Assembly: GCF_029626175.1 (NCBI RefSeq)
Contig: NZ_JARUBM010000002.1
Location: 5,349,001 to 5,413,000 of the forward strand
DNA: 64,000 nucleotides
Reading direction: 5' to 3'
Origin: Micromonospora sp. WMMD1082
Lineage (GTDB): Bacteria; Actinomycetota; Actinomycetes; Mycobacteriales; Micromonosporaceae
Part shown: positions 1-64,000 of the stretch, one piece after another
Position numbering within the stretch: the first letter of the stretch is position 1
How the letters are laid out: every line of letters begins with the position of its first letter
Notes under the pieces: generated by a model
Databases searched by the model: none
What the model was told of the DNA's origin: nothing
The model's input: only the letters and a program-made list of their open reading frames with translations
Made by a program: the position numbers and the translations under genes

Positions 1-128
1 CCCATCCCGCGCCGGAGCGGATGTACCGGCCCGGCGACGCCGCACAGATGTATCCGGTGGAGCGGCTCCGCCCCCTGCTGGCCGCCTGCCGTCGGGTCCG
101 CGACCTCGCCGCAAGCCTCACCGCCTGA
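1..128 (+). CDS. 3' end of an unidentified protein (cut by window edge)
   Basis: The frame is open from the window edge and closes at TGA 126-128, leaving about 41 residues beginning HPAPERMYRPGD and ending ASLTA. Almost every third codon position is G or C, as in the neighbouring genes, which favours a real coding end over chance. The start and any domain lie outside the window and no motif was recognised. It converges on the NRPS gene at 230. Confidence 0.5.
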   Translation, partial: HPAPERMYRPGDAAQMYPVERLRPLLAACRRVRDLAASLTA

Positions 129-158
129 TCGTGCCGCGGGCCTCACGGCCTGATCGTG
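115..158 (+). repeat. imperfect 25-bp tandem duplication over a stop codon
   Basis: Two copies of a 19-base unit (GCCTCACSGCCTGATCGTG, one mismatch) start at 115 and 140. The first copy contains the stop codon of the left-edge gene, so the duplication sits across its 3' end. Probably slippage; no function is implied. Confidence 0.7.
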
Positions 159-229
159 GAGCCCGCCGTCGATGGTCCGGTCCGTGCCGTCGCCATGGAA
201 CCCACCCGGGAGAGAGAGTCCGCCTCGGG

Positions 230-2008
230 TCAGGACCGGCCGTCGAGCAACCGCGCCAGTTCGTCGGGCGACAACCGCGCCGCGCGGTCCAGCAGCAGGC
301 CCTCGACATACTCGGCCTGGGCGGCGACCGTCTGGTACCCGAACAGCTCGGCCACCCCGACGGGGGCGTGGAACGCCTCACTCAACCGGAACGAGAGCTG
401 CGCGACGGTGAGCGAGTGCCCGCCCAGGTCGAAGAGGGCGTCGTGGGCGCCGGGGGAGACACCGAGCAGCGCCTGCCAGGCAGCGGCGATGGTCTCCTGG
501 AGGTAGCCCTGCGGCTCGACCCGCTCCGCGGTGCCGGCCCACGCCAGCACCTCGACGTCGGCCTGGGCCGGGGCGGGCGGCACGTCACCGAGCCCCGGGA
601 TGTCGCGCACCCGGCGGTCCGGGTCGTCCACCACGGCGTCGACCAGCGCCCAGAACTCCTGCGCCCACTGCGCGATCCGGGACACATCCATGATCGCGTC
701 GTCGAAGTCCCACCGGGCGGTCAGGTCCGCGTCGCGGACCACCTTCACCATCAGGTCGTACTGCGCCCAGCCACCGGTCAGCACGATCTCCTCGCAGTCC
801 ACCCCCAGGTAGCTGCCGCTCATGCCGGGTTGTCCCTCGACCGAGAAGACGGTCTGCACCAGCGGCGTGGAGCCGATCTCCCGCGGCGGACGCAGCTGCG
901 CCACCAGTTGCTCGAACGGCAGGTCCTGGTGTGCGTAGGCCGACATCGCCGAGGCGTGTTCGGCGGCGACGAGGTCGCGCACCGACGCGTCGGGGTCGGC
1001 CGCGCCGCGCAGCACCACCATGTTCAGGAAGTAGCCGACCATGTTCTCGGTCTCGGCCAGCGGCCGCGCGCTGATCGGCGTACCGACCAGGGTGTCGCGC
1101 GCCCCGGTGAGGCGCCAGAGCAGGAGCCGGAACGCGGTCAGCAGGACGACGAACGGCGTCGTCGCGTGCTGGCGGGCCGCGGCGGTCACCCGGTCGGCCA
1201 GCCCGGCGGGGGCGACGGCGTCCAGGTAGGCGCCGCCGCGTCGGGCCGAGCGCGGACGATCCAACGGCAGGGCGAGCCGAGCGGACGCGTCCGCCAGTCG
1301 ATCCGTCCAGTACCGGGTCAGCGCGGTCAGCCGGTCGCCGGCGAGAAAGCCGCGCTGCCACTCGGCGAAGTCGCCGTAGTGGACCGTCAGCGGCGGGAGC
1401 GCGGCGGGCCGACCTTCGCGCCGAGCCTGGTACAGCGCCTCCAGGTCGACGAGGAGCACACCCTGCGAGACTCCGTCGGTCACCATGTGGTGCGAGGCGA
1501 GCACCAGGACGTGGTCGTCCGGCGAGAGCCGGTACAGTCTCAGCCGCGCCAGTGGTCCCTGCTCCAGATCGAACGGCACCGCGAGATCGCTCGTGGCGGC
1601 CGCGGTCGCCACGGCGACTCCCTGCGCCGGCAGCTCCGTGACGCTGACATCCACCGGCGCGGACCCGGACACGAGCATCGGCATCTCGCCCTGGCGGATC
1701 AGTCGGCTGCGCAACGGCTCGTGCCGGGCGACGAGATCTCCGAACGCGGCCTGGAGCGCGGCGAGGTCGAGTGGGCCGGTGAGTCGGAACGCGACGTGGT
1801 CGACCAGACTTCCCGGTTCCCCGGTCATCAGGTCGGTCAGCCAGACCTGCTCCTGTCCGCTGGAGAGTCGTACCGGCGCGCTCGGATCGGGGCGCGGCCG
1901 CAACGAGCCGGCGCCGCTGTCGCGTCCCAGCAGCCGCAGCGCCGCCGCACGTCGGTTCGCCGGCAGGGACGCCAGCCGTCGTAGCAGATCCGTCGTCTCG
2001 TCGGCCAC
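230..2008 (-). CDS. free-standing NRPS condensation-carrier (C-T) protein
   Basis: Two-domain nonribosomal peptide synthetase protein of 592 residues. A condensation domain fills roughly residues 40-470 with an intact catalytic motif HHMVTDG near residue 172. A thiolation domain follows at about 500-575 with the phosphopantetheine serine in DLGGHSL near residue 529. There is no adenylation domain in the gene or elsewhere in the window, so an amino acid or aryl acid must be loaded in trans or the gene works with enzymes outside the window. The GTG at 2008 is chosen because AGGAGA lies 4 bases before it; upstream in-frame codons run into the preceding gene. It begins 8 bases after the stop of the XRE-TPR regulator, whose TAG overlaps this ribosome-binding site, so the two are probably co-translated. 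Seen: domains and motifs. Inferred: a role in the tryptophan-derived pathway further right. Confidence 0.9.
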   Translation of the reverse strand: MADETTDLLRRLASLPANRRAAALRLLGRDSGAGSLRPRPDPSAPVRLSSGQEQVWLTDLMTGEPGSLVDHVAFRLTGPLDLAALQAAFGDLVARHEPLRSRLIRQGEMPMLVSGSAPVDVSVTELPAQGVAVATAAATSDLAVPFDLEQGPLARLRLYRLSPDDHVLVLASHHMVTDGVSQGVLLVDLEALYQARREGRPAALPPLTVHYGDFAEWQRGFLAGDRLTALTRYWTDRLADASARLALPLDRPRSARRGGAYLDAVAPAGLADRVTAAARQHATTPFVVLLTAFRLLLWRLTGARDTLVGTPISARPLAETENMVGYFLNMVVLRGAADPDASVRDLVAAEHASAMSAYAHQDLPFEQLVAQLRPPREIGSTPLVQTVFSVEGQPGMSGSYLGVDCEEIVLTGGWAQYDLMVKVVRDADLTARWDFDDAIMDVSRIAQWAQEFWALVDAVVDDPDRRVRDIPGLGDVPPAPAQADVEVLAWAGTAERVEPQGYLQETIAAAWQALLGVSPGAHDALFDLGGHSLTVAQLSFRLSEAFHAPVGVAELFGYQTVAAQAEYVEGLLLDRAARLSPDELARLLDGRS

Positions 2009-2016
2009 CGCGTCTC

Positions 2017-3345
2017 CTATGGTTGGTCGTCCGCCGCCAGCACCGTGTCGCGTTCCCGGGTCAGTTCGTCGATCTGCCGCCACACCTGCGCGGCGAGCTG
2101 GTACGAGCCGCCCCTCTCGCAGAGCTCGACGGCCGAGCGCAGCAGGGCGATCGCCCTGTCGGTCTCGTGGGTCTGGTGCAGCGCGCTGGCGTGGCTCAGG
2201 TAGCTGTAGATCAGGTCCAGGCCGGCCAGCGGCGTGTCCGGGCCGGTCAGCGGCTCGTACAACCGCAGCGCCTCCCGGGGGTTGCCCGTGTTCAGCTCGT
2301 ACCGGGCGCGCAGCGCGGAGACGATGGCCTGCTCGTGCGGAAGCCCGAGCATCCGCGACGTGGTCTCCGCGTCACGGATCCACTGCCGCGCGCCGTCGAG
2401 GTCGTCGCCGATGTCCAGCAGCACCGACGCCGCCGAGCGGCAGAACCGCAGCCAGTCGATCAGCGACATGCTGGGGAAGGCCAGCGCGTCCCGGGCCAGC
2501 CCGAAGTGCTGGCGTGCCTCCTCCGGGCGGCCCAGTTGCGCGTACGCCATGCTCGCCACCCAGTGCGCCCGGCCGACGAAGCCCGGCCAGTCCAGCTTGT
2601 CCGCGACGTTCAGCATCTCGCTGATCAGCGGCTCGACCTGGTCCAGCTCGCCGGCCTCGCAGAGCACCGAGATCAGCACACCGAGCAGCCGTACGTGCAC
2701 GCTCGTGCCGCCGATTCCGGGCTGTCGCAGGTGAGTCAGGGCCCCGTACGCCGTGCGCCGGGCCTCGCGCAGTTGGCCGAGGTCGCGCAGCACCGACGCG
2801 AGATGGGTCTTGACCACCAGCAGCAGTTCCGGCGCGGACTGCACGAGGGGGATCTCGGCCAGTTCCTCCAGCAGCCGCAGCCGGGCCTGGTGCTCGCTGA
2901 GCATCCGCAGGGTGTCCTGCAACTCCAGGCCGACGTCGACCACGCGCTCCGGCAGGCCGTCGGACCTCGCGCTGGCCAACGCGCTCTCCAGGAACCGGCG
3001 TGCCTGCGCGTGGTCGCCGACCTCGCTCGCGCTGCGGGCCAGGACCTGTTCGAAGAGGAGGGGGCGGCGGGTGGCCTCCGCCGGCAGCAGCGGCACCGAG
3101 TCCACGCCGAGCAGCTCCTCCAGACTGCAGTCGAGCATGTGGCCCAGATACACCACCACGTCCAGTGTCGGTACCCGGCTGCCCGCTTCCAGCAGGGAGA
3201 TGTAGCTCGGGGTGACGGAATCACCGGCGAGTTCGCGCTGCGACATGCGCAGCGCCGAGCGCCGGGCCTTTAGTCGCTGACCGAACTCCGGTTGGGTCAC
3301 GGCAAGCTCACCCTGCGGGAGCCAGCCCTTCTGCCCTTTCGCCAT
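2017..3345 (-). CDS. XRE-family regulator with C-terminal TPR-like repeats
   Basis: Cytoplasmic DNA-binding regulator of 442 residues. An XRE helix-turn-helix occupies about residues 18-77 (SQRELAGDSVTPSYISLLEAG). The rest is helical and repetitive in the style of tetratricopeptide repeats, as in transcription factors that sense peptides or small ligands. The ATG at 3345 has GGGG and an AGGAG upstream; a GTG at 3372 would add nine residues and has no good ribosome-binding site. It lies directly upstream of the C-T NRPS gene in the same direction, and a 36-codon ORF starts 108 bases away on the opposite strand. The pairing suggests a pathway regulator that may respond to a peptide or to the NRPS product, but the ligand is unknown. 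Confidence 0.85.
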   Translation of the reverse strand: MAKGQKGWLPQGELAVTQPEFGQRLKARRSALRMSQRELAGDSVTPSYISLLEAGSRVPTLDVVVYLGHMLDCSLEELLGVDSVPLLPAEATRRPLLFEQVLARSASEVGDHAQARRFLESALASARSDGLPERVVDVGLELQDTLRMLSEHQARLRLLEELAEIPLVQSAPELLLVVKTHLASVLRDLGQLREARRTAYGALTHLRQPGIGGTSVHVRLLGVLISVLCEAGELDQVEPLISEMLNVADKLDWPGFVGRAHWVASMAYAQLGRPEEARQHFGLARDALAFPSMSLIDWLRFCRSAASVLLDIGDDLDGARQWIRDAETTSRMLGLPHEQAIVSALRARYELNTGNPREALRLYEPLTGPDTPLAGLDLIYSYLSHASALHQTHETDRAIALLRSAVELCERGGSYQLAAQVWRQIDELTRERDTVLAADDQP

Positions 3346-3453
3346 CTGCCCCACGACTCCTGTTATTGCCACTGTTATGACTCTAGTTGAATTGCGCCGC
3401 AGAGCCTACCCCATCAACACGATCGTGTTTGACCGCTACACCCCGAAAGGCGC

Positions 3454-3564
3454 ATGTCTGTGTCGACGGGCGTGGCCGCGGGGCCGGCCCGGCTCAACGC
3501 GCAGGAGGGCCTGCACACTCTCGGCTTCCTGCTCAACGGTGCTCTCGGCGGCAGCGCTGACTGA
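3454..3564 (+). CDS. candidate small peptide gene, 36 residues
   Basis: An ATG at 3454 preceded by GAAAGG at 3445-3450 opens a 36-codon frame ending at TGA 3562-3564. The peptide begins MSVSTGVAAGPARLNAQ and ends with a hydrophobic, glycine-rich stretch LGFLLNGALGGSAD. It has no cysteine, no signal peptide and no recognised family; the GG near the end recalls double-glycine leaders but only three residues follow. It is the only plausible gene in the 244-base gap and is divergent from the XRE-TPR regulator, the arrangement expected for a regulator and a cognate peptide. It could equally be non-coding 5' sequence. Existence and function are inference. Confidence 0.35.
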   Translation: MSVSTGVAAGPARLNAQEGLHTLGFLLNGALGGSAD

Positions 3565-3589
3565 AGTTACGCACCCGGCCTCGTGGAGG

Positions 3590-4756
3590 CTAGGCGTGAC
3601 CGCCGACCGTGATCGGGCCGATCCGAACCGTCGCCCGCGCCCCGAAGAACGCGGCAAGCCGCTCCGCCTCCTCGTCGAGCGCGCGGCGCCGCGCGGCCGA
3701 CAACTCGTCCAGCGGCTCCACCGTCACGTCGATCCGCCGTCCGGACTTGCGTTGATGCCACACGCCGGCGACCTGGCCGTCGACGAGGAGCACGGGAAAG
3801 GTGCCCGCCTGACCGTTGGCGAGCCCGCGCCGGGCGGCGCGGCCGGCGAATAGCCGGTCGCGGGGATGGCAGCCGATGACGTACGCGTCGAAGTAGGGCA
3901 GCAGTCGAAGTCCGGCCGGCGGCTCCTGGTCGAACTCGCGGTCGCCCGCCACCACCCAGGCTTTCTCACCTTCCAGATCGATTGGCTCCAATCGATCGGC
4001 CGCTCGCCGGAACATTTCAGTGGCGAATGTGCGCGGAATCGACAGCCACTGCGCCACGTGCGCGGGTGTCGCCGGCCCGTACGCCCAGAGGTAGCGCTCC
4101 AGCAGATCGGTGAGCGCGACCTCGCCCGGGGCCGGCGTGCAGCCCGGCAGCAACCGCGACAGGCTCGTATACGTCACCTTGCGGCCCCGCAGCGGACCGA
4201 AGCACAGCACACCCCGGTTGGCCACCTCGTGCTCGACCTGTCGCCACCGCGGCCATCGGTCACCGAACGCCTCCATCACCCGATCGGCCGCCCAGTCGCC
4301 GACGCGTTCGGCGATGGCCTCGGTGAGTTCGTCAACGGTCAGGTCGGCCTCCCGCAGCGCGTCGCCGATCGCTTCGATCACTGCCTCGATCTGTGGTCTC
4401 GTCATCCGTACCCCCGGAGGCTGCCCGTCCTGGCCGGCCGGGAGTGCCGAGAGCGCACCCGTCCACATCGGCAGCTCGGCGGCGGCGAGCAGATGCACGG
4501 TGCCGCGCGGCCCTCGCGTCTTCACCAGGCGATGATCGCGCCAGAGCGCATCCTGCACGGCCTGCCGGGACACCCCGTCGAGCCGCGACCCGAGGGACCA
4601 CTCGGCGGCCGACATCACCTGCGCGTGTACGCCACACTGTGCCGTCGCGACCTGCCCGATCGCCGCCTCGCCGTGGCGGCGGGGCCCGGTCAGCCCCGCG
4701 CGCTCCAGACGCCGTGCGTTGACCTGATCCCATGTGCACCCCGCCGCGACCGCCAT
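3590..4756 (-). CDS. AlkZ-like DNA glycosylase (HTH_42 winged-helix protein)
   Basis: Protein of 388 residues of the HTH_42 winged-helix family, which includes the AlkZ and YcaQ glycosylases that remove bulky or cross-linked alkylated bases. The N-terminus has the family signature TWDQVNARRLERAGL. The position of the catalytic Q-hydrophobic-Q motif reads H44-A45-Q46 (GVHAQV), the H-hydrophobic-Q variant reported for AlkZ-like self-resistance enzymes of trioxacarcin/hedamycin-type producers. Length matches the family. The ATG at 4756 puts the signature close to the N-terminus as in homologues; an ATG at 4813 overlaps the preceding stop as ATGA and would add 19 residues by coupled translation. 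The gene follows the two ThiF-like genes and precedes the XRE-NRPS pair, so it may be the self-protection gene for a DNA-damaging product. Many family members are not in such clusters, so this is inference. Confidence 0.8.
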   Translation of the reverse strand: MAVAAGCTWDQVNARRLERAGLTGPRRHGEAAIGQVATAQCGVHAQVMSAAEWSLGSRLDGVSRQAVQDALWRDHRLVKTRGPRGTVHLLAAAELPMWTGALSALPAGQDGQPPGVRMTRPQIEAVIEAIGDALREADLTVDELTEAIAERVGDWAADRVMEAFGDRWPRWRQVEHEVANRGVLCFGPLRGRKVTYTSLSRLLPGCTPAPGEVALTDLLERYLWAYGPATPAHVAQWLSIPRTFATEMFRRAADRLEPIDLEGEKAWVVAGDREFDQEPPAGLRLLPYFDAYVIGCHPRDRLFAGRAARRGLANGQAGTFPVLLVDGQVAGVWHQRKSGRRIDVTVEPLDELSAARRRALDEEAERLAAFFGARATVRIGPITVGGHA

Positions 4757-4809
4757 GCGGGAGAGTCTGCCGTAGGCCGCCACGATATGCCGGCCGCGGT
4801 GCCGGCAGG

Positions 4810-5847
4810 TCATCCGCTGGCCGCGTCCCGCACCGGATCGGCGAGCGGGTGGGCCGGTTGCGGTAGCAACGGGCTGGGCCGGAGCGGGAGGTGTCGCGGC
4901 GTGGGCCGGATGGTGTTCTCCCGCTCGTACTCCCCGCCGTGCCGGCCCTCGTCCACGGTGCCGTTCGGACCGCAGTCGGTGCAGCCGCGGCGGCGGAGAA
5001 GACGCCGGTCGATCGCCACGGGCGCCCCGTCGGAGCAGCGGATCTCCAGGATGGCATCCAGCGTGGTGAGGTCCGCGCCGCGGGTGAGCGCGTGGACGAC
5101 CTCGCCGGCCACCAGCGTCGCGATCAGGTCGACCGTCGTCGCCGCCGGGCCGGACCGGTCGGGCCGAGGTGGTGGCGGCAGTTGACAGGCGCAGGACAGG
5201 CCCGGGCGCAGCAGCGGCCCGACGGACCCGCCGCGATCGTCGACCCGGGCGCCGAGCCACCACTGCCCGGAGCGCAGGGTCGCGGCCAGAGCGGTGGGTG
5301 CGCCGTCGTTGACGACCTCCACCACGAGCGCCGAGGCCCGGCCGCCGGCCGTGGCGGGCGGCACCCCGACCAGCAGGTCCGGATGGTACGGCCGCATCGT
5401 GACTCCGCTGCGGTCCAACTCGGCGGTGATCGCGGCGGGGAGCCAGCCGCGTCCCGCCACGAGGGCCCGGCCCTGGCACAGGTTGTCCAGCAGTTGCTCC
5501 ACGTCGGCCGGGTGCCCAAGGCCGGCGGTACGGGAGAGGAAGTCAGCCGCTGGCGTCGGCGGGCCGGTTCCCGCCGAAACGGCGGCACCCGCGCTGACGG
5601 GGTGCGCGAGTCCGTGCCGCACGAGCAGCGCGATCCAGTCGGTGACCTCCGACACCGGAACGCACAGCAACTGCGCGATGTGCGGCACGCAGTGGTTGCC
5701 GTCGAGCAGTTCGCAGATCTGCGGCAGGACGTCCGTCGCCCCGGGCCTGGTGAAACCCACCCGCGCCGGGCCGCCCTCCAGGACGTAGACGTCACCGACG
5801 GCGAACCCGACCAGCCCACCGCTGAGGCGGTACACCCGCCCGGTCAC
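4810..5847 (-). CDS. ThiF-like TOMM biosynthesis protein with leader-binding-type N-terminus
   Basis: Protein of 345 residues resembling the E1-like (ThiF-related) C proteins of thiazole/oxazole-modified microcin pathways, which present the precursor peptide to a cyclodehydratase. The first 90 or so residues look like the winged peptide-clamp (RRE) domain seen in these proteins. The middle carries the family pattern GPLL.PG followed by cysteines. The first zinc-binding pair is only C219-A-C221, whereas the second is an intact C289-T-D-C292. The GTG at 5847 overlaps the previous gene's stop (GTGA), so the two ThiF-like genes are translationally coupled. No YcaO cyclodehydratase or dehydrogenase is in the window, so the enzymatic partner lies elsewhere or the protein does something else. 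The C-terminal 50 residues are proline and arginine rich. Confidence 0.65.
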   Translation of the reverse strand: MTGRVYRLSGGLVGFAVGDVYVLEGGPARVGFTRPGATDVLPQICELLDGNHCVPHIAQLLCVPVSEVTDWIALLVRHGLAHPVSAGAAVSAGTGPPTPAADFLSRTAGLGHPADVEQLLDNLCQGRALVAGRGWLPAAITAELDRSGVTMRPYHPDLLVGVPPATAGGRASALVVEVVNDGAPTALAATLRSGQWWLGARVDDRGGSVGPLLRPGLSCACQLPPPPRPDRSGPAATTVDLIATLVAGEVVHALTRGADLTTLDAILEIRCSDGAPVAIDRRLLRRRGCTDCGPNGTVDEGRHGGEYERENTIRPTPRHLPLRPSPLLPQPAHPLADPVRDAASG

Positions 5848-6443
5848 TCCGGAACTCCCGCGCTGCCGATCGCACCGGAAATCGTCTCCGCCGCCCCGGG
5901 GTGCTTCCACCGGGAACAGCCGTCGACCGGCACGAACTCGTCCACCCGCAGGGTGCCGCCGAGCACGTTGTAGCGGAGGACCCGGCGGCGGGAGGAATCG
6001 TCGTGCCTGATGAGCATCGTGGCGAGGGCCGCCGCGACGCTCGCGTGGTGCTCAAGGTAACCGAGCGGGCCGGCCGTCGCGTCCCGGTCGTACAGGTCCC
6101 ACAGCGCCCTGGTGAGGTGAGGCTGCGGGTCGGCGGCGAGCACCCGGCCCAGTAGGCAGTCATAGCAGCCGGACACGTGTGGGCCGAAGACCGGCCCGAC
6201 CCGGATCTGCGGGTGCGCCAGGATCACCGGTAGCCACCAGGGCACCGCGTCGTTCGCGTCGATGGCCCGGGCGACGGTGCGGGCTTCCCGCCAGGACGCC
6301 AGCACGATCGGTAGCAGCGGAGTGGTTGCCGCCGCCGGGGCGCTCTCCGTCACGTGCGTCCCGGCGATCCTGGACACCAGGCGGCCGGCGACCGCGCGAC
6401 CGAAGTCACCGACAGCGACGATCGTGACAGGGGGCTGCTGCAT
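5844..6443 (-). CDS. short ThiF-like (E1-like) TOMM-type protein
   Basis: Protein of 199 residues beginning with a Rossmann-like strand and degenerate nucleotide loop (IVAVGDFGRAVAGRL). It continues with the TOMM C-protein pattern VGPVFGPHVSGCYDC, where C93 and C96 form an intact zinc-binding pair. The second pair is half lost: C176 is kept but its partner is W179 (GCSRW). It is much shorter than a full E1-like enzyme and lacks the peptide-clamp region, which the next gene supplies. The ATG at 6443 has GGAGG six bases upstream, and the stop overlaps the next gene's start. Together the two genes look like one split E1-like protein. The family assignment rests on motif patterns, not on an alignment. 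Confidence 0.6.
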   Translation of the reverse strand: MQQPPVTIVAVGDFGRAVAGRLVSRIAGTHVTESAPAAATTPLLPIVLASWREARTVARAIDANDAVPWWLPVILAHPQIRVGPVFGPHVSGCYDCLLGRVLAADPQPHLTRALWDLYDRDATAGPLGYLEHHASVAAALATMLIRHDDSSRRRVLRYNVLGGTLRVDEFVPVDGCSRWKHPGAAETISGAIGSAGVPE

Positions 6444-6499
6444 CGCGGGCCTCCAGGACAGTCACAGCTCTAGAGGATCTTTGCTTCAGTGGGCCGATG

Positions 6500-6517
6500 G
6501 TACGGCGGCCGTCGTAC
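6500..6517. promoter_or_regulatory. imperfect 18-bp palindrome upstream of the ThiF-like genes
   Basis: GTACGGCGGCCGTCGTAC matches its reverse complement at 16 of 18 positions. It lies 57 bases upstream of the first ThiF-like start, where an operator would be expected, in the only sizeable gap of this gene group. No regulator has been assigned to it. Confidence 0.35.
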
Positions 6518-6574
6518 TAACCGCGCACAATCGGCGTACAACTGGACCGCCTCCTGCGTGGGCGAGACCGCTGT

Positions 6575-7504
6575 TCACCGTCGCTCACGAGGTTGTCGGC
6601 GGTGGTCGCTGGGCCGCGAGCCGCGTACCCGTTTGAACGCCACGCTCAACGCGAACGCCCCGGAGTAGCCGACCCGCCGGGCGATCGCGTCGACGGTCAG
6701 GTCGGTGTGACGCAGCAGCTCGACGGCGAGGGCGATCCGCCAGCCCGTCAGGTAGGTCATCGGCGGTTCGCCGACCAGCGCCGTGAACCGGCGGGCGAAC
6801 GCTGCCCGGGACACCCCGGTCTTCGCGGCGAACTCGGCCACCGTCCACGGGTACGCCGGACTGTCGTGCATCAGCCGCAGGGCGCTGCCCGCCCACGGAT
6901 CGTCCAGGGCACGGCACCAGCCCGGGGCGTCGTCGAACCACCCACGCAGCGCCGAAACCAGGATCAGGTCCAGCAACCGTTCCAGCACCAGCATCTGCCC
7001 CGGCCGGTTGCGGGTCACCTCCTCGGCCATCGCCTCCGCCGACGGGATCGCGCTGCCGGCGGCGGGCACGACCAGGAAGGAGGGCAGGGCCTGCCGCAAG
7101 CGGCCGCTGAGCCCACCCCGGCGTTCGAACGCCCCGCTGAGCAGCACGGGACCGTCGTCGGGGTCGTCATCGTCCCGCCTGCCGCAGGAACGCGTGGGCC
7201 CGGTGCCGCCGGGGCAGTAGTCGGCTGCGGTGACCGTCCACATCGGGCCCGACGACAGAGCCGACGACGGGGCGTCGGCCACGGCGTACGGCACGTCGCC
7301 GCGCACGACGGCGATGTCGCCCTCGGCGATGCGCACCGGATCCCGCCCGTCGGCGACCACCCAGGCATGGCCTCGCAGCATCACGGCCAGCATCAGCGGG
7401 GCACCGGTGGACATCCGCAGCACCCAGGGCGGTCGCAGGACCGTCGGCCGGAACACCGCACCGCGGCCCCACACGTCCGCCAGCAGCTCGGACACCGCAT
7501 CCAC
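6575..7504 (-). CDS. AraC-family regulator with cupin sensor domain
   Basis: Transcription regulator of 309 residues. Residues 1-190 form a cupin-type ligand-binding domain of the AraC class that opens with a short DAVSELL motif. The last 100 residues are a double helix-turn-helix (TVAEFAAKTGVSRAAFARRF, then DAIARRVGYSGAFALSVAFK). The start is uncertain; GTG 7504 fits homologues and is preceded seven bases upstream by TACACT (7512-7517 on the other strand), so the mRNA may be leaderless. It is divergent from an NmrA-type oxidoreductase at 7586, the usual layout for a local activator and its target. Confidence 0.85.
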   Translation of the reverse strand: MDAVSELLADVWGRGAVFRPTVLRPPWVLRMSTGAPLMLAVMLRGHAWVVADGRDPVRIAEGDIAVVRGDVPYAVADAPSSALSSGPMWTVTAADYCPGGTGPTRSCGRRDDDDPDDGPVLLSGAFERRGGLSGRLRQALPSFLVVPAAGSAIPSAEAMAEEVTRNRPGQMLVLERLLDLILVSALRGWFDDAPGWCRALDDPWAGSALRLMHDSPAYPWTVAEFAAKTGVSRAAFARRFTALVGEPPMTYLTGWRIALAVELLRHTDLTVDAIARRVGYSGAFALSVAFKRVRGSRPSDHRRQPRERR

Positions 7505-7585
7505 CGTCGCGAGTGTAGACGCCGGGACATCGGTCAGATCGTCCAGAGCATGGATCCTCGCGTCCCGTCCCGGTTGGCTCGAGTC

Positions 7586-8440
7586 ATGAACGCACCACCG
7601 ATCCTTGTCACCGGGGCCACCGGCAAGTCCGGACGCCGCGTCGTCGCCCGGCTGCGCGCCCGCGGGATACCGGTGCGCGCGGCGTCCCGCACCGGCGAGC
7701 ACCCCTTCGACTGGACCGACCTCGGCACCTGGGACGCCGCGCTCGACGGCGTGCGCGCGCTCTACCTCGTGCAGCTCAACGGCAGCCGGCTGGTCCGCCC
7801 GTTCGTCGACAGCGCGGTGCGTCACGGAGTGCGGCGCATCGTCCTCGCCTCGGGCCGTGGCCTCGACGATCCCGACTACATCCAGGGCAGCAGCGGCATC
7901 CGGGACGCGGCGCTCGACAGCGAAGCCGCCGTACGCGACAGCGGGCTGGAGTGGACGATCAGCCGCCCCGGCTGGTTCGCACAGACCTTCACCGAAGGCA
8001 TCTACGCCAACGCCGTCCGAGCCGGTGAGCTGCGCCTTCCCGCCGGTGACGGCGCCGCCAGCTTCCTCGACGCCGACGATGTCGCCGCAGTGGTGGTCGC
8101 CGCCCTCACCGAAGATGGCCACCCGGGCCAGACCTACGAGCTGTCCGGCCCGAACCCGGTGACACTCACCGAAGTGGCCACCACCCTCTCCGCGGCCACC
8201 GGCCGCACCGTCCGATACGTGCCGCTGTCGAGGCGGGAGTACGTCGCCGAGCTTGTGGAGCAGGGTGTACCGGCCACGGACGCCGAAGCGTTCGCCAACG
8301 TGGCCGAGTCGCTCCGCCTGGGCAAGGACGCGCACGTGTCCGACGGTGTGCGGCGCGCCCTCGGCCGCCCACCACGGACCTTCGCCGAGGCGATTCAGGC
8401 CGGCAGCGCCTGGGGTGGGCTGTGTGCGCTGTCGAGCTGA
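7586..8440 (+). CDS. NmrA-like NAD(P)-binding oxidoreductase
   Basis: Atypical short-chain dehydrogenase of 284 residues. The N-terminal nucleotide-binding loop is VTGATGKSGRRV and the fold runs to about residue 220, with the family pattern FLDADDVAAVVVAAL. The active-site tyrosine-lysine pair of classical SDRs is not present, as in NmrA-type proteins that bind NAD(P) for sensing or reduce quinone-like substrates. ATG 7586 is the first start of the frame. It is divergent from the AraC regulator, which probably controls it; the substrate is unknown. Confidence 0.85.
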   Translation: MNAPPILVTGATGKSGRRVVARLRARGIPVRAASRTGEHPFDWTDLGTWDAALDGVRALYLVQLNGSRLVRPFVDSAVRHGVRRIVLASGRGLDDPDYIQGSSGIRDAALDSEAAVRDSGLEWTISRPGWFAQTFTEGIYANAVRAGELRLPAGDGAASFLDADDVAAVVVAALTEDGHPGQTYELSGPNPVTLTEVATTLSAATGRTVRYVPLSRREYVAELVEQGVPATDAEAFANVAESLRLGKDAHVSDGVRRALGRPPRTFAEAIQAGSAWGGLCALSS

Positions 8441-8482
8441 TAGCGCGAATGGGTCACGGCGGGGATGGCCGTCTGCGAGCCG

Positions 8483-8806
8483 TCAGCGGGGGAGGATGCT
8501 GATGCCGAGCATCCGCGCGCCCGTTTCCGTCCGTGGTCGGTGACTACTGCCTGGCGCGAACACCACGTAGCTGCCTGGACCGAGCCGATGGCCCCTGTCG
8601 ATGAACTCGCCCGAGACGACGTAGTAGCGTTCCTCGCCCTCGTGCACGTCCACCTCCGGCCACTCGCTGCCGGGCGCGAAGTCGTACATCCAGCCGCCCG
8701 CCCATTCGGTCCTCGGCAGTTGCCGCCGCAGGATTCCGGGGGCCACCTCCACCGCGTCCACCTCGTCGACGTGCAGGACCTGGACATCATCGTGTTCTTG
8801 CCTCAT
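8483..8806 (-). CDS. small cupin-domain protein
   Basis: Single-domain cupin of 107 residues. The first cupin motif is partly kept (EVDVHEGEERYYVVSGE, with one histidine and glutamates) and the second is degenerate (FAPGSSHRPRTE), so metal binding is uncertain. Such proteins are small dioxygenases, isomerases or sensors. It is divergent from the GlxA-type regulator with only 70 bases between the starts, which suggests it is that regulator's target. Confidence 0.75.
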   Translation of the reverse strand: MRQEHDDVQVLHVDEVDAVEVAPGILRRQLPRTEWAGGWMYDFAPGSEWPEVDVHEGEERYYVVSGEFIDRGHRLGPGSYVVFAPGSSHRPRTETGARMLGISILPR

Positions 8807-8876
8807 GGCTACATGGTGGCCGTGGATCCGCGATCAGCCCAGTGTCTGGCCTGACGCGCCAGGGTACTTTCTTGCC

Positions 8877-9902
8877 ATGGTGCTCCATCGGGTCGTCGCG
8901 CTGGTCCTGCCGCCGCAATCCACGTTCGAGTTGGCGTGCGCCGCCGAGGTCTTCGGAGTGCCCCGCCCCGGCCTTCCCGCCCACTACGAGTTCACGGTGT
9001 GCGCCGAAGAACCGGGCGCGGTGCCGACCCTCGCGGGCTACGCGATGGTGGTGCCCGCAGGACTGTCCGCGCTGCGGCGCGCCGACACGATCGTCATCCC
9101 CGGCCAGCAGCTTCGTGACCAGCCCGCCTCACCTGCCGTGATCGAGGCGGTCAGGCGGGCGCATCAGCGCGGCGCGCGCATCGTGGCGATCTGCTCCGGT
9201 GCCTTCCTGCTCGCCCAGGCGGGACTGCTCGATCATCGTCGAGCCACCACCCATTGGCGGATGGCGGGTGAGCTACAGGCCCGCTTCCCGAACGTCGCCG
9301 TCGAACCCGACACGCTGTACGTCGACCAGGACAACATCGCCACCAGCGCGGGCACCGCCGCCGGCATCGACCTCTGCCTGCACCTGGTCCGCACCGACCA
9401 CGGCGCCGCCTACGCCGCGCAGATCGCGCGGCACATGGTCATGCCACCGCATCGCGAGGGCGGGCAGCTTCAGTACGCCGCGCCTGCCCACACCGAGCGC
9501 CCGCCAGACTCTCTCGCGCCCCTGCTGGACTGGGCCGTCGAACGGCTGCATGAACCCCTCACGGTCGACGCCCTGGCCAGATTCGCGAGGGTGTCCGCGC
9601 GTACCCTCGCCCGCCGGTTCGCCGACCAACTCGGCGTCAGCCCAGGCAGGTGGCTTCTCCACCAGCGCATCGCGGCGGCTCAGGCGCTGCTGGAAGAGAC
9701 CGACCTGTCGGTCGACGCGGTCGCCGACCGGACCGGCCTCTCCTCGGCCGCCAACCTGCGCAGAGGCTTCCGCGACACGGTACGCACCTCGCCCGCCGCG
9801 TACCGGCGCTCCTTCGGCCGCCGCAGCGAACTGCTCACCGCTGCCGCTCCTCGGCGCGCTCGCGGCTACGGTGTTCCGCCGGGAGGCACCGCCGGCGGAT
9901 GA
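8877..9902 (+). CDS. GlxA-family regulator (DJ-1/PfpI domain plus AraC HTH)
   Basis: Regulator of 341 residues. Residues 1-190 form a DJ-1/PfpI-like domain with the nucleophile-elbow cysteine in AICSGAFLLAQAG. The C-terminal 100 residues are an AraC-type helix-turn-helix pair (VDALARFARVSARTLARRF; VDAVADRTGLSSAANLRRGF). The ATG at 8877 is preceded six bases upstream by TACTTT and has no ribosome-binding site, so it may be leaderless. Its 3' end overlaps the end of the convergent methyltransferase gene by 37 bases. Likely controls the divergent cupin gene. Confidence 0.88.
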   Translation: MVLHRVVALVLPPQSTFELACAAEVFGVPRPGLPAHYEFTVCAEEPGAVPTLAGYAMVVPAGLSALRRADTIVIPGQQLRDQPASPAVIEAVRRAHQRGARIVAICSGAFLLAQAGLLDHRRATTHWRMAGELQARFPNVAVEPDTLYVDQDNIATSAGTAAGIDLCLHLVRTDHGAAYAAQIARHMVMPPHREGGQLQYAAPAHTERPPDSLAPLLDWAVERLHEPLTVDALARFARVSARTLARRFADQLGVSPGRWLLHQRIAAAQALLEETDLSVDAVADRTGLSSAANLRRGFRDTVRTSPAAYRRSFGRRSELLTAAAPRRARGYGVPPGGTAGG

Positions 9903-10939
9903 GGTGTTCGACGGGCGGCGGAGTCCGGCTTGTACGCGGTGACCAGCTCCCAGGTGCCGGGAAGCACTGCCACGTGCTGGAAGCCGATCTCCTCGAGCAG
10001 TGTGGTGTAGAAGTCCGCCTCGCGTAGGCGGCTGACGCTGCTGTCGACGCCGATCAGGAAGTAGCTCCAGAAGAACTGCATGGCCAGCCGGTCCGGGGTG
10101 CGGAACTCCTCGCAGATCAGGATCAGCCCGCCCGGCTCCAACGCCGCGTACGCCTGTCGCACCAGTTCGCGGGCCACGGCGTTGGGCCAGTCGTGCAGTA
10201 CCCGGACGAAGGAGAGCGCGTCGTAGCCCGGCGGCAGGGGTTCGGCGAAGAAGTCGCCGCCGACGAAGCCCAGCCGATCCGGGTGACCGGAGGTGGCCCG
10301 GGTGGCGGCCACCAGCGGTGCCACCGCCGGCAGGTTGTACACGTCGGCCCGCAGATCCGGCGCGGCGTCGAGGATGTGGGCGGCGAGTGTCCCGTCGCCA
10401 CCGCCCACGTCCAGCAGGCGACGCCGGTCCGACCAGAGGTGGCCCGCGTGCCGGCGTACCGTCTCGATCGCCGGCCCCAGCCCGAGGGCCATGCTGCGCT
10501 CGAACTCCGCGGTCTGGGCGGCGGTGGTCGGCGGCCAGGTGAAACCGTCGTCGATGCTGACGTCGCCGCGCAGGCTCTCGGCCAGCCGCCCGTGCAACTG
10601 CCGCCAGGGGTAGCGGTCCCGGTCCCGTTCGGTGGCGCCCGGCCCGACCACCGCGTTGACCGCGTCGTGCAGCCCCGGCACGGCTCGGTAGCTGGTCGCG
10701 CCGATGTCGTCGTCGGCCTCGTCGCGGGTCAAGCAGCCGAGGCTCTCGATGCAGTCGAGGAACTTGTACAGCCGGAGCGGAAGCACCCCGAACCGGGCGG
10801 CCAGCGCGTCGAGACGGACCGGTCCGGGCTCCAGCGCGTCGAGCAGCCCCAGGTCCAGCGCCGTCTGCAGCACGTCCATGGCCTTGGGCCCGTTGACGAG
10901 CAGGCTCATCAACGCCCGGGGCGAGAGGGTGACGGTCAC
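9866..10939 (-). CDS. SAM-dependent methyltransferase of the tryptophan operon
   Basis: Methyltransferase of 357 residues in the plant/actinomycete O-methyltransferase fold. It has an N-terminal dimerisation helix bundle (about 1-110) and a Rossmann core with the SAM loop LLDVGGGDGTLAA and the later motif YDALSFVRVLHDWPN. Enzymes of this family include the 3-hydroxykynurenine C-methyltransferases of the sibiromycin and anthramycin pathways, a suggestive parallel because it closes an operon with kynurenine-type enzymes. The GTG at 10939 overlaps the preceding stop as GTGA. The substrate is inferred; an O-methyl product is equally possible. Confidence 0.85.
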   Translation of the reverse strand: MTVTLSPRALMSLLVNGPKAMDVLQTALDLGLLDALEPGPVRLDALAARFGVLPLRLYKFLDCIESLGCLTRDEADDDIGATSYRAVPGLHDAVNAVVGPGATERDRDRYPWRQLHGRLAESLRGDVSIDDGFTWPPTTAAQTAEFERSMALGLGPAIETVRRHAGHLWSDRRRLLDVGGGDGTLAAHILDAAPDLRADVYNLPAVAPLVAATRATSGHPDRLGFVGGDFFAEPLPPGYDALSFVRVLHDWPNAVARELVRQAYAALEPGGLILICEEFRTPDRLAMQFFWSYFLIGVDSSVSRLREADFYTTLLEEIGFQHVAVLPGTWELVTAYKPDSAARRTPHPPAVPPGGTP

Positions 10940-12099
10940 CGGTGCGGCTCCTTCTCCAACGCGTCCATGAACAGGTCGATCTCGTCGAGGGTGTTGTAGA
11001 CGTGCGGGCCGACCCGCAGATAGCCACGCCAGCTGCAGATCACGCCGCGGGCGGCCAGCCGCTGCTTGACGGCCTCGCCGTCGGGGACGTCCAGGCACAC
11101 CACCCCGCCACGTCGGCCCGCGTCGGTGGGGCTCACCACCACGATGCCGGCGGCCTCGGCCCGGTCCAGCAGCCGCTGGGTGAGCGCCAGCGAATGCCGC
11201 CGGATGGCGTCGACGCCGACGCCGGCCAGCAGGTCCAGACCGACCTGGGACACCAGCGAGGTGGGCGGGTACGGTGTGCCACCGGCGAACCGGCGCACTC
11301 CCGCCGCCCACCCGTGCGAGGGCCGGAACGTCAGTGCGCGGTCGCCGGCCTGCCAGCCGGTGGCCGCCGGCGTCAACAGCGGCACCAGGTCCGGCCGGAC
11401 GTAGAGGAACGCGGTGCCGACACCACACAGCCACTTGTGGGAACCGCCGATGACGACGTCGACGCCGAGCGCGGTGACATCCAACGGCACCACCCCGACG
11501 GTCTGGAAGGCGTCCACCACCACCAACGCGCCGACGTCGTGGGCGTGGGCCACCAGGCGGGGCAGGTCGACGGTGGCGCCGGAGGTGAAGCTGGCGTGTG
11601 GCACGCACACCAGCAGCGTCCGCTCGTCGATCCTGGCCTCGAGAGCGTCCTGGTCGAGGTGGGGGCCACCGGTGCCGACCACGTCGAGTTCGGCGCCATA
11701 GCGGCCGTACGCCCGGAAGATGAACGGCACCGTCGGATAGTCGAGATCCGTGCTGACCACCCGGTTGCGCGGCGGGCGGTAGTCGAAGCAGGACGCCACC
11801 CGGGCCAGGAAGGTGCTCAGGTTCGCGTCGGTGAGCACGCTGCCCGGCGGCGCGCCGAGGAGCGCGGCCACCGAGTCGGCATACCGGTCAAGGCCGACGT
11901 GCCAGTCCTGCCACACGTCGTCGCGCCAGGTGCGTAGCGTCTCCCAGTAGTCGTGCAGCACCCGCTCGACCCCCCTCGGCACCGCGCCGGTGGAGTTGCT
12001 GTTCAGGTAGACGCAGGTCTGCAACAGGGGGAACTCGGCGCGCAGGGCGGCGTGCGTGCCGGTGTCGAGGCATCGTGGGCTCTGCTCGGACTGGCTCAC
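10936..12099 (-). CDS. kynureninase-like class V PLP-dependent enzyme
   Basis: Fold-type I PLP enzyme of 387 residues, class V (kynureninase, cysteine desulfurase and epimerase group). The PLP lysine is in GGSHKWLCGVG near residue 220, and the cofactor aspartate is in VVVDAFQTVG. The lysine context SHKWL differs from the YKYLN of classical kynureninases, so substrate specificity may have shifted. Position between a tryptophan-dioxygenase-like gene and a methyltransferase supports cleavage of a kynurenine-type amino acid to an anthranilate-type product plus alanine. GTG 12099 overlaps the previous stop as GTGA and has GGAAGG eight bases upstream. No kynurenine formamidase is seen in the window. 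Confidence 0.8.
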   Translation of the reverse strand: MSQSEQSPRCLDTGTHAALRAEFPLLQTCVYLNSNSTGAVPRGVERVLHDYWETLRTWRDDVWQDWHVGLDRYADSVAALLGAPPGSVLTDANLSTFLARVASCFDYRPPRNRVVSTDLDYPTVPFIFRAYGRYGAELDVVGTGGPHLDQDALEARIDERTLLVCVPHASFTSGATVDLPRLVAHAHDVGALVVVDAFQTVGVVPLDVTALGVDVVIGGSHKWLCGVGTAFLYVRPDLVPLLTPAATGWQAGDRALTFRPSHGWAAGVRRFAGGTPYPPTSLVSQVGLDLLAGVGVDAIRRHSLALTQRLLDRAEAAGIVVVSPTDAGRRGGVVCLDVPDGEAVKQRLAARGVICSWRGYLRVGPHVYNTLDEIDLFMDALEKEPHR

Positions 12100-13361
12100 G
12101 CGCAGTGCCTTCCACTCCGGTCGGCCGCAGGTGGATCGGTGGTCACGGCGGTGAAGACCGGTGCGGCGCTGACCGCCGCCAGGTATGGCGTGCCCTCGGT
12201 GTAGCCGGTGCCGGAGCGCGCGCCGAGCATCCGCACCGCCAGCCGGTGATGGGTGCGTCGCCACTGCGACAGGGTGCCGGCGAACGCGGCCATCCGCCGC
12301 GCCACCAGGGCGTGGTCCGGACCGGCGAGCCGGCCATCGGCAACAGCCGACCGGTACGTCTCGTCAACCGTCGGCTGGCCGTCCTGTACCTGGGCCCGCA
12401 CCTCCGGCACCGCCCGGTAGGCCACCGAGTCCAGCCGATCCGCATCCGGGGTACGACACAGCGACTCCACCAGCTTGTACGAGCGGGACTGGATCGCGCT
12501 GGCCCCCTCGGTGTACTGCCGGAACGTGCGGAACGACTCCGGCTGCATGGTGGCCAGCAGAGAGAAGAGCGGACCCGCGGCGCGCAGCAGGTCACCCGCG
12601 TACCCGAGCCGGTCGGCGGCGGCGCCCGGCGCGTCCCCGGCCAGTGCGGTGACCACCGCGCGAAGTTCGTCGGCGACCCCGGCGAAGAGGCACTCATAGC
12701 CCTGCAGCACCCGGATGAACAGGTACTCGTCGTGCGTCACGTGGACCGGCAGCATGCTCAACCGCAGCGACGGATCCTCGGGGGACGCGAGGTCACCGGC
12801 GATGGCGTGCAGGTCGGCGGCGGCGGTGGCCGGGTCGTCCGCACCGACCGCCTTGTTCAGGCCGAGACGGGCCAGCGCGGGAGCAGCGGCGCGGACCCCG
12901 AGTCGGCAACGTTTGGTGACCACCGCCGGCCCGGGGCGGTGCTGTGGCAGCAGCCCGGTGGTGTGCGCGGCGGCAGCCAACTCGAAGGCCAGCGTGTCGG
13001 CGATCAGGCGGACGAGGAGCCGGTCCCGGGCACGCCGTCCGTCGGCCGCCCGCGCTGCCGGGGACTGATCGTCTGCTCCATCGGAGAACCGGAGCAGGCG
13101 TAGGGCGAGGTAGCTGCGGTAGTCGTAGCGGCCGTCCCACTTGTCGAGTGCGACGTCGAGAAAGTCGGTCAGCAGCCGTGTCGAGGCGTCACCGTCGGCT
13201 GGTGTCCGGCTGGCGACCTTCCCCCGCGCCTCGTCGAGCAGGGCGAGGAAGCTCTTTTCGACAAAGTGTTTACCGACCCGGTGAAATTCGTCCAGGACCG
13301 CCGAATAGGGAAAGCTGCGCGGTCCGGCCGTACCGGACAACCAGTGAGCTACAGCACGCAC
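12096..13361 (-). CDS. TDO/PrnB-superfamily heme enzyme, atypical
   Basis: Protein of 421 residues that I place in the histidine-ligated heme aromatic oxygenase superfamily (tryptophan 2,3-dioxygenase, PrnB, MarE). The evidence is FRTFRQYTEGASAIQSRSY, parallel to the FRDYL-PASGFQS region of TDO, and WRRTHHRLAVRMLG followed by GTGYTEGTPYL, parallel to the heme-histidine helix and GTGGSSG loop. It is about 150 residues longer than bacterial TDO, and its N-terminal third (LDKWDGRYDYRSYLALRLL) has no TDO counterpart that I recognise. GTG 13361 has GAGGGG six or seven bases upstream. A second, smaller TDO-like protein is encoded just upstream, so the two probably catalyse successive or alternative steps on tryptophan. 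Which reaction is unknown. Confidence 0.65.
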   Translation of the reverse strand: MRAVAHWLSGTAGPRSFPYSAVLDEFHRVGKHFVEKSFLALLDEARGKVASRTPADGDASTRLLTDFLDVALDKWDGRYDYRSYLALRLLRFSDGADDQSPAARAADGRRARDRLLVRLIADTLAFELAAAAHTTGLLPQHRPGPAVVTKRCRLGVRAAAPALARLGLNKAVGADDPATAAADLHAIAGDLASPEDPSLRLSMLPVHVTHDEYLFIRVLQGYECLFAGVADELRAVVTALAGDAPGAAADRLGYAGDLLRAAGPLFSLLATMQPESFRTFRQYTEGASAIQSRSYKLVESLCRTPDADRLDSVAYRAVPEVRAQVQDGQPTVDETYRSAVADGRLAGPDHALVARRMAAFAGTLSQWRRTHHRLAVRMLGARSGTGYTEGTPYLAAVSAAPVFTAVTTDPPAADRSGRHCA

Positions 13362-13443
13362 GTGTCACCCCTCGAAATTGACGAGACGAACCACGGTCAA
13401 AGGCCGCAGGTTGTGCCGGCGCGAAGGTTGAGGTTGAGCGACG

Positions 13444-14130
13444 CTAATCGTCGGCGGTGGAGTGCATCCGCACCTGCCACAGCTCGGGGAAGAATCGGTG
13501 TCCGGCGAGTTTGGCCAGCATGTTCACCGGACTACCCGGGGTGCCAGCCGGTGGGTGACCACCGATTCGGAGCGCCACCTGGTAATGACGGACCCGCCAC
13601 AGCGATACCCGCTCGTCCCACTCCACCATCGCCTCGGCGAGCCGGTGCAGCGGATCCGACAGGTCCGCCGGGCACAGGTCCGCGGCCGGGACACCCCGGA
13701 CGGCAAGCTGCCCGTCGAACGAGCGACCGAGCTTCCGACTGGCCGACTGGACCTGCCGCCAACCCGGCGACTCCGCGCCGGAACCGTTGCCGAGAGCCGG
13801 CTGCATCGCCTGAAAGTCCACTGGGGACAGATACCGCAGCATGTCCAGTTGGTCGGTGATCAACCGGACCGCGAGCGTCGCCCGGACCAGCAGCGCCTCG
13901 GCGACCGACAGCTCCCCGGCATCCACCCGATCGGTCGCCTCGGCCAGCTCCGCCGCCGCCAGTTTCAGCCACAGCTCGGCGGACTGGTGCACCACCTGGA
14001 AAAGCAGCTCGTCGCGATGGATCACCTCGCCCGGCGATCGTTGCAGACCCAGCAAAGTATCCGTCCGCATATAACGCGCGTAGTCCGTAGCGCCGGAACC
14101 CGGCAGGACAGGCGAGTGGTCATGCTTCAC
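13444..14130 (-). CDS. tryptophan 2,3-dioxygenase-like protein
   Basis: Protein of 228 residues with clear TDO motifs: YARYMRTDTLLGLQ and DELLFQVVHQSAELWLKL at the N-terminus, GNGSGAESPGWRQVQ in the middle, and WRVRHYQVALRIGG carrying the probable heme-ligand histidine near the C-terminus. TDO oxidises L-tryptophan to N-formylkynurenine. The GTGGSSG loop expected after the heme helix is replaced by GTPGSPVN and the protein is about 50 residues short of typical bacterial TDO, so substrate or reaction may differ. GTG 14130 has GGAGGG seven bases upstream; longer in-frame starts lack one. It is the first gene of the four-gene operon and is separated by 82 bases from the second. Confidence 0.8.
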   Translation of the reverse strand: MKHDHSPVLPGSGATDYARYMRTDTLLGLQRSPGEVIHRDELLFQVVHQSAELWLKLAAAELAEATDRVDAGELSVAEALLVRATLAVRLITDQLDMLRYLSPVDFQAMQPALGNGSGAESPGWRQVQSASRKLGRSFDGQLAVRGVPAADLCPADLSDPLHRLAEAMVEWDERVSLWRVRHYQVALRIGGHPPAGTPGSPVNMLAKLAGHRFFPELWQVRMHSTADD

Positions 14131-14166
14131 GGACAATCCCTCCGGTCGGCGTGGACGTACCGGGAT

Positions 14167-14211
14167 CAGCAATGCGTTGGCGGCAATCATCCAACCACGG
14201 ACAGCAATGCG
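14167..14211 (-). repeat. 10-bp direct repeat in the tryptophan-operon leader
   Basis: CAGCAATGCG occurs at 14167-14176 and again at 14202-14211, 35 bases apart. The second copy overlaps the proposed -10 box of the operon, so the pair could be regulator half-sites; chance is possible. Confidence 0.4.
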
Positions 14212-14242
14212 CTACCCCTTGGTCGCAGCAAGTTTCAAACTT
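14209..14242 (-). promoter_or_regulatory. promoter with palindromic -35 for the tryptophan operon
   Basis: On the minus strand TTGAAA (14238-14233) is followed after 18 bases by TAGCGC (14214-14209). The -35 lies inside a perfect 13-base palindrome, AAGTTTCAAACTT at 14230-14242, unusually AT-rich for this genome and therefore a likely operator. The leader to the GTG at 14130 would be about 70 bases. Confidence 0.5.
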
Positions 14243-14401
14243 CCTGATTGGCCGAGGATTGCCAGCACCGACACCACGGGCCAACGCTGGAGAATCCGCT
14301 ACCTGTCAGTACGCGCCGGCGGTGCGGTGCCCACGTGGTTGCGGATGCGCACCTCGACCACCGGTGTCTTCTCGGCCGGGACCTCCGAGCGTAGTGCGGG
14401 G

Positions 14402-15028
14402 CTAGGGGTGTGGCGCCGTCGTGGCGTACAGCACGGCCTGGACGGCCTGGCGGAGATCTTCCCGGCTCTCGGTGGTGCCCGGTGTCGGAGCGGTCAGCGC
14501 GCCGGCGCCGGCCAGCCGATCGAAGAGCAGACCGTCGATGTACGCCACGAGGTGAGCGCCCTGCCGCGATGGGTCGGGCGCCCCGGCGCGGGCCAGCAAC
14601 GCCTCGGCCTGTGCCCGGAAGGCGGTGCCATGGCTCAGGATCTGGCGCAACTGGGGGCGGTGAGTGGCCTCGATCAGGCAGGCGTACCGGGCCAGTGTCC
14701 GGTTGCGGTGGGCGCTCAGCCAACGGTCGAGCAGCGTGGCGATGCCGATCGCCAGGTGCTCGATGTCGGCGGCGGTCAGCGGCGCCGGGTCGGCGCGGGG
14801 CGGGCCGGACGCCAGCTGGTCCCGCGTGATGTCGGCCCACTCCAGCTCGGCCAGACGCCGTACCACGCCTTCGATGAGCGCCTCCCGGGTGCGGAAGTAG
14901 GCCGAGGTGGAGCCGAGGGGCAACCGCGCCCGGGCGTCCACCGCCCGGTGGGTCAGCCCGCGCATGCCGGCTTCGGCGATCAGGTCGATCGCCGCGTCCG
15001 CGAGCAGGGCAATCCGACTGCCGGTCAC
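14402..15028 (-). CDS. TetR-family repressor
   Basis: TetR-type regulator of 208 residues. The N-terminal helix-turn-helix (AIDLIAEAGMRGLTHRAVDAR followed by GSTSAYFRTREALIEGV) covers about residues 8-55 and the remainder is a helical ligand-binding domain. GTG 15028 is chosen because a full AGGAGG lies four bases upstream. It is divergent from an FAD monooxygenase, and a near-ideal operator lies in the 71-base gap between them, so it very probably represses both genes and responds to a small aromatic ligand. Confidence 0.9.
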   Translation of the reverse strand: MTGSRIALLADAAIDLIAEAGMRGLTHRAVDARARLPLGSTSAYFRTREALIEGVVRRLAELEWADITRDQLASGPPRADPAPLTAADIEHLAIGIATLLDRWLSAHRNRTLARYACLIEATHRPQLRQILSHGTAFRAQAEALLARAGAPDPSRQGAHLVAYIDGLLFDRLAGAGALTAPTPGTTESREDLRQAVQAVLYATTAPHP

Positions 15029-15050
15029 CGCGCCTCCTCGTTCGCCTTCT

Positions 15051-15081
15051 CTACACCTGTAGAGTACTTCTACAGGTGTAG
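15051..15081. promoter_or_regulatory. 31-bp double-palindrome TetR operator
   Basis: Two perfectly complementary 13-base arms, CTACACCTGTAGA (15051-15063) and TCTACAGGTGTAG (15069-15081), flank GTACT. Each arm is itself a near-palindrome, CTACA-CC-TGTAG. This is the pattern expected for two TetR dimers bound side by side. It lies centrally between the divergent repressor and monooxygenase starts. Confidence 0.85.
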
Positions 15082-15099
15082 AGAGAGTGGGAGGGACAC

Positions 15100-16038
15100 G
15101 TGACGAGCCAGATGCGGACACCACCTTCTGCGGTGGTGGTGGGCGGCGGGATCGCCGGGCTGTCGAGCGCGCTGGCCCTGCACCGGGCCGGCTGGCAGGT
15201 GACGGTGCTGGAGCGGCAGCCGGAGTTCGGGGAGGTCGGGGCGGGCCTCAGCCTGATGGCCAACGGGCCGCCCGCCGAGGTGACCTACCTGCGCGATGGC
15301 GATTCGGTCACCATCCCCGCCGACCTGGTCGTCGGGGCGGACGGCATCCACAGCAGGGTGCGTAACCTGCTGTGGCCGGATCTCCCGCTGCCGGCATACT
15401 GCGGGTCCACCGCGTGGCGCGGGGTGACACCACAGCCGTGGCCCGAACCGGTCCCGGCCGCACTCAGTTGGGACCGGGGTGCGGAGTTCGGCATGCTCCC
15501 GTTCGCGGACAACCGGGTCTACTGGTACGCCGCCGTGTGCGCTCCGGCGGGGCAGCGGTCCACCAACGAGCACGCGGCCGTACGGGATCGCTTCGGCGCG
15601 TGGCACGAGCCCATCGCGGCGCTGATCGACGCCACCCCCGCCGAGGCGGTCCTACGGCACGACCTCTACCACCTGGATCGGCTACCCGACACGTACGTCA
15701 AGGGCCGGGTGGCGCTGGTCGGCGACGCCGCCCACGCGATGACCCCGTTCCTGGGACAGGGCGCCTGTCAGGCGATCGAGGACGCGGTGGTGCTCGGCCG
15801 AGCGTTCGCCGGTGGGGCGCCGCCGGGGGAGGCGTTGGCCCGCTACGACCAGCTGCGGCTTCCGCGTACCCGAAGCGTCGCGCGGGCCTCGCTGCTGGCC
15901 GGCAGGTTCGGTCAGCAGCTCGACAACCCGGTCGCCGTGGCGCTGCGCAACGCGATGATGCGGCTCACCCCCGCGTCGGTGGCGCTGAGATCCATGGCAC
16001 GGCACGTCGCCTGGGATCCACCCGACCTCATGCCCTAG
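15100..16038 (+). CDS. FAD-dependent monooxygenase with an internal deletion
   Basis: PHBH-type flavin monooxygenase of 312 residues, against about 380-400 for the family. The dinucleotide loop VVGGGIAGLSSAL, the DG motif VVGADGIHSRVR and the GD motif VALVGDAAHAMTPFLGQG are all intact. After GAGLSLMANG the sequence jumps straight to a short linker and PADLVVGADG. About 75 residues that normally carry the arginine helix and part of the substrate-binding sheet are missing without a frame break. GTG 15100 has GGGAGGG four bases upstream. Divergent TetR control implies induction by its substrate or a related aromatic. It may be a compact variant or a decayed enzyme. Confidence 0.85.
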   Translation: MTSQMRTPPSAVVVGGGIAGLSSALALHRAGWQVTVLERQPEFGEVGAGLSLMANGPPAEVTYLRDGDSVTIPADLVVGADGIHSRVRNLLWPDLPLPAYCGSTAWRGVTPQPWPEPVPAALSWDRGAEFGMLPFADNRVYWYAAVCAPAGQRSTNEHAAVRDRFGAWHEPIAALIDATPAEAVLRHDLYHLDRLPDTYVKGRVALVGDAAHAMTPFLGQGACQAIEDAVVLGRAFAGGAPPGEALARYDQLRLPRTRSVARASLLAGRFGQQLDNPVAVALRNAMMRLTPASVALRSMARHVAWDPPDLMP

Positions 16039-16088
16039 GTCGGTTCCCTCGGTTGCTGCGACGGTACGCGACCGCAGGCGTCGATAAA

Positions 16089-16119
16089 CTGGATTTATTC
16101 CAGAAGAGTGGGCTAGGGT
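16089..16119 (+). promoter_or_regulatory. Fur-type box and -10 for leaderless furA-katG
   Basis: CTGGA-TTTAT-TCCAG (16089-16103) is an AT-rich inverted repeat that covers the expected -35 region. TAGGGT (16114-16119) lies seven bases before the furA GTG, fitting a leaderless transcript. Autoregulated FurA boxes occupy this position in mycobacterial and streptomycete furA-katG operons. Confidence 0.6.
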
Positions 16120-16126
16120 TCGTCAC

Positions 16127-18855
<2,729 letters not shown>

Positions 18856-18870
18856 CCCGACCGCACCGCC

Positions 18871-18907
18871 GAGCCCCGGTCGATCCACCTGCGATCGACC
18901 GGGGCTC
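18871..18907 (+). terminator. intrinsic-type hairpin after katG
   Basis: A perfect 15-base inverted repeat, GAGCCCCGGTCGATC and its complement, encloses a 7-base loop and begins 15 bases after the katG stop. There is no U-tract, which is normal for actinomycete terminators. Confidence 0.9.
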
Positions 18908-18986
18908 GACGCCTCCTGGCCCGCGCCACCAGGGCGCGATCCGGCCTCCGCCGGTGCGGCGGCGGCAGTCTTGGCAGGATGGTGCG

Positions 18987-19799
18987 GTGGCGATCCCGAA
19001 TCGGCGTGACCTCGGTGGGGTGTTCGACGAGGTGCCGGAGCTCTACGACCGGATCCGGCCGGGATACCCCGACGACCTCGTCGCCGATCTCGTCACCGTC
19101 ACGGGCGTCGGCGAGCGATCGTCGGTGCTGGAGGTGGGCTGCGGGACCGGCCAGGCGACCCGTTCGCTGGCGGCGCTCGGTTGTGCGCTGACCGCCGTCG
19201 AGCCGGGCGCGGGCATGGCGGCACTGGCCCGCCGACGGCTCGCCGCCTTCGGCAGGGTCACCGTGGAGCGGTCGACGTTCGAGGCGTGGGACGACCGCGG
19301 CAGACGCTTCGATCTCCTGGTGGCCGCCTCGTCCTGGCACTGGGTCGACCCGTCGATCGGCTGGCGGCGAGCGCACGACGTGCTCCGTCCCGGCGGGTGG
19401 CTGGCGCTGCTCGGCCACGTCGTGGTCCGCCGACCGGGAAAGCCGGAGGTGTACGCCGAAACCGTCGACCTGCACGAGCGGTTCGCCCCCGGGAACCCGG
19501 ACTGGGGCCATCCGCCGTCGGAGGACGACGTGCGCGCCACCGACGTGGGCTGGGGACCGGTGGCCGATCCGGGCGGCCTGTTCGGACCGACGGTCGTGCG
19601 CTGGCACCCGACCGTCCAGTGGCTGGACGGGGCGGGCTTCGCCGATCTCCTTCGCTCGACGTCGCCGTACCGGAGGCTTGATCGCGACGTCCGCGAGCCG
19701 CTCCTCGACGCCGTCGCCGAGCGCATCCGTACCCGGATGGGCGACCGGGCGGCACGCCGCTACCTGAGCGTCCTCCGGGTCGGACAGCGCGCCGATTGA
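18987..19799 (+). CDS. class I SAM-dependent methyltransferase
   Basis: Stand-alone methyltransferase of 270 residues. The SAM-binding loop is VLEVGCGTGQATRSLA, followed by AVEPGAGMAALARR and the post-core motif HDVLRPGGWLALLGH. The aromatic pattern SSWHWVDPS resembles ubiquinone/trans-aconitate-type methyltransferases. GTG 18987 has AGGA eight bases upstream. It lies alone between terminators and a divergently regulated secreted-protein gene, so its substrate cannot be inferred from context. Confidence 0.85.
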   Translation: MAIPNRRDLGGVFDEVPELYDRIRPGYPDDLVADLVTVTGVGERSSVLEVGCGTGQATRSLAALGCALTAVEPGAGMAALARRRLAAFGRVTVERSTFEAWDDRGRRFDLLVAASSWHWVDPSIGWRRAHDVLRPGGWLALLGHVVVRRPGKPEVYAETVDLHERFAPGNPDWGHPPSEDDVRATDVGWGPVADPGGLFGPTVVRWHPTVQWLDGAGFADLLRSTSPYRRLDRDVREPLLDAVAERIRTRMGDRAARRYLSVLRVGQRAD

Positions 19800-19841
19800 C
19801 CGCCGACGCTATTGCCTGATTCCCACCAACTGCCGGACGTA

Positions 19842-19890
19842 TTGACAAGTGTCGACATTCGGGTGAGGCTGGACGAGAGAGCGCTCTCTC
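19842..19890 (+). promoter_or_regulatory. promoter with perfect 16-bp palindromic operator
   Basis: TTGACA (19842-19847) and a weak GAGGCT -10 (19865-19870) precede the perfect palindrome GAGAGAGCGCTCTCTC at 19875-19890. The palindrome covers the expected transcription start, a LacI-type repressor position. It lies 106 bases before the DUF1996 gene. No LacI-type regulator of usual architecture is nearby. Confidence 0.6.
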
Positions 19891-19996
19891 ACATCGGGTC
19901 CCACCGACCACCACCAGTCTGGCCAGGGAAACTCCGATGTCTTCGGCGGCGGCGCCGGAGGTGTCCCTGACCCGTACCCCCGACAGGAGTCACGAG

Positions 19997-20890
19997 ATGG
20001 ACAGGGCCGCACCCCTCTCCGCCATCCGCAGCCGACTGCGCCTCGCCACGGCGATCGGCGCCCTGCTGGTGCTGCTCGGCACCTACGTGGTGTCCACCAC
20101 CGCGCGGGCCGACGCCGCCCCGGGCATCAACGCCATCCGGGTGGCGGAGTTCCCCGCCGACTGCACCTACAGTCACCGGCTCCCGGACGACCCGATCATC
20201 TTCCCCGGGCTGCCCGGCGCCTCGCACATGCACAGCTTCTTCGGCAGCACGGTGACCAACGCCCACACCACCCTTCCCGACCTGGTCAACTCGCCCACCA
20301 CCTGCAACCCGCGGGTGGACGTCTCGTCGTACTGGGTGCCGACCCTCTACAACAACAACGTGCCGGTGGAGCCGGCCATCGCCACGTTCTACTACCTGGG
20401 CGAGGGGGTACGCGACGACGTCGTCGCGCAGACCCAGCCGTTCCCGCTGGGGTTGCGGCTCGTCGCCGGCAACGCGGTGGCCACCGGGCCGGGTCAGAGC
20501 ATCGCCCGCTGGTCCTGCCTGCACGCCGGGCACGTGCCGCCGTCCAAGGACTTCGTCAACTGCCCGGCCGGCACGATGCTGGAGTCGTACCTGGACTTCC
20601 CGCAGTGCTGGAACGGCCGGGACCTGGACTCGCCGGACCACAAGAGCCACCTGGCGTACCCGGTGAACCAGGCCTGCCCGGCCAGTCACCCGGTGCACGT
20701 GCCGAAGCTGCGGCAGGTGCTGCGATACCCGGTCAACGGTGACCCGTCGCGGTTCCGACTGGCCTCCGGGCCGGGCTACACGATGCACGGCGACTTCTTC
20801 AACGCCTGGCCGGTGGCGGAACTGTCCCGCCGGGTCCGCGACTGCATCCGTCCGGTCATCAAGTGCGGGCACGACGGCCGGCCGATCTGA
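19997..20890 (+). CDS. secreted DUF1996 protein
   Basis: Exported protein of 297 residues. A signal peptide with a long hydrophobic core (ATAIGALLVLLGTYVV) ends near residue 35. The rest is a single DUF1996 domain with conserved histidines and cysteines (ASHMHSFFG, CNPRVDVSSYW, GYTMHGDF), consistent with metal binding and disulfides. The function of the family is unknown; fungal members are cell-surface proteins. ATG 19997 has AGGAG eight bases upstream; an earlier in-frame ATG has none. A palindromic operator upstream suggests tight repression. A terminator separates it from the DUF305 gene. Confidence 0.85.
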   Translation: MDRAAPLSAIRSRLRLATAIGALLVLLGTYVVSTTARADAAPGINAIRVAEFPADCTYSHRLPDDPIIFPGLPGASHMHSFFGSTVTNAHTTLPDLVNSPTTCNPRVDVSSYWVPTLYNNNVPVEPAIATFYYLGEGVRDDVVAQTQPFPLGLRLVAGNAVATGPGQSIARWSCLHAGHVPPSKDFVNCPAGTMLESYLDFPQCWNGRDLDSPDHKSHLAYPVNQACPASHPVHVPKLRQVLRYPVNGDPSRFRLASGPGYTMHGDFFNAWPVAELSRRVRDCIRPVIKCGHDGRPI

Positions 20891-20911
20891 GCCGGACACG
20901 ATCGCACCCGA

Positions 20912-20938
20912 GGCGGGCCCGGTCACGCCGGGCCCGCC
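20912..20938 (+). terminator. hairpin between the DUF1996 and DUF305 genes
   Basis: GGCGGGCCCGG and its exact complement enclose TCACG, giving an 11-bp all-GC stem starting 22 bases after the DUF1996 stop. Confidence 0.85.
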
Positions 20939-20961
20939 GCCCCGGACGCCGAGGAGGCCGG

Positions 20962-21702
20962 ATGCGGGTCACCGTCACCGCACCGTCCACGTTGCTCGCG
21001 GTGCTGCTCGTCGCCGGCTGCTCCGCCGGGTCACCGCCCGCCACCGGCGGCACCTCGCCGCCGGCCACCGCGCCGACGAGCCAGGCCGCACCGACAAGCC
21101 AGGCCGCACCGACGAGCGATGCCGCACCGACGAGCGTGGCGGCGCCGGGCTCGACCGCCGCTGGGGCGTTCAGCGCCACCGACATCGCCTGGCTCCAGCT
21201 GACGGCGGCGATGGCCGAACGGCTGCTGCCGGTGCTCGACCTGGTGCCCACCCGGACCACCGACCCGGCCTGGCGGCGCCTCGCCGCCCAGGTCGAGGCC
21301 ACCCACCGCACCGACCTGGCCCGGTCCCACCGGCTGCTCGGCGACTCCGGCGCGCCGTCGACCAACCCGCACGAGGGCCACGACATGCCGGGCATGGTCA
21401 CCGACGAGGAACTGGCCACGCTGCGCTCGGCCACTGGCGAGGCGTTCCGCCGGCTGGTCGCGGGGCACCTGCGCGCGCACCTGACGCAGTCGGTCCGGAT
21501 CGCCGACGCGGCGCGGCAGAGCGGCGCCCACCCGGCGAGCACCGCGCTGGCCGCGACCGTGGTCCGGGACGGCACCGCCGCGCTCGCGCGGCTCGACCGG
21601 CTCGACCCGCCCGATCGGCTGAACCCGCCCGATCGGCTCGACCAGCCATCGACGGCCCGCGCGGCGACGGGCGCCGCCGGGCTGGTCCCGCGTACCCGCT
21701 GA
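20962..21702 (+). CDS. DUF305 lipoprotein
   Basis: Lipoprotein of 246 residues: signal peptide with lipobox VAGC near residue 20, then a low-complexity spacer containing four PTS(Q/D/V)AA repeats. A DUF305 helical domain follows (about 75-205) with the family pattern NPHEGHDMPGM, whose histidines and methionines suggest metal, probably copper, binding. The tail holds a second short repeat (DRLDPPDRLNPPDRL). ATG 20962 has GAGGAGG upstream. DUF305 proteins are often found with copper-handling genes, but none is nearby. Confidence 0.85.
   Translation: MRVTVTAPSTLLAVLLVAGCSAGSPPATGGTSPPATAPTSQAAPTSQAAPTSDAAPTSVAAPGSTAAGAFSATDIAWLQLTAAMAERLLPVLDLVPTRTTDPAWRRLAAQVEATHRTDLARSHRLLGDSGAPSTNPHEGHDMPGMVTDEELATLRSATGEAFRRLVAGHLRAHLTQSVRIADAARQSGAHPASTALAATVVRDGTAALARLDRLDPPDRLNPPDRLDQPSTARAATGAAGLVPRTR
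21073..21144 (+). repeat. four 18-bp tandem coding repeats
   Basis: Four 18-base units encode PTSQAA, PTSQAA, PTSDAA and PTSVAA in the linker between the lipid anchor and the DUF305 domain. Typical of flexible cell-wall-spanning spacers that vary in length between strains. Confidence 0.85.
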
Positions 21703-21811
21703 GGCGCGGAGGCTCATTGTTCACCCTGTGTTCTCCATCCCGTTCGTTCACCGCTGCTACCAACAAGCCAGGTCCTTCGAAGATCAACGGCAGCGACGGG
21801 ATGGGGCACAG

Positions 21812-23446
21812 GTGCGGGTCAAGGGGATTGCGGCGGTCGCCGCTGCGATGATGGTGCTTGCCGCCGGATGTACCAGCGACGAGCCCGATCCGCGCAGGTC
21901 GACCGGCATCGACGGACCAACGTTGCGGATCGTCGCCGGGTCCGAGCAGGAGAGCGTGGTCGAGACGATCGTCGAACCGTGGTGCGCCGGCAAGGGGTAC
22001 CACTGCGAGGTGACGCTCAAGGGCTCCGTCGACCAGGCCCGACTGCTCGCCGCCGGCAGCCGCGAGCACGACGCCTACTGGTTCGCCTCCAGCGTCTTCT
22101 CCCAGCTCGGCGACAAGGCCAACGTCCTGCAGGACGTGCAGCCGATGTTCCTGACGCCGGTGGTCTTCGCCGGCTGGCGCGGCGAGATGCAACGGCTGGG
22201 CTTCGCCGACCGGGCGGACGTCGGGATCGCCGAGATCCTGCGGGCGGTCGAGTCGGGCCGTACGCGGGTCTGGGTGACCAACCCGACGCAGTCCAACTCC
22301 GGCGCCACCGTGCTGTTCGGCTTCATGAACTACTTCGCCGGCAACGGCCCGGGCACCCCGCTGAGTCAGCAGCAACTCGACTCCCCGGCGGTCGAGCAGG
22401 GCGTCACCCGGTTCATCGCGGCGATGGACCAGACGCCGCCGTCGACGGGCACCCTGATGACCGAGTGCCTCGCCCGCCCGGCCGACTGCCGCACCATGTT
22501 CACCTACGAGGACCTGGTCATCGAGAAGAACCAGGAGCTGGTCAGGGCCGGCAAGGAGCCGCTGGTGGTCGCGTACCCCCGCGGCTCGCTGGCGATCAGC
22601 GACGCGCCACTGGGCTTCCTGCCGCAGGGCGACGAGGGCGACGCCGTCCGGCGCGGCATCGTCCGCGAGCTGCAGGACCACCTGCTCACCGACCCGGGCG
22701 CGCAGGCCCAGTTGCTCAAGCTGGGGCGGCGCCCCGTCACCGGCGTCGGTTTGACCCTGGACAACCCGGACCTGTCCGTGTTCAACCCGGAGTGGGGCAT
22801 CCAGGCGACCATCAACGAGCAGGGCATCCAGTATCCGGCGGCGCCGGTCATCGAGGCGGCGCTGGACCGCTACCAGACCCGGTACCGGCGCCCTGTCAAC
22901 ACGTTCTACTGCCTCGACGGCAGCGGGTCGATGGCCGCGAACGAGGGATGGAACGGGGTGCAGGCCGCCGCGCACCAGATCTTCGACCAGGACCAGGCCG
23001 CGCTCAACTTCCTGCGTACGCACCCGCAGGACTCGACCACCGTCGGCATCTTCAACCGGGATCTCGTCGAGGGCACGCCGTGGGTGGTGGACGGCGACGA
23101 CGCGGCCGGCCTGCACGGGCTCACCGAGCGGATCAACGCCTACCGCCCCACCGGCGGCACCAACATGTACGCCTGCCTGCAACGGGCCGCCGCCGAGCTG
23201 AGCCGGCCGCAGCCCGCCGACCGGCGGCGGCTGGTGGTGCTGATGACCGACGGCCAGTCCGAGAGCGCCGACCGGGGTGGCGCGGTGGCGGCGCTGACGT
23301 CGCTGGGCGTACCGGTGGTCGCCATCGCCTTCGGCCGCGACGTCGACGCCGCGCAACTCAGGGAGGTGGCCACGGCCACCGGCGGCGCGTACGTCCAGCA
23401 GGACGACCTGGTGTCGGCGCTGCGTCAGGCGGCGGGTTACAAGTGA
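21812..23446 (+). CDS. lipoprotein: solute-binding-like domain fused to a von Willebrand A domain
   Basis: Exported lipoprotein of 544 residues. Lipobox LAAGC near residue 20. Residues about 40-330 form a periplasmic-binding-protein-like domain with the motif QSNSGATVLFGF shared with the third gene of the operon. Residues about 362-540 are a von Willebrand A domain with an intact metal-ion-dependent adhesion site (DGSGSM near 366, TGGTN near 447, TDG near 478). GTG 21812 is chosen because it places the lipobox correctly. First of four genes with XpaC-like, solute-binding and TelA-like products; the joint context suggests a cell-surface stress or ion-sensing device, not an importer, because no permease is present. 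Confidence 0.85.
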   Translation: MRVKGIAAVAAAMMVLAAGCTSDEPDPRRSTGIDGPTLRIVAGSEQESVVETIVEPWCAGKGYHCEVTLKGSVDQARLLAAGSREHDAYWFASSVFSQLGDKANVLQDVQPMFLTPVVFAGWRGEMQRLGFADRADVGIAEILRAVESGRTRVWVTNPTQSNSGATVLFGFMNYFAGNGPGTPLSQQQLDSPAVEQGVTRFIAAMDQTPPSTGTLMTECLARPADCRTMFTYEDLVIEKNQELVRAGKEPLVVAYPRGSLAISDAPLGFLPQGDEGDAVRRGIVRELQDHLLTDPGAQAQLLKLGRRPVTGVGLTLDNPDLSVFNPEWGIQATINEQGIQYPAAPVIEAALDRYQTRYRRPVNTFYCLDGSGSMAANEGWNGVQAAAHQIFDQDQAALNFLRTHPQDSTTVGIFNRDLVEGTPWVVDGDDAAGLHGLTERINAYRPTGGTNMYACLQRAAAELSRPQPADRRRLVVLMTDGQSESADRGGAVAALTSLGVPVVAIAFGRDVDAAQLREVATATGGAYVQQDDLVSALRQAAGYK

Positions 23447-23480
23447 CCGGCCGCCCCACCGACGGACCCCGGGCGCCGCG

Positions 23481-24077
23481 ATGAGAAGGAAACTGGCCGC
23501 CCCGGTCGCGCTCGCCGCCGCGGTCGCGGTGTTCACCGGGGTCTTCGCCGGCAGCGGCAGCTTCCTGTGGGCGCCGCTGCTGGCGGTCGCCGCGGCCCTC
23601 GGCACGTACCTCATGCTCGACGACCGCAGCCCCGCCCAGGCCCAGGGCGACGACTACCACGACGAGGCGCGGGTCAAGGTCGAGGAGGCGCTCAGGGTCC
23701 TGCGGGGCGTCGAACGGCTCAGCCGCGAGGTGCACGCACCGGCCGCCCGCGCCGCCCTGCAATCGGCCTGCCACTACGTACCCGAGTTGTTCGACCGGGT
23801 CCGCACGGCCGCGCCGAACAGCCTCTACTCCACGGCCAGCCAGATCGGCGGCCACCTGACCAGCCTCGACGGTGCCGTGCGGCAGTACCTCGACATCCAG
23901 CGCAAGCCGGTGCTCTACACCGATCCGGAGGCGCTCAAGCGCAGCGGGGAGCTGGCGTTCGACCGCTTCGCCGCCTTCGCCCTGGACAGCGTGCGGCTGG
24001 TCAACCAGGGCGACATCGCGCAGTACCGCGCCAACCTCGACACCGTCGCACCGCCGAAGCTGCCGGAACTGGGATGA
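23481..24077 (+). CDS. XpaC-like membrane protein
   Basis: Protein of 198 residues with two N-terminal transmembrane segments (about 7-25 and 29-47) and a cytoplasmic helical domain rich in charged residues (DEARVKVEEALRVLRGVERL). It resembles the XpaC family (named for bromo-chloro-indolyl phosphate hydrolysis in Bacillus), which commonly accompanies TelA. Direct biochemical function is not established. ATG 23481 follows the preceding stop by 34 bases; the next gene starts 10 bases after its end. Confidence 0.75.
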   Translation: MRRKLAAPVALAAAVAVFTGVFAGSGSFLWAPLLAVAAALGTYLMLDDRSPAQAQGDDYHDEARVKVEEALRVLRGVERLSREVHAPAARAALQSACHYVPELFDRVRTAAPNSLYSTASQIGGHLTSLDGAVRQYLDIQRKPVLYTDPEALKRSGELAFDRFAAFALDSVRLVNQGDIAQYRANLDTVAPPKLPELG

Positions 24078-24087
24078 AGGAGCCATC

Positions 24088-25230
24088 GTGAGATTGCCGA
24101 GCGTTCGATTCCTGATCGGCCTGGTCACGGTGATCGTCGTCTGCGTCGTCGCCGCGGCGCTGTGGGTCCGTGCCGACGAACCGGCCACCTCGGCCGCCCC
24201 GCCGACCGTGGTCAGCTGCCTCGGCGGCTCCGAGAAGACCGAGCTGATGGCCGACGCCGACGTCACCCGGATCCTGCGCGACAGGTACCAGCTGGAGATC
24301 AGCTTCCAGCCACTCGGCTCGTACGACCAGGTGCAGTTGAGCAGCGACGACCTCAAGGCACGCCAGCTCGACTGCCTCTGGCCGTCGAGCGCCAGCGCGC
24401 AGAGCGTCTTCGAGGCGCAGCATCAGGGCGCGTTCCCGGACTACCGGGCGGAGAACCTGCTCCAGTCTCCCGAGGTGGTCTACGCGGGGCCGCGCGGCAC
24501 CGAGGCCCTGATCAAACGCGGTCTCGTCGAGCAGCGGGAGAACCGGTACTACCTGGTCGACATGAAGTCCCTGCTGCTGGAGCACGTACTCAAGAAGCAG
24601 ACCTGGGACGGCATCGGCGCGGCCGACCTGCGCGGGCCGATCAGCGTGGCCAGCACCGACGCGGCCAAGTCGAACAGCGGCTTCGTGCTCGCCCAGCTCC
24701 AGTTGAGCATCATCGCCACCGACGACGTGTTCCAGGCACCGAACCTCGCCCAGGCGCGCCGGGCCCTGCCCACCATGCGGGCGGTGTACGACGCGCAGGG
24801 GCTACAGGCACGCAGCTCCGACTCCGGGTTCCGGGAATGGCTCACCCAGGGCGGCGAGTTCAAGTCACCGCTCTACGCCGGCTACGAGAACCAGCTCATC
24901 CAGCTGGTCGCGCACGGCGACGTGAACACCGCCAGCGTGCTCAAGAACGTCCGGCTGCTCTACCCCGACCCGACCATCTACAGCGATCATCCGCTGCTGG
25001 CGCTCAACGCCTCCGCCGCCCGCCTGATCGAGGCGATGAAGGACCCGGAGATCCAGGCGATCGCCTGGAAGACGTACGGGTTCCGGTCGGCGCTACAGGT
25101 CGGCGCCAACGACGTCGCCGACTTTCCCGATCTCGCGCTCGCCGAGCAGATCCGCACCACCCCGGCGCCCGCCGCCGACGTGACGCTCGCGCTGCTGAAC
25201 TGCATCAAGGACGCCAACACCTGCCAGTGA
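24088..25230 (+). CDS. membrane-anchored solute-binding-like protein
   Basis: Protein of 380 residues with one N-terminal transmembrane anchor (about 8-28, no lipobox) and an external binding-protein-like domain. The motif KSNSGFVLAQLQL matches the SNSG motif of the first gene, so both exported proteins appear to share one fold. Cysteines near both ends (VSCLGG, LLNCIKDANTC) may form a disulfide. GTG 24088 has AAGGAG six bases upstream. No ABC permease is linked, so a receptor role is more likely than transport. Confidence 0.75.
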   Translation: MRLPSVRFLIGLVTVIVVCVVAAALWVRADEPATSAAPPTVVSCLGGSEKTELMADADVTRILRDRYQLEISFQPLGSYDQVQLSSDDLKARQLDCLWPSSASAQSVFEAQHQGAFPDYRAENLLQSPEVVYAGPRGTEALIKRGLVEQRENRYYLVDMKSLLLEHVLKKQTWDGIGAADLRGPISVASTDAAKSNSGFVLAQLQLSIIATDDVFQAPNLAQARRALPTMRAVYDAQGLQARSSDSGFREWLTQGGEFKSPLYAGYENQLIQLVAHGDVNTASVLKNVRLLYPDPTIYSDHPLLALNASAARLIEAMKDPEIQAIAWKTYGFRSALQVGANDVADFPDLALAEQIRTTPAPAADVTLALLNCIKDANTCQ

Positions 25231-25245
25231 GGGGACCGAGGGGTC

Positions 25246-26559
25246 ATGACCGACGGATTGCAGATCGACTTCGGCAGCATCGTGGGGGGCGCGGCCGAAC
25301 CGCCGGCCGGCGCGGCCGACACCGCCATCACCGGCGCGCTGACCGCCGGCCAGCCACGCGAGCTGGTCTGCAGTGACCTGCTCACCCCCGCGCAGCGCAG
25401 CCAGGCCGAGGCCGCGGCCCGGCAGCTCTACCCGGCGATGCTGGCCAACACCGAACAGCTGGCATCCTTCGGCAACAGCGCGATCGACCAGGTCAACACC
25501 CAGGTCAGCCGGATCTTCAAGGAGGTCGGGCGGGTCGACATCCCGGAGCTGACCAGCATCATGCGGCAGCTCAACGACCGGATGCGGACGTTCCGGCGCA
25601 AGTACGACCCGAGCGACCCCCGGATCCGGGAGACCTTCAACAAGTTCTCCGACGCCGTCAAGGGCCTGTTCCGCAAGGGCCGCGACCTGTTGGAGATGCT
25701 CTTCGAGGAGGCCAGGACGGTCGAGCAGCAACTCGACAGGGTGGCCGGACAGCTCAGCGCGAAGCAGCACGAACTGCGGCGCAACGTGGTGCTCTGCGAC
25801 GAGCTCTACAAGGCCAACGAGGCGGCCATCGGCCAGCTCATCGGCGCGATCGCGGTGATGGAGCTGGTCCGCGACGAAGCGCTCGCCGAGGCCCGGTCGA
25901 TCACCGTCACGCCGGGCGCGGTCGACGAGCGCGACCAGCAGGAACGGCTCTCCCTGGTCACCGAGTTCATCCAGGCGCTCGAGGTGCGCATCAACGAGTT
26001 CCAGCAGCGCCTCTTCGTGGCCTGGTCGACCTCGCCGCAGGTCCGCAACATCCGGACGCTCAACTACGGCCTGGGCCAGCGCCTCGCGCTGCTGATGAAC
26101 CTGACCATCCCGACGATGAAGCTCACCATCGCGCAGTGGGCGCTGCTGTTGCAGGCCAACCAGGCCGCCGACATGCAGCAGGCGGTCGCCGACGGCGCCA
26201 ACGACGTGCTCTCCGCGTACGCCCGGGCGTCGCAGTCCGCCGTGCCGCAGATCGCCCGGACCATCCAGACCCCCACCATCCGCCCGGAGACCCTCCTGGA
26301 GGTCGCGGAGTCGATCGACGCGCAGGCACGGGGCATCGAAGAGGCGGTCCGCTACGGCCAGCAGAAGCGCGCCGAGGTGGTGGACGCGATCGTCACCGCC
26401 AACCAGTCCATGGCGCAGTCGGCCAACCGGCTGTCGCAGACCGTGGTCGAGCTGGTCACCCGGGCCAAGCAGCCGCTGGAACTGCCGGCCGGGCCGCAAC
26501 TGCCCGCCTCGGTGCTCGAGCAGGCGCCGGCGGTACGCACCGACCAGCAGTCCCGCTAG
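25246..26559 (+). CDS. telA: TelA-family (toxic anion resistance) protein
   Basis: Cytoplasmic, almost wholly helical protein of 437 residues matching the TelA family over its length, including FGNSAIDQVNTQVSRIF, a long coiled-coil centre and VAWSTSPQVRNIRTLNYGL. TelA proteins were named for tellurite tolerance but are thought to act in envelope or antibiotic stress; their mechanism is unsettled. ATG 25246 follows the solute-binding gene by 15 bases, and it is the last gene of the operon. No terminator hairpin was evident in the following 108 bases. Confidence 0.9.
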   Translation: MTDGLQIDFGSIVGGAAEPPAGAADTAITGALTAGQPRELVCSDLLTPAQRSQAEAAARQLYPAMLANTEQLASFGNSAIDQVNTQVSRIFKEVGRVDIPELTSIMRQLNDRMRTFRRKYDPSDPRIRETFNKFSDAVKGLFRKGRDLLEMLFEEARTVEQQLDRVAGQLSAKQHELRRNVVLCDELYKANEAAIGQLIGAIAVMELVRDEALAEARSITVTPGAVDERDQQERLSLVTEFIQALEVRINEFQQRLFVAWSTSPQVRNIRTLNYGLGQRLALLMNLTIPTMKLTIAQWALLLQANQAADMQQAVADGANDVLSAYARASQSAVPQIARTIQTPTIRPETLLEVAESIDAQARGIEEAVRYGQQKRAEVVDAIVTANQSMAQSANRLSQTVVELVTRAKQPLELPAGPQLPASVLEQAPAVRTDQQSR

Positions 26560-26667
26560 GGCCTGTGTGAGCGGGATCTGTTCACTGCATGATCACTTCT
26601 CGGCCGGGAGCCGGCAGGGCGGCGCCTGGATAGTGGAGACGTCCTGATCCTTGCGGAAGGAACCGGT

Positions 26668-29600
26668 ATGCCCTCGTCGCGACGCAGGTGGTTGGTGGTG
26701 GCGCTGTCGACGGTGGTCGTCCTCGCGGCCTCGCCGGTGGCGGTGCCGGCCGTGGCGGCGGTGCCGGCTGCGGTGGCGGTGCCGGCCGCGAGGGCGGCGG
26801 TGGCCGGGGACCTGGCGCCGTTCGACGCGGTCGACCCGTTCATCGGCACCGAGCTGGATCCGACCCAGAACAAGAGCAACGACGCCTACGGCAACACCTT
26901 CCCCGGGGCGACGGTGCCGTTCGGTCTCGTCCAGTCGAGCCCGACGACGTACCGGGAGGGGGCCAACGGGGAGAAGGGCGGGTACGAGTACACGGCGACT
27001 CAGCTGCGCGGCTTCGGCATGACCCGCCTGTCCGGGACCGGATGCACGGGGAACTACGGTGGCTTCGACTTCCCGGTCATCCCGTTCACCGGTGCGCTCG
27101 ACGCCGGCGCACCACCGCGCGCCCCCGGCGCCAACATCCGCGACTACTACCTCGGTTTCTCGCACGAGAACGAGATCGCGCAGCCCGGGTACTACTCGGT
27201 CACCACGGACAACGGTGTGACCACCGCGCTCACCGCGAGCCCGCGGTCGGCGGTGAGCAGGTTCGACTTCCCGGCCGGGGCCGGCAGCGCGACCCTGCTG
27301 CTGAACGTCTCCGGGTCGAACAACTCGATCCGGGCGAGCCAGGTCACGATCGACCCGGCGGCCGGGCGGGTCACCGGCACGGTGACCGCCGGTGCCGTCT
27401 GCAACCAGGGCACCTACTACACCGTGCACTTCTCGGCCACCTTCGACCAGCCGTTCGCCTCGCACGGGGTGTGGCAGGACGCCACGACGAGGGTCGGCGC
27501 CACCACCGCCAGCGGCACCACGGCCCGGCACGGCACCGGGGCCTTCCTCACCTTCGCGCCCGGCGCCACGGTGACCGCCCGGATCGGGCTGTCGTACACG
27601 AGCGTCGAGAACGCGGAGCGCAACCGACTGGCCGAGGTGGACGGCAGGAGCTTCGACGCCGTCCGGAGCGAGGCGCGCGACGCCTGGCGTGACGCGCTCG
27701 GGGCGATCAGCGTCCGCGGCGGGACGGGGGAGGCACGGACCACGTTCTACACGGCGCTCTACCACGCGCTGCACCACCCGAACGTCTTCAACGACGTCAA
27801 CGGCGAGTACGTCGGCTACGACGGCGAGCGGCGCCGGGTCGCGCCGGGTCGACAGCTCTATGTCAACTTCGCCGGCTGGGACTTCTACCGCGGCCACGCC
27901 CAGTTGCTCGCGATGGCGTACCCGAGGGTGGCCAGCGACGTGAACCAGTCGCTCGTGCTGATGGCCGAGCAGACCGGCACCTGGTACGACGGGCCGACGT
28001 ACAACCTGGTCCAGGCACGGATGGCCGCCGACTCCCTGCCGATCGCCCTCGCCGCCGCGGACGCCTTCGGCGCCACCGACTACGACCGGGCGGCGGCGCT
28101 CCGCTCGCTGCTCGACACGCAGCGGCTGCCGGGTGACACCAGCACCCGGCCCGACGCGTACCAGTACTTCGCCACCGGCATGGTCGAGAACCGCAAGGGG
28201 AACTTCGCGACCGCCCGGGTCCTGGAGTACGCGGTCGAGGACTTCGCCATCGCGCAGCTGGCCGGCCGGCTCGACGACGACGCCTCCTACCGGGCCTTCA
28301 TGCGGCGGGCGCAGAACTGGCGCAACGTCTTCGACGGCGAGACCGGGCACATCCGGCCGCGCGAGCGCACCGGCTTCGACCGCTCCTTCGACCTGCGGGT
28401 GCGCGACGACGCCGCCGGCCGCGGCCAGTTCAACCAGGCCACCGGATACCAGTACGGCTGGATGGTGCCGCACGACATCGGTGGCCTGGTCGAGGCGCGG
28501 GGCGGCATCGAGGCGTCGGAACGCGCGCTCGACGTGCTGATGGCGCAGCTGGACGCCGGCGCGTACACGCAGACCGGCAACTACCTGAGCAACCAGCCGA
28601 CCTTCAACTCGCCGTGGGTTTACCACTGGCTGCGGGCCCCGCACAAGACCACCGACGTGCTCCGCCGGGCCGTCGCGGAGCTGTACGACACCACGCCGAC
28701 CGGGCTACCGGGCAACGACGACCAGGGTTCGCTCAGCTCCTGGTACGTCTGGGCGAACCTCGGGATCTACCCGGCGATCTACGGCACCGCGGACCTCATG
28801 GTGAGTGCCCCGATGTTCGAGTCGATCACGATCGACCCGGCCGGCGTCGACCGCGCCTACCAGATCAACGCACCGGGTGCCGGCGGCTCGGGCCGGTACA
28901 CGACGGGCCTGTCGGTGAACGGGGTTGCCCAGTCGGCGTCCTGGGTGGGCGGTGACTTCGCCGCCGCCGGCGGGGTGCTCGACTTCACCCTGTCCGCGGC
29001 CCCCGGAACGTGGGGCACCGGCGCCGCCGACGTGCCGCCCTCGTACGACGACGGCCGTCACGACCGGAACAACATCGGCATCACCTCGGCCGGCGCGGGC
29101 AACCGGGGCTCGCTCGACCTCAGCGACTGGTCGCTGCCCCGGGAACAGTTGGCGGCGGCCGGCGCGGCGCCCGGGGCCGAGATCGCGCACGGCACCACCG
29201 GCGTGGTCTTCACCTGGCCGGCGGTCGCCGACGGGGAGCCCGACAACTGGATCGTGCACGGGCAGCGGATCGACCTGGCGCCGACCCAGGCCGCGGCGGT
29301 GTCGTTCCTCGGCCTGGCCACGAACGGGCCGGCCCGCGGCACGGCCCAGGTCGAGTACACCGACGGCTCCCGGCAGCCAGTGCCGGTCGAGTTCAGCGAC
29401 TGGGCGGCGGCCCCGGGCGGTGGGAACACGGCCCTGGTCGAGGTGACCGGCCGCCACCACCGCGACGGCACGAGCGGGGGCGGCACCTTCCGGGTCTTCG
29501 GCACCCGACCCGCCCCGGTGGACCCGACGAAGACCATCGCCGCGGTGCTTCTGCCGGAGCACACCGACCGGGGCATCATGCACGTCTTCGACGTGGCGAC

Positions 29601-31962
29601 CACGACCCGGGAGCAGGTCGACCCCGAGGCGCCGACCGGCGAGCCGTGGCGGGTCGTGCTCAACCCCGCGCAGGACCCGTCCACCGCGCAGCACGTCACC
29701 TGGCGTACCAGCAGCCTGCTGCCGATCGACGGGGTGGTCGAGCTGCGGCCCGCCGGTGGCGGTCCGACCAGGCGGGTCGACGCGACGGAACTGCCGGAGC
29801 GCACCGTCGGCGGCTATCCGGCGCGCAGCCACTCGGCCATTCTTTCGGACCTCACTCCGGCAACCACCTACGAGTACCGGGTCGGCGGCGCGGGCCGGTG
29901 GAGCGGATGGTCGGCGTTCACCACGGCCGCGGCCGTGGCGGCGCCCTTCACCTTCCTGTACTTCGGTGACGCGCAGGAGGGGATCGCCACCGAGTGGGCG
30001 GGCACCGTGGCACGGGCGGTGGCGGCGCATCCGGACGCGGCGCTCAGCATGTACGCCGGTGACCTGGTCAACACCGCCACCAACGAGGTCGAGTGGGAGG
30101 ACTGGTTCGAGGCCAACGCCCGCCTGCGCACCACCCACAACGTGCTCACCGCACTCGGCAACCACGAGATCGGCGGGCAGCCGCTGGCCGAGAACTTCAC
30201 CGACCACTTCGAGTACGCCCGCAATGGGCCGGTGGCCTCGGACGCGGGGGAGTATGCCGCCGGGTACGGCGCGCACCTGGCCGCGGTCCTCGCGGACACC
30301 GTCTACTTCACCGACCACCAGGGGGTCCGGTTCATCACGCTGAACGCCAACCGGGACGACATCTGTACGCTGATCCGGCCGCCCGGGCTTGCCACGTTCG
30401 ACTGCGGGGTGGGGCGTCGCGCCTGGATGACGGCCCAGGCGACGTGGCTCAACCGGGTGCTGCGGGAGAACCCGCACCGGTGGGCGGTCGTCCTCGCGCA
30501 CCAGCCGATCTTCTCGACCGCGCTGGACGGGGCGGGCAACGTGCGGGACGAGGCCGACTGGCGGCAGTACATCCTGCCGGTCATCGAGCGCAACGACGTC
30601 GACCTCGTGTTGCAGGGCCACGATCACTCGTACGGGCGCGGCCATCACGACTCGTCCGCGACGGCGAGCGCCGGAATCACGGCCGGTCCGGTGTACGTGG
30701 TCTCCAACGGTGGACGCAAGCAGTACCGGCTGAACCTGGCCGACAGCGTGTGGGAGCGCAACAACGCGGTCACCGTCCGGCGGGCACAGGACGTCTCGGC
30801 GTACCAGGCGATCACGGTGGACGGCGGGACGCTGCGGTACGAGTCCGTGGCGACGTACACCGTCGCGGGCGGGGAGTCGCCGGTGCGGGTGGGGGAGACC
30901 CTCGACGCGTTCACCATCACGAAGTACGACACCGGCGCGAAGTGGGTGACCGAGGAGGGCACCGAGGTCCCCGGTCCGTCGGTGCCGCCGGCGCGGGCCG
31001 CGTTGCCGACCGACGAGCCGTTCGACCCGGCCACGTTCGGCGAGGTCACCTGGGACGACGACTTCACCACGGATCGTCTCGACGAGTACCGCAGCCACGG
31101 CGAGGGTGGCGAGCCGGCGGTGCAGCTGCGCGTGGACACGGCGGCGGGGGTGCTCACCGCGACGGCGGACGGCCGCCGGTGGAGCCATCTGGCGTTGCCG
31201 GTACCGGCCGGCGAGAGTTTCGCACTGATCGTCGAGCCGGCCCGCTTCGCCGATACCGGAGCGGCAGAGGACAGCCTGTTCCTCGGCCTGACGGACGGCC
31301 CGGGCAACCGGGCCCACAGCTGGTACAACCACACCCGGCGGGAGAGCGGCCTCGACGTGGTGGTGGCCGGCCGGAGTCGAGCGCTGTCGACCGGGCCGGG
31401 GTCGCGTGCCGTCACGTGGCAACCGGGCGACCGGCTGGCGGCGGTCGTCGACCACGGGGAGCTGACGTCGTGGCTGGAGCGCGACGGCCAGTGGCGGCCA
31501 CTCCGGTCCGGCCTGCTCAGCCTCACCATGACCGGGCAGGAGATCACCGGGTGGGCGCCGACCCTCAGCCTGCGCCTCGACCCGGGCACGGTCACGATCG
31601 ACCGGGTCACCCTGCTGCAGCGCGAGGCCGCGGTGCCGGAGGATCCCGCCCCGCCGGTGTGGGACGCCAGGACGGTGTATCACGCCGGTGACCGGGTGAC
31701 GTTCGGCGGCGCGGTGTTCGAGGCGTTGTGGTGGACCAGCGGCGCGCGGCCGGACGCCTCGCCGTGGGGAGCATGGGCCAGGGTGGGCACCGCCACCGGC
31801 TGTGCCGGGCGCACCTACCCTGCCTGGACCGACTCCTGGGTGTACGAGGGCGGGGAGACCGTCGTACATGCCGGCCGCCGTTGGCAGGCCCAGTGGTACA
31901 GCCGCAACCAGGAGCCGGGCGGGTCGCCGCACGGGCCGTGGCGCGACGTCGGGCCGTGCTGA
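26668..31962 (+). CDS. secreted GH92 alpha-mannosidase - phosphatase - carbohydrate-binding fusion
   Basis: Exported 1,764-residue multi-enzyme. Signal peptide to about residue 45. GH92 exo-alpha-mannosidase (about 50-795) with the acid glutamate region VLEYAVEDFAIAQLA near 520 and the base motif GNDDQGSLSSW near 683. A beta-sandwich region follows (about 800-980). Next is a fibronectin-like plus calcineurin-type phosphatase unit of purple-acid type (about 1000-1400) with YFGDAQ, GDLVN, GNHE and GHDHSYGR metal ligands. Then another beta-sandwich (about 1455-1650) and two CBM5/12-like chitin-binding modules (about 1664-1708 and 1712-1764). ATG 26668 has AAGGA seven bases upstream. Combining mannosidase and phosphoesterase with chitin-type binding would suit removal of mannose and mannose-phosphate from fungal cell-wall phosphomannan. 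Fold assignments are from motifs; the substrate is inference. Confidence 0.88.
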   Translation: MPSSRRRWLVVALSTVVVLAASPVAVPAVAAVPAAVAVPAARAAVAGDLAPFDAVDPFIGTELDPTQNKSNDAYGNTFPGATVPFGLVQSSPTTYREGANGEKGGYEYTATQLRGFGMTRLSGTGCTGNYGGFDFPVIPFTGALDAGAPPRAPGANIRDYYLGFSHENEIAQPGYYSVTTDNGVTTALTASPRSAVSRFDFPAGAGSATLLLNVSGSNNSIRASQVTIDPAAGRVTGTVTAGAVCNQGTYYTVHFSATFDQPFASHGVWQDATTRVGATTASGTTARHGTGAFLTFAPGATVTARIGLSYTSVENAERNRLAEVDGRSFDAVRSEARDAWRDALGAISVRGGTGEARTTFYTALYHALHHPNVFNDVNGEYVGYDGERRRVAPGRQLYVNFAGWDFYRGHAQLLAMAYPRVASDVNQSLVLMAEQTGTWYDGPTYNLVQARMAADSLPIALAAADAFGATDYDRAAALRSLLDTQRLPGDTSTRPDAYQYFATGMVENRKGNFATARVLEYAVEDFAIAQLAGRLDDDASYRAFMRRAQNWRNVFDGETGHIRPRERTGFDRSFDLRVRDDAAGRGQFNQATGYQYGWMVPHDIGGLVEARGGIEASERALDVLMAQLDAGAYTQTGNYLSNQPTFNSPWVYHWLRAPHKTTDVLRRAVAELYDTTPTGLPGNDDQGSLSSWYVWANLGIYPAIYGTADLMVSAPMFESITIDPAGVDRAYQINAPGAGGSGRYTTGLSVNGVAQSASWVGGDFAAAGGVLDFTLSAAPGTWGTGAADVPPSYDDGRHDRNNIGITSAGAGNRGSLDLSDWSLPREQLAAAGAAPGAEIAHGTTGVVFTWPAVADGEPDNWIVHGQRIDLAPTQAAAVSFLGLATNGPARGTAQVEYTDGSRQPVPVEFSDWAAAPGGGNTALVEVTGRHHRDGTSGGGTFRVFGTRPAPVDPTKTIAAVLLPEHTDRGIMHVFDVATTTREQVDPEAPTGEPWRVVLNPAQDPSTAQHVTWRTSSLLPIDGVVELRPAGGGPTRRVDATELPERTVGGYPARSHSAILSDLTPATTYEYRVGGAGRWSGWSAFTTAAAVAAPFTFLYFGDAQEGIATEWAGTVARAVAAHPDAALSMYAGDLVNTATNEVEWEDWFEANARLRTTHNVLTALGNHEIGGQPLAENFTDHFEYARNGPVASDAGEYAAGYGAHLAAVLADTVYFTDHQGVRFITLNANRDDICTLIRPPGLATFDCGVGRRAWMTAQATWLNRVLRENPHRWAVVLAHQPIFSTALDGAGNVRDEADWRQYILPVIERNDVDLVLQGHDHSYGRGHHDSSATASAGITAGPVYVVSNGGRKQYRLNLADSVWERNNAVTVRRAQDVSAYQAITVDGGTLRYESVATYTVAGGESPVRVGETLDAFTITKYDTGAKWVTEEGTEVPGPSVPPARAALPTDEPFDPATFGEVTWDDDFTTDRLDEYRSHGEGGEPAVQLRVDTAAGVLTATADGRRWSHLALPVPAGESFALIVEPARFADTGAAEDSLFLGLTDGPGNRAHSWYNHTRRESGLDVVVAGRSRALSTGPGSRAVTWQPGDRLAAVVDHGELTSWLERDGQWRPLRSGLLSLTMTGQEITGWAPTLSLRLDPGTVTIDRVTLLQREAAVPEDPAPPVWDARTVYHAGDRVTFGGAVFEALWWTSGARPDASPWGAWARVGTATGCAGRTYPAWTDSWVYEGGETVVHAGRRWQAQWYSRNQEPGGSPHGPWRDVGPC

Positions 31963-32015
31963 CCGGAGCGTCGTCCGGGTTGGCGCCTGTCGGGGGTACT
32001 ACCTAGGGTAACGGG

Positions 32016-33107
32016 ATGGTTGATCCGCGGCAGGTGATGAACTTCCGCGTCCAGGCGCAGCAGCTCGACCGGGTCGAGGGCACGCTCGCAGACACCGCAG
32101 TGCTCGATATCGGGGTGCAGGAGACCGGACCGGACGGCGGCAGGTGGGCGCTGGCCATCCGCGGGGTCGATGTGGCGGCGTCGTCCGTGGCGGATCTGAT
32201 CCTGCTGTGGACCGTGCGCGGTGCTCCCCACCTGTACCGTCGCGCTGACCTGGGGAAGGTGGCGGCCGCCGTCGAGCCGTTCTCCGACGCTGACGCGGGC
32301 AAGCGCATCTACGATGCCGCCCGGCCGTTGAAGGCGGCGGGCATCGGCATCCTGGCTGCCCTCGACGAGGTGGCCGCCCAGATGCGGGCCATCGTCACCG
32401 GGCCGACGGTCAAGGGCGAGGTCTCCGGGCGTCTGGCGGCGGTGATGCCCGAGCCCTACCTGCGGTCCTGCCGACCATGCGGCGCCACCCACCTCTACGA
32501 GATGCCGTTCCGGTTGGCCGCCGTGCGGGCCGGGCTGGAGCTGCGACTCGACACCTCACCGCCGGTCCTGCAGCGCACCGCGGGGTTCGAGAAGGCCGTC
32601 GCTCCGGGCGACAGGTTCGACCTCATCCGTACGTACCTCCGTCTGCTCGGCCCGGCCACTCCCAAACACGTCGCCGACTATCTCGATGCTCCGGTCAAGG
32701 AGGTGAAGGCACGCTGGCCCGAAGACGTGATCGTGGTGATGGTCGGCGGCGAGGCCCGCTCGCTCCTGGCCGCCGACGAACCGGCGCTGGAGTCGGCCGC
32801 CGCCACGGCGGTCCGCCTGCTCGGCCCGTTCGACCTCTTCCTCCAGGCCAGAGACCGAGCGACCCTGGTGCCGGGCACGGCCCACGCCAAGGAGTTGTGG
32901 CCGGTGCTGGGTCGCCCCGGCGCCGTCCTGGTCGACGGCGAGGTGGTCGGCACCTGGCGTCCCCGCAAGTCCGGCAGGACGTTGAAGGTCGCCGTCCACC
33001 CGTGGCGGAAGCTGCCCGCCACCGCGCGCGACAGCATCGTCGAACAGGCCGAGCGCCTGGCCGCGTACCGTGCCGTCGCCCTCGCCGGCGTCGAGTTCGC
33101 CACCTAG
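32016..33107 (+). CDS. HTH_42 winged-helix protein (AlkZ/YcaQ family)
   Basis: Protein of 363 residues of the same family as the glycosylase at 3590. The catalytic-motif position reads Q35-E36-T37 (DIGVQETG), not Q-hydrophobic-Q, so glycosylase activity is doubtful. The C-terminal region PGAVLVDGEVVGTWRPRKSGRTL matches the family end. TAGGGT at 32004-32009 lies six bases before the ATG and there is no ribosome-binding site, so it is probably leaderless. It stands alone with no functional link to its neighbours. Confidence 0.8.
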   Translation: MVDPRQVMNFRVQAQQLDRVEGTLADTAVLDIGVQETGPDGGRWALAIRGVDVAASSVADLILLWTVRGAPHLYRRADLGKVAAAVEPFSDADAGKRIYDAARPLKAAGIGILAALDEVAAQMRAIVTGPTVKGEVSGRLAAVMPEPYLRSCRPCGATHLYEMPFRLAAVRAGLELRLDTSPPVLQRTAGFEKAVAPGDRFDLIRTYLRLLGPATPKHVADYLDAPVKEVKARWPEDVIVVMVGGEARSLLAADEPALESAAATAVRLLGPFDLFLQARDRATLVPGTAHAKELWPVLGRPGAVLVDGEVVGTWRPRKSGRTLKVAVHPWRKLPATARDSIVEQAERLAAYRAVALAGVEFAT

Positions 33108-33182
33108 AGCGGGTCGGGGGAGGGCCGGCGGCCGGTGCTACTGTGCATCGGCAAGATCGAGTCGTGACGGACGGGAAGCAGC

Positions 33183-33719
33183 ATGATCGCGGAGTACGTC
33201 CGGGACGCGGCGGCGACCGCGGTCATCTTCGGGTTCTTCGCCCTCAGCTGGTACGGCTGGGGGCAGGAGGCGCCGCCGAAGGGCTGGCGTGTCCCGCTCG
33301 GCATCGGTTCGGCGGTCGCCGCGGTGACCGCGATCGTCGGCGGGCTCCTCGCCTGGCGGCACTGGTCGGCCGGCACGGCGTTCGACGACGACACCAGCCG
33401 GGCCTTCGGCATCGTCGTGGGCATCGAGTTCGGCGCCGCCGCGCTCGGCGCCGGGCTGCTCGCCGTACGCCGCCGTGCCGATCTCATCTCGGCCTGGGTG
33501 GCCTTCGTCGTCGGCGTACACCTGTTTCCGGTCGCGGCGCTCATCGGCTACCCGCTGATCCATGTGGTGGCGGCCCTGATCACGCTGGTGGCGGTCGCCG
33601 CGATCCCGGTGGCTCGCGCGCGGGCGCTGCCGGTGAGCGCCGTCACCGGGCTCGCCACCGGCAGCGTGCTGCTCGCCGCCGCGCTGGGCTCCGTGGCCGT
33701 GACGGTGACCGGCTACTGA
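33183..33719 (+). CDS. small multi-pass membrane protein
   Basis: Protein of 178 residues with about five or six hydrophobic segments (for example AATAVIFGFFALSWYGW, VAAVTAIVGGLLAW, VVAALITLVAVAAIPVA) and no recognised catalytic motif. TACTGT at 33140-33145 could be its -10 box. ATG 33183 has GGGAAG upstream. It converges on the RpiR gene with only ten bases between the stops. Function unknown. Confidence 0.75.
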   Translation: MIAEYVRDAAATAVIFGFFALSWYGWGQEAPPKGWRVPLGIGSAVAAVTAIVGGLLAWRHWSAGTAFDDDTSRAFGIVVGIEFGAAALGAGLLAVRRRADLISAWVAFVVGVHLFPVAALIGYPLIHVVAALITLVAVAAIPVARARALPVSAVTGLATGSVLLAAALGSVAVTVTGY

Positions 33720-33729
33720 CGCCGTCGGG

Positions 33730-34614
33730 TCACGCCGAGGGCTCGCCGGCGACCGCCTGGCGGAGTTCGGCCAGGCGCCTGCTGGCTCCGGCCGCCTGCG
33801 CCGGATCCGAGGTGGCGACGATGATCGCGAGGAGTTCGGCGAGCTGCACGGCGGCGATCACCCACCGGGTGAGTTCCGAGGCGGTGCCCACGCAGCGCAG
33901 CACGGCCGAGACCTCGTCGCGGTAGCGCTCGGCGAGCTGCGTGCCGGTGATGAGGACGACGGGAACACCCGCGCCGGACGCCCACGCGATCACGTCCGCG
34001 AACTCCCGGATCGGGCTGGCGGCGTGGATGAGCACGATGGCGTCACCCGGCTGGACCGCCAGCAGTTCGTTGGCGAGGTCGAAGCCGGACGCGCGGGTCC
34101 AGCGTGCGCGATGTCCGGCGCGGGTGAGTTGGTCGGCGAGGTACAGGGCGGCGGCGCCCGAGGTGCCGATCCCGATCGTCCACACGGTCTGGGCGGCAAC
34201 GATCGCGGCTCGGGCGCGTTCGAGTTCCGTGAGGTCGAGGAGTTGTTCGTTGTCGTCGAGGAGTTCCCGCAACGCGTCGTGGAACGCCCGTGCGACCGTC
34301 GCGGATTCACCGCCGAGCGCGGACAGCTGCGCCTGCCGGCGCTCGGCGCGCGACACCTCGACGCGGCGGGGTCGGCTCGCGACGCGCTTGAGCTCCGGAA
34401 GCCCGCTGAAGCCGAGGCTGCGCGCGGTGCGGATGACGCTGGCGTCGCTGGTGCCGGTCGCCTGGGCGATCTGGGTGGCCCCGAGGAACGGCAGCTCGGC
34501 GGGGGGCACCGTGGCGAGGTACTCCGCGATCCTGCGCTCGGCGCGCGGCAGGGTGCCCCCGTGCGTGCGCAGTCGCTCGGCGAGTACGTCGTCGCTGCCG
34601 GTTCCGCCGCTCAT
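33730..34614 (-). CDS. RpiR/MurR-family regulator coupled to siderophore uptake
   Basis: Regulator of 294 residues: N-terminal RpiR helix-turn-helix (about 10-85, FLGATQIAQATGTSDASVIRTARSLGF) and C-terminal sugar-isomerase (SIS) domain (about 125-270, IGIGTSGAAALYLADQL). The family normally senses phosphosugars. Here its ATG (34614) overlaps the stop of the siderophore ABC ATPase as ATGA, with GGAGGTGG upstream, so it is the last gene of an iron-uptake operon. That suggests a ligand related to the imported chelate, such as a released phospho- or sugar-like fragment; this is inference. Confidence 0.9.
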   Translation of the reverse strand: MSGGTGSDDVLAERLRTHGGTLPRAERRIAEYLATVPPAELPFLGATQIAQATGTSDASVIRTARSLGFSGLPELKRVASRPRRVEVSRAERRQAQLSALGGESATVARAFHDALRELLDDNEQLLDLTELERARAAIVAAQTVWTIGIGTSGAAALYLADQLTRAGHRARWTRASGFDLANELLAVQPGDAIVLIHAASPIREFADVIAWASGAGVPVVLITGTQLAERYRDEVSAVLRCVGTASELTRWVIAAVQLAELLAIIVATSDPAQAAGASRRLAELRQAVAGEPSA

Positions 34615-35477
34615 CGTTGCCGCCACCTCCGGCCCGCCAGGGTATCGGTCTGCGAGCCAAGGGTGGCGACGGCGTACGGGGTGCGGGGAAGGGGCAGGAC
34701 GAGCGGGGCGTGGGTGACGGGGTGGTCGATGACGACCGATCCGACGCCGAACACCTCCTTGACGAGCTGCTCGGTGAGGACCTCGTGCGGTGTGCCGGTC
34801 GCGTGTACGCGCCCACTGTGGACGGCGACGACGTGGTGGGCGTAGTGCGCGGCCTGGTTGAGGTCGTGCACGACCATGACGATCGCCGTGCCACGGCGGC
34901 GGTTGAGGTCCGCGAGGAGGTCGAGCACCTCGAGTTGATGGGCGATGTCGAGGTAGGTGGTCGGCTCGTCCAGCAGCATGACGGGGGTGTCCTGGGCCAG
35001 CGCCATGGAGATCCAGGCGCGTTGCCGTTGCCCACCGGAGAGCGAGTCCAGCGTACGGTCGGCGAGGTCGTCGAGCCCGGCCGCGGCGAGCGACTGCTCG
35101 ACGATGGCCCGATCCTCGGGGCGCTCCCTCGTGAGGAACCCGCGGTGCGGGTGCCGGCCGAACTCGCTGAGCCCCCGCACGGTAATGCCCTCCGGCGCGA
35201 CCGGCTGTTGCGGCAGCATCGACACGGTGCGGGCGATGCGGCGGCGCGGGATCGCCCGCAGGTCCGTGCCGTCGAGCAGGACCTGGCCGCGCAGCGGCGG
35301 GAGGGCGTTGCCGAGGGTACGCAGCAGGGTGGACTTGCCGCTGCCGTTCGCGCCGATGAGCGCGGTGATGCGTCCGGGTGGAATCGTCAGGTCGACCCCG
35401 TCGAGGATGGGGTTGCCCGGGTGGTATCCGACGGACAGGCGGCGTGCCTCGAGCAGTGGGACAGCGACGTCAGCCAT
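34611..35477 (-). CDS. iron-siderophore ABC transporter ATPase
   Basis: FecE/FhuC-type ATPase of 288 residues: Walker A GANGSGKST, Q-loop LPQQP, signature LSGGQRQRAW, Walker B VMLLDEPTTYLD, and switch histidine VHDLNQ. It energises siderophore import through the two FecCD-type permeases encoded upstream. ATG 35477 overlaps the end of the permease gene by eight bases and its own end overlaps the RpiR gene, so the whole operon is tightly coupled. Confidence 0.95.
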   Translation of the reverse strand: MADVAVPLLEARRLSVGYHPGNPILDGVDLTIPPGRITALIGANGSGKSTLLRTLGNALPPLRGQVLLDGTDLRAIPRRRIARTVSMLPQQPVAPEGITVRGLSEFGRHPHRGFLTRERPEDRAIVEQSLAAAGLDDLADRTLDSLSGGQRQRAWISMALAQDTPVMLLDEPTTYLDIAHQLEVLDLLADLNRRRGTAIVMVVHDLNQAAHYAHHVVAVHSGRVHATGTPHEVLTEQLVKEVFGVGSVVIDHPVTHAPLVLPLPRTPYAVATLGSQTDTLAGRRWRQR

Positions 35478-36513
35478 CTCGTCTGGCCTCTCTGAAGAGC
35501 AAGAAGAGGAGGTAGGGGCCACCGGCGATGGCGGCGACGATGCCGGCGGGAATCTCGTTGGGCAGCGCGATGAGCCGCCCGGTGAGGTCGGCGAGGGTGA
35601 GCAGCATGGCGCCGAGCAGCGCCGTGGTGGGCACGCACCAGCGCGCGCGTGGCCCGACGACGAGCCGGGCCAGGTGCGGGGCGAGCAGGCCGAGGAACCC
35701 GATGCCGCCGACCGCGCTGACCGCACCGGCGGTCAGCGCGACCGCGGTGCAGACGAACAGGGTGCGGTTCACGACCGGGGCGACGCCGAGGCTGCCCTGG
35801 GTGTCGTCGTCGAAGGCGGCCAGATCGAGCCGGGCGGCGCACACGAGGACGAACGGGGTGCAGCAGAGCAGCCAGATCGCCAGGAACGCGACGTCGGTCG
35901 GGGTGCTGCCGTAGACGCTGCCGGCCAGCCACACCATCGCCTGATCCGAGTATCCGGGGTGGGCGACCATGAGGTACTGGATGGCGGCGCCGGCGATGGC
36001 GGCGATGGCGACGCCGACCAGGGCGAGGGTCGCTCCGCGGCTGCCGACGAGCCGGGCGACGCCGAGCAGCAGCAGCGTCACGAGCAGGGCGCCGGCCACG
36101 ACGCCGACCGGCACGGCGACGAGCAGCGCGGTGGGCGGGGCGAGCACGGTGGCGATCATGGCGCCGAGCCCGGCGCCCTTGGTGACGCCGACGACGTCGG
36201 GAGAGGCGAGCGCGTTGCGCACCGCGGACTGCAGCAGCATTCCCGCCACCGCCAAAGCGGCGCCGGCCAGGACGCAGACCCCGATGCGGGGGAGCCGGTA
36301 CTGCTGCACGATGAACGCGTGGTCACCGCCGAACATCCCGTCGACGACCGCCGCGGGGGTGAGCGGGACGGCGCCGAATCCGGTGCTCAGCACGGCCAGG
36401 AGCAGTAGCGCGGCCGAGATCGCCGCCACGGCCAGGGCACGGCGCGTCGTTGCCGCGCCCGCTCCGGTTGATTCCCGCCCGGGTGTGCGTGGGGCGCGGG
36501 TCGCGGCGGTCAC
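35470..36513 (-). CDS. FecCD-type siderophore permease (second)
   Basis: Integral membrane permease of 347 residues with about nine or ten hydrophobic segments and the family features RLPRIGVCVLAGAALAVAG, NALASPDVVGVTKGAGLG and VGGIGFLGLLAPHLARLVVG, the last contacting the ATPase. GTG 36513 overlaps the stop of the first permease as GTGA. Forms a heterodimeric channel with that permease. Confidence 0.95.
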   Translation of the reverse strand: MTAATRAPRTPGRESTGAGAATTRRALAVAAISAALLLLAVLSTGFGAVPLTPAAVVDGMFGGDHAFIVQQYRLPRIGVCVLAGAALAVAGMLLQSAVRNALASPDVVGVTKGAGLGAMIATVLAPPTALLVAVPVGVVAGALLVTLLLLGVARLVGSRGATLALVGVAIAAIAGAAIQYLMVAHPGYSDQAMVWLAGSVYGSTPTDVAFLAIWLLCCTPFVLVCAARLDLAAFDDDTQGSLGVAPVVNRTLFVCTAVALTAGAVSAVGGIGFLGLLAPHLARLVVGPRARWCVPTTALLGAMLLTLADLTGRLIALPNEIPAGIVAAIAGGPYLLFLLFREARRDG

Positions 36514-37544
36514 GCGCGCCTCGCGCGGATGGCCAGGATGAGGAAGACCGGGGCGCCGAGCAGGGCGGTGACGATCCCTGCCGGTGTCTCGGCCGGGAAG
36601 GCGACGAGCCGGGCGAGCACGTCGGCACTGAGCAGCAGCAGCGGGCCGAGTACGAGGCAGGCGACGAGTTGGGTGACGAAGCGCGGGCCGACCAGGCGCC
36701 GGGCGATGTGCGGAACGATCAGGCCGATGAAGCCGATCGGCCCGGCGACCGCGACCGCGGTGCCCGCGAGCACGACGACGATGGTCGCGGCCGCCCCGGC
36801 GGCGCGGGCGGGGCGCTGCCCGAGGCTCGCCGCGGTGGTGGTGTCGAGGGCGAGCAGCGCGAACGAACGCGAGCCGACGAGTGCGGCGGCGCAGCCGATG
36901 GCGGTGGCGGGGGCGAGCAGGGCGACGTCGTCCCACTGCGCACCGGTGACCGAGCCGGCCAGCCAGAACACGATGTCGTGGGTGGAATTGTTCATGATCA
37001 GGATTGCCTGGACGAGCGCGGAGAGCACGATCTGCATCGTCATGCCCGCCAGCGCGAGCCCCACGATGGTCACCGCGCCGGTGGTCGACAGCGCCCACAT
37101 GATGGCGCCGACGACGGCCGCGCCGACGAGTGCCGCCACGGTGCCGAGGGCGCCGAGATTCGGGAACGCGATCGTGGCGGTCACGATCGCGACCGCCGCA
37201 CCGGCGTTGATCCCGAACGTCTGCGGCGACGCGAGCGGGTTGCGGGTCAGCGCCTGCGCGAGCAGTCCGGCGACGGCGAGGCTGCCACCGACGAGGACGG
37301 CGAGCAGCGCCCGGGGCAGCCGCACGTCGACGACCAGGCTGCGCAGCCGCGACGGCTCGTCGTCGAGGAGCGCCGCGATCGCCCGGGACCAGCCGATCCC
37401 CGTCGGGCCGGTGCCGAGACTGACCACGCCGACCACGAGGAGCAGCAGCAGCCCGCCGGCGATGGCGACGGCGGCAGGCGCCCGGCGCGGGCGGTCGGAC
37501 CCGACCGCCCGCGCCTTCGGTGCCGCGTCGGCGTCAGCGCTCAC
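36510..37544 (-). CDS. FecCD-type siderophore permease (first)
   Basis: Integral membrane permease of 344 residues, paralogous to the next gene: RLPRALLAVLVGGSLAVAG, NPLASPQTFGINAGAA and GPIGFIGLIVPHIARRLVG. GTG 37544 lies inside the last codons of the binding-protein gene (11-base overlap). Partner of the second permease in an iron-chelate importer. Confidence 0.95.
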   Translation of the reverse strand: MSADADAAPKARAVGSDRPRRAPAAVAIAGGLLLLLVVGVVSLGTGPTGIGWSRAIAALLDDEPSRLRSLVVDVRLPRALLAVLVGGSLAVAGLLAQALTRNPLASPQTFGINAGAAVAIVTATIAFPNLGALGTVAALVGAAVVGAIMWALSTTGAVTIVGLALAGMTMQIVLSALVQAILIMNNSTHDIVFWLAGSVTGAQWDDVALLAPATAIGCAAALVGSRSFALLALDTTTAASLGQRPARAAGAAATIVVVLAGTAVAVAGPIGFIGLIVPHIARRLVGPRFVTQLVACLVLGPLLLLSADVLARLVAFPAETPAGIVTALLGAPVFLILAIRARRA

Positions 37545-38508
37545 CGACGACGTTCTGGACGATGTCCGCCGCGATCGTCTCGGCGGTCTGCAGGCCGCGG
37601 AAGCGCGCGTACTGGTTGCGGTCGACGTTGAAGACCGAGCCCTTGGCGACGGCCGACATCGACGACCACGCGGAGTTCTTCTGCCACTGCTCGAACACCG
37701 TGCCCGGTCCGTCGGTCGCGACGAACAGCACGTCGGGGTCGACGTCCAGCAGGCGTTCGATGCCCACGCCGGACTCGACCGCGTCGTCGGCCGTGACGGC
37801 GGCGCTGAGGCCCAACGCCTGGAACACGGAACCGCTGAACGCGGCGGAGGTGTGCAGGCTCATCGCATCGGGCGTCGCCACGGCGAGCAGGAAGCGGCGA
37901 TCCTCGCCGTCCGGTATCCGGGCCGCCAGTTCCTTGATGCGCGCCTCGTGCTGCGCGACGACCTGCTCGCCCTTGGTGCGATCGTCGAGGGCATCCGCGA
38001 TGGTGACCACGGCGTCCTTGATGTCCTGGTAGCTGCCCTCCCAGCTGTTGAGCACGATGGTCGGGGCGATCTGCTTCAGCTGCGGCACGATCGCGGTGTG
38101 CCGGGTCAGGTCGGCGATGATGAGGTCCGGGCTCAGGCTGCTGACCAGTTCGAGGTTCGGCTCCAGCCGGGTGCCCACCGAGGTGTACTCGATCGGCGCG
38201 CCCAGCAGTTGCCGGATGCGGTCGGCGTCATCGTCGTCGGCGATCCCGACGGGCTGGACGCCGAGCGCATCGAGCGCCTGCACGAACGAGAACTCCAGCG
38301 CCACGACCCGGCCCGGCGTGCCGGTGATCGCTGTCTCGCCGAGTTCGTGGGTGATCGTGCGGGCCGTTCCGGTCTGTGACGTGCTGCCGGCGCCGGCCGT
38401 CGCGCAGGCGGCCAGCGCCAGGGCCGTCGCGGCGGCGGTCACGGCGACGATGAGACGTCGGACCGACGCGGCGGTGCCGCGCGGTCCGGCGTAACGAAGG
38501 CGCAACAT
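37534..38508 (-). CDS. siderophore-binding lipoprotein (FecB/FhuD-like)
   Basis: Lipoprotein of 324 residues with signal peptide and lipobox LAAC near residue 35, and a TroA/FecB-type binding fold: GTPGRVVALEFSFVQALDALGV, LSPDLIIADLTRH and the inter-domain helix. It captures ferric siderophore outside the membrane for the FecCD permeases. ATG 38508 has only a weak ribosome-binding site. A DtxR-type iron box lies 48-66 bases upstream, so the operon should be derepressed in iron starvation. Confidence 0.93.
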   Translation of the reverse strand: MLRLRYAGPRGTAASVRRLIVAVTAAATALALAACATAGAGSTSQTGTARTITHELGETAITGTPGRVVALEFSFVQALDALGVQPVGIADDDDADRIRQLLGAPIEYTSVGTRLEPNLELVSSLSPDLIIADLTRHTAIVPQLKQIAPTIVLNSWEGSYQDIKDAVVTIADALDDRTKGEQVVAQHEARIKELAARIPDGEDRRFLLAVATPDAMSLHTSAAFSGSVFQALGLSAAVTADDAVESGVGIERLLDVDPDVLFVATDGPGTVFEQWQKNSAWSSMSAVAKGSVFNVDRNQYARFRGLQTAETIAADIVQNVVGER

Positions 38509-38555
38509 GGTTCTGCTTTCTGCCAAGGGGTGAGGGGCTCCGTAGCGGCGGCAAC

Positions 38556-38574
38556 AAAGGTTAGCCTGCCCTAA
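38556..38574 (-). promoter_or_regulatory. DtxR/IdeR iron box
   Basis: The 19-base site AAAGGTTAGCCTGCCCTAA matches the DtxR consensus TTAGGTTAGCCTAACCTAA at 15 positions. It lies just upstream of the siderophore-binding gene, where binding of iron-loaded repressor would block transcription. Confidence 0.85.
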
Positions 38575-38630
38575 GAACGGAGCGTACACGACAGAAATGT
38601 AGCGCCCGGATCGGCGGTGGCCGGGCTCGC

Positions 38631-39098
38631 CTACCTGGCGGGACCACCGACGTTGCGGATCATCTGCCGGAGGACCTTCAGCGCCGTGACGTAGTCGGCG
38701 TCGTCGATGCCCTGGTGGATCCGATCGTGGATCGCCGGGGCGTGCTTCTTCAGCTCGATACGGGCCTGCTCGCCCGCGTCGGTCAGCCACAGCCGGCCCT
38801 CGCCGTCGCGGGTGAGCCAGCCGCGATCCAGCAACACCTCGGCCTCGGCCGCCAGGTCGTCCTCGCTCCTGAGGTACGTGCTCATCGCCCGCTCCAGTTC
38901 GGGGATGGTCATGCCGTGACCGTCGGGCGAGATGTCGTGCTTCGACAGGTTGCGGAGCAGCCAGATCTGCGGCTGGGTGAAGCCGAACCCGGCGTGCCGC
39001 GCACGGGTGAAGGCGATCAGCGCCTCGTAGGCGACCCCGGTCCAGTAGGCGGCCGGCTGAGCGGCGAGTTCGGCGTCGGGTAGGTCTGGCATGGTCAT
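38631..39098 (-). CDS. MarR-family regulator
   Basis: Winged-helix regulator of 155 residues with the MarR core FTQPQIWLLRNLSKH, the recognition region MTIPELERAMSTYLRSEDDL and wing LTRDGEGRLWLTDAGE. ATG 39098 has GGGGGTG five bases upstream; the ATG at 39092 would lose two residues. It points towards the iron-uptake operon but the iron box and a 122-base gap intervene, so it is probably a separate unit; its ligand is unknown. Confidence 0.88.
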   Translation of the reverse strand: MTMPDLPDAELAAQPAAYWTGVAYEALIAFTRARHAGFGFTQPQIWLLRNLSKHDISPDGHGMTIPELERAMSTYLRSEDDLAAEAEVLLDRGWLTRDGEGRLWLTDAGEQARIELKKHAPAIHDRIHQGIDDADYVTALKVLRQMIRNVGGPAR

Positions 39099-39206
39099 TG
39101 CGCACCCCCGGGGTGGACGACGGGCGTCGAACGTAGAACCTGAAGCCCGGTGGAGGTCAAGAGCGCCGCGCCCGGCCGGGTGACTCCGATCGAGGGTGGT
39201 CGAGGC

Positions 39207-39247
39207 TTGACAGATAGTGTGTTACCGCTAACATTCATCGGTAACAC
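39207..39247 (+). promoter_or_regulatory. repressible promoter of the first GH43 gene
   Basis: TTGACA (39207-39212) and TAACAT (39229-39234) are 16 bases apart. A palindrome-like site TGTTA-CCGC-TAACA (39220-39233) covers the spacer and -10. GTGTTACCG (39219-39227) recurs inverted as CGGTAACAC at 39239-39247. The overlap with the promoter predicts repression. Confidence 0.65.
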
Positions 39248-39363
39248 TACCGTAATCGGTCTGGCGCGTACGGGCTGCGGTCGACGCCCGTGTCAGGGCC
39301 GGCACCCGTGATGAAGTGTCGCACGTCCATCGCCGTTCGATTCTGTCGCGGCGTGGCCGCCAA

Positions 39364-39379
39364 CTGTTAGCGCTAACAG
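39364..39379. promoter_or_regulatory. perfect 16-bp palindrome, LacI-type operator
   Basis: CTGTTAGCGCTAACAG equals its own reverse complement and shares the TGTTA/TAACA arms of the site in the promoter about 145 bases upstream. Two such sites at this distance would suit DNA looping by a tetrameric LacI-type repressor. Confidence 0.75.
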
Positions 39380-39477
39380 ACAGTCGAGCTGACCCGCGAA
39401 CTCCGGCGAGGCGCACCTGCCATCGCCGCGTCGCAGCGCCCAGCCCGCACCCGTCCCACGAGCGAGAGGCCGTCATC

Positions 39478-40863
39478 GTGCTACTGACCCGAAGATCGTT
39501 TGCCCTGCTCGCCGCCCTGTCCACGGCGGCCACGGCGGGTGCCGTGGTCACCGCGCCACCGGCGGCATCGGCGGCCAACACGGCGTACGTGTTCGCGTAC
39601 TTCACCGAGACGCCGAACCGGAACGGGGCCAACTACGGCCTGCACCTGGCGGTCAGTCAGGACGGGCTGAACTGGTCGCCGTTGAACCAGAACAATCCGG
39701 TGGTCACGCCGACGGCCGGCACGCGCGGCCTGCGGGATCCGTTCATCCTGCGCAAGCGCGACGGCACGTTCGTCATCCTGGCCACCGACCTGAACGGCAC
39801 CGACTTCAGCCAGAACAACCAGTACCTGCACGTGTGGGACTCGACCGACCTGACCGGGTTCACCGGCTACCGCCGGATCCGGATGCACAGCCTGAACACC
39901 CACACCTGGGCCCCGACCGCGTTCTGGGACGCCGCACGGGGGCAGTACGGCATCGTCTACTCGGCGAACAACGGCAGCGACGTGTTGATGGTCAACTACA
40001 CCTCCGACTTCCGGACGGTCGGGGCCAACCAGGTCTTCTTCAGCCCCGGGTTTCCGGTGCTGGACGGCGACATCGTGGTCGACGGCTCGACCTACTACCT
40101 GTACTACAAGAACCTCGCCAACGGTCTGCTCTACGGCGCGCGTTCCTCGACCGGGGCGCCGAACAGCTTCACCACGTACACGAGTGGACTGCGGCAGGGC
40201 GGCGCGATCGAGGCGCCGCTGCTGGTGAAGAACAACGAGGGCAACGGTTGGCGGTTGTGGGGCGACTCGTTCAGCCCGGTCAACAACGACTTCTACGCGT
40301 GGTCCACGTCGACCATCGGCGGCAACTCGTGGACCGCGCTCAACCAGCGTGACTACACGCCGCCGCTGAACGCCAAGCACGGCTCGATCGCCGGCATCAG
40401 CGGCGCCGAGTACACCGGCCTGGTGTCCCGGTGGGGCCTGCCGAACTGGGTGCGGCTCAAGTCGTCGAACTTCCCGGACCGGTACGTGCGGCACGCCGGC
40501 AACATCGGCCGGCTCGACGCGTACCCGTTCGACCCGTACCAGGACCAGCTGTGGCGGATGGTGCCGGGCCTGGCCGACCCGGCCGGCGTCTCCTTCCAGT
40601 CGGTCAACGTCCCGTCCCGGTACCTGCGGCACAGCAACTACGCGATCCGGCTGGACGCCGACGACAACACCGCGACGTTCCGGGCCGACGCGACGTTCCA
40701 CCGGGTCGCCGGGTTGGCGGACGCGGGATGGCAGTCGTTCCGGTCGCACAACTTCCCGGACCGCTACCTCCGGCACGCCGACTACCTGCTGCGCATCGAC
40801 CCGCTCAGCGCGAATTCGAGCGCCAGCGACCGGCAGGACGCGACGTTCCGCGTCACCCCGTAG
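39478..40863 (+). CDS. secreted GH43-type glycosidase with AbfB module
   Basis: Exported protein of 461 residues. Signal peptide to about residue 35 (RSFALLAALSTAATAGAVV). A five-bladed beta-propeller of GH43 type follows (about 38-315) with the base aspartate in GLRDPFIL and an acid glutamate candidate in IEAPLLV. An arabinose-binding AbfB (CBM42) domain fills about 325-460, with repeats of the form SSNFPDRYVRH. Likely releases L-arabinose or arabinobiose from plant arabinan/arabinoxylan; the exact subfamily is not assigned. GTG 39478 has GAGAGG upstream. Controlled by the palindromic sites described above and followed closely by a second enzyme of the same type. Confidence 0.85.
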   Translation: MLLTRRSFALLAALSTAATAGAVVTAPPAASAANTAYVFAYFTETPNRNGANYGLHLAVSQDGLNWSPLNQNNPVVTPTAGTRGLRDPFILRKRDGTFVILATDLNGTDFSQNNQYLHVWDSTDLTGFTGYRRIRMHSLNTHTWAPTAFWDAARGQYGIVYSANNGSDVLMVNYTSDFRTVGANQVFFSPGFPVLDGDIVVDGSTYYLYYKNLANGLLYGARSSTGAPNSFTTYTSGLRQGGAIEAPLLVKNNEGNGWRLWGDSFSPVNNDFYAWSTSTIGGNSWTALNQRDYTPPLNAKHGSIAGISGAEYTGLVSRWGLPNWVRLKSSNFPDRYVRHAGNIGRLDAYPFDPYQDQLWRMVPGLADPAGVSFQSVNVPSRYLRHSNYAIRLDADDNTATFRADATFHRVAGLADAGWQSFRSHNFPDRYLRHADYLLRIDPLSANSSASDRQDATFRVTP

Positions 40864-40892
40864 CCGCCACCACCCCGACAACACCATGACCT

Positions 40893-40912
40893 GCCGACCG
40901 TTCCCGGTCGGC
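40893..40912 (+). terminator. weak hairpin between two GH43 genes
   Basis: GCCGACC and its complement enclose six bases, 30 bases after the first GH43 stop. A 7-bp stem may attenuate transcription or protect the upstream mRNA instead of ending the operon. Confidence 0.45.
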
Positions 40913-40942
40913 GCCAACTTCCACGTCTGAAGGCAGGGTGTC

Positions 40943-42394
40943 ATGAGAATCCTGAATCGATGGTCGCGTGCGCTGGTCGGCGCGCTGGCGGCCGTGGCGG
41001 TGGTCCTCACGACGGGATACGGAGCCATGCCCGCCTCGGCGGCGTCGCCCGTCCGGTACACCAACTCGTTGGTGGCGCAGCGGGCCGACCCGCACATCGT
41101 CAAGCACACCGACGGCTACTACTACCTCACGGCCACCGTGCCGGCGTACGACCGGATCGTGCTGCGCCGGGCGACCACGCTGCAGGGGCTCGCCAGCGCC
41201 CCCGAGACCACCATCTGGACCCGGCACACCAGCGGTGAGATGTCGGCGCACATCTGGGCACCGGAGATCCACTTCATCAACGGCAGATGGTACGTCTACT
41301 TCGCGGCCGGGCGGGCCGACGACATCTGGCGCATCCGGATGTACGTGCTGGAGAACTCCAGCGCCAATCCGCTCCAGGGCACCTGGACCGAGCGCGGGCG
41401 CATCGTGACGAACTGGGACTCGTTCGCCCTCGACGCCACCACCTTCGTGCACAACGGGCAGCGCTATCTGGCCTGGGCACAGTCGGAACCCGGGATCAAC
41501 GCCAGCTCCAACCTCTACCTCGCCCGGATGGGTGCCAATCCGTGGCAGATCAGCGGATCGCAGGTACGCATCAGCGTGCCGACCCACAGCTGGGAGACCC
41601 GGGGCCACCGGGTCAACGAGGGAGCGGCCGTCATCATCCGCAACGGCAGGGTCTTCATGGCCTACTCGGCCAGCGCGACCGACGCGAACTACTGCATCGG
41701 TCTGCTCACCGCCAGCGCCTCGGCGAACCTGCTCGACCCGTCGTCGTGGACGAAGAACCCCAACCCGGTCTTCGCGAGCAACTCGCGGACGAGCCAGTAC
41801 GGCCCCGGCCACAACTCGTTCACCGTGTCGGAGGACGGGCAGAGCGACATCCTCGTGTATCACGACCGCAGCTACCAGAACATCTCCGGTGAACCGCTCA
41901 ACAACCCGGACCGCCGGACCCGGATCCAGAAGTTGTACTGGAACGCCGACGGCACGCCGAACTTCGGCATTCCGGTTCCCGACGGCGTGACACCGTACCG
42001 GCTGCGCTCGGCCAACTTCCCGCAGCGCTACATCCGGCACTACAACTACCGCGCCCGGATCGACGCGGACGTGACCAACCTCGCCGACTCGCAGTTCCGG
42101 ATCGTGACCGGGCTCGCCGGCAGCGCGACCGTCTCGTTGGAGTCGACGAACTTCCCCGGCTACTACCTGCGGCACCGCAACAACGAGGTCTGGGTCGAGC
42201 AGAACGACGGCTCCACGCAGTTCCGCAACGACGCGAGCTTCTACCAGCGCAGCGGCCTGTCCGACTCGGCCGGAGTCTCGTTCGAGTCCGCCAACGTCGC
42301 CGGCCGGTACGTGCGCCACTACGACTACCTGCTGCACATCCAACCGGTCAGCACCGCCGCCGACCGGGCCGACGCCACCTTCTTCCTCGAGTAG
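40943..42394 (+). CDS. secreted GH43 exo-alpha-L-arabinofuranosidase with AbfB module
   Basis: Exported protein of 483 residues. Signal peptide to about residue 34. The GH43 propeller (about 38-340) has the base in QRADPHIVKHTDGYYYL, the APEIHF motif and an acid candidate in VNEGAAVII. An AbfB/CBM42 domain (about 350-483) has repeats such as SANFPQRYIRH. The layout matches the Streptomyces exo-1,5-alpha-L-arabinofuranosidase (GH43 plus CBM42), which trims arabinan. ATG 40943 follows a GGCAGGG. The next gene starts only six bases downstream. Confidence 0.88.
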   Translation: MRILNRWSRALVGALAAVAVVLTTGYGAMPASAASPVRYTNSLVAQRADPHIVKHTDGYYYLTATVPAYDRIVLRRATTLQGLASAPETTIWTRHTSGEMSAHIWAPEIHFINGRWYVYFAAGRADDIWRIRMYVLENSSANPLQGTWTERGRIVTNWDSFALDATTFVHNGQRYLAWAQSEPGINASSNLYLARMGANPWQISGSQVRISVPTHSWETRGHRVNEGAAVIIRNGRVFMAYSASATDANYCIGLLTASASANLLDPSSWTKNPNPVFASNSRTSQYGPGHNSFTVSEDGQSDILVYHDRSYQNISGEPLNNPDRRTRIQKLYWNADGTPNFGIPVPDGVTPYRLRSANFPQRYIRHYNYRARIDADVTNLADSQFRIVTGLAGSATVSLESTNFPGYYLRHRNNEVWVEQNDGSTQFRNDASFYQRSGLSDSAGVSFESANVAGRYVRHYDYLLHIQPVSTAADRADATFFLE

Positions 42395-42400
42395 AAACCC

Positions 42401-43732
42401 ATGGAACCCGGCATGAGACAAGGCGTACGCAAGATCAGCAAGATCAGACGGTCGGTGGCCCGGCTGGCCGCCCTCCTGCTCGTCGTCGCCAGCACCGGAC
42501 TCGTCCTCGCGAGCCCGGCATCCGCGGCCACGACCTACCTCTACACCACCTTCAAGGGCGACGGCGCGGCCGACCAGGAGCTGTGGGTCTACCGGTCGAC
42601 GGACGCGACGAGCTTCAGCGTCCTCGCCGACACGAACTACCGCGGGCCGAGCGGCGTACTGCGCGACCCCAGCATCATCAACCACAATGGCAGGTACTAC
42701 ATCGCGCACACCGCCCAGTCCTGGACGACGAACTCCACGTACTTCAACATCGCATCCAGCACCGACCTGGTCAGCTGGACGCATGTGGCCAGCGTCAACT
42801 CGGGGATCGCCGACACCAGGTTCGTCTGGGCGCCGGAGTTCTTCGTGGAGGGGAACACCGTACGCGTCATCGCGAGCGTGGCGCAGACGACATGTGCCAA
42901 CTGCTTCCGGCCCTACGTCTACACCGCCCAGAACAGCGCCCTGACGTCGTGGAGCGGGCCGGTCCAGATGGGCGGGCTCGGTACGAACTACATCGACACC
43001 TTCGTGGTGCGTTCTGGCGCCACCTATCACGCCTTCGTCAAGAACGAGACGTCGAAGTACATCGAGCACTGGACGAGCACGTCGAGCCTCACCAGCGGCT
43101 GGACCTCCCGTGGCGCCCTGTGGAGTTCGGGGTACGAGGGACCGGCGCTGGTCCGGATGGAGAACGGCACCTGGCGCATCTACGTCGACCGTTACACCAA
43201 CGGCGGCATCTGGACGGCCACCAGCTCGGACCTCGACAACTGGTCCGGCCTCAGCAGCGTGAACTGCTCCGGCTGTCGTCACGGCACGGTGCTCGCCGTC
43301 TCGTCCGGGGTCGCGGAACAGTACCGGGTGACGGCGCGGCACAGCGGCAGGGTGCTGGACGTGATCGGGGCGTCCACGGCCAACGGCGCCGAGATCAAGC
43401 AGTGGGGCTGGAACGGCGGAGGGAACCAGCGGTGGACGTTCGAGGACGCCGGCGGCGGTTACTTCCGGATCGTCAACCAGAACAGCGGAAAGTGCCTGGA
43501 CGTGGCGAGCGCGTCCACGGCGGATCGGGCGAACATCGTCCAGTACACCTGCAGTGGGGCTACCCACCAGCAGTGGCAGTGGCGTGCCGTCGGTAGCTAC
43601 TTCCAGCTCGTGGCCCGGCACAGCGGCAAGTGCCTGGACGTGGTGAGCGCCGGGACGGGCGACGGCGTCGACATCCAGCAGTTCGCCTGCGGTAACCAGG
43701 ACAACCAGCAGTGGTCCCGTACCCCGGTGTAG
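42401..43732 (+). CDS. secreted GH43-like enzyme with ricin-type CBM13
   Basis: Exported protein of 443 residues. Signal peptide to about residue 42. The catalytic propeller (about 44-305) has GVLRDPSII, VWAPEFFVEG and GYEGPALVRM; it is very close to the enzyme at 58836. A ricin-type CBM13 domain (about 310-443) with three QxW repeats is very close to that of the galactanase at 57328. The gene therefore looks like a combination of those two distant neighbours. ATG 42401 or 42413 is possible; neither has a strong ribosome-binding site, but the gene is coupled to the preceding one. A galactan or arabinan side-chain substrate is inferred. Confidence 0.83.
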   Translation: MEPGMRQGVRKISKIRRSVARLAALLLVVASTGLVLASPASAATTYLYTTFKGDGAADQELWVYRSTDATSFSVLADTNYRGPSGVLRDPSIINHNGRYYIAHTAQSWTTNSTYFNIASSTDLVSWTHVASVNSGIADTRFVWAPEFFVEGNTVRVIASVAQTTCANCFRPYVYTAQNSALTSWSGPVQMGGLGTNYIDTFVVRSGATYHAFVKNETSKYIEHWTSTSSLTSGWTSRGALWSSGYEGPALVRMENGTWRIYVDRYTNGGIWTATSSDLDNWSGLSSVNCSGCRHGTVLAVSSGVAEQYRVTARHSGRVLDVIGASTANGAEIKQWGWNGGGNQRWTFEDAGGGYFRIVNQNSGKCLDVASASTADRANIVQYTCSGATHQQWQWRAVGSYFQLVARHSGKCLDVVSAGTGDGVDIQQFACGNQDNQQWSRTPV

Positions 43733-43757
43733 CGCGGCCCGCGTGACGTGGCCGTGT

Positions 43758-43790
43758 GGTGCGCCCGTCCCTGAAGGGGGCGGGCGCACC
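43758..43790. terminator. bidirectional terminator hairpin
   Basis: GGTGCGCCCG and its exact complement, with an inner CCC-TGAA-GGG extension, form a strong hairpin between the convergent GH43 gene and regulator gene. It is 26 bases from each stop, so it can serve both. Confidence 0.88.
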
Positions 43791-43816
43791 GCCGTGACCG
43801 GCGAGGCGTCGAGGAC

Positions 43817-44908
43817 CTAGCGCATCGGGGCGAACCGCAGGGACGAGCCGCGGACGACCAGTTCGGGGGCGAGGAGCACGCGGTGCGCGGGGCGGCGTTC
43901 GCCGTCGAGCAGGCGCGAGACCATGAGTTCGACGGCGAGGCGACCGACGTGGCTCTTGGGCGGCCGGACGGCGGTGATCGCGGGATCGGCGAGATGGGCG
44001 ACCTCGTCGTCGTAGGACACGATCGCCAGTTCGCCGGGGATGGTGATGCCCAACTCGGCGCAGAACTGGGCGACGGCGATGGCGTGCGGGTCGCTGTGCA
44101 CGATCAACGCCGTGATCCGGGAGAGCTTGCACTGCCGGAGGAGGCGGACGATGACGTCCCGCTCCCCGGGGGCGGTGACCGTTTCCTGCATGACGAGGGT
44201 GCCGGACGTTCGGGGATCGGTGGCGGCCGTCCGCCAGGCCTGCCGTAGGTGCGCCGACGTCGGGCTGCCCTGCGCGAGGACGAGCCCGATCCGTCGGTGC
44301 CGTTGTTGCCGCAGGTGGTAGACGGCGATCTCGAGGCCGAGCGAGTGGTCGCTGCGTACCCACTCGATGTGGCGGGTGGTCGGCGTCCACCGGCGCGGCT
44401 GGCGTTCGACGAGGATGGTCGGTACCGGCAGCCCGCCGATCCATTCGAGGATCTCGTCCGCGTCGTCGCCGTCCAGGCTCGGCGCCAGCAGCAGGCCCTG
44501 GACCTGCTGGGCCTCGACGAGACGGGTGATCTGGCGGCGGTCCTCGTCGGGGTCGTAACTGGAGCCGCGCAGCTGGATGCTGACCCCGAGCGCCGCCGCG
44601 GCGGCGCGCGCGCCGGCCACGATCGGCGGCCAGTAGAAGTCGAGCGAGGGCACCACCATGCCGATGGTGAAGCGGACCGGGGCTCGTCGGGGTTGGCTGA
44701 GGGTGTTGCTGTGCGTCGGCAGCGTGGCGCCGCCGTGCACCTTGGACACGAGGCCACGCTCGGCGAGGGCGGCGATGTCGCGGCGGACCGTCAGCTCGCT
44801 GACGCCGAACTCGCGGGCGAGGTCGCGGACCCGCACCGCGCCGTGACCGCGAAGCTCGGCGAGCAGTCGCTCCTGTCGCTGGGGTCCGAACAGCCGCTCT
44901 GTCTCCAC
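43817..44908 (-). CDS. chimeric regulator: DeoR helix-turn-helix plus LacI-type sensor
   Basis: Regulator of 363 residues. The N-terminal 60 residues are a DeoR-type helix-turn-helix (VRDLAREFGVSELTVRRDI, LVSKVHGGA). The remainder is a LacI/periplasmic-binding-type effector domain (IGMVVPSLDFYWPPIVAGA, VPTILVER, IVSYDDEVAHLADPAITAVRPP), not the usual DeoR phosphosugar domain. GTG 44908 is preferred; AGGAG lies ten bases upstream and overlaps the previous stop (TAGGAG). A GTG at 44917 is too close to it. Last gene of the nine-gene uronate operon and paralogous to the regulator at 55907, it probably represses this operon until a sugar ligand binds. Confidence 0.9.
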   Translation of the reverse strand: METERLFGPQRQERLLAELRGHGAVRVRDLAREFGVSELTVRRDIAALAERGLVSKVHGGATLPTHSNTLSQPRRAPVRFTIGMVVPSLDFYWPPIVAGARAAAAALGVSIQLRGSSYDPDEDRRQITRLVEAQQVQGLLLAPSLDGDDADEILEWIGGLPVPTILVERQPRRWTPTTRHIEWVRSDHSLGLEIAVYHLRQQRHRRIGLVLAQGSPTSAHLRQAWRTAATDPRTSGTLVMQETVTAPGERDVIVRLLRQCKLSRITALIVHSDPHAIAVAQFCAELGITIPGELAIVSYDDEVAHLADPAITAVRPPKSHVGRLAVELMVSRLLDGERRPAHRVLLAPELVVRGSSLRFAPMR

Positions 44909-44921
44909 GATGCGCACACTC

Positions 44922-45686
44922 CTAGCGGGCGAGCCAGCCCCCGTCCACGGCGAGGACGGCCCCGTGCACGTACCGCGCGGCGTCCGAGGCGAGGAAGACC
45001 ACGGCGCCCGTGAGGTCCTCGGGCGTGCCCCAGCGTCCGGCCGGGATTCGCTCGCGGATGGCGCGTTCCCGGTCCGGATCGTCGCGTAGCGCAGCGGTGT
45101 TGTCGGTGGCGATGTAGCCGGGGGCGATCGCGTTGACGTTGACCCCGTCGGCGGCCCACTCGTTGGCCAGGGCGCGGGTGAGGCCCACGACCGCGTGCTT
45201 GGCGGCGGTGTACGACGGCACCCGGATGCCGCCCTGGTACGAGAGCATCGACGCGACGTTGACGATCCTCCCGTGGCCCTGGCCGAGCATGATCCGCCCG
45301 GCCGCCTGGCAGAGGTGGAAGACCGCGTCGAGATCGACCCGCAGCACCGCGTCCCAGTCCTCGGGCGGGTGTGCGACGGCGGCGGCGCGGCGGATGATGC
45401 CGGCGTTGTTCACCAGGATGTCCAGGCGGCCGAGCCCGGCGGTGGCCGCGTCGACGGCGTCGGCGAGCTGGTCCGGGCCGGCGGTGGCGAGGTCGGCGGG
45501 TACGACCAGCGCCCGCCGCCCCAGCTCCTCGACCGCGGTGACCGTCTCGGCGGGGTCGCCGCGCCCCAGCAGGGCGATGTCGGCGCCGGCCTGGGCCAGC
45601 GCGATGGCGATGGCCCGGCCGATGCCCCGGTTCCCGCCGGTGACGAGGGCGACGCGACCGCCGAGGCGGAACGTGTCCAGGACCAT
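44922..45686 (-). CDS. kduD: KduD-like 2-keto-3-deoxygluconate 5-dehydrogenase
   Basis: Classical short-chain dehydrogenase of 254 residues: VTGGNRGIGRAI, NNAGIIRRA, catalytic serine in VASMLSYQGG, Y-x-x-x-K in YTAAKHAVVGLTRA, and VDGGWLAR at the end. The pattern fits KduD, which reduces 2,5-diketo-3-deoxygluconate to 2-keto-3-deoxygluconate with NAD(P)H. ATG 45686 is given; GTG 45692 overlaps the isomerase stop as GTGA and may be the real coupled start. Its position after an isomerase and a GH88 enzyme supports unsaturated-uronate catabolism. Confidence 0.85.
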   Translation of the reverse strand: MVLDTFRLGGRVALVTGGNRGIGRAIAIALAQAGADIALLGRGDPAETVTAVEELGRRALVVPADLATAGPDQLADAVDAATAGLGRLDILVNNAGIIRRAAAVAHPPEDWDAVLRVDLDAVFHLCQAAGRIMLGQGHGRIVNVASMLSYQGGIRVPSYTAAKHAVVGLTRALANEWAADGVNVNAIAPGYIATDNTAALRDDPDRERAIRERIPAGRWGTPEDLTGAVVFLASDAARYVHGAVLAVDGGWLAR

Positions 45687-45688
45687 CG

Positions 45689-46513
45689 TCACAGGCCCAC
45701 GCTGCGCAGGGTCGGCACGGTCTGGCCGACCCAGGCCAGGTCGGCGTCCTCGCGCGCGCCCTGGGTGCGTTGGGTGCCGGCCAGGAACCACAGGAAGTAC
45801 GTGGTGTAGCCGGGCGCGCTGACCACGGTGTGGTATCCCTCGGGCATCATCTGCATCACGTGCTCGCGGATGGTGACGTTCTCCTCGTACCCCTCGTCGG
45901 TGTAGACCCGGCTGATGCCGAACCCGCCCGCCGGGTCGACGCGGTAGTAGTACATCTCCTCGTGCGCGGCCTCGGCGGGCAGGTCGTCGACCTTGTGCCG
46001 GTGCGGGGGGTAGGTGCTCCAGTTGCCGGAGGGCGTGTAGGTCTCGCCGACGATGAGCCGGCGGGCCGGCAGGTCCGGTTGGGAGATCTCGGTGAGGATC
46101 TGGTGGTAGGTGCGGCCGAAGTTGGCGGCGCCCCAGCGGCCACCGACGACCTGTTCCGGTGCGATGACGTAGGGCTCGGTGACCAGGTCGCTGGGCGCGC
46201 TGGGCAGGGCGATCTCCACGTCGGTGACGGCCTCGACGGTGACGGTGGCACCGGCGGGGATGTAGACGGAATGCGGTGCGCCGGAGAAGACGTCCGGGCG
46301 TCGGCCCACCTCGGCGAAGTGGTGGTCGGCGACGGTGAAGCTCGCGCTGCCACCGAGGATGACCGCGAGGATCTCCCGGTCACCGGACTCGCCGGTCCAC
46401 GACCGGCCGGCCGGCAGCTTCAGCAGCGCGAAGTCCAGCAGCTGGCAGGGATTGACCGGCAGCGTGTTGTGGCCGTCGGCGGCGGGGATGGTGCAGTGGT
46501 AGCGGTAGTCCAT
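45689..46513 (-). CDS. IolB-like 5-deoxyglucuronate isomerase
   Basis: Cupin-type isomerase of 274 residues that matches IolB in its C-terminal half: TPSGNWSTYPPHRHKVDDL, EEMYYYRVDPAGGFGISRVY and MPEGYHTVVSAPGYTTYFLW, which hold the metal-binding histidines and glutamate. IolB converts 5-deoxyglucuronate in inositol breakdown, but no inositol gene is in the window. Here it lies between a GH88 unsaturated glucuronyl hydrolase and a KduD-like dehydrogenase, exactly where KduI would be expected, so it probably isomerises 4-deoxy-5-keto-uronate. ATG 46513 has AAAGG upstream. Confidence 0.82.
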   Translation of the reverse strand: MDYRYHCTIPAADGHNTLPVNPCQLLDFALLKLPAGRSWTGESGDREILAVILGGSASFTVADHHFAEVGRRPDVFSGAPHSVYIPAGATVTVEAVTDVEIALPSAPSDLVTEPYVIAPEQVVGGRWGAANFGRTYHQILTEISQPDLPARRLIVGETYTPSGNWSTYPPHRHKVDDLPAEAAHEEMYYYRVDPAGGFGISRVYTDEGYEENVTIREHVMQMMPEGYHTVVSAPGYTTYFLWFLAGTQRTQGAREDADLAWVGQTVPTLRSVGL

Positions 46514-46554
46514 GATCACCTTTCCGGAGAGCGGGGGCGGGGGAGTCGGTGCGG

Positions 46555-47739
46555 TCACCAGGGGCTGGTCCAGCCGGGGGCGGTCGCGCGGGCGAGGGCC
46601 TCCATGTAGAAGTAGTCGCCCCAGAGGTTGCCCTCGTCGACGCCGATGCCCTTGGGCTTGTCGTAGACCCCGTGCAGGATCAGCGCGTTGGCGACCGGAT
46701 GGCCGCCGGTGGAGTAGTTGTCGACGAGGGAGCGCAGGATCCGGTCGGCGGCCGCCCGGTACCGGTCGGCGCTGCCCGCGTCGGTGAGGTTGTCGGCGAG
46801 TTCGACCAGGCCGCAGGCGGCGATGGCGGCGGCCGAGCTGTCGCGTTCCTGGCCACTGCCGTCGCCGAACTCCAGGTCCCAGTAGGCGACGTGGTCGGCG
46901 GGCAGATGGGCGAGGAAGTGGTCGGCGCAGGTCTGCGCGGCCACCAGCAGCGCCGGGTCGGCGGTGTAGCGGTGGTTGAGGGCGAACCCGTAGATCCCCC
47001 ACGCCTGGCCGCGGGCCCAGCAGGAGTGGTCGGCGTGGCCCTGCTCGGTCTCGCCGCGCAGCGGCGCCCCGGTGTCCGGATCCCAGTAGAAGGTGTGGAA
47101 GGTGGTGCCGTCCGGGCGCAGGATGTGCCGGCGCAGCTGGGTGGTGTGCCGGCGGGCCGCGGCGGCGTACCGGTCGTCGCCGGTGGTGTGGCCGGCCCAG
47201 AAGAGCAGCGGGGTGTTCATCAGGCTGTCGATGATGGTGCGGCCGCGCTGGCGCGGATCGTCCAGGTCGCCCCAGGCCTGGATGATGCCGGCCGGTTCGA
47301 GGACGCGGGTCATCAGGTGGTCGGCGGCGGCCAGGGCCGCGTCCCGGGCACGCGGGTCGCCGGTCCGGCGGGCCGGGGTGACGCAGGAGAGGGTGTAGAG
47401 GAATCCGAGGTCGTGGGTGTCCAGGTCGATGCCGTGGTGCACCCGGGTGGCGAAGGCGTCCACGTGCGACAGCGCGGCCCGCTGGTAGCGTTCGTCGCCG
47501 GTCAGGTCGTGGGCCAGCCAGAGCATCCCGGGCCAGAAGCTGGTGGTCCAGCCGACGTTGGCGCCCGGCGGCTGGCCGGCGGTCGATGGTCGCAGCGGGT
47601 AGCGGTTGCCGGCGGTGGTGTCCGCAGGGTACCGGTCGCCGAAGGCGTCGATGTTCGCGTCGACGGTGCGAATCGCGGCGGCCACCGCGGCCGCCATGGC
47701 GTCGGCGTCGGGGCTGGGACGGACGTCGGTCGCCGTCAT
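46555..47739 (-). CDS. GH88 unsaturated glucuronyl hydrolase
   Basis: Cytoplasmic alpha/alpha-barrel enzyme of 394 residues. Family features: GWTTSFWPGMLWLAHDLTGD, the catalytic aspartate regions HDLGFLYTLSC and IIDSLMNTPLLFW, and DHSCWARGQAWGIYGFA. It hydrates and splits the unsaturated uronic acid from oligosaccharides made by polysaccharide lyases. No signal peptide, consistent with action after import by the linked ABC transporter. ATG 47739 overlaps the preceding stop (ATGA) and has GGGAGAA eight bases upstream. Confidence 0.92.
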   Translation of the reverse strand: MTATDVRPSPDADAMAAAVAAAIRTVDANIDAFGDRYPADTTAGNRYPLRPSTAGQPPGANVGWTTSFWPGMLWLAHDLTGDERYQRAALSHVDAFATRVHHGIDLDTHDLGFLYTLSCVTPARRTGDPRARDAALAAADHLMTRVLEPAGIIQAWGDLDDPRQRGRTIIDSLMNTPLLFWAGHTTGDDRYAAAARRHTTQLRRHILRPDGTTFHTFYWDPDTGAPLRGETEQGHADHSCWARGQAWGIYGFALNHRYTADPALLVAAQTCADHFLAHLPADHVAYWDLEFGDGSGQERDSSAAAIAACGLVELADNLTDAGSADRYRAAADRILRSLVDNYSTGGHPVANALILHGVYDKPKGIGVDEGNLWGDYFYMEALARATAPGWTSPW

Positions 47740-48428
47740 GGATGCAGTTCTCCCTTGATCTGGGGCGCGGCCGCCGATGGATCGAGCGCGGCGCGCAGGC
47801 TGTACCGGCTGTTGGCCCACACGACGTAGAGCAGCGGCGCGGCCGCCGCACCGAGCGCGATCGCCGGACGGGCGACGAAGAGCTGCGCCAGCAGCGCGAG
47901 GACCAGCAGTGACGTGGCGGTGAGGTACCAGCGGCGCACCGCGAGGTACGCGCAGGCGCGGGCCACGTCGCGCAGCCGGGCGCCGGGTCGCTCGGCGATG
48001 GTCACCAGCCCGAGCAGCGCGGTGGCGGCGGTGAGCGCGGTGAGCATGGCCAGGATCGGCAGCGTGAGCGCCCCCGCCCGGCTGCCCCACGCCGCGTACC
48101 CGTCGACGCCCAGCACGACCAGGACGGCCACGGCGGTGGCGGCCCAGCGCGTCGCGGGACGTAGGGTGGCCCGCCAGGCGCGGCCGAACCTGCGGAACAC
48201 GCCGTCGGTGTCACCGGCGGAGTACGCGGACATCACCGCGAAGGCCCCGCAGAGCGCGGGCGCGCAGCCGGGCGCGACCAGCGCGTACAGCGGCCAGGCC
48301 CGCGCCGCCTCGGTGGTGAACAGGAGCACCACCAGGGGCAGGCAGCCGACCACCAGCAGCAGGTTGGTGACGAGCGCGACCCAGACGCCGTCGAAGATGG
48401 CGGAGATGGTGTCGTGGCGCAGGCGCAT
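47736..48428 (-). CDS. DUF624 membrane protein
   Basis: Protein of 230 residues with about five transmembrane segments and the DUF624 features LVTNLLLVVGCLPLVVL and GDTDGVFRRFGRAWR. The family is commonly found beside carbohydrate ABC importers in Gram-positive bacteria, possibly as an accessory membrane component; no activity is established. It sits between the second permease and the GH88 gene with a stop/start overlap, so it belongs to the operon. Confidence 0.85.
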   Translation of the reverse strand: MRLRHDTISAIFDGVWVALVTNLLLVVGCLPLVVLLFTTEAARAWPLYALVAPGCAPALCGAFAVMSAYSAGDTDGVFRRFGRAWRATLRPATRWAATAVAVLVVLGVDGYAAWGSRAGALTLPILAMLTALTAATALLGLVTIAERPGARLRDVARACAYLAVRRWYLTATSLLVLALLAQLFVARPAIALGAAAAPLLYVVWANSRYSLRAALDPSAAAPQIKGELHP

Positions 48429-48431
48429 GGC

Positions 48432-49322
48432 TCAGCCCTTCAGTCCGGTGGTGGCGATGCCCTCGATGAAGTACCGCTGCCCGAGCAGGAAGATGGCCGC
48501 CACCGGCAGCACGGACAGCACGGACCCGGTCATGATCAGTGCGTACTCGGCGTTGTACTGCGTGATGAAGGTCTGCAGTCCCAGCTGGACGGTGCGCAGG
48601 TCCGGACTGCGCAGGTAGATCAGCGGGCCGAGGTAGTCGTTCCAGGTGGTGACGAAGGTGATCAGGGCCAGGCTGGCCAGCGCGGGGCGGGACAGCGGCA
48701 GCATGATCCGCCGGTAGATGCCGAACTCGGAGAGCCCGTCGACCCGGGCCGACTCGCTCAGCTCCTCGGGAATCGTCTCGTAGAACTGCTTCATCAGGAA
48801 CACACCGAAGGCACCGAACGCCTGCAGCGCGACGATCGCCCAGAGGGTGTCCGACAGTTGCAGCTTCGACATCATGATGAACTGCGGGATCATGTACGAC
48901 TGCCACGGCACGGCGATGGTGCCGACGTACGCCAGGAACAGCAGGTTGCGGCCGGGAAAGCGGATGCGGGCGAAGCCGTAGGCGGCGAAGCTGCCGGTGA
49001 GCACCTGCAGGAAGGTGACGATGACCGACAGCAGCAGGGTGTTGCCCAGCCAGGTGGTCATGTCCGACTGCTGCCAGATGTCGACGTAGTTGCGCCATAC
49101 CAGCTGGTCGGGCACCCACTTGAGCGGGATGGTGAACACCTCGTTGTCAGTCTTCAACGAGGACATCACCATCCAGTAGAACGGCAGCAGCAGCGCGGCC
49201 GCCACGAGGGCGATGCCGGCGTAGCCGGCGACCCGCCAGGCGCGGGAGGGTGGACGCCGGGGGGAGCCGGTGGTGCCGGGCACGGTGACGGTGGCTGGCG
49301 GGGCGAGGTCGGTCGCGGTCAT
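48432..49322 (-). CDS. sugar ABC permease, MalG type
   Basis: Inner-membrane permease of 296 residues with six predicted helices and the EAA loop ESARVDGLSEFGIYRRIMLPL that contacts the ATPase. It pairs with the MalF-type permease encoded just upstream (TGATG overlap). No ATPase is encoded in the operon; as is common in actinomycetes, a shared MsiK-type ATPase elsewhere probably serves it. Confidence 0.94.
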   Translation of the reverse strand: MTATDLAPPATVTVPGTTGSPRRPPSRAWRVAGYAGIALVAAALLLPFYWMVMSSLKTDNEVFTIPLKWVPDQLVWRNYVDIWQQSDMTTWLGNTLLLSVIVTFLQVLTGSFAAYGFARIRFPGRNLLFLAYVGTIAVPWQSYMIPQFIMMSKLQLSDTLWAIVALQAFGAFGVFLMKQFYETIPEELSESARVDGLSEFGIYRRIMLPLSRPALASLALITFVTTWNDYLGPLIYLRSPDLRTVQLGLQTFITQYNAEYALIMTGSVLSVLPVAAIFLLGQRYFIEGIATTGLKG

Positions 49323-50227
49323 CAGCCGTTCCTCCGCTTGTTGATCATGAACTGGATGATCGTGACCCCGAAGCAGATGGCGAACAGCACGACCGAGACC
49401 GCCGAGGCGTAGCCGAACTGGTTCTCCTCGAACCCCTTCTGGTAGATGTACTGCGACAGCACCAGGGTGGACTGCCCGGGGCCGCCGTCGGTCATCACGA
49501 GGATGAGGTCGAAGACCTTGAAGCTCTCGATGGTCAGCAGGACGGTGACGAAGAACGTGGTGTGCCGCAGCCCGGGCAGGGTCACGTTCACGAACCGCTG
49601 CCAGGGGGTGGCGCCGTCGATCATCGCGGCCTCGTACAGCTGGGCGGGGATGGTCTGCAGGCCGGCGAGGAAGAGCAGCATGTAGTAGCCCATGTAGCGC
49701 CAGGTGCCGATGAGGATGACCGCCGGCATCGACCAGTCCGCCGAGGTGGTCCAGCCGGGCGGGTTGGCGACTCCCACCGTCCGCAGGAAGGCGTTGACCG
49801 GCCCGTACTCCGGGCTGAACAGCAGGTTCCACACGACGGCGATCGCGACGATGGAGGTGATGTACGGGAAGAACGCGACGGTACGGAAGAACGCCACCCC
49901 GCGCAGCTTGCGGTTGAGCAGCAGCGCGAGGCCCAGCGCCGCCGCCATGGTCAGTGGGATGTGGAACACCGTGTAGTACAGGGTGTTCCGCAGCGCGGTC
50001 CAGAAGCTCGTGTCGCCCCACATCCGGCGGAAGTTGGCGCTGCCGGTCCACTCGGCCACGCCGAACACGTTCCAGTTGGTGAACGCCATGTAGAACAACA
50101 CCGCGACCGGCACCAGCGTGAGCACGGCGAAGCCGAGGAAGTTCGGCAGGATGAACGACCAGCCGGCGACGGTGTTCCGCCAGACCAGCTCGCGGTGCCT
50201 GCGCCGCGCCTGCGGCATGATTGCCAT
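49322..50227 (-). CDS. sugar ABC permease, MalF type
   Basis: Inner-membrane permease of 301 residues with six predicted helices and EAA loop YEAAMIDGATPWQRFVNVTLPGL. ATG 50227 has GGAG six bases upstream. A strong hairpin separates it from the binding-protein gene, which would lower its expression relative to that protein. Inferred substrate: unsaturated oligosaccharides processed by the linked GH88. Confidence 0.94.
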   Translation of the reverse strand: MAIMPQARRRHRELVWRNTVAGWSFILPNFLGFAVLTLVPVAVLFYMAFTNWNVFGVAEWTGSANFRRMWGDTSFWTALRNTLYYTVFHIPLTMAAALGLALLLNRKLRGVAFFRTVAFFPYITSIVAIAVVWNLLFSPEYGPVNAFLRTVGVANPPGWTTSADWSMPAVILIGTWRYMGYYMLLFLAGLQTIPAQLYEAAMIDGATPWQRFVNVTLPGLRHTTFFVTVLLTIESFKVFDLILVMTDGGPGQSTLVLSQYIYQKGFEENQFGYASAVSVVLFAICFGVTIIQFMINKRRNG

Positions 50228-50254
50228 AGAGATCTCCGGGATCGTTCGGGCTGG

Positions 50255-50294
50255 GGCGGGTCCGGCGCTCGGCTTCCGTCGGGCCGGACCCGCC
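50255..50294 (-). terminator. attenuator-type hairpin after the sugar-binding gene
   Basis: GGCGGGTCCGGC and its exact 12-base complement enclose 16 bases; the stem begins six bases after the binding-protein stop. Within an operon such hairpins usually give partial termination or mRNA protection, so that binding protein exceeds permease. Confidence 0.8.
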
Positions 50295-50300
50295 GCGACG

Positions 50301-51602
50301 TCACTGGTTGAGGACCTCGTTCTTCGCGCGCTTCTGCGCCTCGTCGACGGCCGCGTCGACCCCCTTGCTGTTCGAGAGCACCGCGGTGTGCATCTCGTTG
50401 AGGAGGTTCTGCAGCCCGGCGGTGTGCTTCGACACCGGGTTCTCGGGCTTGGTGGTGTGGGTGGCGAAGGCGAACTTCGACAGGTCGTCCTGCGGCACCC
50501 CGTCGAGCCCGAACAACGCCTGGGTGACCGGCTCGGAGAACCGGGCCGGCGTGATGCCGATGCCGGCCAGGGCCTTGCCGGCCTCCTCGCCGGCGACGTA
50601 GCTGAGGAACGCCTGTGCGGCGGGCAGCTTCGATCCGCTGATCTTCGGGTTGATGCCCAGACCGGTCGGGTCGCCGAAGGTGACCGGTGTGGCCGAGGTG
50701 CCGGCGGTGGACGTGTCGAACTGCGGCACGGGCGCGATGCCCCACTCGAAGGTGTCCGCGTCGCCGCTCTCCCGCTGCGCGAGCAGGGTGGCGATGTACC
50801 AGGTGCCCATGACCATCATCGCCGACTGCTGCTTGCCGAACTGCGCCTGGTAGGTGAGCTTGTTGGTGTTCGCGGTGCCGAAGCTCGGCTGCGCACCGGC
50901 GGCCTGCAGGTCCAGGGAACGCTGGTAGTAGGGCTTGAGGAAGCCGAAGTCACCGGAGAGGAGGTCCGCGTTCGGCGTCTGGGCCAACGCGAAGCCCTGC
51001 ACGGTGGACTGCCACACGTGCAGGTACGCGCCGGTGGCGGTGGACCCGGTGGCCTTGAGCCCGCTGGTCAGCTCCTTGGCCCTGGCGGCGTAGTCGTCCC
51101 AGGTCCAGCTGCCGTCGGGAAGGGCCACCTGCGCCTTCTCGAACAGCTCCTTGTTGTAGTACAGCACCCACGAGTCCGCCCGGTACGGCACCGCGTACGT
51201 CTTGCCGTCGACCTGGTAGGCGGCGAGCGAGGGTACGTCGTCGAGGTCGGCGGCCAACTCGGTCACCTCGCGGAGCTGACCGCCGTTCTGGTAGGTGTAG
51301 AAGTTCTTGAGATTCTTCAGCACGTACAGGTCGGGGGCGGTGCCGGCGGCGAGGTCGGCGGTCATCTGGGTGTCGTAGTTGGTGGCGTCGTACTCCTTGA
51401 GTTCGACCGTCACGTTGGGGTGCGTCGCCCTGAATCCGTCGGCGAGCGTCTTGAACTCCGGCGTGGACGCCAGGCTCCAGCCGGCCAGGGTGAGCGTCAC
51501 CGGGGCGTTGGGGTCGGCTGGCTCCTCGTCACCGCTGCAACCGGCGAGGACGAGTGTCAGCGCCGTCGCGGCGGCGATGACGGCCGGTATCGCGCGCTTC
51601 AT
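50301..51602 (-). CDS. extracellular sugar-binding lipoprotein
   Basis: Lipoprotein of 433 residues, lipobox VLAGC near residue 21, cluster-B type (family 1) sugar-binding fold: TLTLAGWSLASTPEFKTLADGF, GTAPDLYVLKNL, YAVPYRADSWVLYYNKELFEKA. It captures oligosaccharides for the two permeases. ATG 51602 follows the DUF2264 gene by 15 bases, so it is the second gene of the operon. Confidence 0.94.
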   Translation of the reverse strand: MKRAIPAVIAAATALTLVLAGCSGDEEPADPNAPVTLTLAGWSLASTPEFKTLADGFRATHPNVTVELKEYDATNYDTQMTADLAAGTAPDLYVLKNLKNFYTYQNGGQLREVTELAADLDDVPSLAAYQVDGKTYAVPYRADSWVLYYNKELFEKAQVALPDGSWTWDDYAARAKELTSGLKATGSTATGAYLHVWQSTVQGFALAQTPNADLLSGDFGFLKPYYQRSLDLQAAGAQPSFGTANTNKLTYQAQFGKQQSAMMVMGTWYIATLLAQRESGDADTFEWGIAPVPQFDTSTAGTSATPVTFGDPTGLGINPKISGSKLPAAQAFLSYVAGEEAGKALAGIGITPARFSEPVTQALFGLDGVPQDDLSKFAFATHTTKPENPVSKHTAGLQNLLNEMHTAVLSNSKGVDAAVDEAQKRAKNEVLNQ

Positions 51603-51617
51603 CCCTTTCTCCTTAGG

Positions 51618-53594
51618 TCAAGGGCCCGGGTGGGCCCGCACTGCTACCAGGCCGCCGGGCGGCGGGCCTGGCCGTTCCAGGTCCAGGCGGGTCGCGGTGC
51701 TGGCCCCGTCGGGCCAGTCGACCGCCACGTGCAGGCCGTCGGCGTCGTCGTCCAGTAGGGCCCGACACGCCTGCGGTGCCGTGGACCCCGAGGTCAGCTC
51801 CGTGAGGGCGGCGATCCAGCTGCCCGGCTCGGCGGCGTGGTCCAACCAGGGCACGACCAGCCCGCCGGCCAGGGGCCCGCCGTGCGGGACGGTGGTGGCA
51901 CCGGCCGTTCCGTCTCCGTGTACCGATTCGAGCCGGCTGGTCAGGCCGTTCGCCGTCACGGTCGTCACACCGTCGGCACAGGCGGCCGTCGCGTCCCCGG
52001 CGAGGGCCCAGCCGCCGATCCGCAGCCGCAGCGCCGCCGCCTGGACGCCGGCGGCAAGGTCGTCGAGGCGGATCAGGCGCAGCTCCCAGGCGCCGCGGAC
52101 CAGCGAGTACACGGTGAGGTGCCCGGCCGGCCGGTGCGGGCCGGTGCGGCCGCTGCCGTGGTCGCGCTGGCCGGGATCCGGGTCGACCCAGTGGGCGAAC
52201 GCCCGCGACCCGGCCACGCCGAGGCCGTCGCCGTCGACCTGGACGGTCAGCAGGCGCATGCCGGCGCGGTGGGTGGCCCGGCCCGCGTGGTCAACGAGGG
52301 TGACGGACTGATCGAGCGGATTGCGCCAGCCGCTCTCGTCGAGAACCGGGGTGGTGGCGGTGGAGTAACCGAGCCGGGCGTAGAGCGGGGAGTCGCCGAC
52401 GGTGGCGCCTTCCGTCGCGTGGTCGGTGCCGTGGTTGACGACGCGGACGATCCCGTCGGCGCGGGTGGCCGAGACCAGCCAGCCCGGCGCGCGGATGGCC
52501 CGTACCGTGTCGGGTTCCTCGACCGGCAGCGGCCGCTCCGGCTCCGTCCACACCGGATGGTCGGCGGGCAGCGCGACGCCGAGCAGCCCCTTGCTCGCCC
52601 AGTACGGCGAGCCGGGACCGGAGTACGCCTGGGCCAGCCGGGGCCACGGCCCGTGCCAGCCCAGGGTGAGCAGGCCACGGTCGTCCGGGGCGCCACGGTC
52701 GACGAAGTGGCGCACGACGCGCGTGGCCGCGCGACGCAACTGGCCGAGGTCGACCGAGGGCACGCCGGCGATCGCACCGACCCAGAACGGCGCCGCGGCG
52801 GCGAACCGGTAGACCAGGCTCCGTCCCTGGATCAGCGGCGACCCGTCGGCGCCCACCAGGGCGACCGCGTCCCGCAGGAACCGGTCGAGGGCGGCCAGGT
52901 CCCGTTCGCGGCGCTCCTCGGCCAGGTCGGCGGCGCCGGTCATCCGGGCCCACAGGGTCGGGTACGCGTGCAGGGCCCACCCCACGTAGTGGTCGTAGGC
53001 GCGTTCCGGCCCGTCGGACAGCCACCCGTCGGCGCGGGCGAAGCCGTCGTGGGTGGCCAGGTCCTCGGCCATCTCGTCGAGTGCGTGCGGCCCGTCCACC
53101 GAGCGCAGGAACGTCTGCACGACCAGCCGGAACCAGACCCAGTTGATGCGCGGGTACGTGTGGTCGCCGACCGCCGGAGCCAGGTAGTCGACCACCCGTT
53201 CCTGCACGGTGGACGGCAGCCGGTCCCAGATCCAGGGGCGGGTCAGGTCCAGGATCAGGGCGATGGCGGCGGCCTCCACCTTGGCCTGCGGGTGCTCGTC
53301 CAGCCGCAGCCAGCGCTCCGGGGAGGTCGGGTCGGTGCCGGCGGCGATGCCGGCGCCGTACCGGTCGGCGAGTTCGTCGACGCCGACGCCCCGGGCACCG
53401 GCGATCCGGAACCCGGCCAGCAGAAACGTCCGGGCGAACCCCTCCAGGCCGTCGACGGCCCGGCCGTAACCGCCCGCGGCGCCGGGAAAGGTGACGAGGG
53501 CGTGCCCGGGGGACGCGAACGGCCGGGCGGCGGCGAGCAGCCGGTCGGCGAGGGCCAACCAGTCACTGCGGGCCCAGCCGAGATCCTGTCGCAT
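51618..53594 (-). CDS. DUF2264 protein, first gene of the uronate operon
   Basis: Protein of 658 residues. The N-terminal 370 or so residues form an alpha-barrel with the DUF2264 signature GRAVDGLEGFARTFLLAGFRI, and the C-terminal part is rich in beta-strands, a layout like that of many polysaccharide lyases. No signal peptide, so it probably acts on imported sugars. Its activity is not established to my knowledge; association with GH88 and heparinase-like genes suggests a uronic-acid polysaccharide or oligosaccharide substrate. ATG 53594 has GGAGG seven bases upstream. It is transcribed from the promoter at 53668-53696. Confidence 0.8.
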   Translation of the reverse strand: MRQDLGWARSDWLALADRLLAAARPFASPGHALVTFPGAAGGYGRAVDGLEGFARTFLLAGFRIAGARGVGVDELADRYGAGIAAGTDPTSPERWLRLDEHPQAKVEAAAIALILDLTRPWIWDRLPSTVQERVVDYLAPAVGDHTYPRINWVWFRLVVQTFLRSVDGPHALDEMAEDLATHDGFARADGWLSDGPERAYDHYVGWALHAYPTLWARMTGAADLAEERRERDLAALDRFLRDAVALVGADGSPLIQGRSLVYRFAAAAPFWVGAIAGVPSVDLGQLRRAATRVVRHFVDRGAPDDRGLLTLGWHGPWPRLAQAYSGPGSPYWASKGLLGVALPADHPVWTEPERPLPVEEPDTVRAIRAPGWLVSATRADGIVRVVNHGTDHATEGATVGDSPLYARLGYSTATTPVLDESGWRNPLDQSVTLVDHAGRATHRAGMRLLTVQVDGDGLGVAGSRAFAHWVDPDPGQRDHGSGRTGPHRPAGHLTVYSLVRGAWELRLIRLDDLAAGVQAAALRLRIGGWALAGDATAACADGVTTVTANGLTSRLESVHGDGTAGATTVPHGGPLAGGLVVPWLDHAAEPGSWIAALTELTSGSTAPQACRALLDDDADGLHVAVDWPDGASTATRLDLERPGPPPGGLVAVRAHPGP

Positions 53595-53934
53595 CGAGCC
53601 GCCTCCGGGGCAGTGGTGCGGGGCGTTGCCCGGCTATGTGTCGCGCAGGCAACGATCGGGTTTCCGAAGTAAAACGCTCACAACTGAACAAGTCAATGCC
53701 GTTGCGAAACTGAGATGAACATGTCCGATCAGAAGAGCACAGAACAGGGTCGTAAAGTGCTGTGACCAGGGTCACCACGGCTCTCGGCCGATAACTCGCA
53801 TATTCCGGACCAAAGCCCTCAAAGCTCCGGATATCACTCGCCGTCACGGCGACGGAGACGAGTTCTCTCCAGCTTCGCGCCATAAGCGCTCTGATACGGT
53901 CGGGACCGTTCACAACCGCTCGGCAACTCGGGGA
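53595..53934. other. 340-base divergent control region
   Basis: No gene is seen. It contains the minus-strand operon promoter and repeated TGAACAWGTC sites (annotated separately). Towards the heparinase-like gene a TGATACGGT could be an extended -10 (53892-53900) for the plus strand. The middle is less GC-rich than the flanking genes. Confidence 0.65.
53668..53725 (-). promoter_or_regulatory. promoter of the nine-gene uronate operon with direct repeats
   Basis: On the minus strand TTGACT (53696-53691) and TTTACT (53673-53668) are 17 bases apart, a near-consensus sigma-70-type promoter. TGAACAWGTC occurs at 53685-53694, over the -35, and at 53716-53725, exactly 31 bases away (three helical turns), so both would lie on one face of the DNA. 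A weaker related AGAACAGGGTC is at 53741-53751. Confidence 0.6.
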
Positions 53935-55926
53935 ATGATGGCCGCCGCAGACCGCTTCGCAGGCCCGCTCGCCGCGGCGTGGCTGGGTGCCAGCGGGCCT
54001 GCGCTGGCCCGGGTCCTGGCGCCGCCGGAGGCGTCCCTTCCGGTGCCGCCCGCGTCGGAGCGTGCCGTCTGGGCACACCCGCACCCCGCCACGCTGCGGC
54101 ACCTGCGCGCCCGCGCCGAGCGGGATCTCGGTACCGCCTGGCCGACGCCGCTGGCCAGCCAGTACGCCCGGTACTTCCGCGACGGCGACCGCGACGCGTA
54201 CGAGCAGCGGGTCTTCGCCCGGCAGGCGCGGCTCACCCGGGCCGCCGTCCTGGCGGCGGCCACCCTCGACGGAACCTGGCTGGACGAGGTGGTCGACGGG
54301 GTGACGCTGCTGTGCGAGCAGAGCAGCTGGTGCTGGCCCGCGCACGACGACACCCGCTCGGTGCACGGCGCGGTGCTGCCGACCGTCACCGACCCCTACC
54401 TCGATCTCGGCGCGGGCGAGGTCGCCGCGCAGCTGGCCTGGATCGACCACCTGCTCGGCGGGCCGCTCGACACGCACGCGCCCGGCCTGCGCGCGCGGAT
54501 CCGCCACGAGGTCGACGGGCGGGTGCTGCGCCCGTTCGCCGCCCGCCGGGACTGGCACTGGCTCGGCCTCGACGGCGACGTGCACAACTGGAGCGCGTGG
54601 ATCCACGGCAACGTGCTCGTCGCCGGGCTGCGCCTGCTCGACGACCTCGACGATCGCCCCCGCCGCGCGGCGCTGGTCGAGCTGGTGGTCGAGGGGCTCG
54701 ACCGGTACGTCGCGTCGCTGCCCGCCGACGGTGCCATCGACGAGGGCTACGGCTACTGGTGGAACGGCGCCTGCCGGGCGCACGAGGCGCTCGACCTGCT
54801 CGCCCAGGCCACCGGCGGCGCGCTCGACGGCGTGCCGGGCGAGGCGCTGTGCCACACCGTGGCCTTTCCGCACCGGATGCACCTGGGCGGCGACTGGTAC
54901 CTCAACCACGCCGACGGCTCGGCCCGGCCGGCCACCGACACCCAGCCGTGGCACGCCCTGCACCGGGCCGCCCGGCGGGTCGGTGACCGGGACGCGCAGG
55001 CGCACGCCGCCGCCCACCGCCGGCCCGACGCGCCGGTCGCCAACGAGGAGCAGGGCCTCGGCCGGTTACTGCGGGCCCTGACCGATCCGGAGTGGACCGC
55101 CACCGGGCCGGAGTGGACCGCCGCCGGACCGGCCGCACCACCGCTGCCGCGCGACGTGTGGTTCCCCTCCACCCAGGTGCTCCTGGCCCGCCGTGCGGCC
55201 GGCAGCCCGGCCGGGCTGACCCTCGCGGTCAAGGGCGGCCACAACGGCGAGCACCACAACCACAACGACGTCGGCTCCGTCGTGGTCGCCCTCGACGGGG
55301 TGCCGGTGCTCGTGGACGCCGGCCGCCCCACCTACACCGCGCGGACCTTCGGCCGGGACCGCTACGCCATCTGGACCATGCGCAGCGACTGGCACAACGT
55401 TCCGCACGTCCGCGACACCGCGCAGGCGCCCGGCCGGGGGTACGCCGCCCGGCACGTCGTGGCGACCGTCGACGACGCCGTGGCCGAGCTGAGCCTGGAC
55501 ATCGCCGACGCGTACCCGCGCACCGACCTGCGGAGCTGGCGGCGTACCGCCCGGTTCGAGCGCCACCGTGGACGGATCGTGATCACGGACGCCTGGCAGC
55601 TCGACCCGGACGCGGCGCCCGCGTCGACCCGGCTTCACCTGCTCGTCGCCGGCGACGTCCAGCTCGGTCCGGGCCGCGCCACGATCGCCGCCCTGGACGG
55701 CGCCGGCCACCTCGCGGTGAGCTGGCGGCCCGCGTCCGCACCGGGCTCGTCGACGGCTCGCGTGCTCGACGATCCTATGCTCGCCGCCGTGTGGGGAGAG
55801 CGGCTCACCCGCATCGCGATCGACGTCACCGCGCTCGGACCGACCGGCGCACTCGTCCTCACGGTCGAGGAAACCCATCCGCACGACGCGCTCTCGGAGG
55901 TACCCGATGACCCTGGAAGGCAGTGA
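53935..55926 (+). CDS. heparinase II/III-family polysaccharide lyase
   Basis: Protein of 663 residues: N-terminal alpha/alpha barrel (about 30-370, with DVHNWSAWIHGNVLVAG and DEGYGYWWNGACRAHEALDLL) and a C-terminal beta-sandwich heparinase II/III domain (about 400-640) with KGGHNGEHHNHNDVGSVVV and LVDAGRPTYT. The family cleaves uronic-acid polysaccharides by beta-elimination, giving the unsaturated ends that GH88 removes. No signal peptide is obvious, so it may act on imported oligomers or be exported unconventionally. ATG 53935 or 53938 is possible. Divergent from the uronate operon, overlapping the next regulator gene by 20 bases. Confidence 0.88.
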   Translation: MMAAADRFAGPLAAAWLGASGPALARVLAPPEASLPVPPASERAVWAHPHPATLRHLRARAERDLGTAWPTPLASQYARYFRDGDRDAYEQRVFARQARLTRAAVLAAATLDGTWLDEVVDGVTLLCEQSSWCWPAHDDTRSVHGAVLPTVTDPYLDLGAGEVAAQLAWIDHLLGGPLDTHAPGLRARIRHEVDGRVLRPFAARRDWHWLGLDGDVHNWSAWIHGNVLVAGLRLLDDLDDRPRRAALVELVVEGLDRYVASLPADGAIDEGYGYWWNGACRAHEALDLLAQATGGALDGVPGEALCHTVAFPHRMHLGGDWYLNHADGSARPATDTQPWHALHRAARRVGDRDAQAHAAAHRRPDAPVANEEQGLGRLLRALTDPEWTATGPEWTAAGPAAPPLPRDVWFPSTQVLLARRAAGSPAGLTLAVKGGHNGEHHNHNDVGSVVVALDGVPVLVDAGRPTYTARTFGRDRYAIWTMRSDWHNVPHVRDTAQAPGRGYAARHVVATVDDAVAELSLDIADAYPRTDLRSWRRTARFERHRGRIVITDAWQLDPDAAPASTRLHLLVAGDVQLGPGRATIAALDGAGHLAVSWRPASAPGSSTARVLDDPMLAAVWGERLTRIAIDVTALGPTGALVLTVEETHPHDALSEVPDDPGRQ

Positions 55927-57097
55927 GACCGGCGCGGCAGAGACCCGGGCGCCGCTTCAGGTCGCTCGCCGCCAGCTGCTACTGGAGGCGCTGCAACGCG
56001 ACGGGGCCATGCGCATCTCCGACCTGTCCGAGGCGCTCGGCGCCGCGGCCGTCACCATCCGGCGCGACATCGCCCAACTCGCCGCCGAGGGGCTGGTCCA
56101 GCGGGTGCACGGCGGGGTCGCCCTCATCACCCCCGACGAATCGCCGGCGCCGGAGGCGCCGGCCGCCGGCCCGTCCTCCCTCAGCGGGCGCACGCTGGGC
56201 ATGCTCGTGCCGTCGCTCGACTACTACTTTCCGGAGGTGGCCCGGGGCGCCGAGGAGGCCGCCCGCGAGCTGGACATGCGGGTCGTGCTGCGGGGCTCCT
56301 CCTACGACGCCGAGGACGACCGGCCCCAGCTGGAACGTCTCGTCGACCGGATGGGCGTCGACGGGTTGATCATCGCGCCGCGGATGGACACGTCGACCGC
56401 GGAGCGGACCATCGACTGGCTGGCCCACGCCGGCGTCCCGGTGGTGCTGCTGGAGCGCACGGCCACGGTGGGCGCCCACCACGCCGTGATGGAATCGGTG
56501 GTGACCGATCACGCGCTGGGCGCGGCCATGGCGGTGCGGCACCTCACCTCCCTCGGTCACCGCAGGGTCGGCGTGGTGCTGGACGCCAACAGCCCCACCC
56601 GTCCGCACGTGCGCCGGGGTTGGCTGGAGGCCGCGAACGACTGCGGGCTGGACCCCACGGCGACCGTCGAGGCCGTGGTGCCGGACTCGCGCTCGCCGGA
56701 GCGGGATGCCCTGATCGACGAGGTGCTCGACCGCTGCGCGGCTACCGGCACGACCGCGCTGCTGGTGCACGCCGACGCGGAGGCGATCGCGCTGGTGCAG
56801 CGCTGCGAGGAGCGGCAACTGGCCGTGCCCGGTGATCTGTCCATCGTGGCGTACGACGACGAGGTCGCCGGCCTGTTCAGCCCGCCGCTGACCGCGGTGC
56901 GGCCGCCGCGCCGCTCGATCGGCCGCGCCGCCGTGCGTCTCGTCGCCGACCGCCTCGCCGACCCGGAGCGCCCCACCCACCGGGTCGTCATCAGCCCGGC
57001 CCTGCGCATCCGCGAGTCCACCGCCGCGCCCCGCCCCTCGACGCCGCCGTCACCGTCGCCGTCGGGGTGGCGTCCGGCCTCGCCGACCAGGGCGTGA
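55907..57097 (+). CDS. second DeoR-LacI chimeric regulator
   Basis: Regulator of 396 residues with the same architecture as the one at 43817: DeoR helix-turn-helix (about 25-75, ISDLSEALGAAAVTIRRDI, LVQRVHGGV) followed by a LacI-type effector domain (LGMLVPSLDYYFPEVARGA, VPVVLLER, IVAYDDEVAGLFSPPLTAVRPP). The last 20 residues are a proline-serine tail. ATG 55907 has GGAGG seven bases upstream and overlaps the lyase gene, so the two are co-translated. Likely controls the lyase gene and perhaps the divergent operon. Confidence 0.9.
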   Translation: MTLEGSETGAAETRAPLQVARRQLLLEALQRDGAMRISDLSEALGAAAVTIRRDIAQLAAEGLVQRVHGGVALITPDESPAPEAPAAGPSSLSGRTLGMLVPSLDYYFPEVARGAEEAARELDMRVVLRGSSYDAEDDRPQLERLVDRMGVDGLIIAPRMDTSTAERTIDWLAHAGVPVVLLERTATVGAHHAVMESVVTDHALGAAMAVRHLTSLGHRRVGVVLDANSPTRPHVRRGWLEAANDCGLDPTATVEAVVPDSRSPERDALIDEVLDRCAATGTTALLVHADAEAIALVQRCEERQLAVPGDLSIVAYDDEVAGLFSPPLTAVRPPRRSIGRAAVRLVADRLADPERPTHRVVISPALRIRESTAAPRPSTPPSPSPSGWRPASPTRA

Positions 57098-57110
57098 TCG
57101 GAGGACCCGG

Positions 57111-57150
57111 ACGTTCGGTTATGTACGTTCGTGAATGACTTGGTACGAAC
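57111..57150 (+). promoter_or_regulatory. repeated ACGTTCG sites upstream of the galactanase
   Basis: ACGTTCGG (57111-57118) and ACGTTCGT (57125-57132) are direct repeats 14 bases apart. GTTCGT (57127-57132) is matched by its complement ACGAAC (57145-57150) across 12 bases. Short repeated half-sites of this kind are typical of DeoR-type regulators, and such a regulator gene ends 13 bases upstream. Confidence 0.45.
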
Positions 57151-57185
57151 TGTGGCGCCCCGAATCCCGCGTCGGTTACCAAGGT

Positions 57186-57260
57186 GTTGCCCACGTGTGA
57201 ACCGCCGATGGTCCGGGCGATCCGCGCCGGACCGGCGGCATCGTCGCGGCACCGGGCAAC
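57186..57260 (+). other. potential structured 5' leader
   Basis: An outer stem GTTGCCC (57186-57192) with GGGCAAC (57254-57260) encloses an inner hairpin. The inner hairpin pairs CCGCC (57202-57206) and GGTCCGG (57210-57216) with CCGGACC (57227-57233) and GGCGG (57234-57238). The fold would sit 68 bases before the galactanase start. Such pairings are easier by chance in GC-rich DNA; no known riboswitch class was recognised. Confidence 0.35.
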
Positions 57261-57327
57261 GGATGGTCACCCATGCGTGGCTCCGCCGTCCCCGCGACGG
57301 TCTCCCTCCGACAGAAGGGGCAACGCA

Positions 57328-58773
57328 GTGAGAACGAGTAGACGGCTCCTGGCATTCGCGACGGCGCTCGCCATGACGACCGGAATGGTGGCGTCGGCGG
57401 TCACCGGCAACAGCACACCCGCCCAGGCGGCACCGGTGACCATCACCAACGGCACCCAGTTCACCGACACGAGCGGCAACCCCCTGCACGCCCACGGGGG
57501 CGGCGTGCTCAAGGTGGGCAACTACTACTACTGGTTCGGCGAGAACCGCAACCCGAACAACACGTTCCGGGCGGTGTCGGTCTACCGCTCCACCGACCTG
57601 CGCAACTGGGAGTTCCGCAACAACGTGCTCACCCAGTCCTCGGCCAGCGAGTTGCAGGTCGCCAACATCGAGCGGCCGAAGGTCATCTACAACGCCAGCA
57701 CCGGGCGCTACGTGATGTGGATGCACAAGGAGAACGGCACGAACTACAGCGAGGCGCGCGCCGCCGTGGCGTCGTCGGCCACCGTGGACGGCAACTACAC
57801 CTACCACGGCAGCTTCCGCCCGCTCGGGCACATGTCCCGGGACATCACCCTCTACAACGACAACGGCACCGGCTACATGATCTCGGCGGCCGACGAGAAC
57901 TACGACCTGCACATCTACCGGCTCAACGCGGACTTCCTCAACGTCGCCAGCCTGGTCGGCAACTTCTGGAACGACGCGCACCGCGAGGCCCCGGCGCTGT
58001 TCAAGCGGGGCAGCACCTACTTCATGCTGACCTCGGGGGCGACCGGCTGGAACCCGAACCAGGCCAGGTACGCGACCGCGTCGAGCATCTCCGGCCCGTG
58101 GACCGGCTGGACGAACGTGGGCGACTCCACCACCTTCCGCTCCCAGCCGACGTTCGTACTGCCGATCCAGGGCACCTCCACGACGAGCTACCTCTACATG
58201 GGCGACCGCTGGGCCGGCGCCTGGGGCGGGCCGGTCAACGACTCGCAGTACGTCTGGCTGCCGATCACCTTCCCGTCGAGCACCAGCATGAGCCTGAGCT
58301 GGGCCCCGTCGATCACCATCGACACGGCCACCGGCACCATCACCGCGAACTCACCGACGTACTACCGGGTGACGAACCGCAACAGCGGCCGGGTCATGGA
58401 CGTGGTGAGCAGCTCGACGGCCAACAACGCGGAGGTCAAGCAGTACGCCTGGAACGGCGGCGGCAACCAGCGCTGGGAGTTCCAGGACGCCGGTGGCGGC
58501 TACTTCCGCATCGTCAACCAGAACAGCGGCCGGTGCCTCGACGTCTCCTCCGGCTCGACCGCCGACGGCGCCAACATCATCCAGTACACCTGCGGCAGCG
58601 GCACCAACCAGCAGTGGCAGTGGGTGGCGACCGGCAGCTACTACCAACTCCGCGCCCGCCACAGCGGCAAGTGCCTCGACGTGGTCAACGCCGGCACCGG
58701 CGACGGCGCCGACATCCAGCAGTTCACCTGCCACAGCGGCACCCACCAGCAGTGGTCCCGCACCGCGGTCTGA
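57328..58773 (+). CDS. secreted GH43 exo-beta-1,3-galactanase-type enzyme with CBM13
   Basis: Exported protein of 481 residues. Signal peptide to about residue 36. The GH43 propeller (about 37-340) has the subfamily-24-like opening HAHGGGVLKVGNYYYWFGE and glutamates in IERPKV (near 114) and REAPALF (near 220), positions that are catalytic in exo-beta-1,3-galactanases. A ricin-type CBM13 (about 345-481) has QxW repeats. The same combination occurs in the Streptomyces avermitilis exo-beta-1,3-galactanase acting on arabinogalactan-protein main chains. GTG 57328 has AAGGGG seven bases upstream. First of three plus-strand secreted-enzyme genes. Confidence 0.85.
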   Translation: MRTSRRLLAFATALAMTTGMVASAVTGNSTPAQAAPVTITNGTQFTDTSGNPLHAHGGGVLKVGNYYYWFGENRNPNNTFRAVSVYRSTDLRNWEFRNNVLTQSSASELQVANIERPKVIYNASTGRYVMWMHKENGTNYSEARAAVASSATVDGNYTYHGSFRPLGHMSRDITLYNDNGTGYMISAADENYDLHIYRLNADFLNVASLVGNFWNDAHREAPALFKRGSTYFMLTSGATGWNPNQARYATASSISGPWTGWTNVGDSTTFRSQPTFVLPIQGTSTTSYLYMGDRWAGAWGGPVNDSQYVWLPITFPSSTSMSLSWAPSITIDTATGTITANSPTYYRVTNRNSGRVMDVVSSSTANNAEVKQYAWNGGGNQRWEFQDAGGGYFRIVNQNSGRCLDVSSGSTADGANIIQYTCGSGTNQQWQWVATGSYYQLRARHSGKCLDVVNAGTGDGADIQQFTCHSGTHQQWSRTAV

Positions 58774-58783
58774 CCGCCGGGCT

Positions 58784-58824
58784 CGGGCACCAGCAGAGCC
58801 AGGTCCCGGGCACCAGCAGAGCCA
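58784..58824 (+). repeat. 18-bp direct repeat, 23-bp period
   Basis: CGGGCACCAGCAGAGCCA is present at 58784-58801 and 58807-58824 in the short gap before the next GH43 gene. The second copy leads directly into that gene's ribosome-binding site. Probably a recent tandem duplication of the leader. Confidence 0.85.
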
Positions 58825-58835
58825 AGGGAGGCAAC

Positions 58836-59726
58836 ATGACACCGTCGGGACAGCGATCGCGCCGGCGCCTGCGCTGGCTGACCGCACTGGTCGGCGTCCT
58901 CGCCCTCGTCGCGGGTGCCGTCGCCGCGCCGCCGCCGGCCTCGGCCGCCACGACACTGATCTACACGACGTTCAAGGGTGACGGCGCGGCGGACCAGGAA
59001 CTGTGGGTCTACCGGTCCACCAACGGCGGCACCAGCTACAGCGTGCTGTCGGACACCAACTACCGAGGCCCCACCGGCGTGCTGCGCGATCCGAGCATCA
59101 TCCGGCACAACGGCCGGTACTACATCGCGTACACCGTCCAGTCCTGGACCACCAACTCGACCCACTTCAACATCGCGTCCAGCACCAACCTCACGTCCTG
59201 GACGCACGTCGCCAGCGTCAACTCGGGGATCGCCAACACCAGATTCACCTGGGCTCCCGAGTTCTACGTCGAGGGCGGCACCATCCGGATCATCGCAAGC
59301 GTCGCGGCCACCACGTGCTCCAACTGCTTCCGCCCGTACGTCTACACCGCGCAGAACACCGCCCTGACCTCCTGGAGCGGCCCCGCGCAGATGTGGGGCC
59401 TGGCCACCAACTACATCGACACCGTCGTGGTGAAGTCGGGCAACACCTGGCACGCGTTCGCGAAGAACGAGACGACCAAGTTCATCGAGCACTGGACCAC
59501 GACCGCGAACCTGTTCGAGGGCTGGACCAACCGGGGAACCCTCTGGAGTTCCGGCTACGAGGGACCGTCCCTGGTCCGGCTGGACGACGGCAGGTGGCGC
59601 ATCTACGTCGACCGGTACACCAACGGCGGGGTGTGGACCGCGACGAGTACCGACCTCAACACCTGGACCGGGCTGAGCGCGGTCGGCTGCTCCGGCTGCC
59701 GGCACGGCACGGCCCTGCCCGTCTAG
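58836..59726 (+). CDS. secreted single-domain GH43-like enzyme
   Basis: Exported protein of 296 residues: signal peptide to about residue 38, then only the catalytic propeller (GVLRDPSII, TWAPEFYVEG, GYEGPSLVRL). It is closely similar to the catalytic half of the enzyme at 42401 and stops exactly at the boundary where that enzyme continues into CBM13 (CSGCRHGTALPV, stop). ATG 58836 has GGGAGG upstream. The partner binding module may have been lost here or gained there. Substrate inferred to be an arabinogalactan side chain. Confidence 0.82.
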   Translation: MTPSGQRSRRRLRWLTALVGVLALVAGAVAAPPPASAATTLIYTTFKGDGAADQELWVYRSTNGGTSYSVLSDTNYRGPTGVLRDPSIIRHNGRYYIAYTVQSWTTNSTHFNIASSTNLTSWTHVASVNSGIANTRFTWAPEFYVEGGTIRIIASVAATTCSNCFRPYVYTAQNTALTSWSGPAQMWGLATNYIDTVVVKSGNTWHAFAKNETTKFIEHWTTTANLFEGWTNRGTLWSSGYEGPSLVRLDDGRWRIYVDRYTNGGVWTATSTDLNTWTGLSAVGCSGCRHGTALPV

Positions 59727-59781
59727 CCCGCCAACGGATCCATCCCTCACCGACGCAGTTCTCACGAGATCGGTCACCGCC

Positions 59782-61266
59782 ATGCATGTCACCACCCCCG
59801 AACCGTTCCCGACGCCGCGCCGACGTTCCGCCTGGCGCCTGCTGGTCAGCCTGCTGAGCACGCTGATCCTGGTACCGGTCGTCGCCGTGTCCCACGCCAC
59901 GCCGGCCAGCGCGAACACCAGCCAGTTCCGGGGCATGAACTGGGCCCGGTTGGGCGACAACTTCACCACCGGCACCCTCGTCCTCGACGGGCTGAGCTCC
60001 TCGGACAGCTACGCCACCGTCCGGGCCAAGGCCAACGCGATCTACACCGGGATGGAGAACCACCTCGGCGTCAACACCGTCCGACTGCCGGTCAACACCC
60101 ACACCGTCAGCTCGTCGTGGTGGAGCGCCTACCGGGGCACCATCGACGCCGCGACCGAGCGGGGATTCAAGGTCATCCTCACCTACTGGGAGGACGGTGC
60201 GTCCTCCGGTGGCCGGATCACCAACATGGGCGCCTTCAACTCCATGTGGGACACCGTCATCTCCCAGTACGGCGCCAACAGCCGGGTCTACTTCGAGCCG
60301 ATGAACGAGCCGCACGGCTACAGCGAGTCCGAGTGGATGAACGTGGCCGCCAACTGGATCAACGCCCGCTCGTCGGTGCCGAGGGGCCGCATCTTCGTCA
60401 GCGGCACCGGCTACAACACCGACCTGCGGCCGGTCTGCAACGACAGCCGGTTCAGCGGCACCCTGCTCTCCTATCACCACTACGCGTTCATGTTCGGTGA
60501 GAACGACTACGCCGGCTGGCGCAACAGCTTCGAGACCCGCCTGGGCTCGTGCGCCTCGCGGGCGGTGCTGACCGAGTTCGGCGGGCCGATGGACACCGGT
60601 CTGAACTACCACAACGCCAGCAGCACCGACAACTTCGTCCGCCACATCCGGGCCGTCACCGACAGCATGCGCGCCCGCACCATGGGCTCGGTCTACTGGC
60701 CGGCGCTCGGCGGCAAGGTCACCTCGGGCCAGACCTACGACTGGTACTCCATGTTCGCGCGCCAGGGCAGCGGCACCAACATCACCCTGAGCGTCCGCAA
60801 TCCCAGCGGCGCGGACCGGGTTCGCCACGGCTGGGGTGATGGTTCCGGTGCCGGCCCCCAGGTGACCAGCATCGTGAACCGGAACTCGGGCAAGTGCCTC
60901 GACGTGGTGAGCGCCTCGACCGCGAACAACGCCGACATCATCCAGTGGGACTGTCACAGCGGCGCCAATCAGCGGTGGCAGCTCCAGCCGGTCGGCGGTG
61001 CCTACTACCAGATCGTCTCGCAGCACTCCGGCCGGTGCCTCGACGTGGCCAGCGCCTCGACCGCGAACAATGCCCGGGTCGCCCAGTACGACTGCCACAG
61101 CGGCACCAACCAGCAGTGGGAACTGCGCAGCTCGGGCGGCTACACCCAGATCGTCGCGCGCCACTCCGGCAAGTGCCTCGACGTGATCAGCGCCTCGACC
61201 GAGAACGGTACCCGGATCCAGCAGTACGACTGCTACGGCGGCACCAACCAACACTGGACCCTCTAG
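59782..61266 (+). CDS. secreted GH5 glycosidase with ricin-type CBM13
   Basis: Exported protein of 494 residues. Long basic N-terminus and signal peptide to about residue 48. GH5-type TIM barrel (about 50-345) with the acid/base in FEPMNEPHG (near 176) and the nucleophile in LTEFGGP (near 265). A three-repeat CBM13 (about 355-494) has NQRWQL, NQQWEL and NQHWTL. A GH5 plus CBM13 endo-beta-1,6-galactanase is known from Streptomyces avermitilis, and location beside the beta-1,3-galactanase-type gene makes that the best guess; a mannanase or glucanase is not excluded. ATG 59782 has only a weak ribosome-binding site. Its stop TAG overlaps the stop of the convergent GH42 gene. Confidence 0.83.
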   Translation: MHVTTPEPFPTPRRRSAWRLLVSLLSTLILVPVVAVSHATPASANTSQFRGMNWARLGDNFTTGTLVLDGLSSSDSYATVRAKANAIYTGMENHLGVNTVRLPVNTHTVSSSWWSAYRGTIDAATERGFKVILTYWEDGASSGGRITNMGAFNSMWDTVISQYGANSRVYFEPMNEPHGYSESEWMNVAANWINARSSVPRGRIFVSGTGYNTDLRPVCNDSRFSGTLLSYHHYAFMFGENDYAGWRNSFETRLGSCASRAVLTEFGGPMDTGLNYHNASSTDNFVRHIRAVTDSMRARTMGSVYWPALGGKVTSGQTYDWYSMFARQGSGTNITLSVRNPSGADRVRHGWGDGSGAGPQVTSIVNRNSGKCLDVVSASTANNADIIQWDCHSGANQRWQLQPVGGAYYQIVSQHSGRCLDVASASTANNARVAQYDCHSGTNQQWELRSSGGYTQIVARHSGKCLDVISASTENGTRIQQYDCYGGTNQHWTL

Positions 61267-63317
61267 ACCCCCGATCCACTCTGCGGCGGGTGAGCCTCGT
61301 GGGAGGCTCGCCCGCCGGCCGGGGTGCGGACGACCGTCACGCCGGTCGCCCGCAGCAGGACGGTGTCGGCGGGCCCGAGCGGGGCGGCGTCGACGGGCTG
61401 GTCCGTTCTGCTGATCAGGAACCGGTAGGGACCGCGTACCGCCAGTTCGACGCGCCCGCGTAGCTCCCCGGGCAGTTCGCTGTGCACGCCGGCCCGGTCG
61501 GCCAACTCCGCCAGGACGGTCGACAGGCCCGCCGGGCCGAGCCGGGTCGAAACGTACGCGGCGGAGCCCGCGCCGACGACCCGCCGGGTGAGGGCCGGCC
61601 GGCCGGCCAGGTCGCCGTTGCGGTAGCGGGCCAGGATCTCGGTGCCGGGCTCGGTGAGCGCGATGTGGTCGGTCCAGAGGGTGCCGGTGGTGCCGTTGTC
61701 GAGCCCGACGGTCTGCCCGTCGGCGAGCGGGGCGAATTCCTGGATGCGGATGCCGAGCAGGTCGCGCAGGGCACCGGGATAACCGCCGAGCCAGACATGG
61801 TTGTGCTCGTCGACGATGCCGGAGAAGTAGGTGGTGACCAGGTGGCCGCCGCCGGTGACGTAGCGGCGCAGCCGGTCGGCCAGGGCGCCCGGCACGACGT
61901 GCAGGATGGGGGCGACGAGCAGGTCGTACTGTTCCAGCGGGGCGCTCGCCGGTACCACGTCGGCGCGGATGCCGAGGTCGAGGAAGGCGCTGTACCAGTC
62001 CAGCGCCTCCTGCCGGTAGCGCAGCCGGTCGGTGGGACCGGAGTCGAGTTCGGCGGCCCACCAGGAATCCCAGTCCAGGACGATGGCGGCCCGGGCGCGG
62101 CTGCGCGGCGTGCCGGCCACGGGTGCCAGGGCGCGCAGGGTGGCGCCCAGGTCGGTGACGGCGCGGAACACGTCGCTGTCCTCGCCGGCGTGCGGGATCA
62201 TCGCGGAGTGGTACTTCTCGGCGCCGGCCGCCGACTGCCGCCACTGGAAGAAGCAGACCGCGTCCGCGCCGTGCGCGACGTGGGTGAGCGAGTCCCGGGC
62301 CAGCTGCCCGGGTCGCTTGGCGAGGTTGACCGGCTGCCAGTTGACGGCGCTGGTGGAGTGCTCCATGAGGAACCAGGGCCGCCCCCCGGCCAGGTTTCCG
62401 GTGAGGTTGGCGGAGAACGACAGTTCGTCGTACGCCTGCGGGCCGGGGGTGAGGTAGTGGTCGTTGGCGACGAAGTCGACCTCGGTGGCCCAGTCGGCGT
62501 AGTTCATCCCGTTGGTCTCGCCCATGACCATGAAGTTGGTGGTGACCGGGATGTCGGGGGTCAGCTCGGCCAGCAGGTCGCGTTCGGCGCGCAGGTGCTC
62601 CTTGAGGGCGTCGGAGGAGAAGCGCTTGAAGTCGAGCTGCTGGGTCGGGTTCGGATACGACGTGGCCAGGCGGGGCGGCAGGATCTGCCCCCAGTCGCTG
62701 TAGTGCTGGGACCAGAACGAGGTGGCCCAGGCCCGGTTCAGCGCGGCCAGGGTGCCGTAGCGGGTGCGCAGCCAGGCGCGGAAGGCGGCCGCGGCGTCGT
62801 CGGAGTAGTCGTAGACGTTGTGGCAGCCCAGCTCGTTGGAGAGGTGCCAGGCGGCCAGGGCGGGGTGGGCACCGTAGCGCCGGGCGAGCCGGCGGGTCAG
62901 CCGCAGGGCGTGCCGGCGGAAGATCGGCGAGGTGGGGCGCCAGTGCTGCCGGCCGCCGGGCCAGCGCACGCGGCCGTCGCGGTCGACCGGCAGGATCTGC
63001 GGGTACGTGCTGGCCAGCCAGGGCGGTGGGGAGGCGGTGGCGGTGGCCAGGTCCACCGCGATGTCGTACGCGTGCAGCAGGTCCATCACCTCATCGAGCC
63101 AGGCGAAGTCCCACTCCTCCGCGCGGGGCTGTAGCCGCGCCCAGGAGAAGATCGCCAACGAGACGATGTTCACCCCGGCGGCCCGCATCGCCCGCGCGTC
63201 CTCGCGCCACACCTCGCGGGGCCACTGCTCGGGGTTGTAGTCGGCACCGAACCCCAGGCGGGCCCGGTCCGGTTCCGACGGCCAGCGTAGCCACCGGTGC
63301 GCACGGTGTTCTCCCAC
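61263..63317 (-). CDS. GH42 beta-galactosidase
   Basis: Cytoplasmic enzyme of 684 residues. The GH42 barrel (about 20-400) begins GFGADYNPEQWP, with the acid/base glutamate in AWHLSNELGCHN and the nucleophile in WFLMEHSTSAVNW. A trimerisation domain (LLVAPILHVVPGALADRL, TTYFSGIVDEHNHVWLGGYPG) and a C-terminal beta-domain complete the fold. It removes terminal beta-galactose from imported galacto-oligosaccharides. GTG 63317 has GGGGAG six bases upstream. It follows the sugar-binding protein gene in the same direction after a strong hairpin. Confidence 0.92.
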   Translation of the reverse strand: MGEHRAHRWLRWPSEPDRARLGFGADYNPEQWPREVWREDARAMRAAGVNIVSLAIFSWARLQPRAEEWDFAWLDEVMDLLHAYDIAVDLATATASPPPWLASTYPQILPVDRDGRVRWPGGRQHWRPTSPIFRRHALRLTRRLARRYGAHPALAAWHLSNELGCHNVYDYSDDAAAAFRAWLRTRYGTLAALNRAWATSFWSQHYSDWGQILPPRLATSYPNPTQQLDFKRFSSDALKEHLRAERDLLAELTPDIPVTTNFMVMGETNGMNYADWATEVDFVANDHYLTPGPQAYDELSFSANLTGNLAGGRPWFLMEHSTSAVNWQPVNLAKRPGQLARDSLTHVAHGADAVCFFQWRQSAAGAEKYHSAMIPHAGEDSDVFRAVTDLGATLRALAPVAGTPRSRARAAIVLDWDSWWAAELDSGPTDRLRYRQEALDWYSAFLDLGIRADVVPASAPLEQYDLLVAPILHVVPGALADRLRRYVTGGGHLVTTYFSGIVDEHNHVWLGGYPGALRDLLGIRIQEFAPLADGQTVGLDNGTTGTLWTDHIALTEPGTEILARYRNGDLAGRPALTRRVVGAGSAAYVSTRLGPAGLSTVLAELADRAGVHSELPGELRGRVELAVRGPYRFLISRTDQPVDAAPLGPADTVLLRATGVTVVRTPAGGRASHEAHPPQSGSGV
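61285..61316 (+). terminator. strong hairpin just after the GH5 stop
   Basis: GGCGGGTGAGCCTC pairs with GAGGCTCGCCCGCC around GTGG, a 14-bp stem with one G-T wobble, starting 18 bases after the GH5 stop. It lies inside the 3' coding end of the convergent GH42 gene, so it can terminate the GH5 transcript while encoding GH42 residues. Confidence 0.8.
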
Positions 63318-63358
63318 GACGAACTCCCCACGTAACTGGCGTTGCCTACCCGGACGCA

Positions 63359-63391
63359 CGCCGGCCGGCCGCGACTGGCGGCCGGCCGGCG
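63359..63391 (-). terminator. hairpin between the sugar-binding gene and GH42
   Basis: CGCCGGCCGGCCGC and its exact 14-base complement enclose GACTG, beginning seven bases after the binding-protein stop. It should end or attenuate that transcript before GH42. Confidence 0.88.
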
Positions 63392-63398
63392 CGGCGGG

Positions 63399-64000
63399 TT
63401 ACCGGATGGTGAAGCCCTGTTCCCGGCCGTAGGTGACCGAGACGTCCTGCCAGGCGCGGAGGCCGTCCTGGAGGGTCGCGCCGCCGAGGTACGCCCGGCC
63501 GACGGTGTCGCCGAAGACACTGTTGGCGTAGACCTGGAACGGCAGGTAGGACCAGCCCGGGGCGACCCGGGTGGCGGATTCGGCGAGGACCTGGTTGACC
63601 TGCTGGCCGCCGAAGTACGGGAACTCCTTGTCCAGGAACTGCGGCGCGTTCAGCTGGGCGGTGGTGGCGGGGAAGGCGCCGCCGTCGGCCCGGGTCTGCG
63701 CGCCCTCGTCGACCGTGGCGTACTTCAGGAAGGCGTAGGCGAGGGCCTTGTTGGCGCCCTGCTCGGGCAGGGCCAGGGAGCTGCCGCCGTTCTCGGCGGT
63801 GACCGTGCCGCCCGCCTCCCACTGCGGCATGGGGGCGACCCGCCACTTGCCGTGCGCGGCCGCCACGCCGGATTCCAGGTTGGCCGGCATCCAGGCGCCG
63901 ATGACCAGTGTCGCGATGGTGCCGTCGCCCAGCCCCTTGTACCAGGCGTCGCTCCAGGGGTTGACGGGTGCGAGCAGCTTGCCGTCGATGAGCCTCTGCC
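63399..64000 (-). CDS. sugar-binding protein, C-terminal part (cut by window edge)
   Basis: The frame is open to the window edge and gives the last 200 residues of a family-1 sugar-binding protein: LLAPVNPWSDAWYKGLGDG, VAPMPQWEAGG, ENGGSSLALPEQGANKALAYAFLKY and DGGAFPATTAQL. The N-terminus, with the expected lipobox, is outside. It probably feeds galacto-oligosaccharides to permeases; the downstream neighbour in this direction is GH42 after a hairpin. Confidence 0.9.
   Translation of the reverse strand, partial: QRLIDGKLLAPVNPWSDAWYKGLGDGTIATLVIGAWMPANLESGVAAAHGKWRVAPMPQWEAGGTVTAENGGSSLALPEQGANKALAYAFLKYATVDEGAQTRADGGAFPATTAQLNAPQFLDKEFPYFGGQQVNQVLAESATRVAPGWSYLPFQVYANSVFGDTVGRAYLGGATLQDGLRAWQDVSVTYGREQGFTIR

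What the first reader, a model, noticed from the sequence alone, without database searches (positions are those of the whole stretch)
9866..14130. Four-gene operon with two different tryptophan-dioxygenase-superfamily enzymes
A short TDO-like protein, a 421-residue TDO/PrnB-like heme protein, a kynureninase-like enzyme and a methyltransferase are encoded together; the last three starts are coupled or nearly so. The large heme protein has the TDO C-terminal pattern but an N-terminal third I cannot place, and the small one has lost the GTGGSSG loop. This does not match the known methyl-hydroxyanthranilate set, which needs one TDO, a formamidase and a 3-monooxygenase. A new tryptophan-processing route is possible.
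Basis: partly seen in the sequence, partly recalled or inferred. Interest (0 to 1): 0.72.

Follow-up and report, generated by a model that had tools for sequence, protein, structure and literature searches.

The report
Operon with two tryptophan-dioxygenase-type heme enzymes
A soil actinobacterium carries a compact four-gene set, shared by many of its relatives, with two unlike heme enzymes of the tryptophan-dioxygenase family plus a kynureninase-like enzyme and a methyltransferase, which probably makes a small methylated compound from tryptophan by an undescribed route.

Summary
Four minus-strand genes at 9866-14130 encode S (228 aa) and L (421 aa), both above Pfam's Trp_dioxygenase cut-off, K (kynureninase-like PLP enzyme) and M (methyltransferase); L-K and K-M overlap by 4 bases. 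S is closest in fold to MarE. Both keep the heme-ligating His. L has Leu at the distal-His site in 85 of 85 loci; S keeps that His but lacks the carboxylate-binding Arg in this S-L-K-M group alone (0 of 24; Arg in 49 of 50 others). S and L co-occur in 56 of 58 L-bearing Micromonospora genomes, yet can lie over 100 kb apart, and each also occurs where the other was not found. So they look like two separate heme oxygenases of one dedicated pathway, not an obligate heterodimer. The genome also has primary KynA-KynU genes and a second S-K-L cluster. Substrate and product are unknown; no paper on the pair turned up in the open-access listings searched. New variant of a known kind.

The parts
13444..14130 (-). 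S: small TDO-superfamily protein, 228 aa, MarE-like fold
12096..13361 (-). L: 421-aa TDO-superfamily protein
   Evidence: PF03301 53.9 bits; hhalign against a canonical TDO profile, prob 99.1, E 1.4e-18; model pLDDT 91.8
12819..13361 (-). L residues 1-181: N-terminal helical domain, IDO/PrnB-type cap by predicted fold
   Evidence: Listed VIA rows for PrnB/IDO span model 13-410 (260-277 aligned); TDO rows only 182-414 (214-225 aligned)
10936..12099 (-). K: kynureninase-like class-V PLP enzyme, 387 aa
   Evidence: PF00266 106.3 bits, PF22580 KYNU_C 48.2 bits; best PDB sequence 1qz9 kynureninase E 4.5e-39; Lys codon 11434-11436
9866..10939 (-). M: SAM methyltransferase of the Methyltransf_2 family, 357 aa
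   Evidence: PF00891 80.4 bits; best PDB sequence RedM E 2.7e-25
13987..13989 (-). S His48, aligned with XcTDO/MarE His55 (distal)
   Evidence: His in 73 of 74 S rows, 1 gap; codon checked
13801..13803 (-). S Gln110, at the site of XcTDO Arg117 / MarE Arg118 (substrate carboxylate)
   Evidence: 22 Gln + 2 Lys of 24 in group A; Arg in 49 of 50 others, 1 gap
13585..13587 (-). S His182, heme-ligand site
   Evidence: His in 73 of 74, 1 gap
12705..12707 (-). L Leu219 at the distal-His site
   Evidence: Leu in 85 of 85
12519..12521 (-). L Arg281 at the carboxylate-binding site
   Evidence: Arg in 85 of 85
12249..12251 (-). L His371, heme-ligand site
   Evidence: His in 85 of 85

Best explanation
A dedicated specialised-metabolism module, separate from primary kynurenine catabolism. 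L and S are two complete but unlike heme oxygenases of the TDO/HDAO superfamily. L, with its own IDO/PrnB-like cap and the conserved Arg, most likely takes the free indole amino acid (tryptophan or a close derivative) and inserts oxygen at the indole C2-C3. S, a MarE-like oligomer whose carboxylate-gripping Arg has been replaced, acts on a changed or carboxylate-less indole or kynurenine-type intermediate, or holds it differently. K, a PLP enzyme next to kynureninase, cleaves or trims the side chain, and M methylates the resulting aromatic acid, amine or phenol. Shown: genes, order, conservation, predicted folds, residue pattern, co-occurrence. Inferred: heme binding, oligomer state, substrate, step order, product.
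For: Both proteins exceed the TDO cut-off and have confident TDO-superfamily models. Heme-site His: 73 of 74 S (1 gap), 85 of 85 L; L Arg 85 of 85. Group-A S and L are each monophyletic (support 0.997 and 0.998); with the 8 divergent L-S' loci left out, the only S columns fixed differently at 85% between group A (24) and the rest (42) are 109 and 110 (228-aa numbering), at the carboxylate site. In MarE, R118A weakened substrate binding about 12-fold (passages of PMC11904535). The own genome has KynA and KynU-like genes elsewhere, and 14 of 14 genus members checked have a separate TDO-family match of 101 bits or more, so this set is not the primary pathway. S and L are kept together in 56 of 58 L-bearing genomes, also in four where they are 118-165 kb apart.
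Against: No biochemical data. K lacks two canonical kynureninase residues. No formamidase or flavin hydroxylase is conserved next to S-L-K-M. S-K-M with no L found in 2 genomes (G148, G092) and a different TDO-like S' with K-M in G048 suggest that L is not always needed; both surveys scored only the top 12 (L) or 18 (S) first-look candidates per genome and could miss a divergent copy. Co-occurrence is not corrected for kinship.
Confidence: 0.45

Rival explanations
1. S and L form one hetero-oligomeric oxygenase: S supplies the distal His and the TDO-type N-terminal arm, L the carboxylate Arg and the cap, so each completes the other's pocket.
For: Complementary losses (S lacks Arg in group A, L lacks distal His); adjacency in most loci; 56 of 58 co-occurrence; S-L distances correlate r=0.64 over 74 loci (shared ancestry not removed).
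Against: S keeps Arg in 49 of 50 loci outside group A, so its loss does not follow from having L; L has a cap of its own. In 12 of 85 loci no S was called on L's strand within three genes; of these L049 has S adjacent after all and L086 has S on the other strand. Of the other ten, a whole-genome search found nothing, or only L's own frame, for five (L051, L056, L063, L067, L069) and other, unidentified TDO-family matches of 89-154 bits for five (L052, L064, L078, L081, L085). S-K-M with no L found in G148 and G092; genes split by over 100 kb in four genomes.
Confidence: 0.25
2. A second, partly redundant kynurenine route that makes anthranilate-type building blocks: S and/or L make N-formylkynurenine, a host formamidase removes the formyl group, K gives anthranilate and M methylates it.
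For: K nearest kynureninase; in 24 of 85 loci a PF04199 cyclase with weak likeness to arylformamidase and in 25 a flavin monooxygenase stand near L on the same strand (one representative each); dedicated single TDOs are known in quinomycin-type pathways (passages of PMC3578932).
Against: Those genes are absent beside S-L-K-M; two dioxygenases would be superfluous; K differs from kynureninase at His204 and Tyr226; S lost the carboxylate Arg in group A.
Confidence: 0.2
3. One of the two is a non-catalytic heme protein (sensor, carrier or chaperone for the other).
For: L lacks a distal His in 85 of 85; S in group A lacks the Arg. In G138 L reads in two frames.
Against: The distal His is not essential in this superfamily: this genome's KynA-type protein has Ser there (aligned by eye) and MarE H55A still makes product. 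Nine of the 11 pocket sites examined in L are invariant in 85 rows, the other two 82 of 85.
Confidence: 0.1

Closest known systems
Tryptophan 2,3-dioxygenase (KynA; PF03301, TIGR03036)
   Same: Superfamily, heme-site His, Phe51-type residue, core fold; L's core aligns with XcTDO
   Different: Far below the TIGR03036 equivalog cut-off (114 and 60.9 against 390.7 bits); L has Leu for distal His and an extra N-terminal domain; S lost the GTGGSSG letters and, here, the Arg
MarE (2-oxindole-forming monooxygenase, maremycin)
   Same: Best fold match of S; distal and proximal His; GTGGS loop replaced (MarE facts from passages of PMC11904535)
   Different: 22-23% identity in the structural alignments; a different replacement loop; the Arg118 site is Gln here; partner genes L, K and M
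PrnB and IDO
   Different: No Pfam match at E<=0.1 to PF08933 or PF01231, none by hhalign to one PrnB and one IDO sequence; L's sequence is TDO-like
Qui17 / TioF (TDOs of quinomycin-type pathways)
   Same: Dedicated TDO in a specialised pathway (passages of PMC3578932; TioF only from its reference list)
   Different: One TDO in the gene table shown, NRPS context, Qui17 acts on beta-hydroxytryptophan
Methyl-hydroxyanthranilate sets (actinomycin, sibiromycin; recalled)
   Same: TDO, kynureninase, methyltransferase logic
   Different: No formamidase or 3-monooxygenase here; two TDO-type proteins; M scores higher with RedM (92 bits) than with SibL (57 bits)

Membership tests
TDO superfamily (PF03301) | Profile score above the curated cut-off | tested here: met
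   S 75.4, L 53.9 bits; cut-off 34.9
Tryptophan 2,3-dioxygenase proper | TIGR03036 equivalog cut-off | tested here: not met
   114 and 60.9 against 390.7 bits
Tryptophan 2,3-dioxygenase proper | Converts L-Trp to N-formylkynurenine | not testable with these tools
   Needs enzyme assay
Heme-dependent aromatic oxygenases | Axial His ligand in the helical core | tested here: met
   S 73 of 74 (1 gap), L 85 of 85; heme binding itself not tested
MarE type (S) | Overall fold nearest MarE among solved structures | tested here: met
MarE type (S) | Arg118 that binds the substrate carboxylate | tested here: not met
   Gln in this S; Arg in 49 of 50 S outside group A
IDO / PrnB (L) | PF01231 or PF08933 profile match | tested here: not met
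   Only PF03301 listed at E<=0.1; hhalign prob at most 0.1% against one sequence each
IDO / PrnB (L) | N-terminal cap domain plus helical core | tested here: inconclusive
Kynureninase (K) | TIGR01814 cut-off | tested here: not met
   68.2 against 246.4 bits
Kynureninase (K) | PLP Lys, carboxylate Arg (roles recalled) | tested here: met
   Lys and Arg in 23 of 23 group-A and 38 of 38 other K rows
Kynureninase (K) | His204 and Tyr226 of Pseudomonas kynureninase (roles recalled) | tested here: not met
   Gln 23 of 23 and His 23 of 23 in group A
Methyl-hydroxyanthranilate gene set | Formamidase and 3-monooxygenase in the set | tested here: not met
   Beside S-L-K-M only these four genes recur; flanks vary between lineages
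Methyltransferase family PF00891 (M) | Profile above cut-off | tested here: met
   80.4 against 22.3 bits

The most novel reading that the evidence does not exclude
L is a TDO-lineage branch, not recognised before as far as these searches show, that carries an IDO/PrnB-like cap and a Leu distal site and works in sequence with a MarE-like S to oxidise an indole amino acid twice before a divergent kynureninase-type cleavage and methylation: a tryptophan-derived pathway with new heme chemistry, re-used with NRPS, ATP-grasp and NO-synthase genes across actinobacteria.
Probability: 0.3. Interest if true: 0.75.

Novelty: new variant of a known kind. Interest (0 to 1): 0.55.

Why it matters
TDO-superfamily enzymes do strikingly different reactions (ring cleavage, 2-oxindole formation, pyrrolnitrin rearrangement) with one scaffold. 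A natural pair in one operon, one MarE-like and one with TDO sequence but IDO/PrnB-like architecture, gives a direct way to ask what decides the reaction and how the TDO and IDO forms are related. The family is not rare: L was found in 58 of 151 Micromonospora genomes, and the protein searches scored 943 proteins with L and 1,248 with S at E<=0.001 (only the best 120 of each were listed, and the rest may include other TDOs). No described product was found.

Tried and rejected
Viral contigs: none of 6 pattern matches encodes an L relative. The IadDE auxin oxygenase came up in a paper search and was dropped: it is a Rieske enzyme. Whether the flavin monooxygenase at 15100-16038 belongs: not supported, flanks of S-L-K-M loci are not generally conserved. 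Obligate heterodimer: demoted to a rival. The first residue count for group A used a list that wrongly held L043 and lacked L018; corrected (group A = 23 S-L-K-M loci plus L018, which has S-L and a K remnant). First hhalign against PrnB used a wrong reading frame; redone. Literature: all ten searches; no title or abstract start listed is about this pair; only open-licence PMC papers are held, and four papers were looked into, by passages only (of the first also the abstract). The phylum survey (3 of 396 genomes, two of them this genome and a genus member) scored only 4 candidates per genome and may undercount. L012 (Embleya, half-length weak match) was left out of the counts; the locus search kept 80 of 88 relatives.

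Full report
Setting. The window lies in a 7.44 Mb genome; its L protein is closest to one of Micromonospora tarapacensis (85%). L-K and K-M overlap as GTGA; S and L are 82 bases apart. In gene calls over 23 S-L-K-M loci, K-M overlap by 4 bases in 22 and L-K in 19.

Families. Against Pfam at E<=0.1, S and L match only Trp_dioxygenase (75.4 and 53.9 bits, cut-off 34.9); K matches Aminotran_5 and KYNU_C; M matches Methyltransf_2. None reaches the equivalog cut-off of TDO or kynureninase in NCBIfam. By PDB sequence search S and L find TDOs, K finds kynureninase 1qz9 first and M finds RedM first.

Residues. XcTDO numbering was placed by the alignments (roles of TDO residues recalled, those of MarE from passages of PMC11904535). 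S keeps the distal His and the heme-site His in 73 of 74 rows each, 1 gap each. L has Leu at the distal site, Arg at the carboxylate site and the heme-site His in 85 of 85. S has Gln (22) or Lys (2) at the carboxylate site in the 24 group-A rows and Arg in 49 of the 50 others, the 50th being a gap. With the 8 divergent L-S' loci left out, only this column and its neighbour are fixed differently at 85% in S, and Phe222 to Tyr in L. Six further S genes followed by K and M have Gln (4) or Val (2) there; a divergent S' with K and M (G048) has Arg (letters read). MarE R118A and H55A weakened substrate binding about 12- and 20-fold, and H55A formed more product than its parent. The own KynA-type protein has Ser at the distal site (by eye), so L's Leu need not mean inactivity.

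Neighbourhoods. The locus search gave 88 relatives of L, of which 80 were kept. With the window, the paralog and three plasmid loci, 85 were examined: S-K-L 35, S-L-K-M 23, S-L 7, L-S' 8, L with no S or K called 10, K-L 1 (L049; S is adjacent), L-K 1. Near L on its strand stand a flavin monooxygenase (c3, 25 loci), a PF04199 cyclase with weak likeness to arylformamidase (c5, 24), an aminotransferase IV (c8, 18), ATP-grasp proteins and others (families from one representative each). Five loci carry an NO-synthase oxygenase (c31). Four S-L pairs (L009, L037, L047, L060) lie among NRPS genes (annotation of L009; gene clusters of the others). So the pair is a re-used module of specialised metabolism.

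Together or apart. In 151 Micromonospora genomes L was found in 58 and S in 61, both in 56 (Fisher p 7.5e-33 without correction for kinship). Of the two L-only genomes, G027 holds a partial S near a contig end and G100 has an L that starts late. In four genomes S-K-M and L are 118-165 kb apart (G132, G133, G138, G144); in G138 L reads in two frames; G148 and G092 have S-K-M and no L found. The surveys scored only the best 12 or 18 first-look candidates per genome. In a tree of 188 sequences L is separated from S plus canonical TDO with support 1.0, and the 66 main S form a clade at 0.954; group-A S and L are clades at 0.997 and 0.998. This speaks for two enzymes in one pathway and against an obligate heterodimer. 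Against it: adjacency in most loci and the high co-occurrence would also fit a complex.

Not the primary pathway. The genome has a KynA gene (165.5 bits) followed by KynU-like and KMO-like frames (by eye), and a second S-K-L set at C2:3061540-3064564. 14 of 14 genus members checked, with and without L, have a separate TDO-family match of 101 bits or more.

Kynureninase-like K. Compared with 1qz9 and the own KynU-like protein, K keeps the PLP Lys, an Asp and an Arg in 61 of 61 K rows, but has Gln for His204 and His for Tyr226 in 23 of 23 group-A rows; the 38 other K rows have Gln in 37 and mostly Met, Ser or Gly at the second site. Its reaction is therefore open.

Verdict. A new tryptophan-processing route is plausible but unproven.

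Noticed in passing
L008:8502-11610 (own genome, C2:3061540-3064564): A second, S-K-L ordered set in the same genome, with the Arg in S kept.
   Followed up: partly
L011, L068, L074, L076, L082: NO-synthase oxygenase genes beside S-K-L; NO plus heme oxygenases recalls nitration in thaxtomin-type pathways (recalled).
   Followed up: no
L034-L036, L045, L048, L050, L055, L059, L066, L073, L088 and others: Long recurring cluster around S-K-L with flavin monooxygenase, aminotransferase IV, PF04199 cyclase, and in varying number a PrmC-like methyltransferase, PPOX-FMN-reductase, ATP-grasp proteins and a protein family (c9) whose scanned member (L038, 461 aa) has no Pfam or NCBIfam match.
   Followed up: partly
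L071, L079, L083, L084, L089, L091, L092: L followed by a very divergent S-like protein and carrier-protein or NRPS genes; the one S-like protein scanned (L071) has no Pfam match.
   Followed up: no
L129 (genome G138): L reads in two overlapping frames while S-K-M stands elsewhere in the genome: decay or sequencing error.
   Followed up: no
window 230-2008 (-): Stand-alone condensation plus carrier-protein didomain.
   Followed up: no
window 14402-15124 (-) and 15100-16038 (+): TetR-type regulator upstream of S and a flavin monooxygenase on the other strand; no recurring gene cluster beside other S-L-K-M loci.
   Followed up: partly
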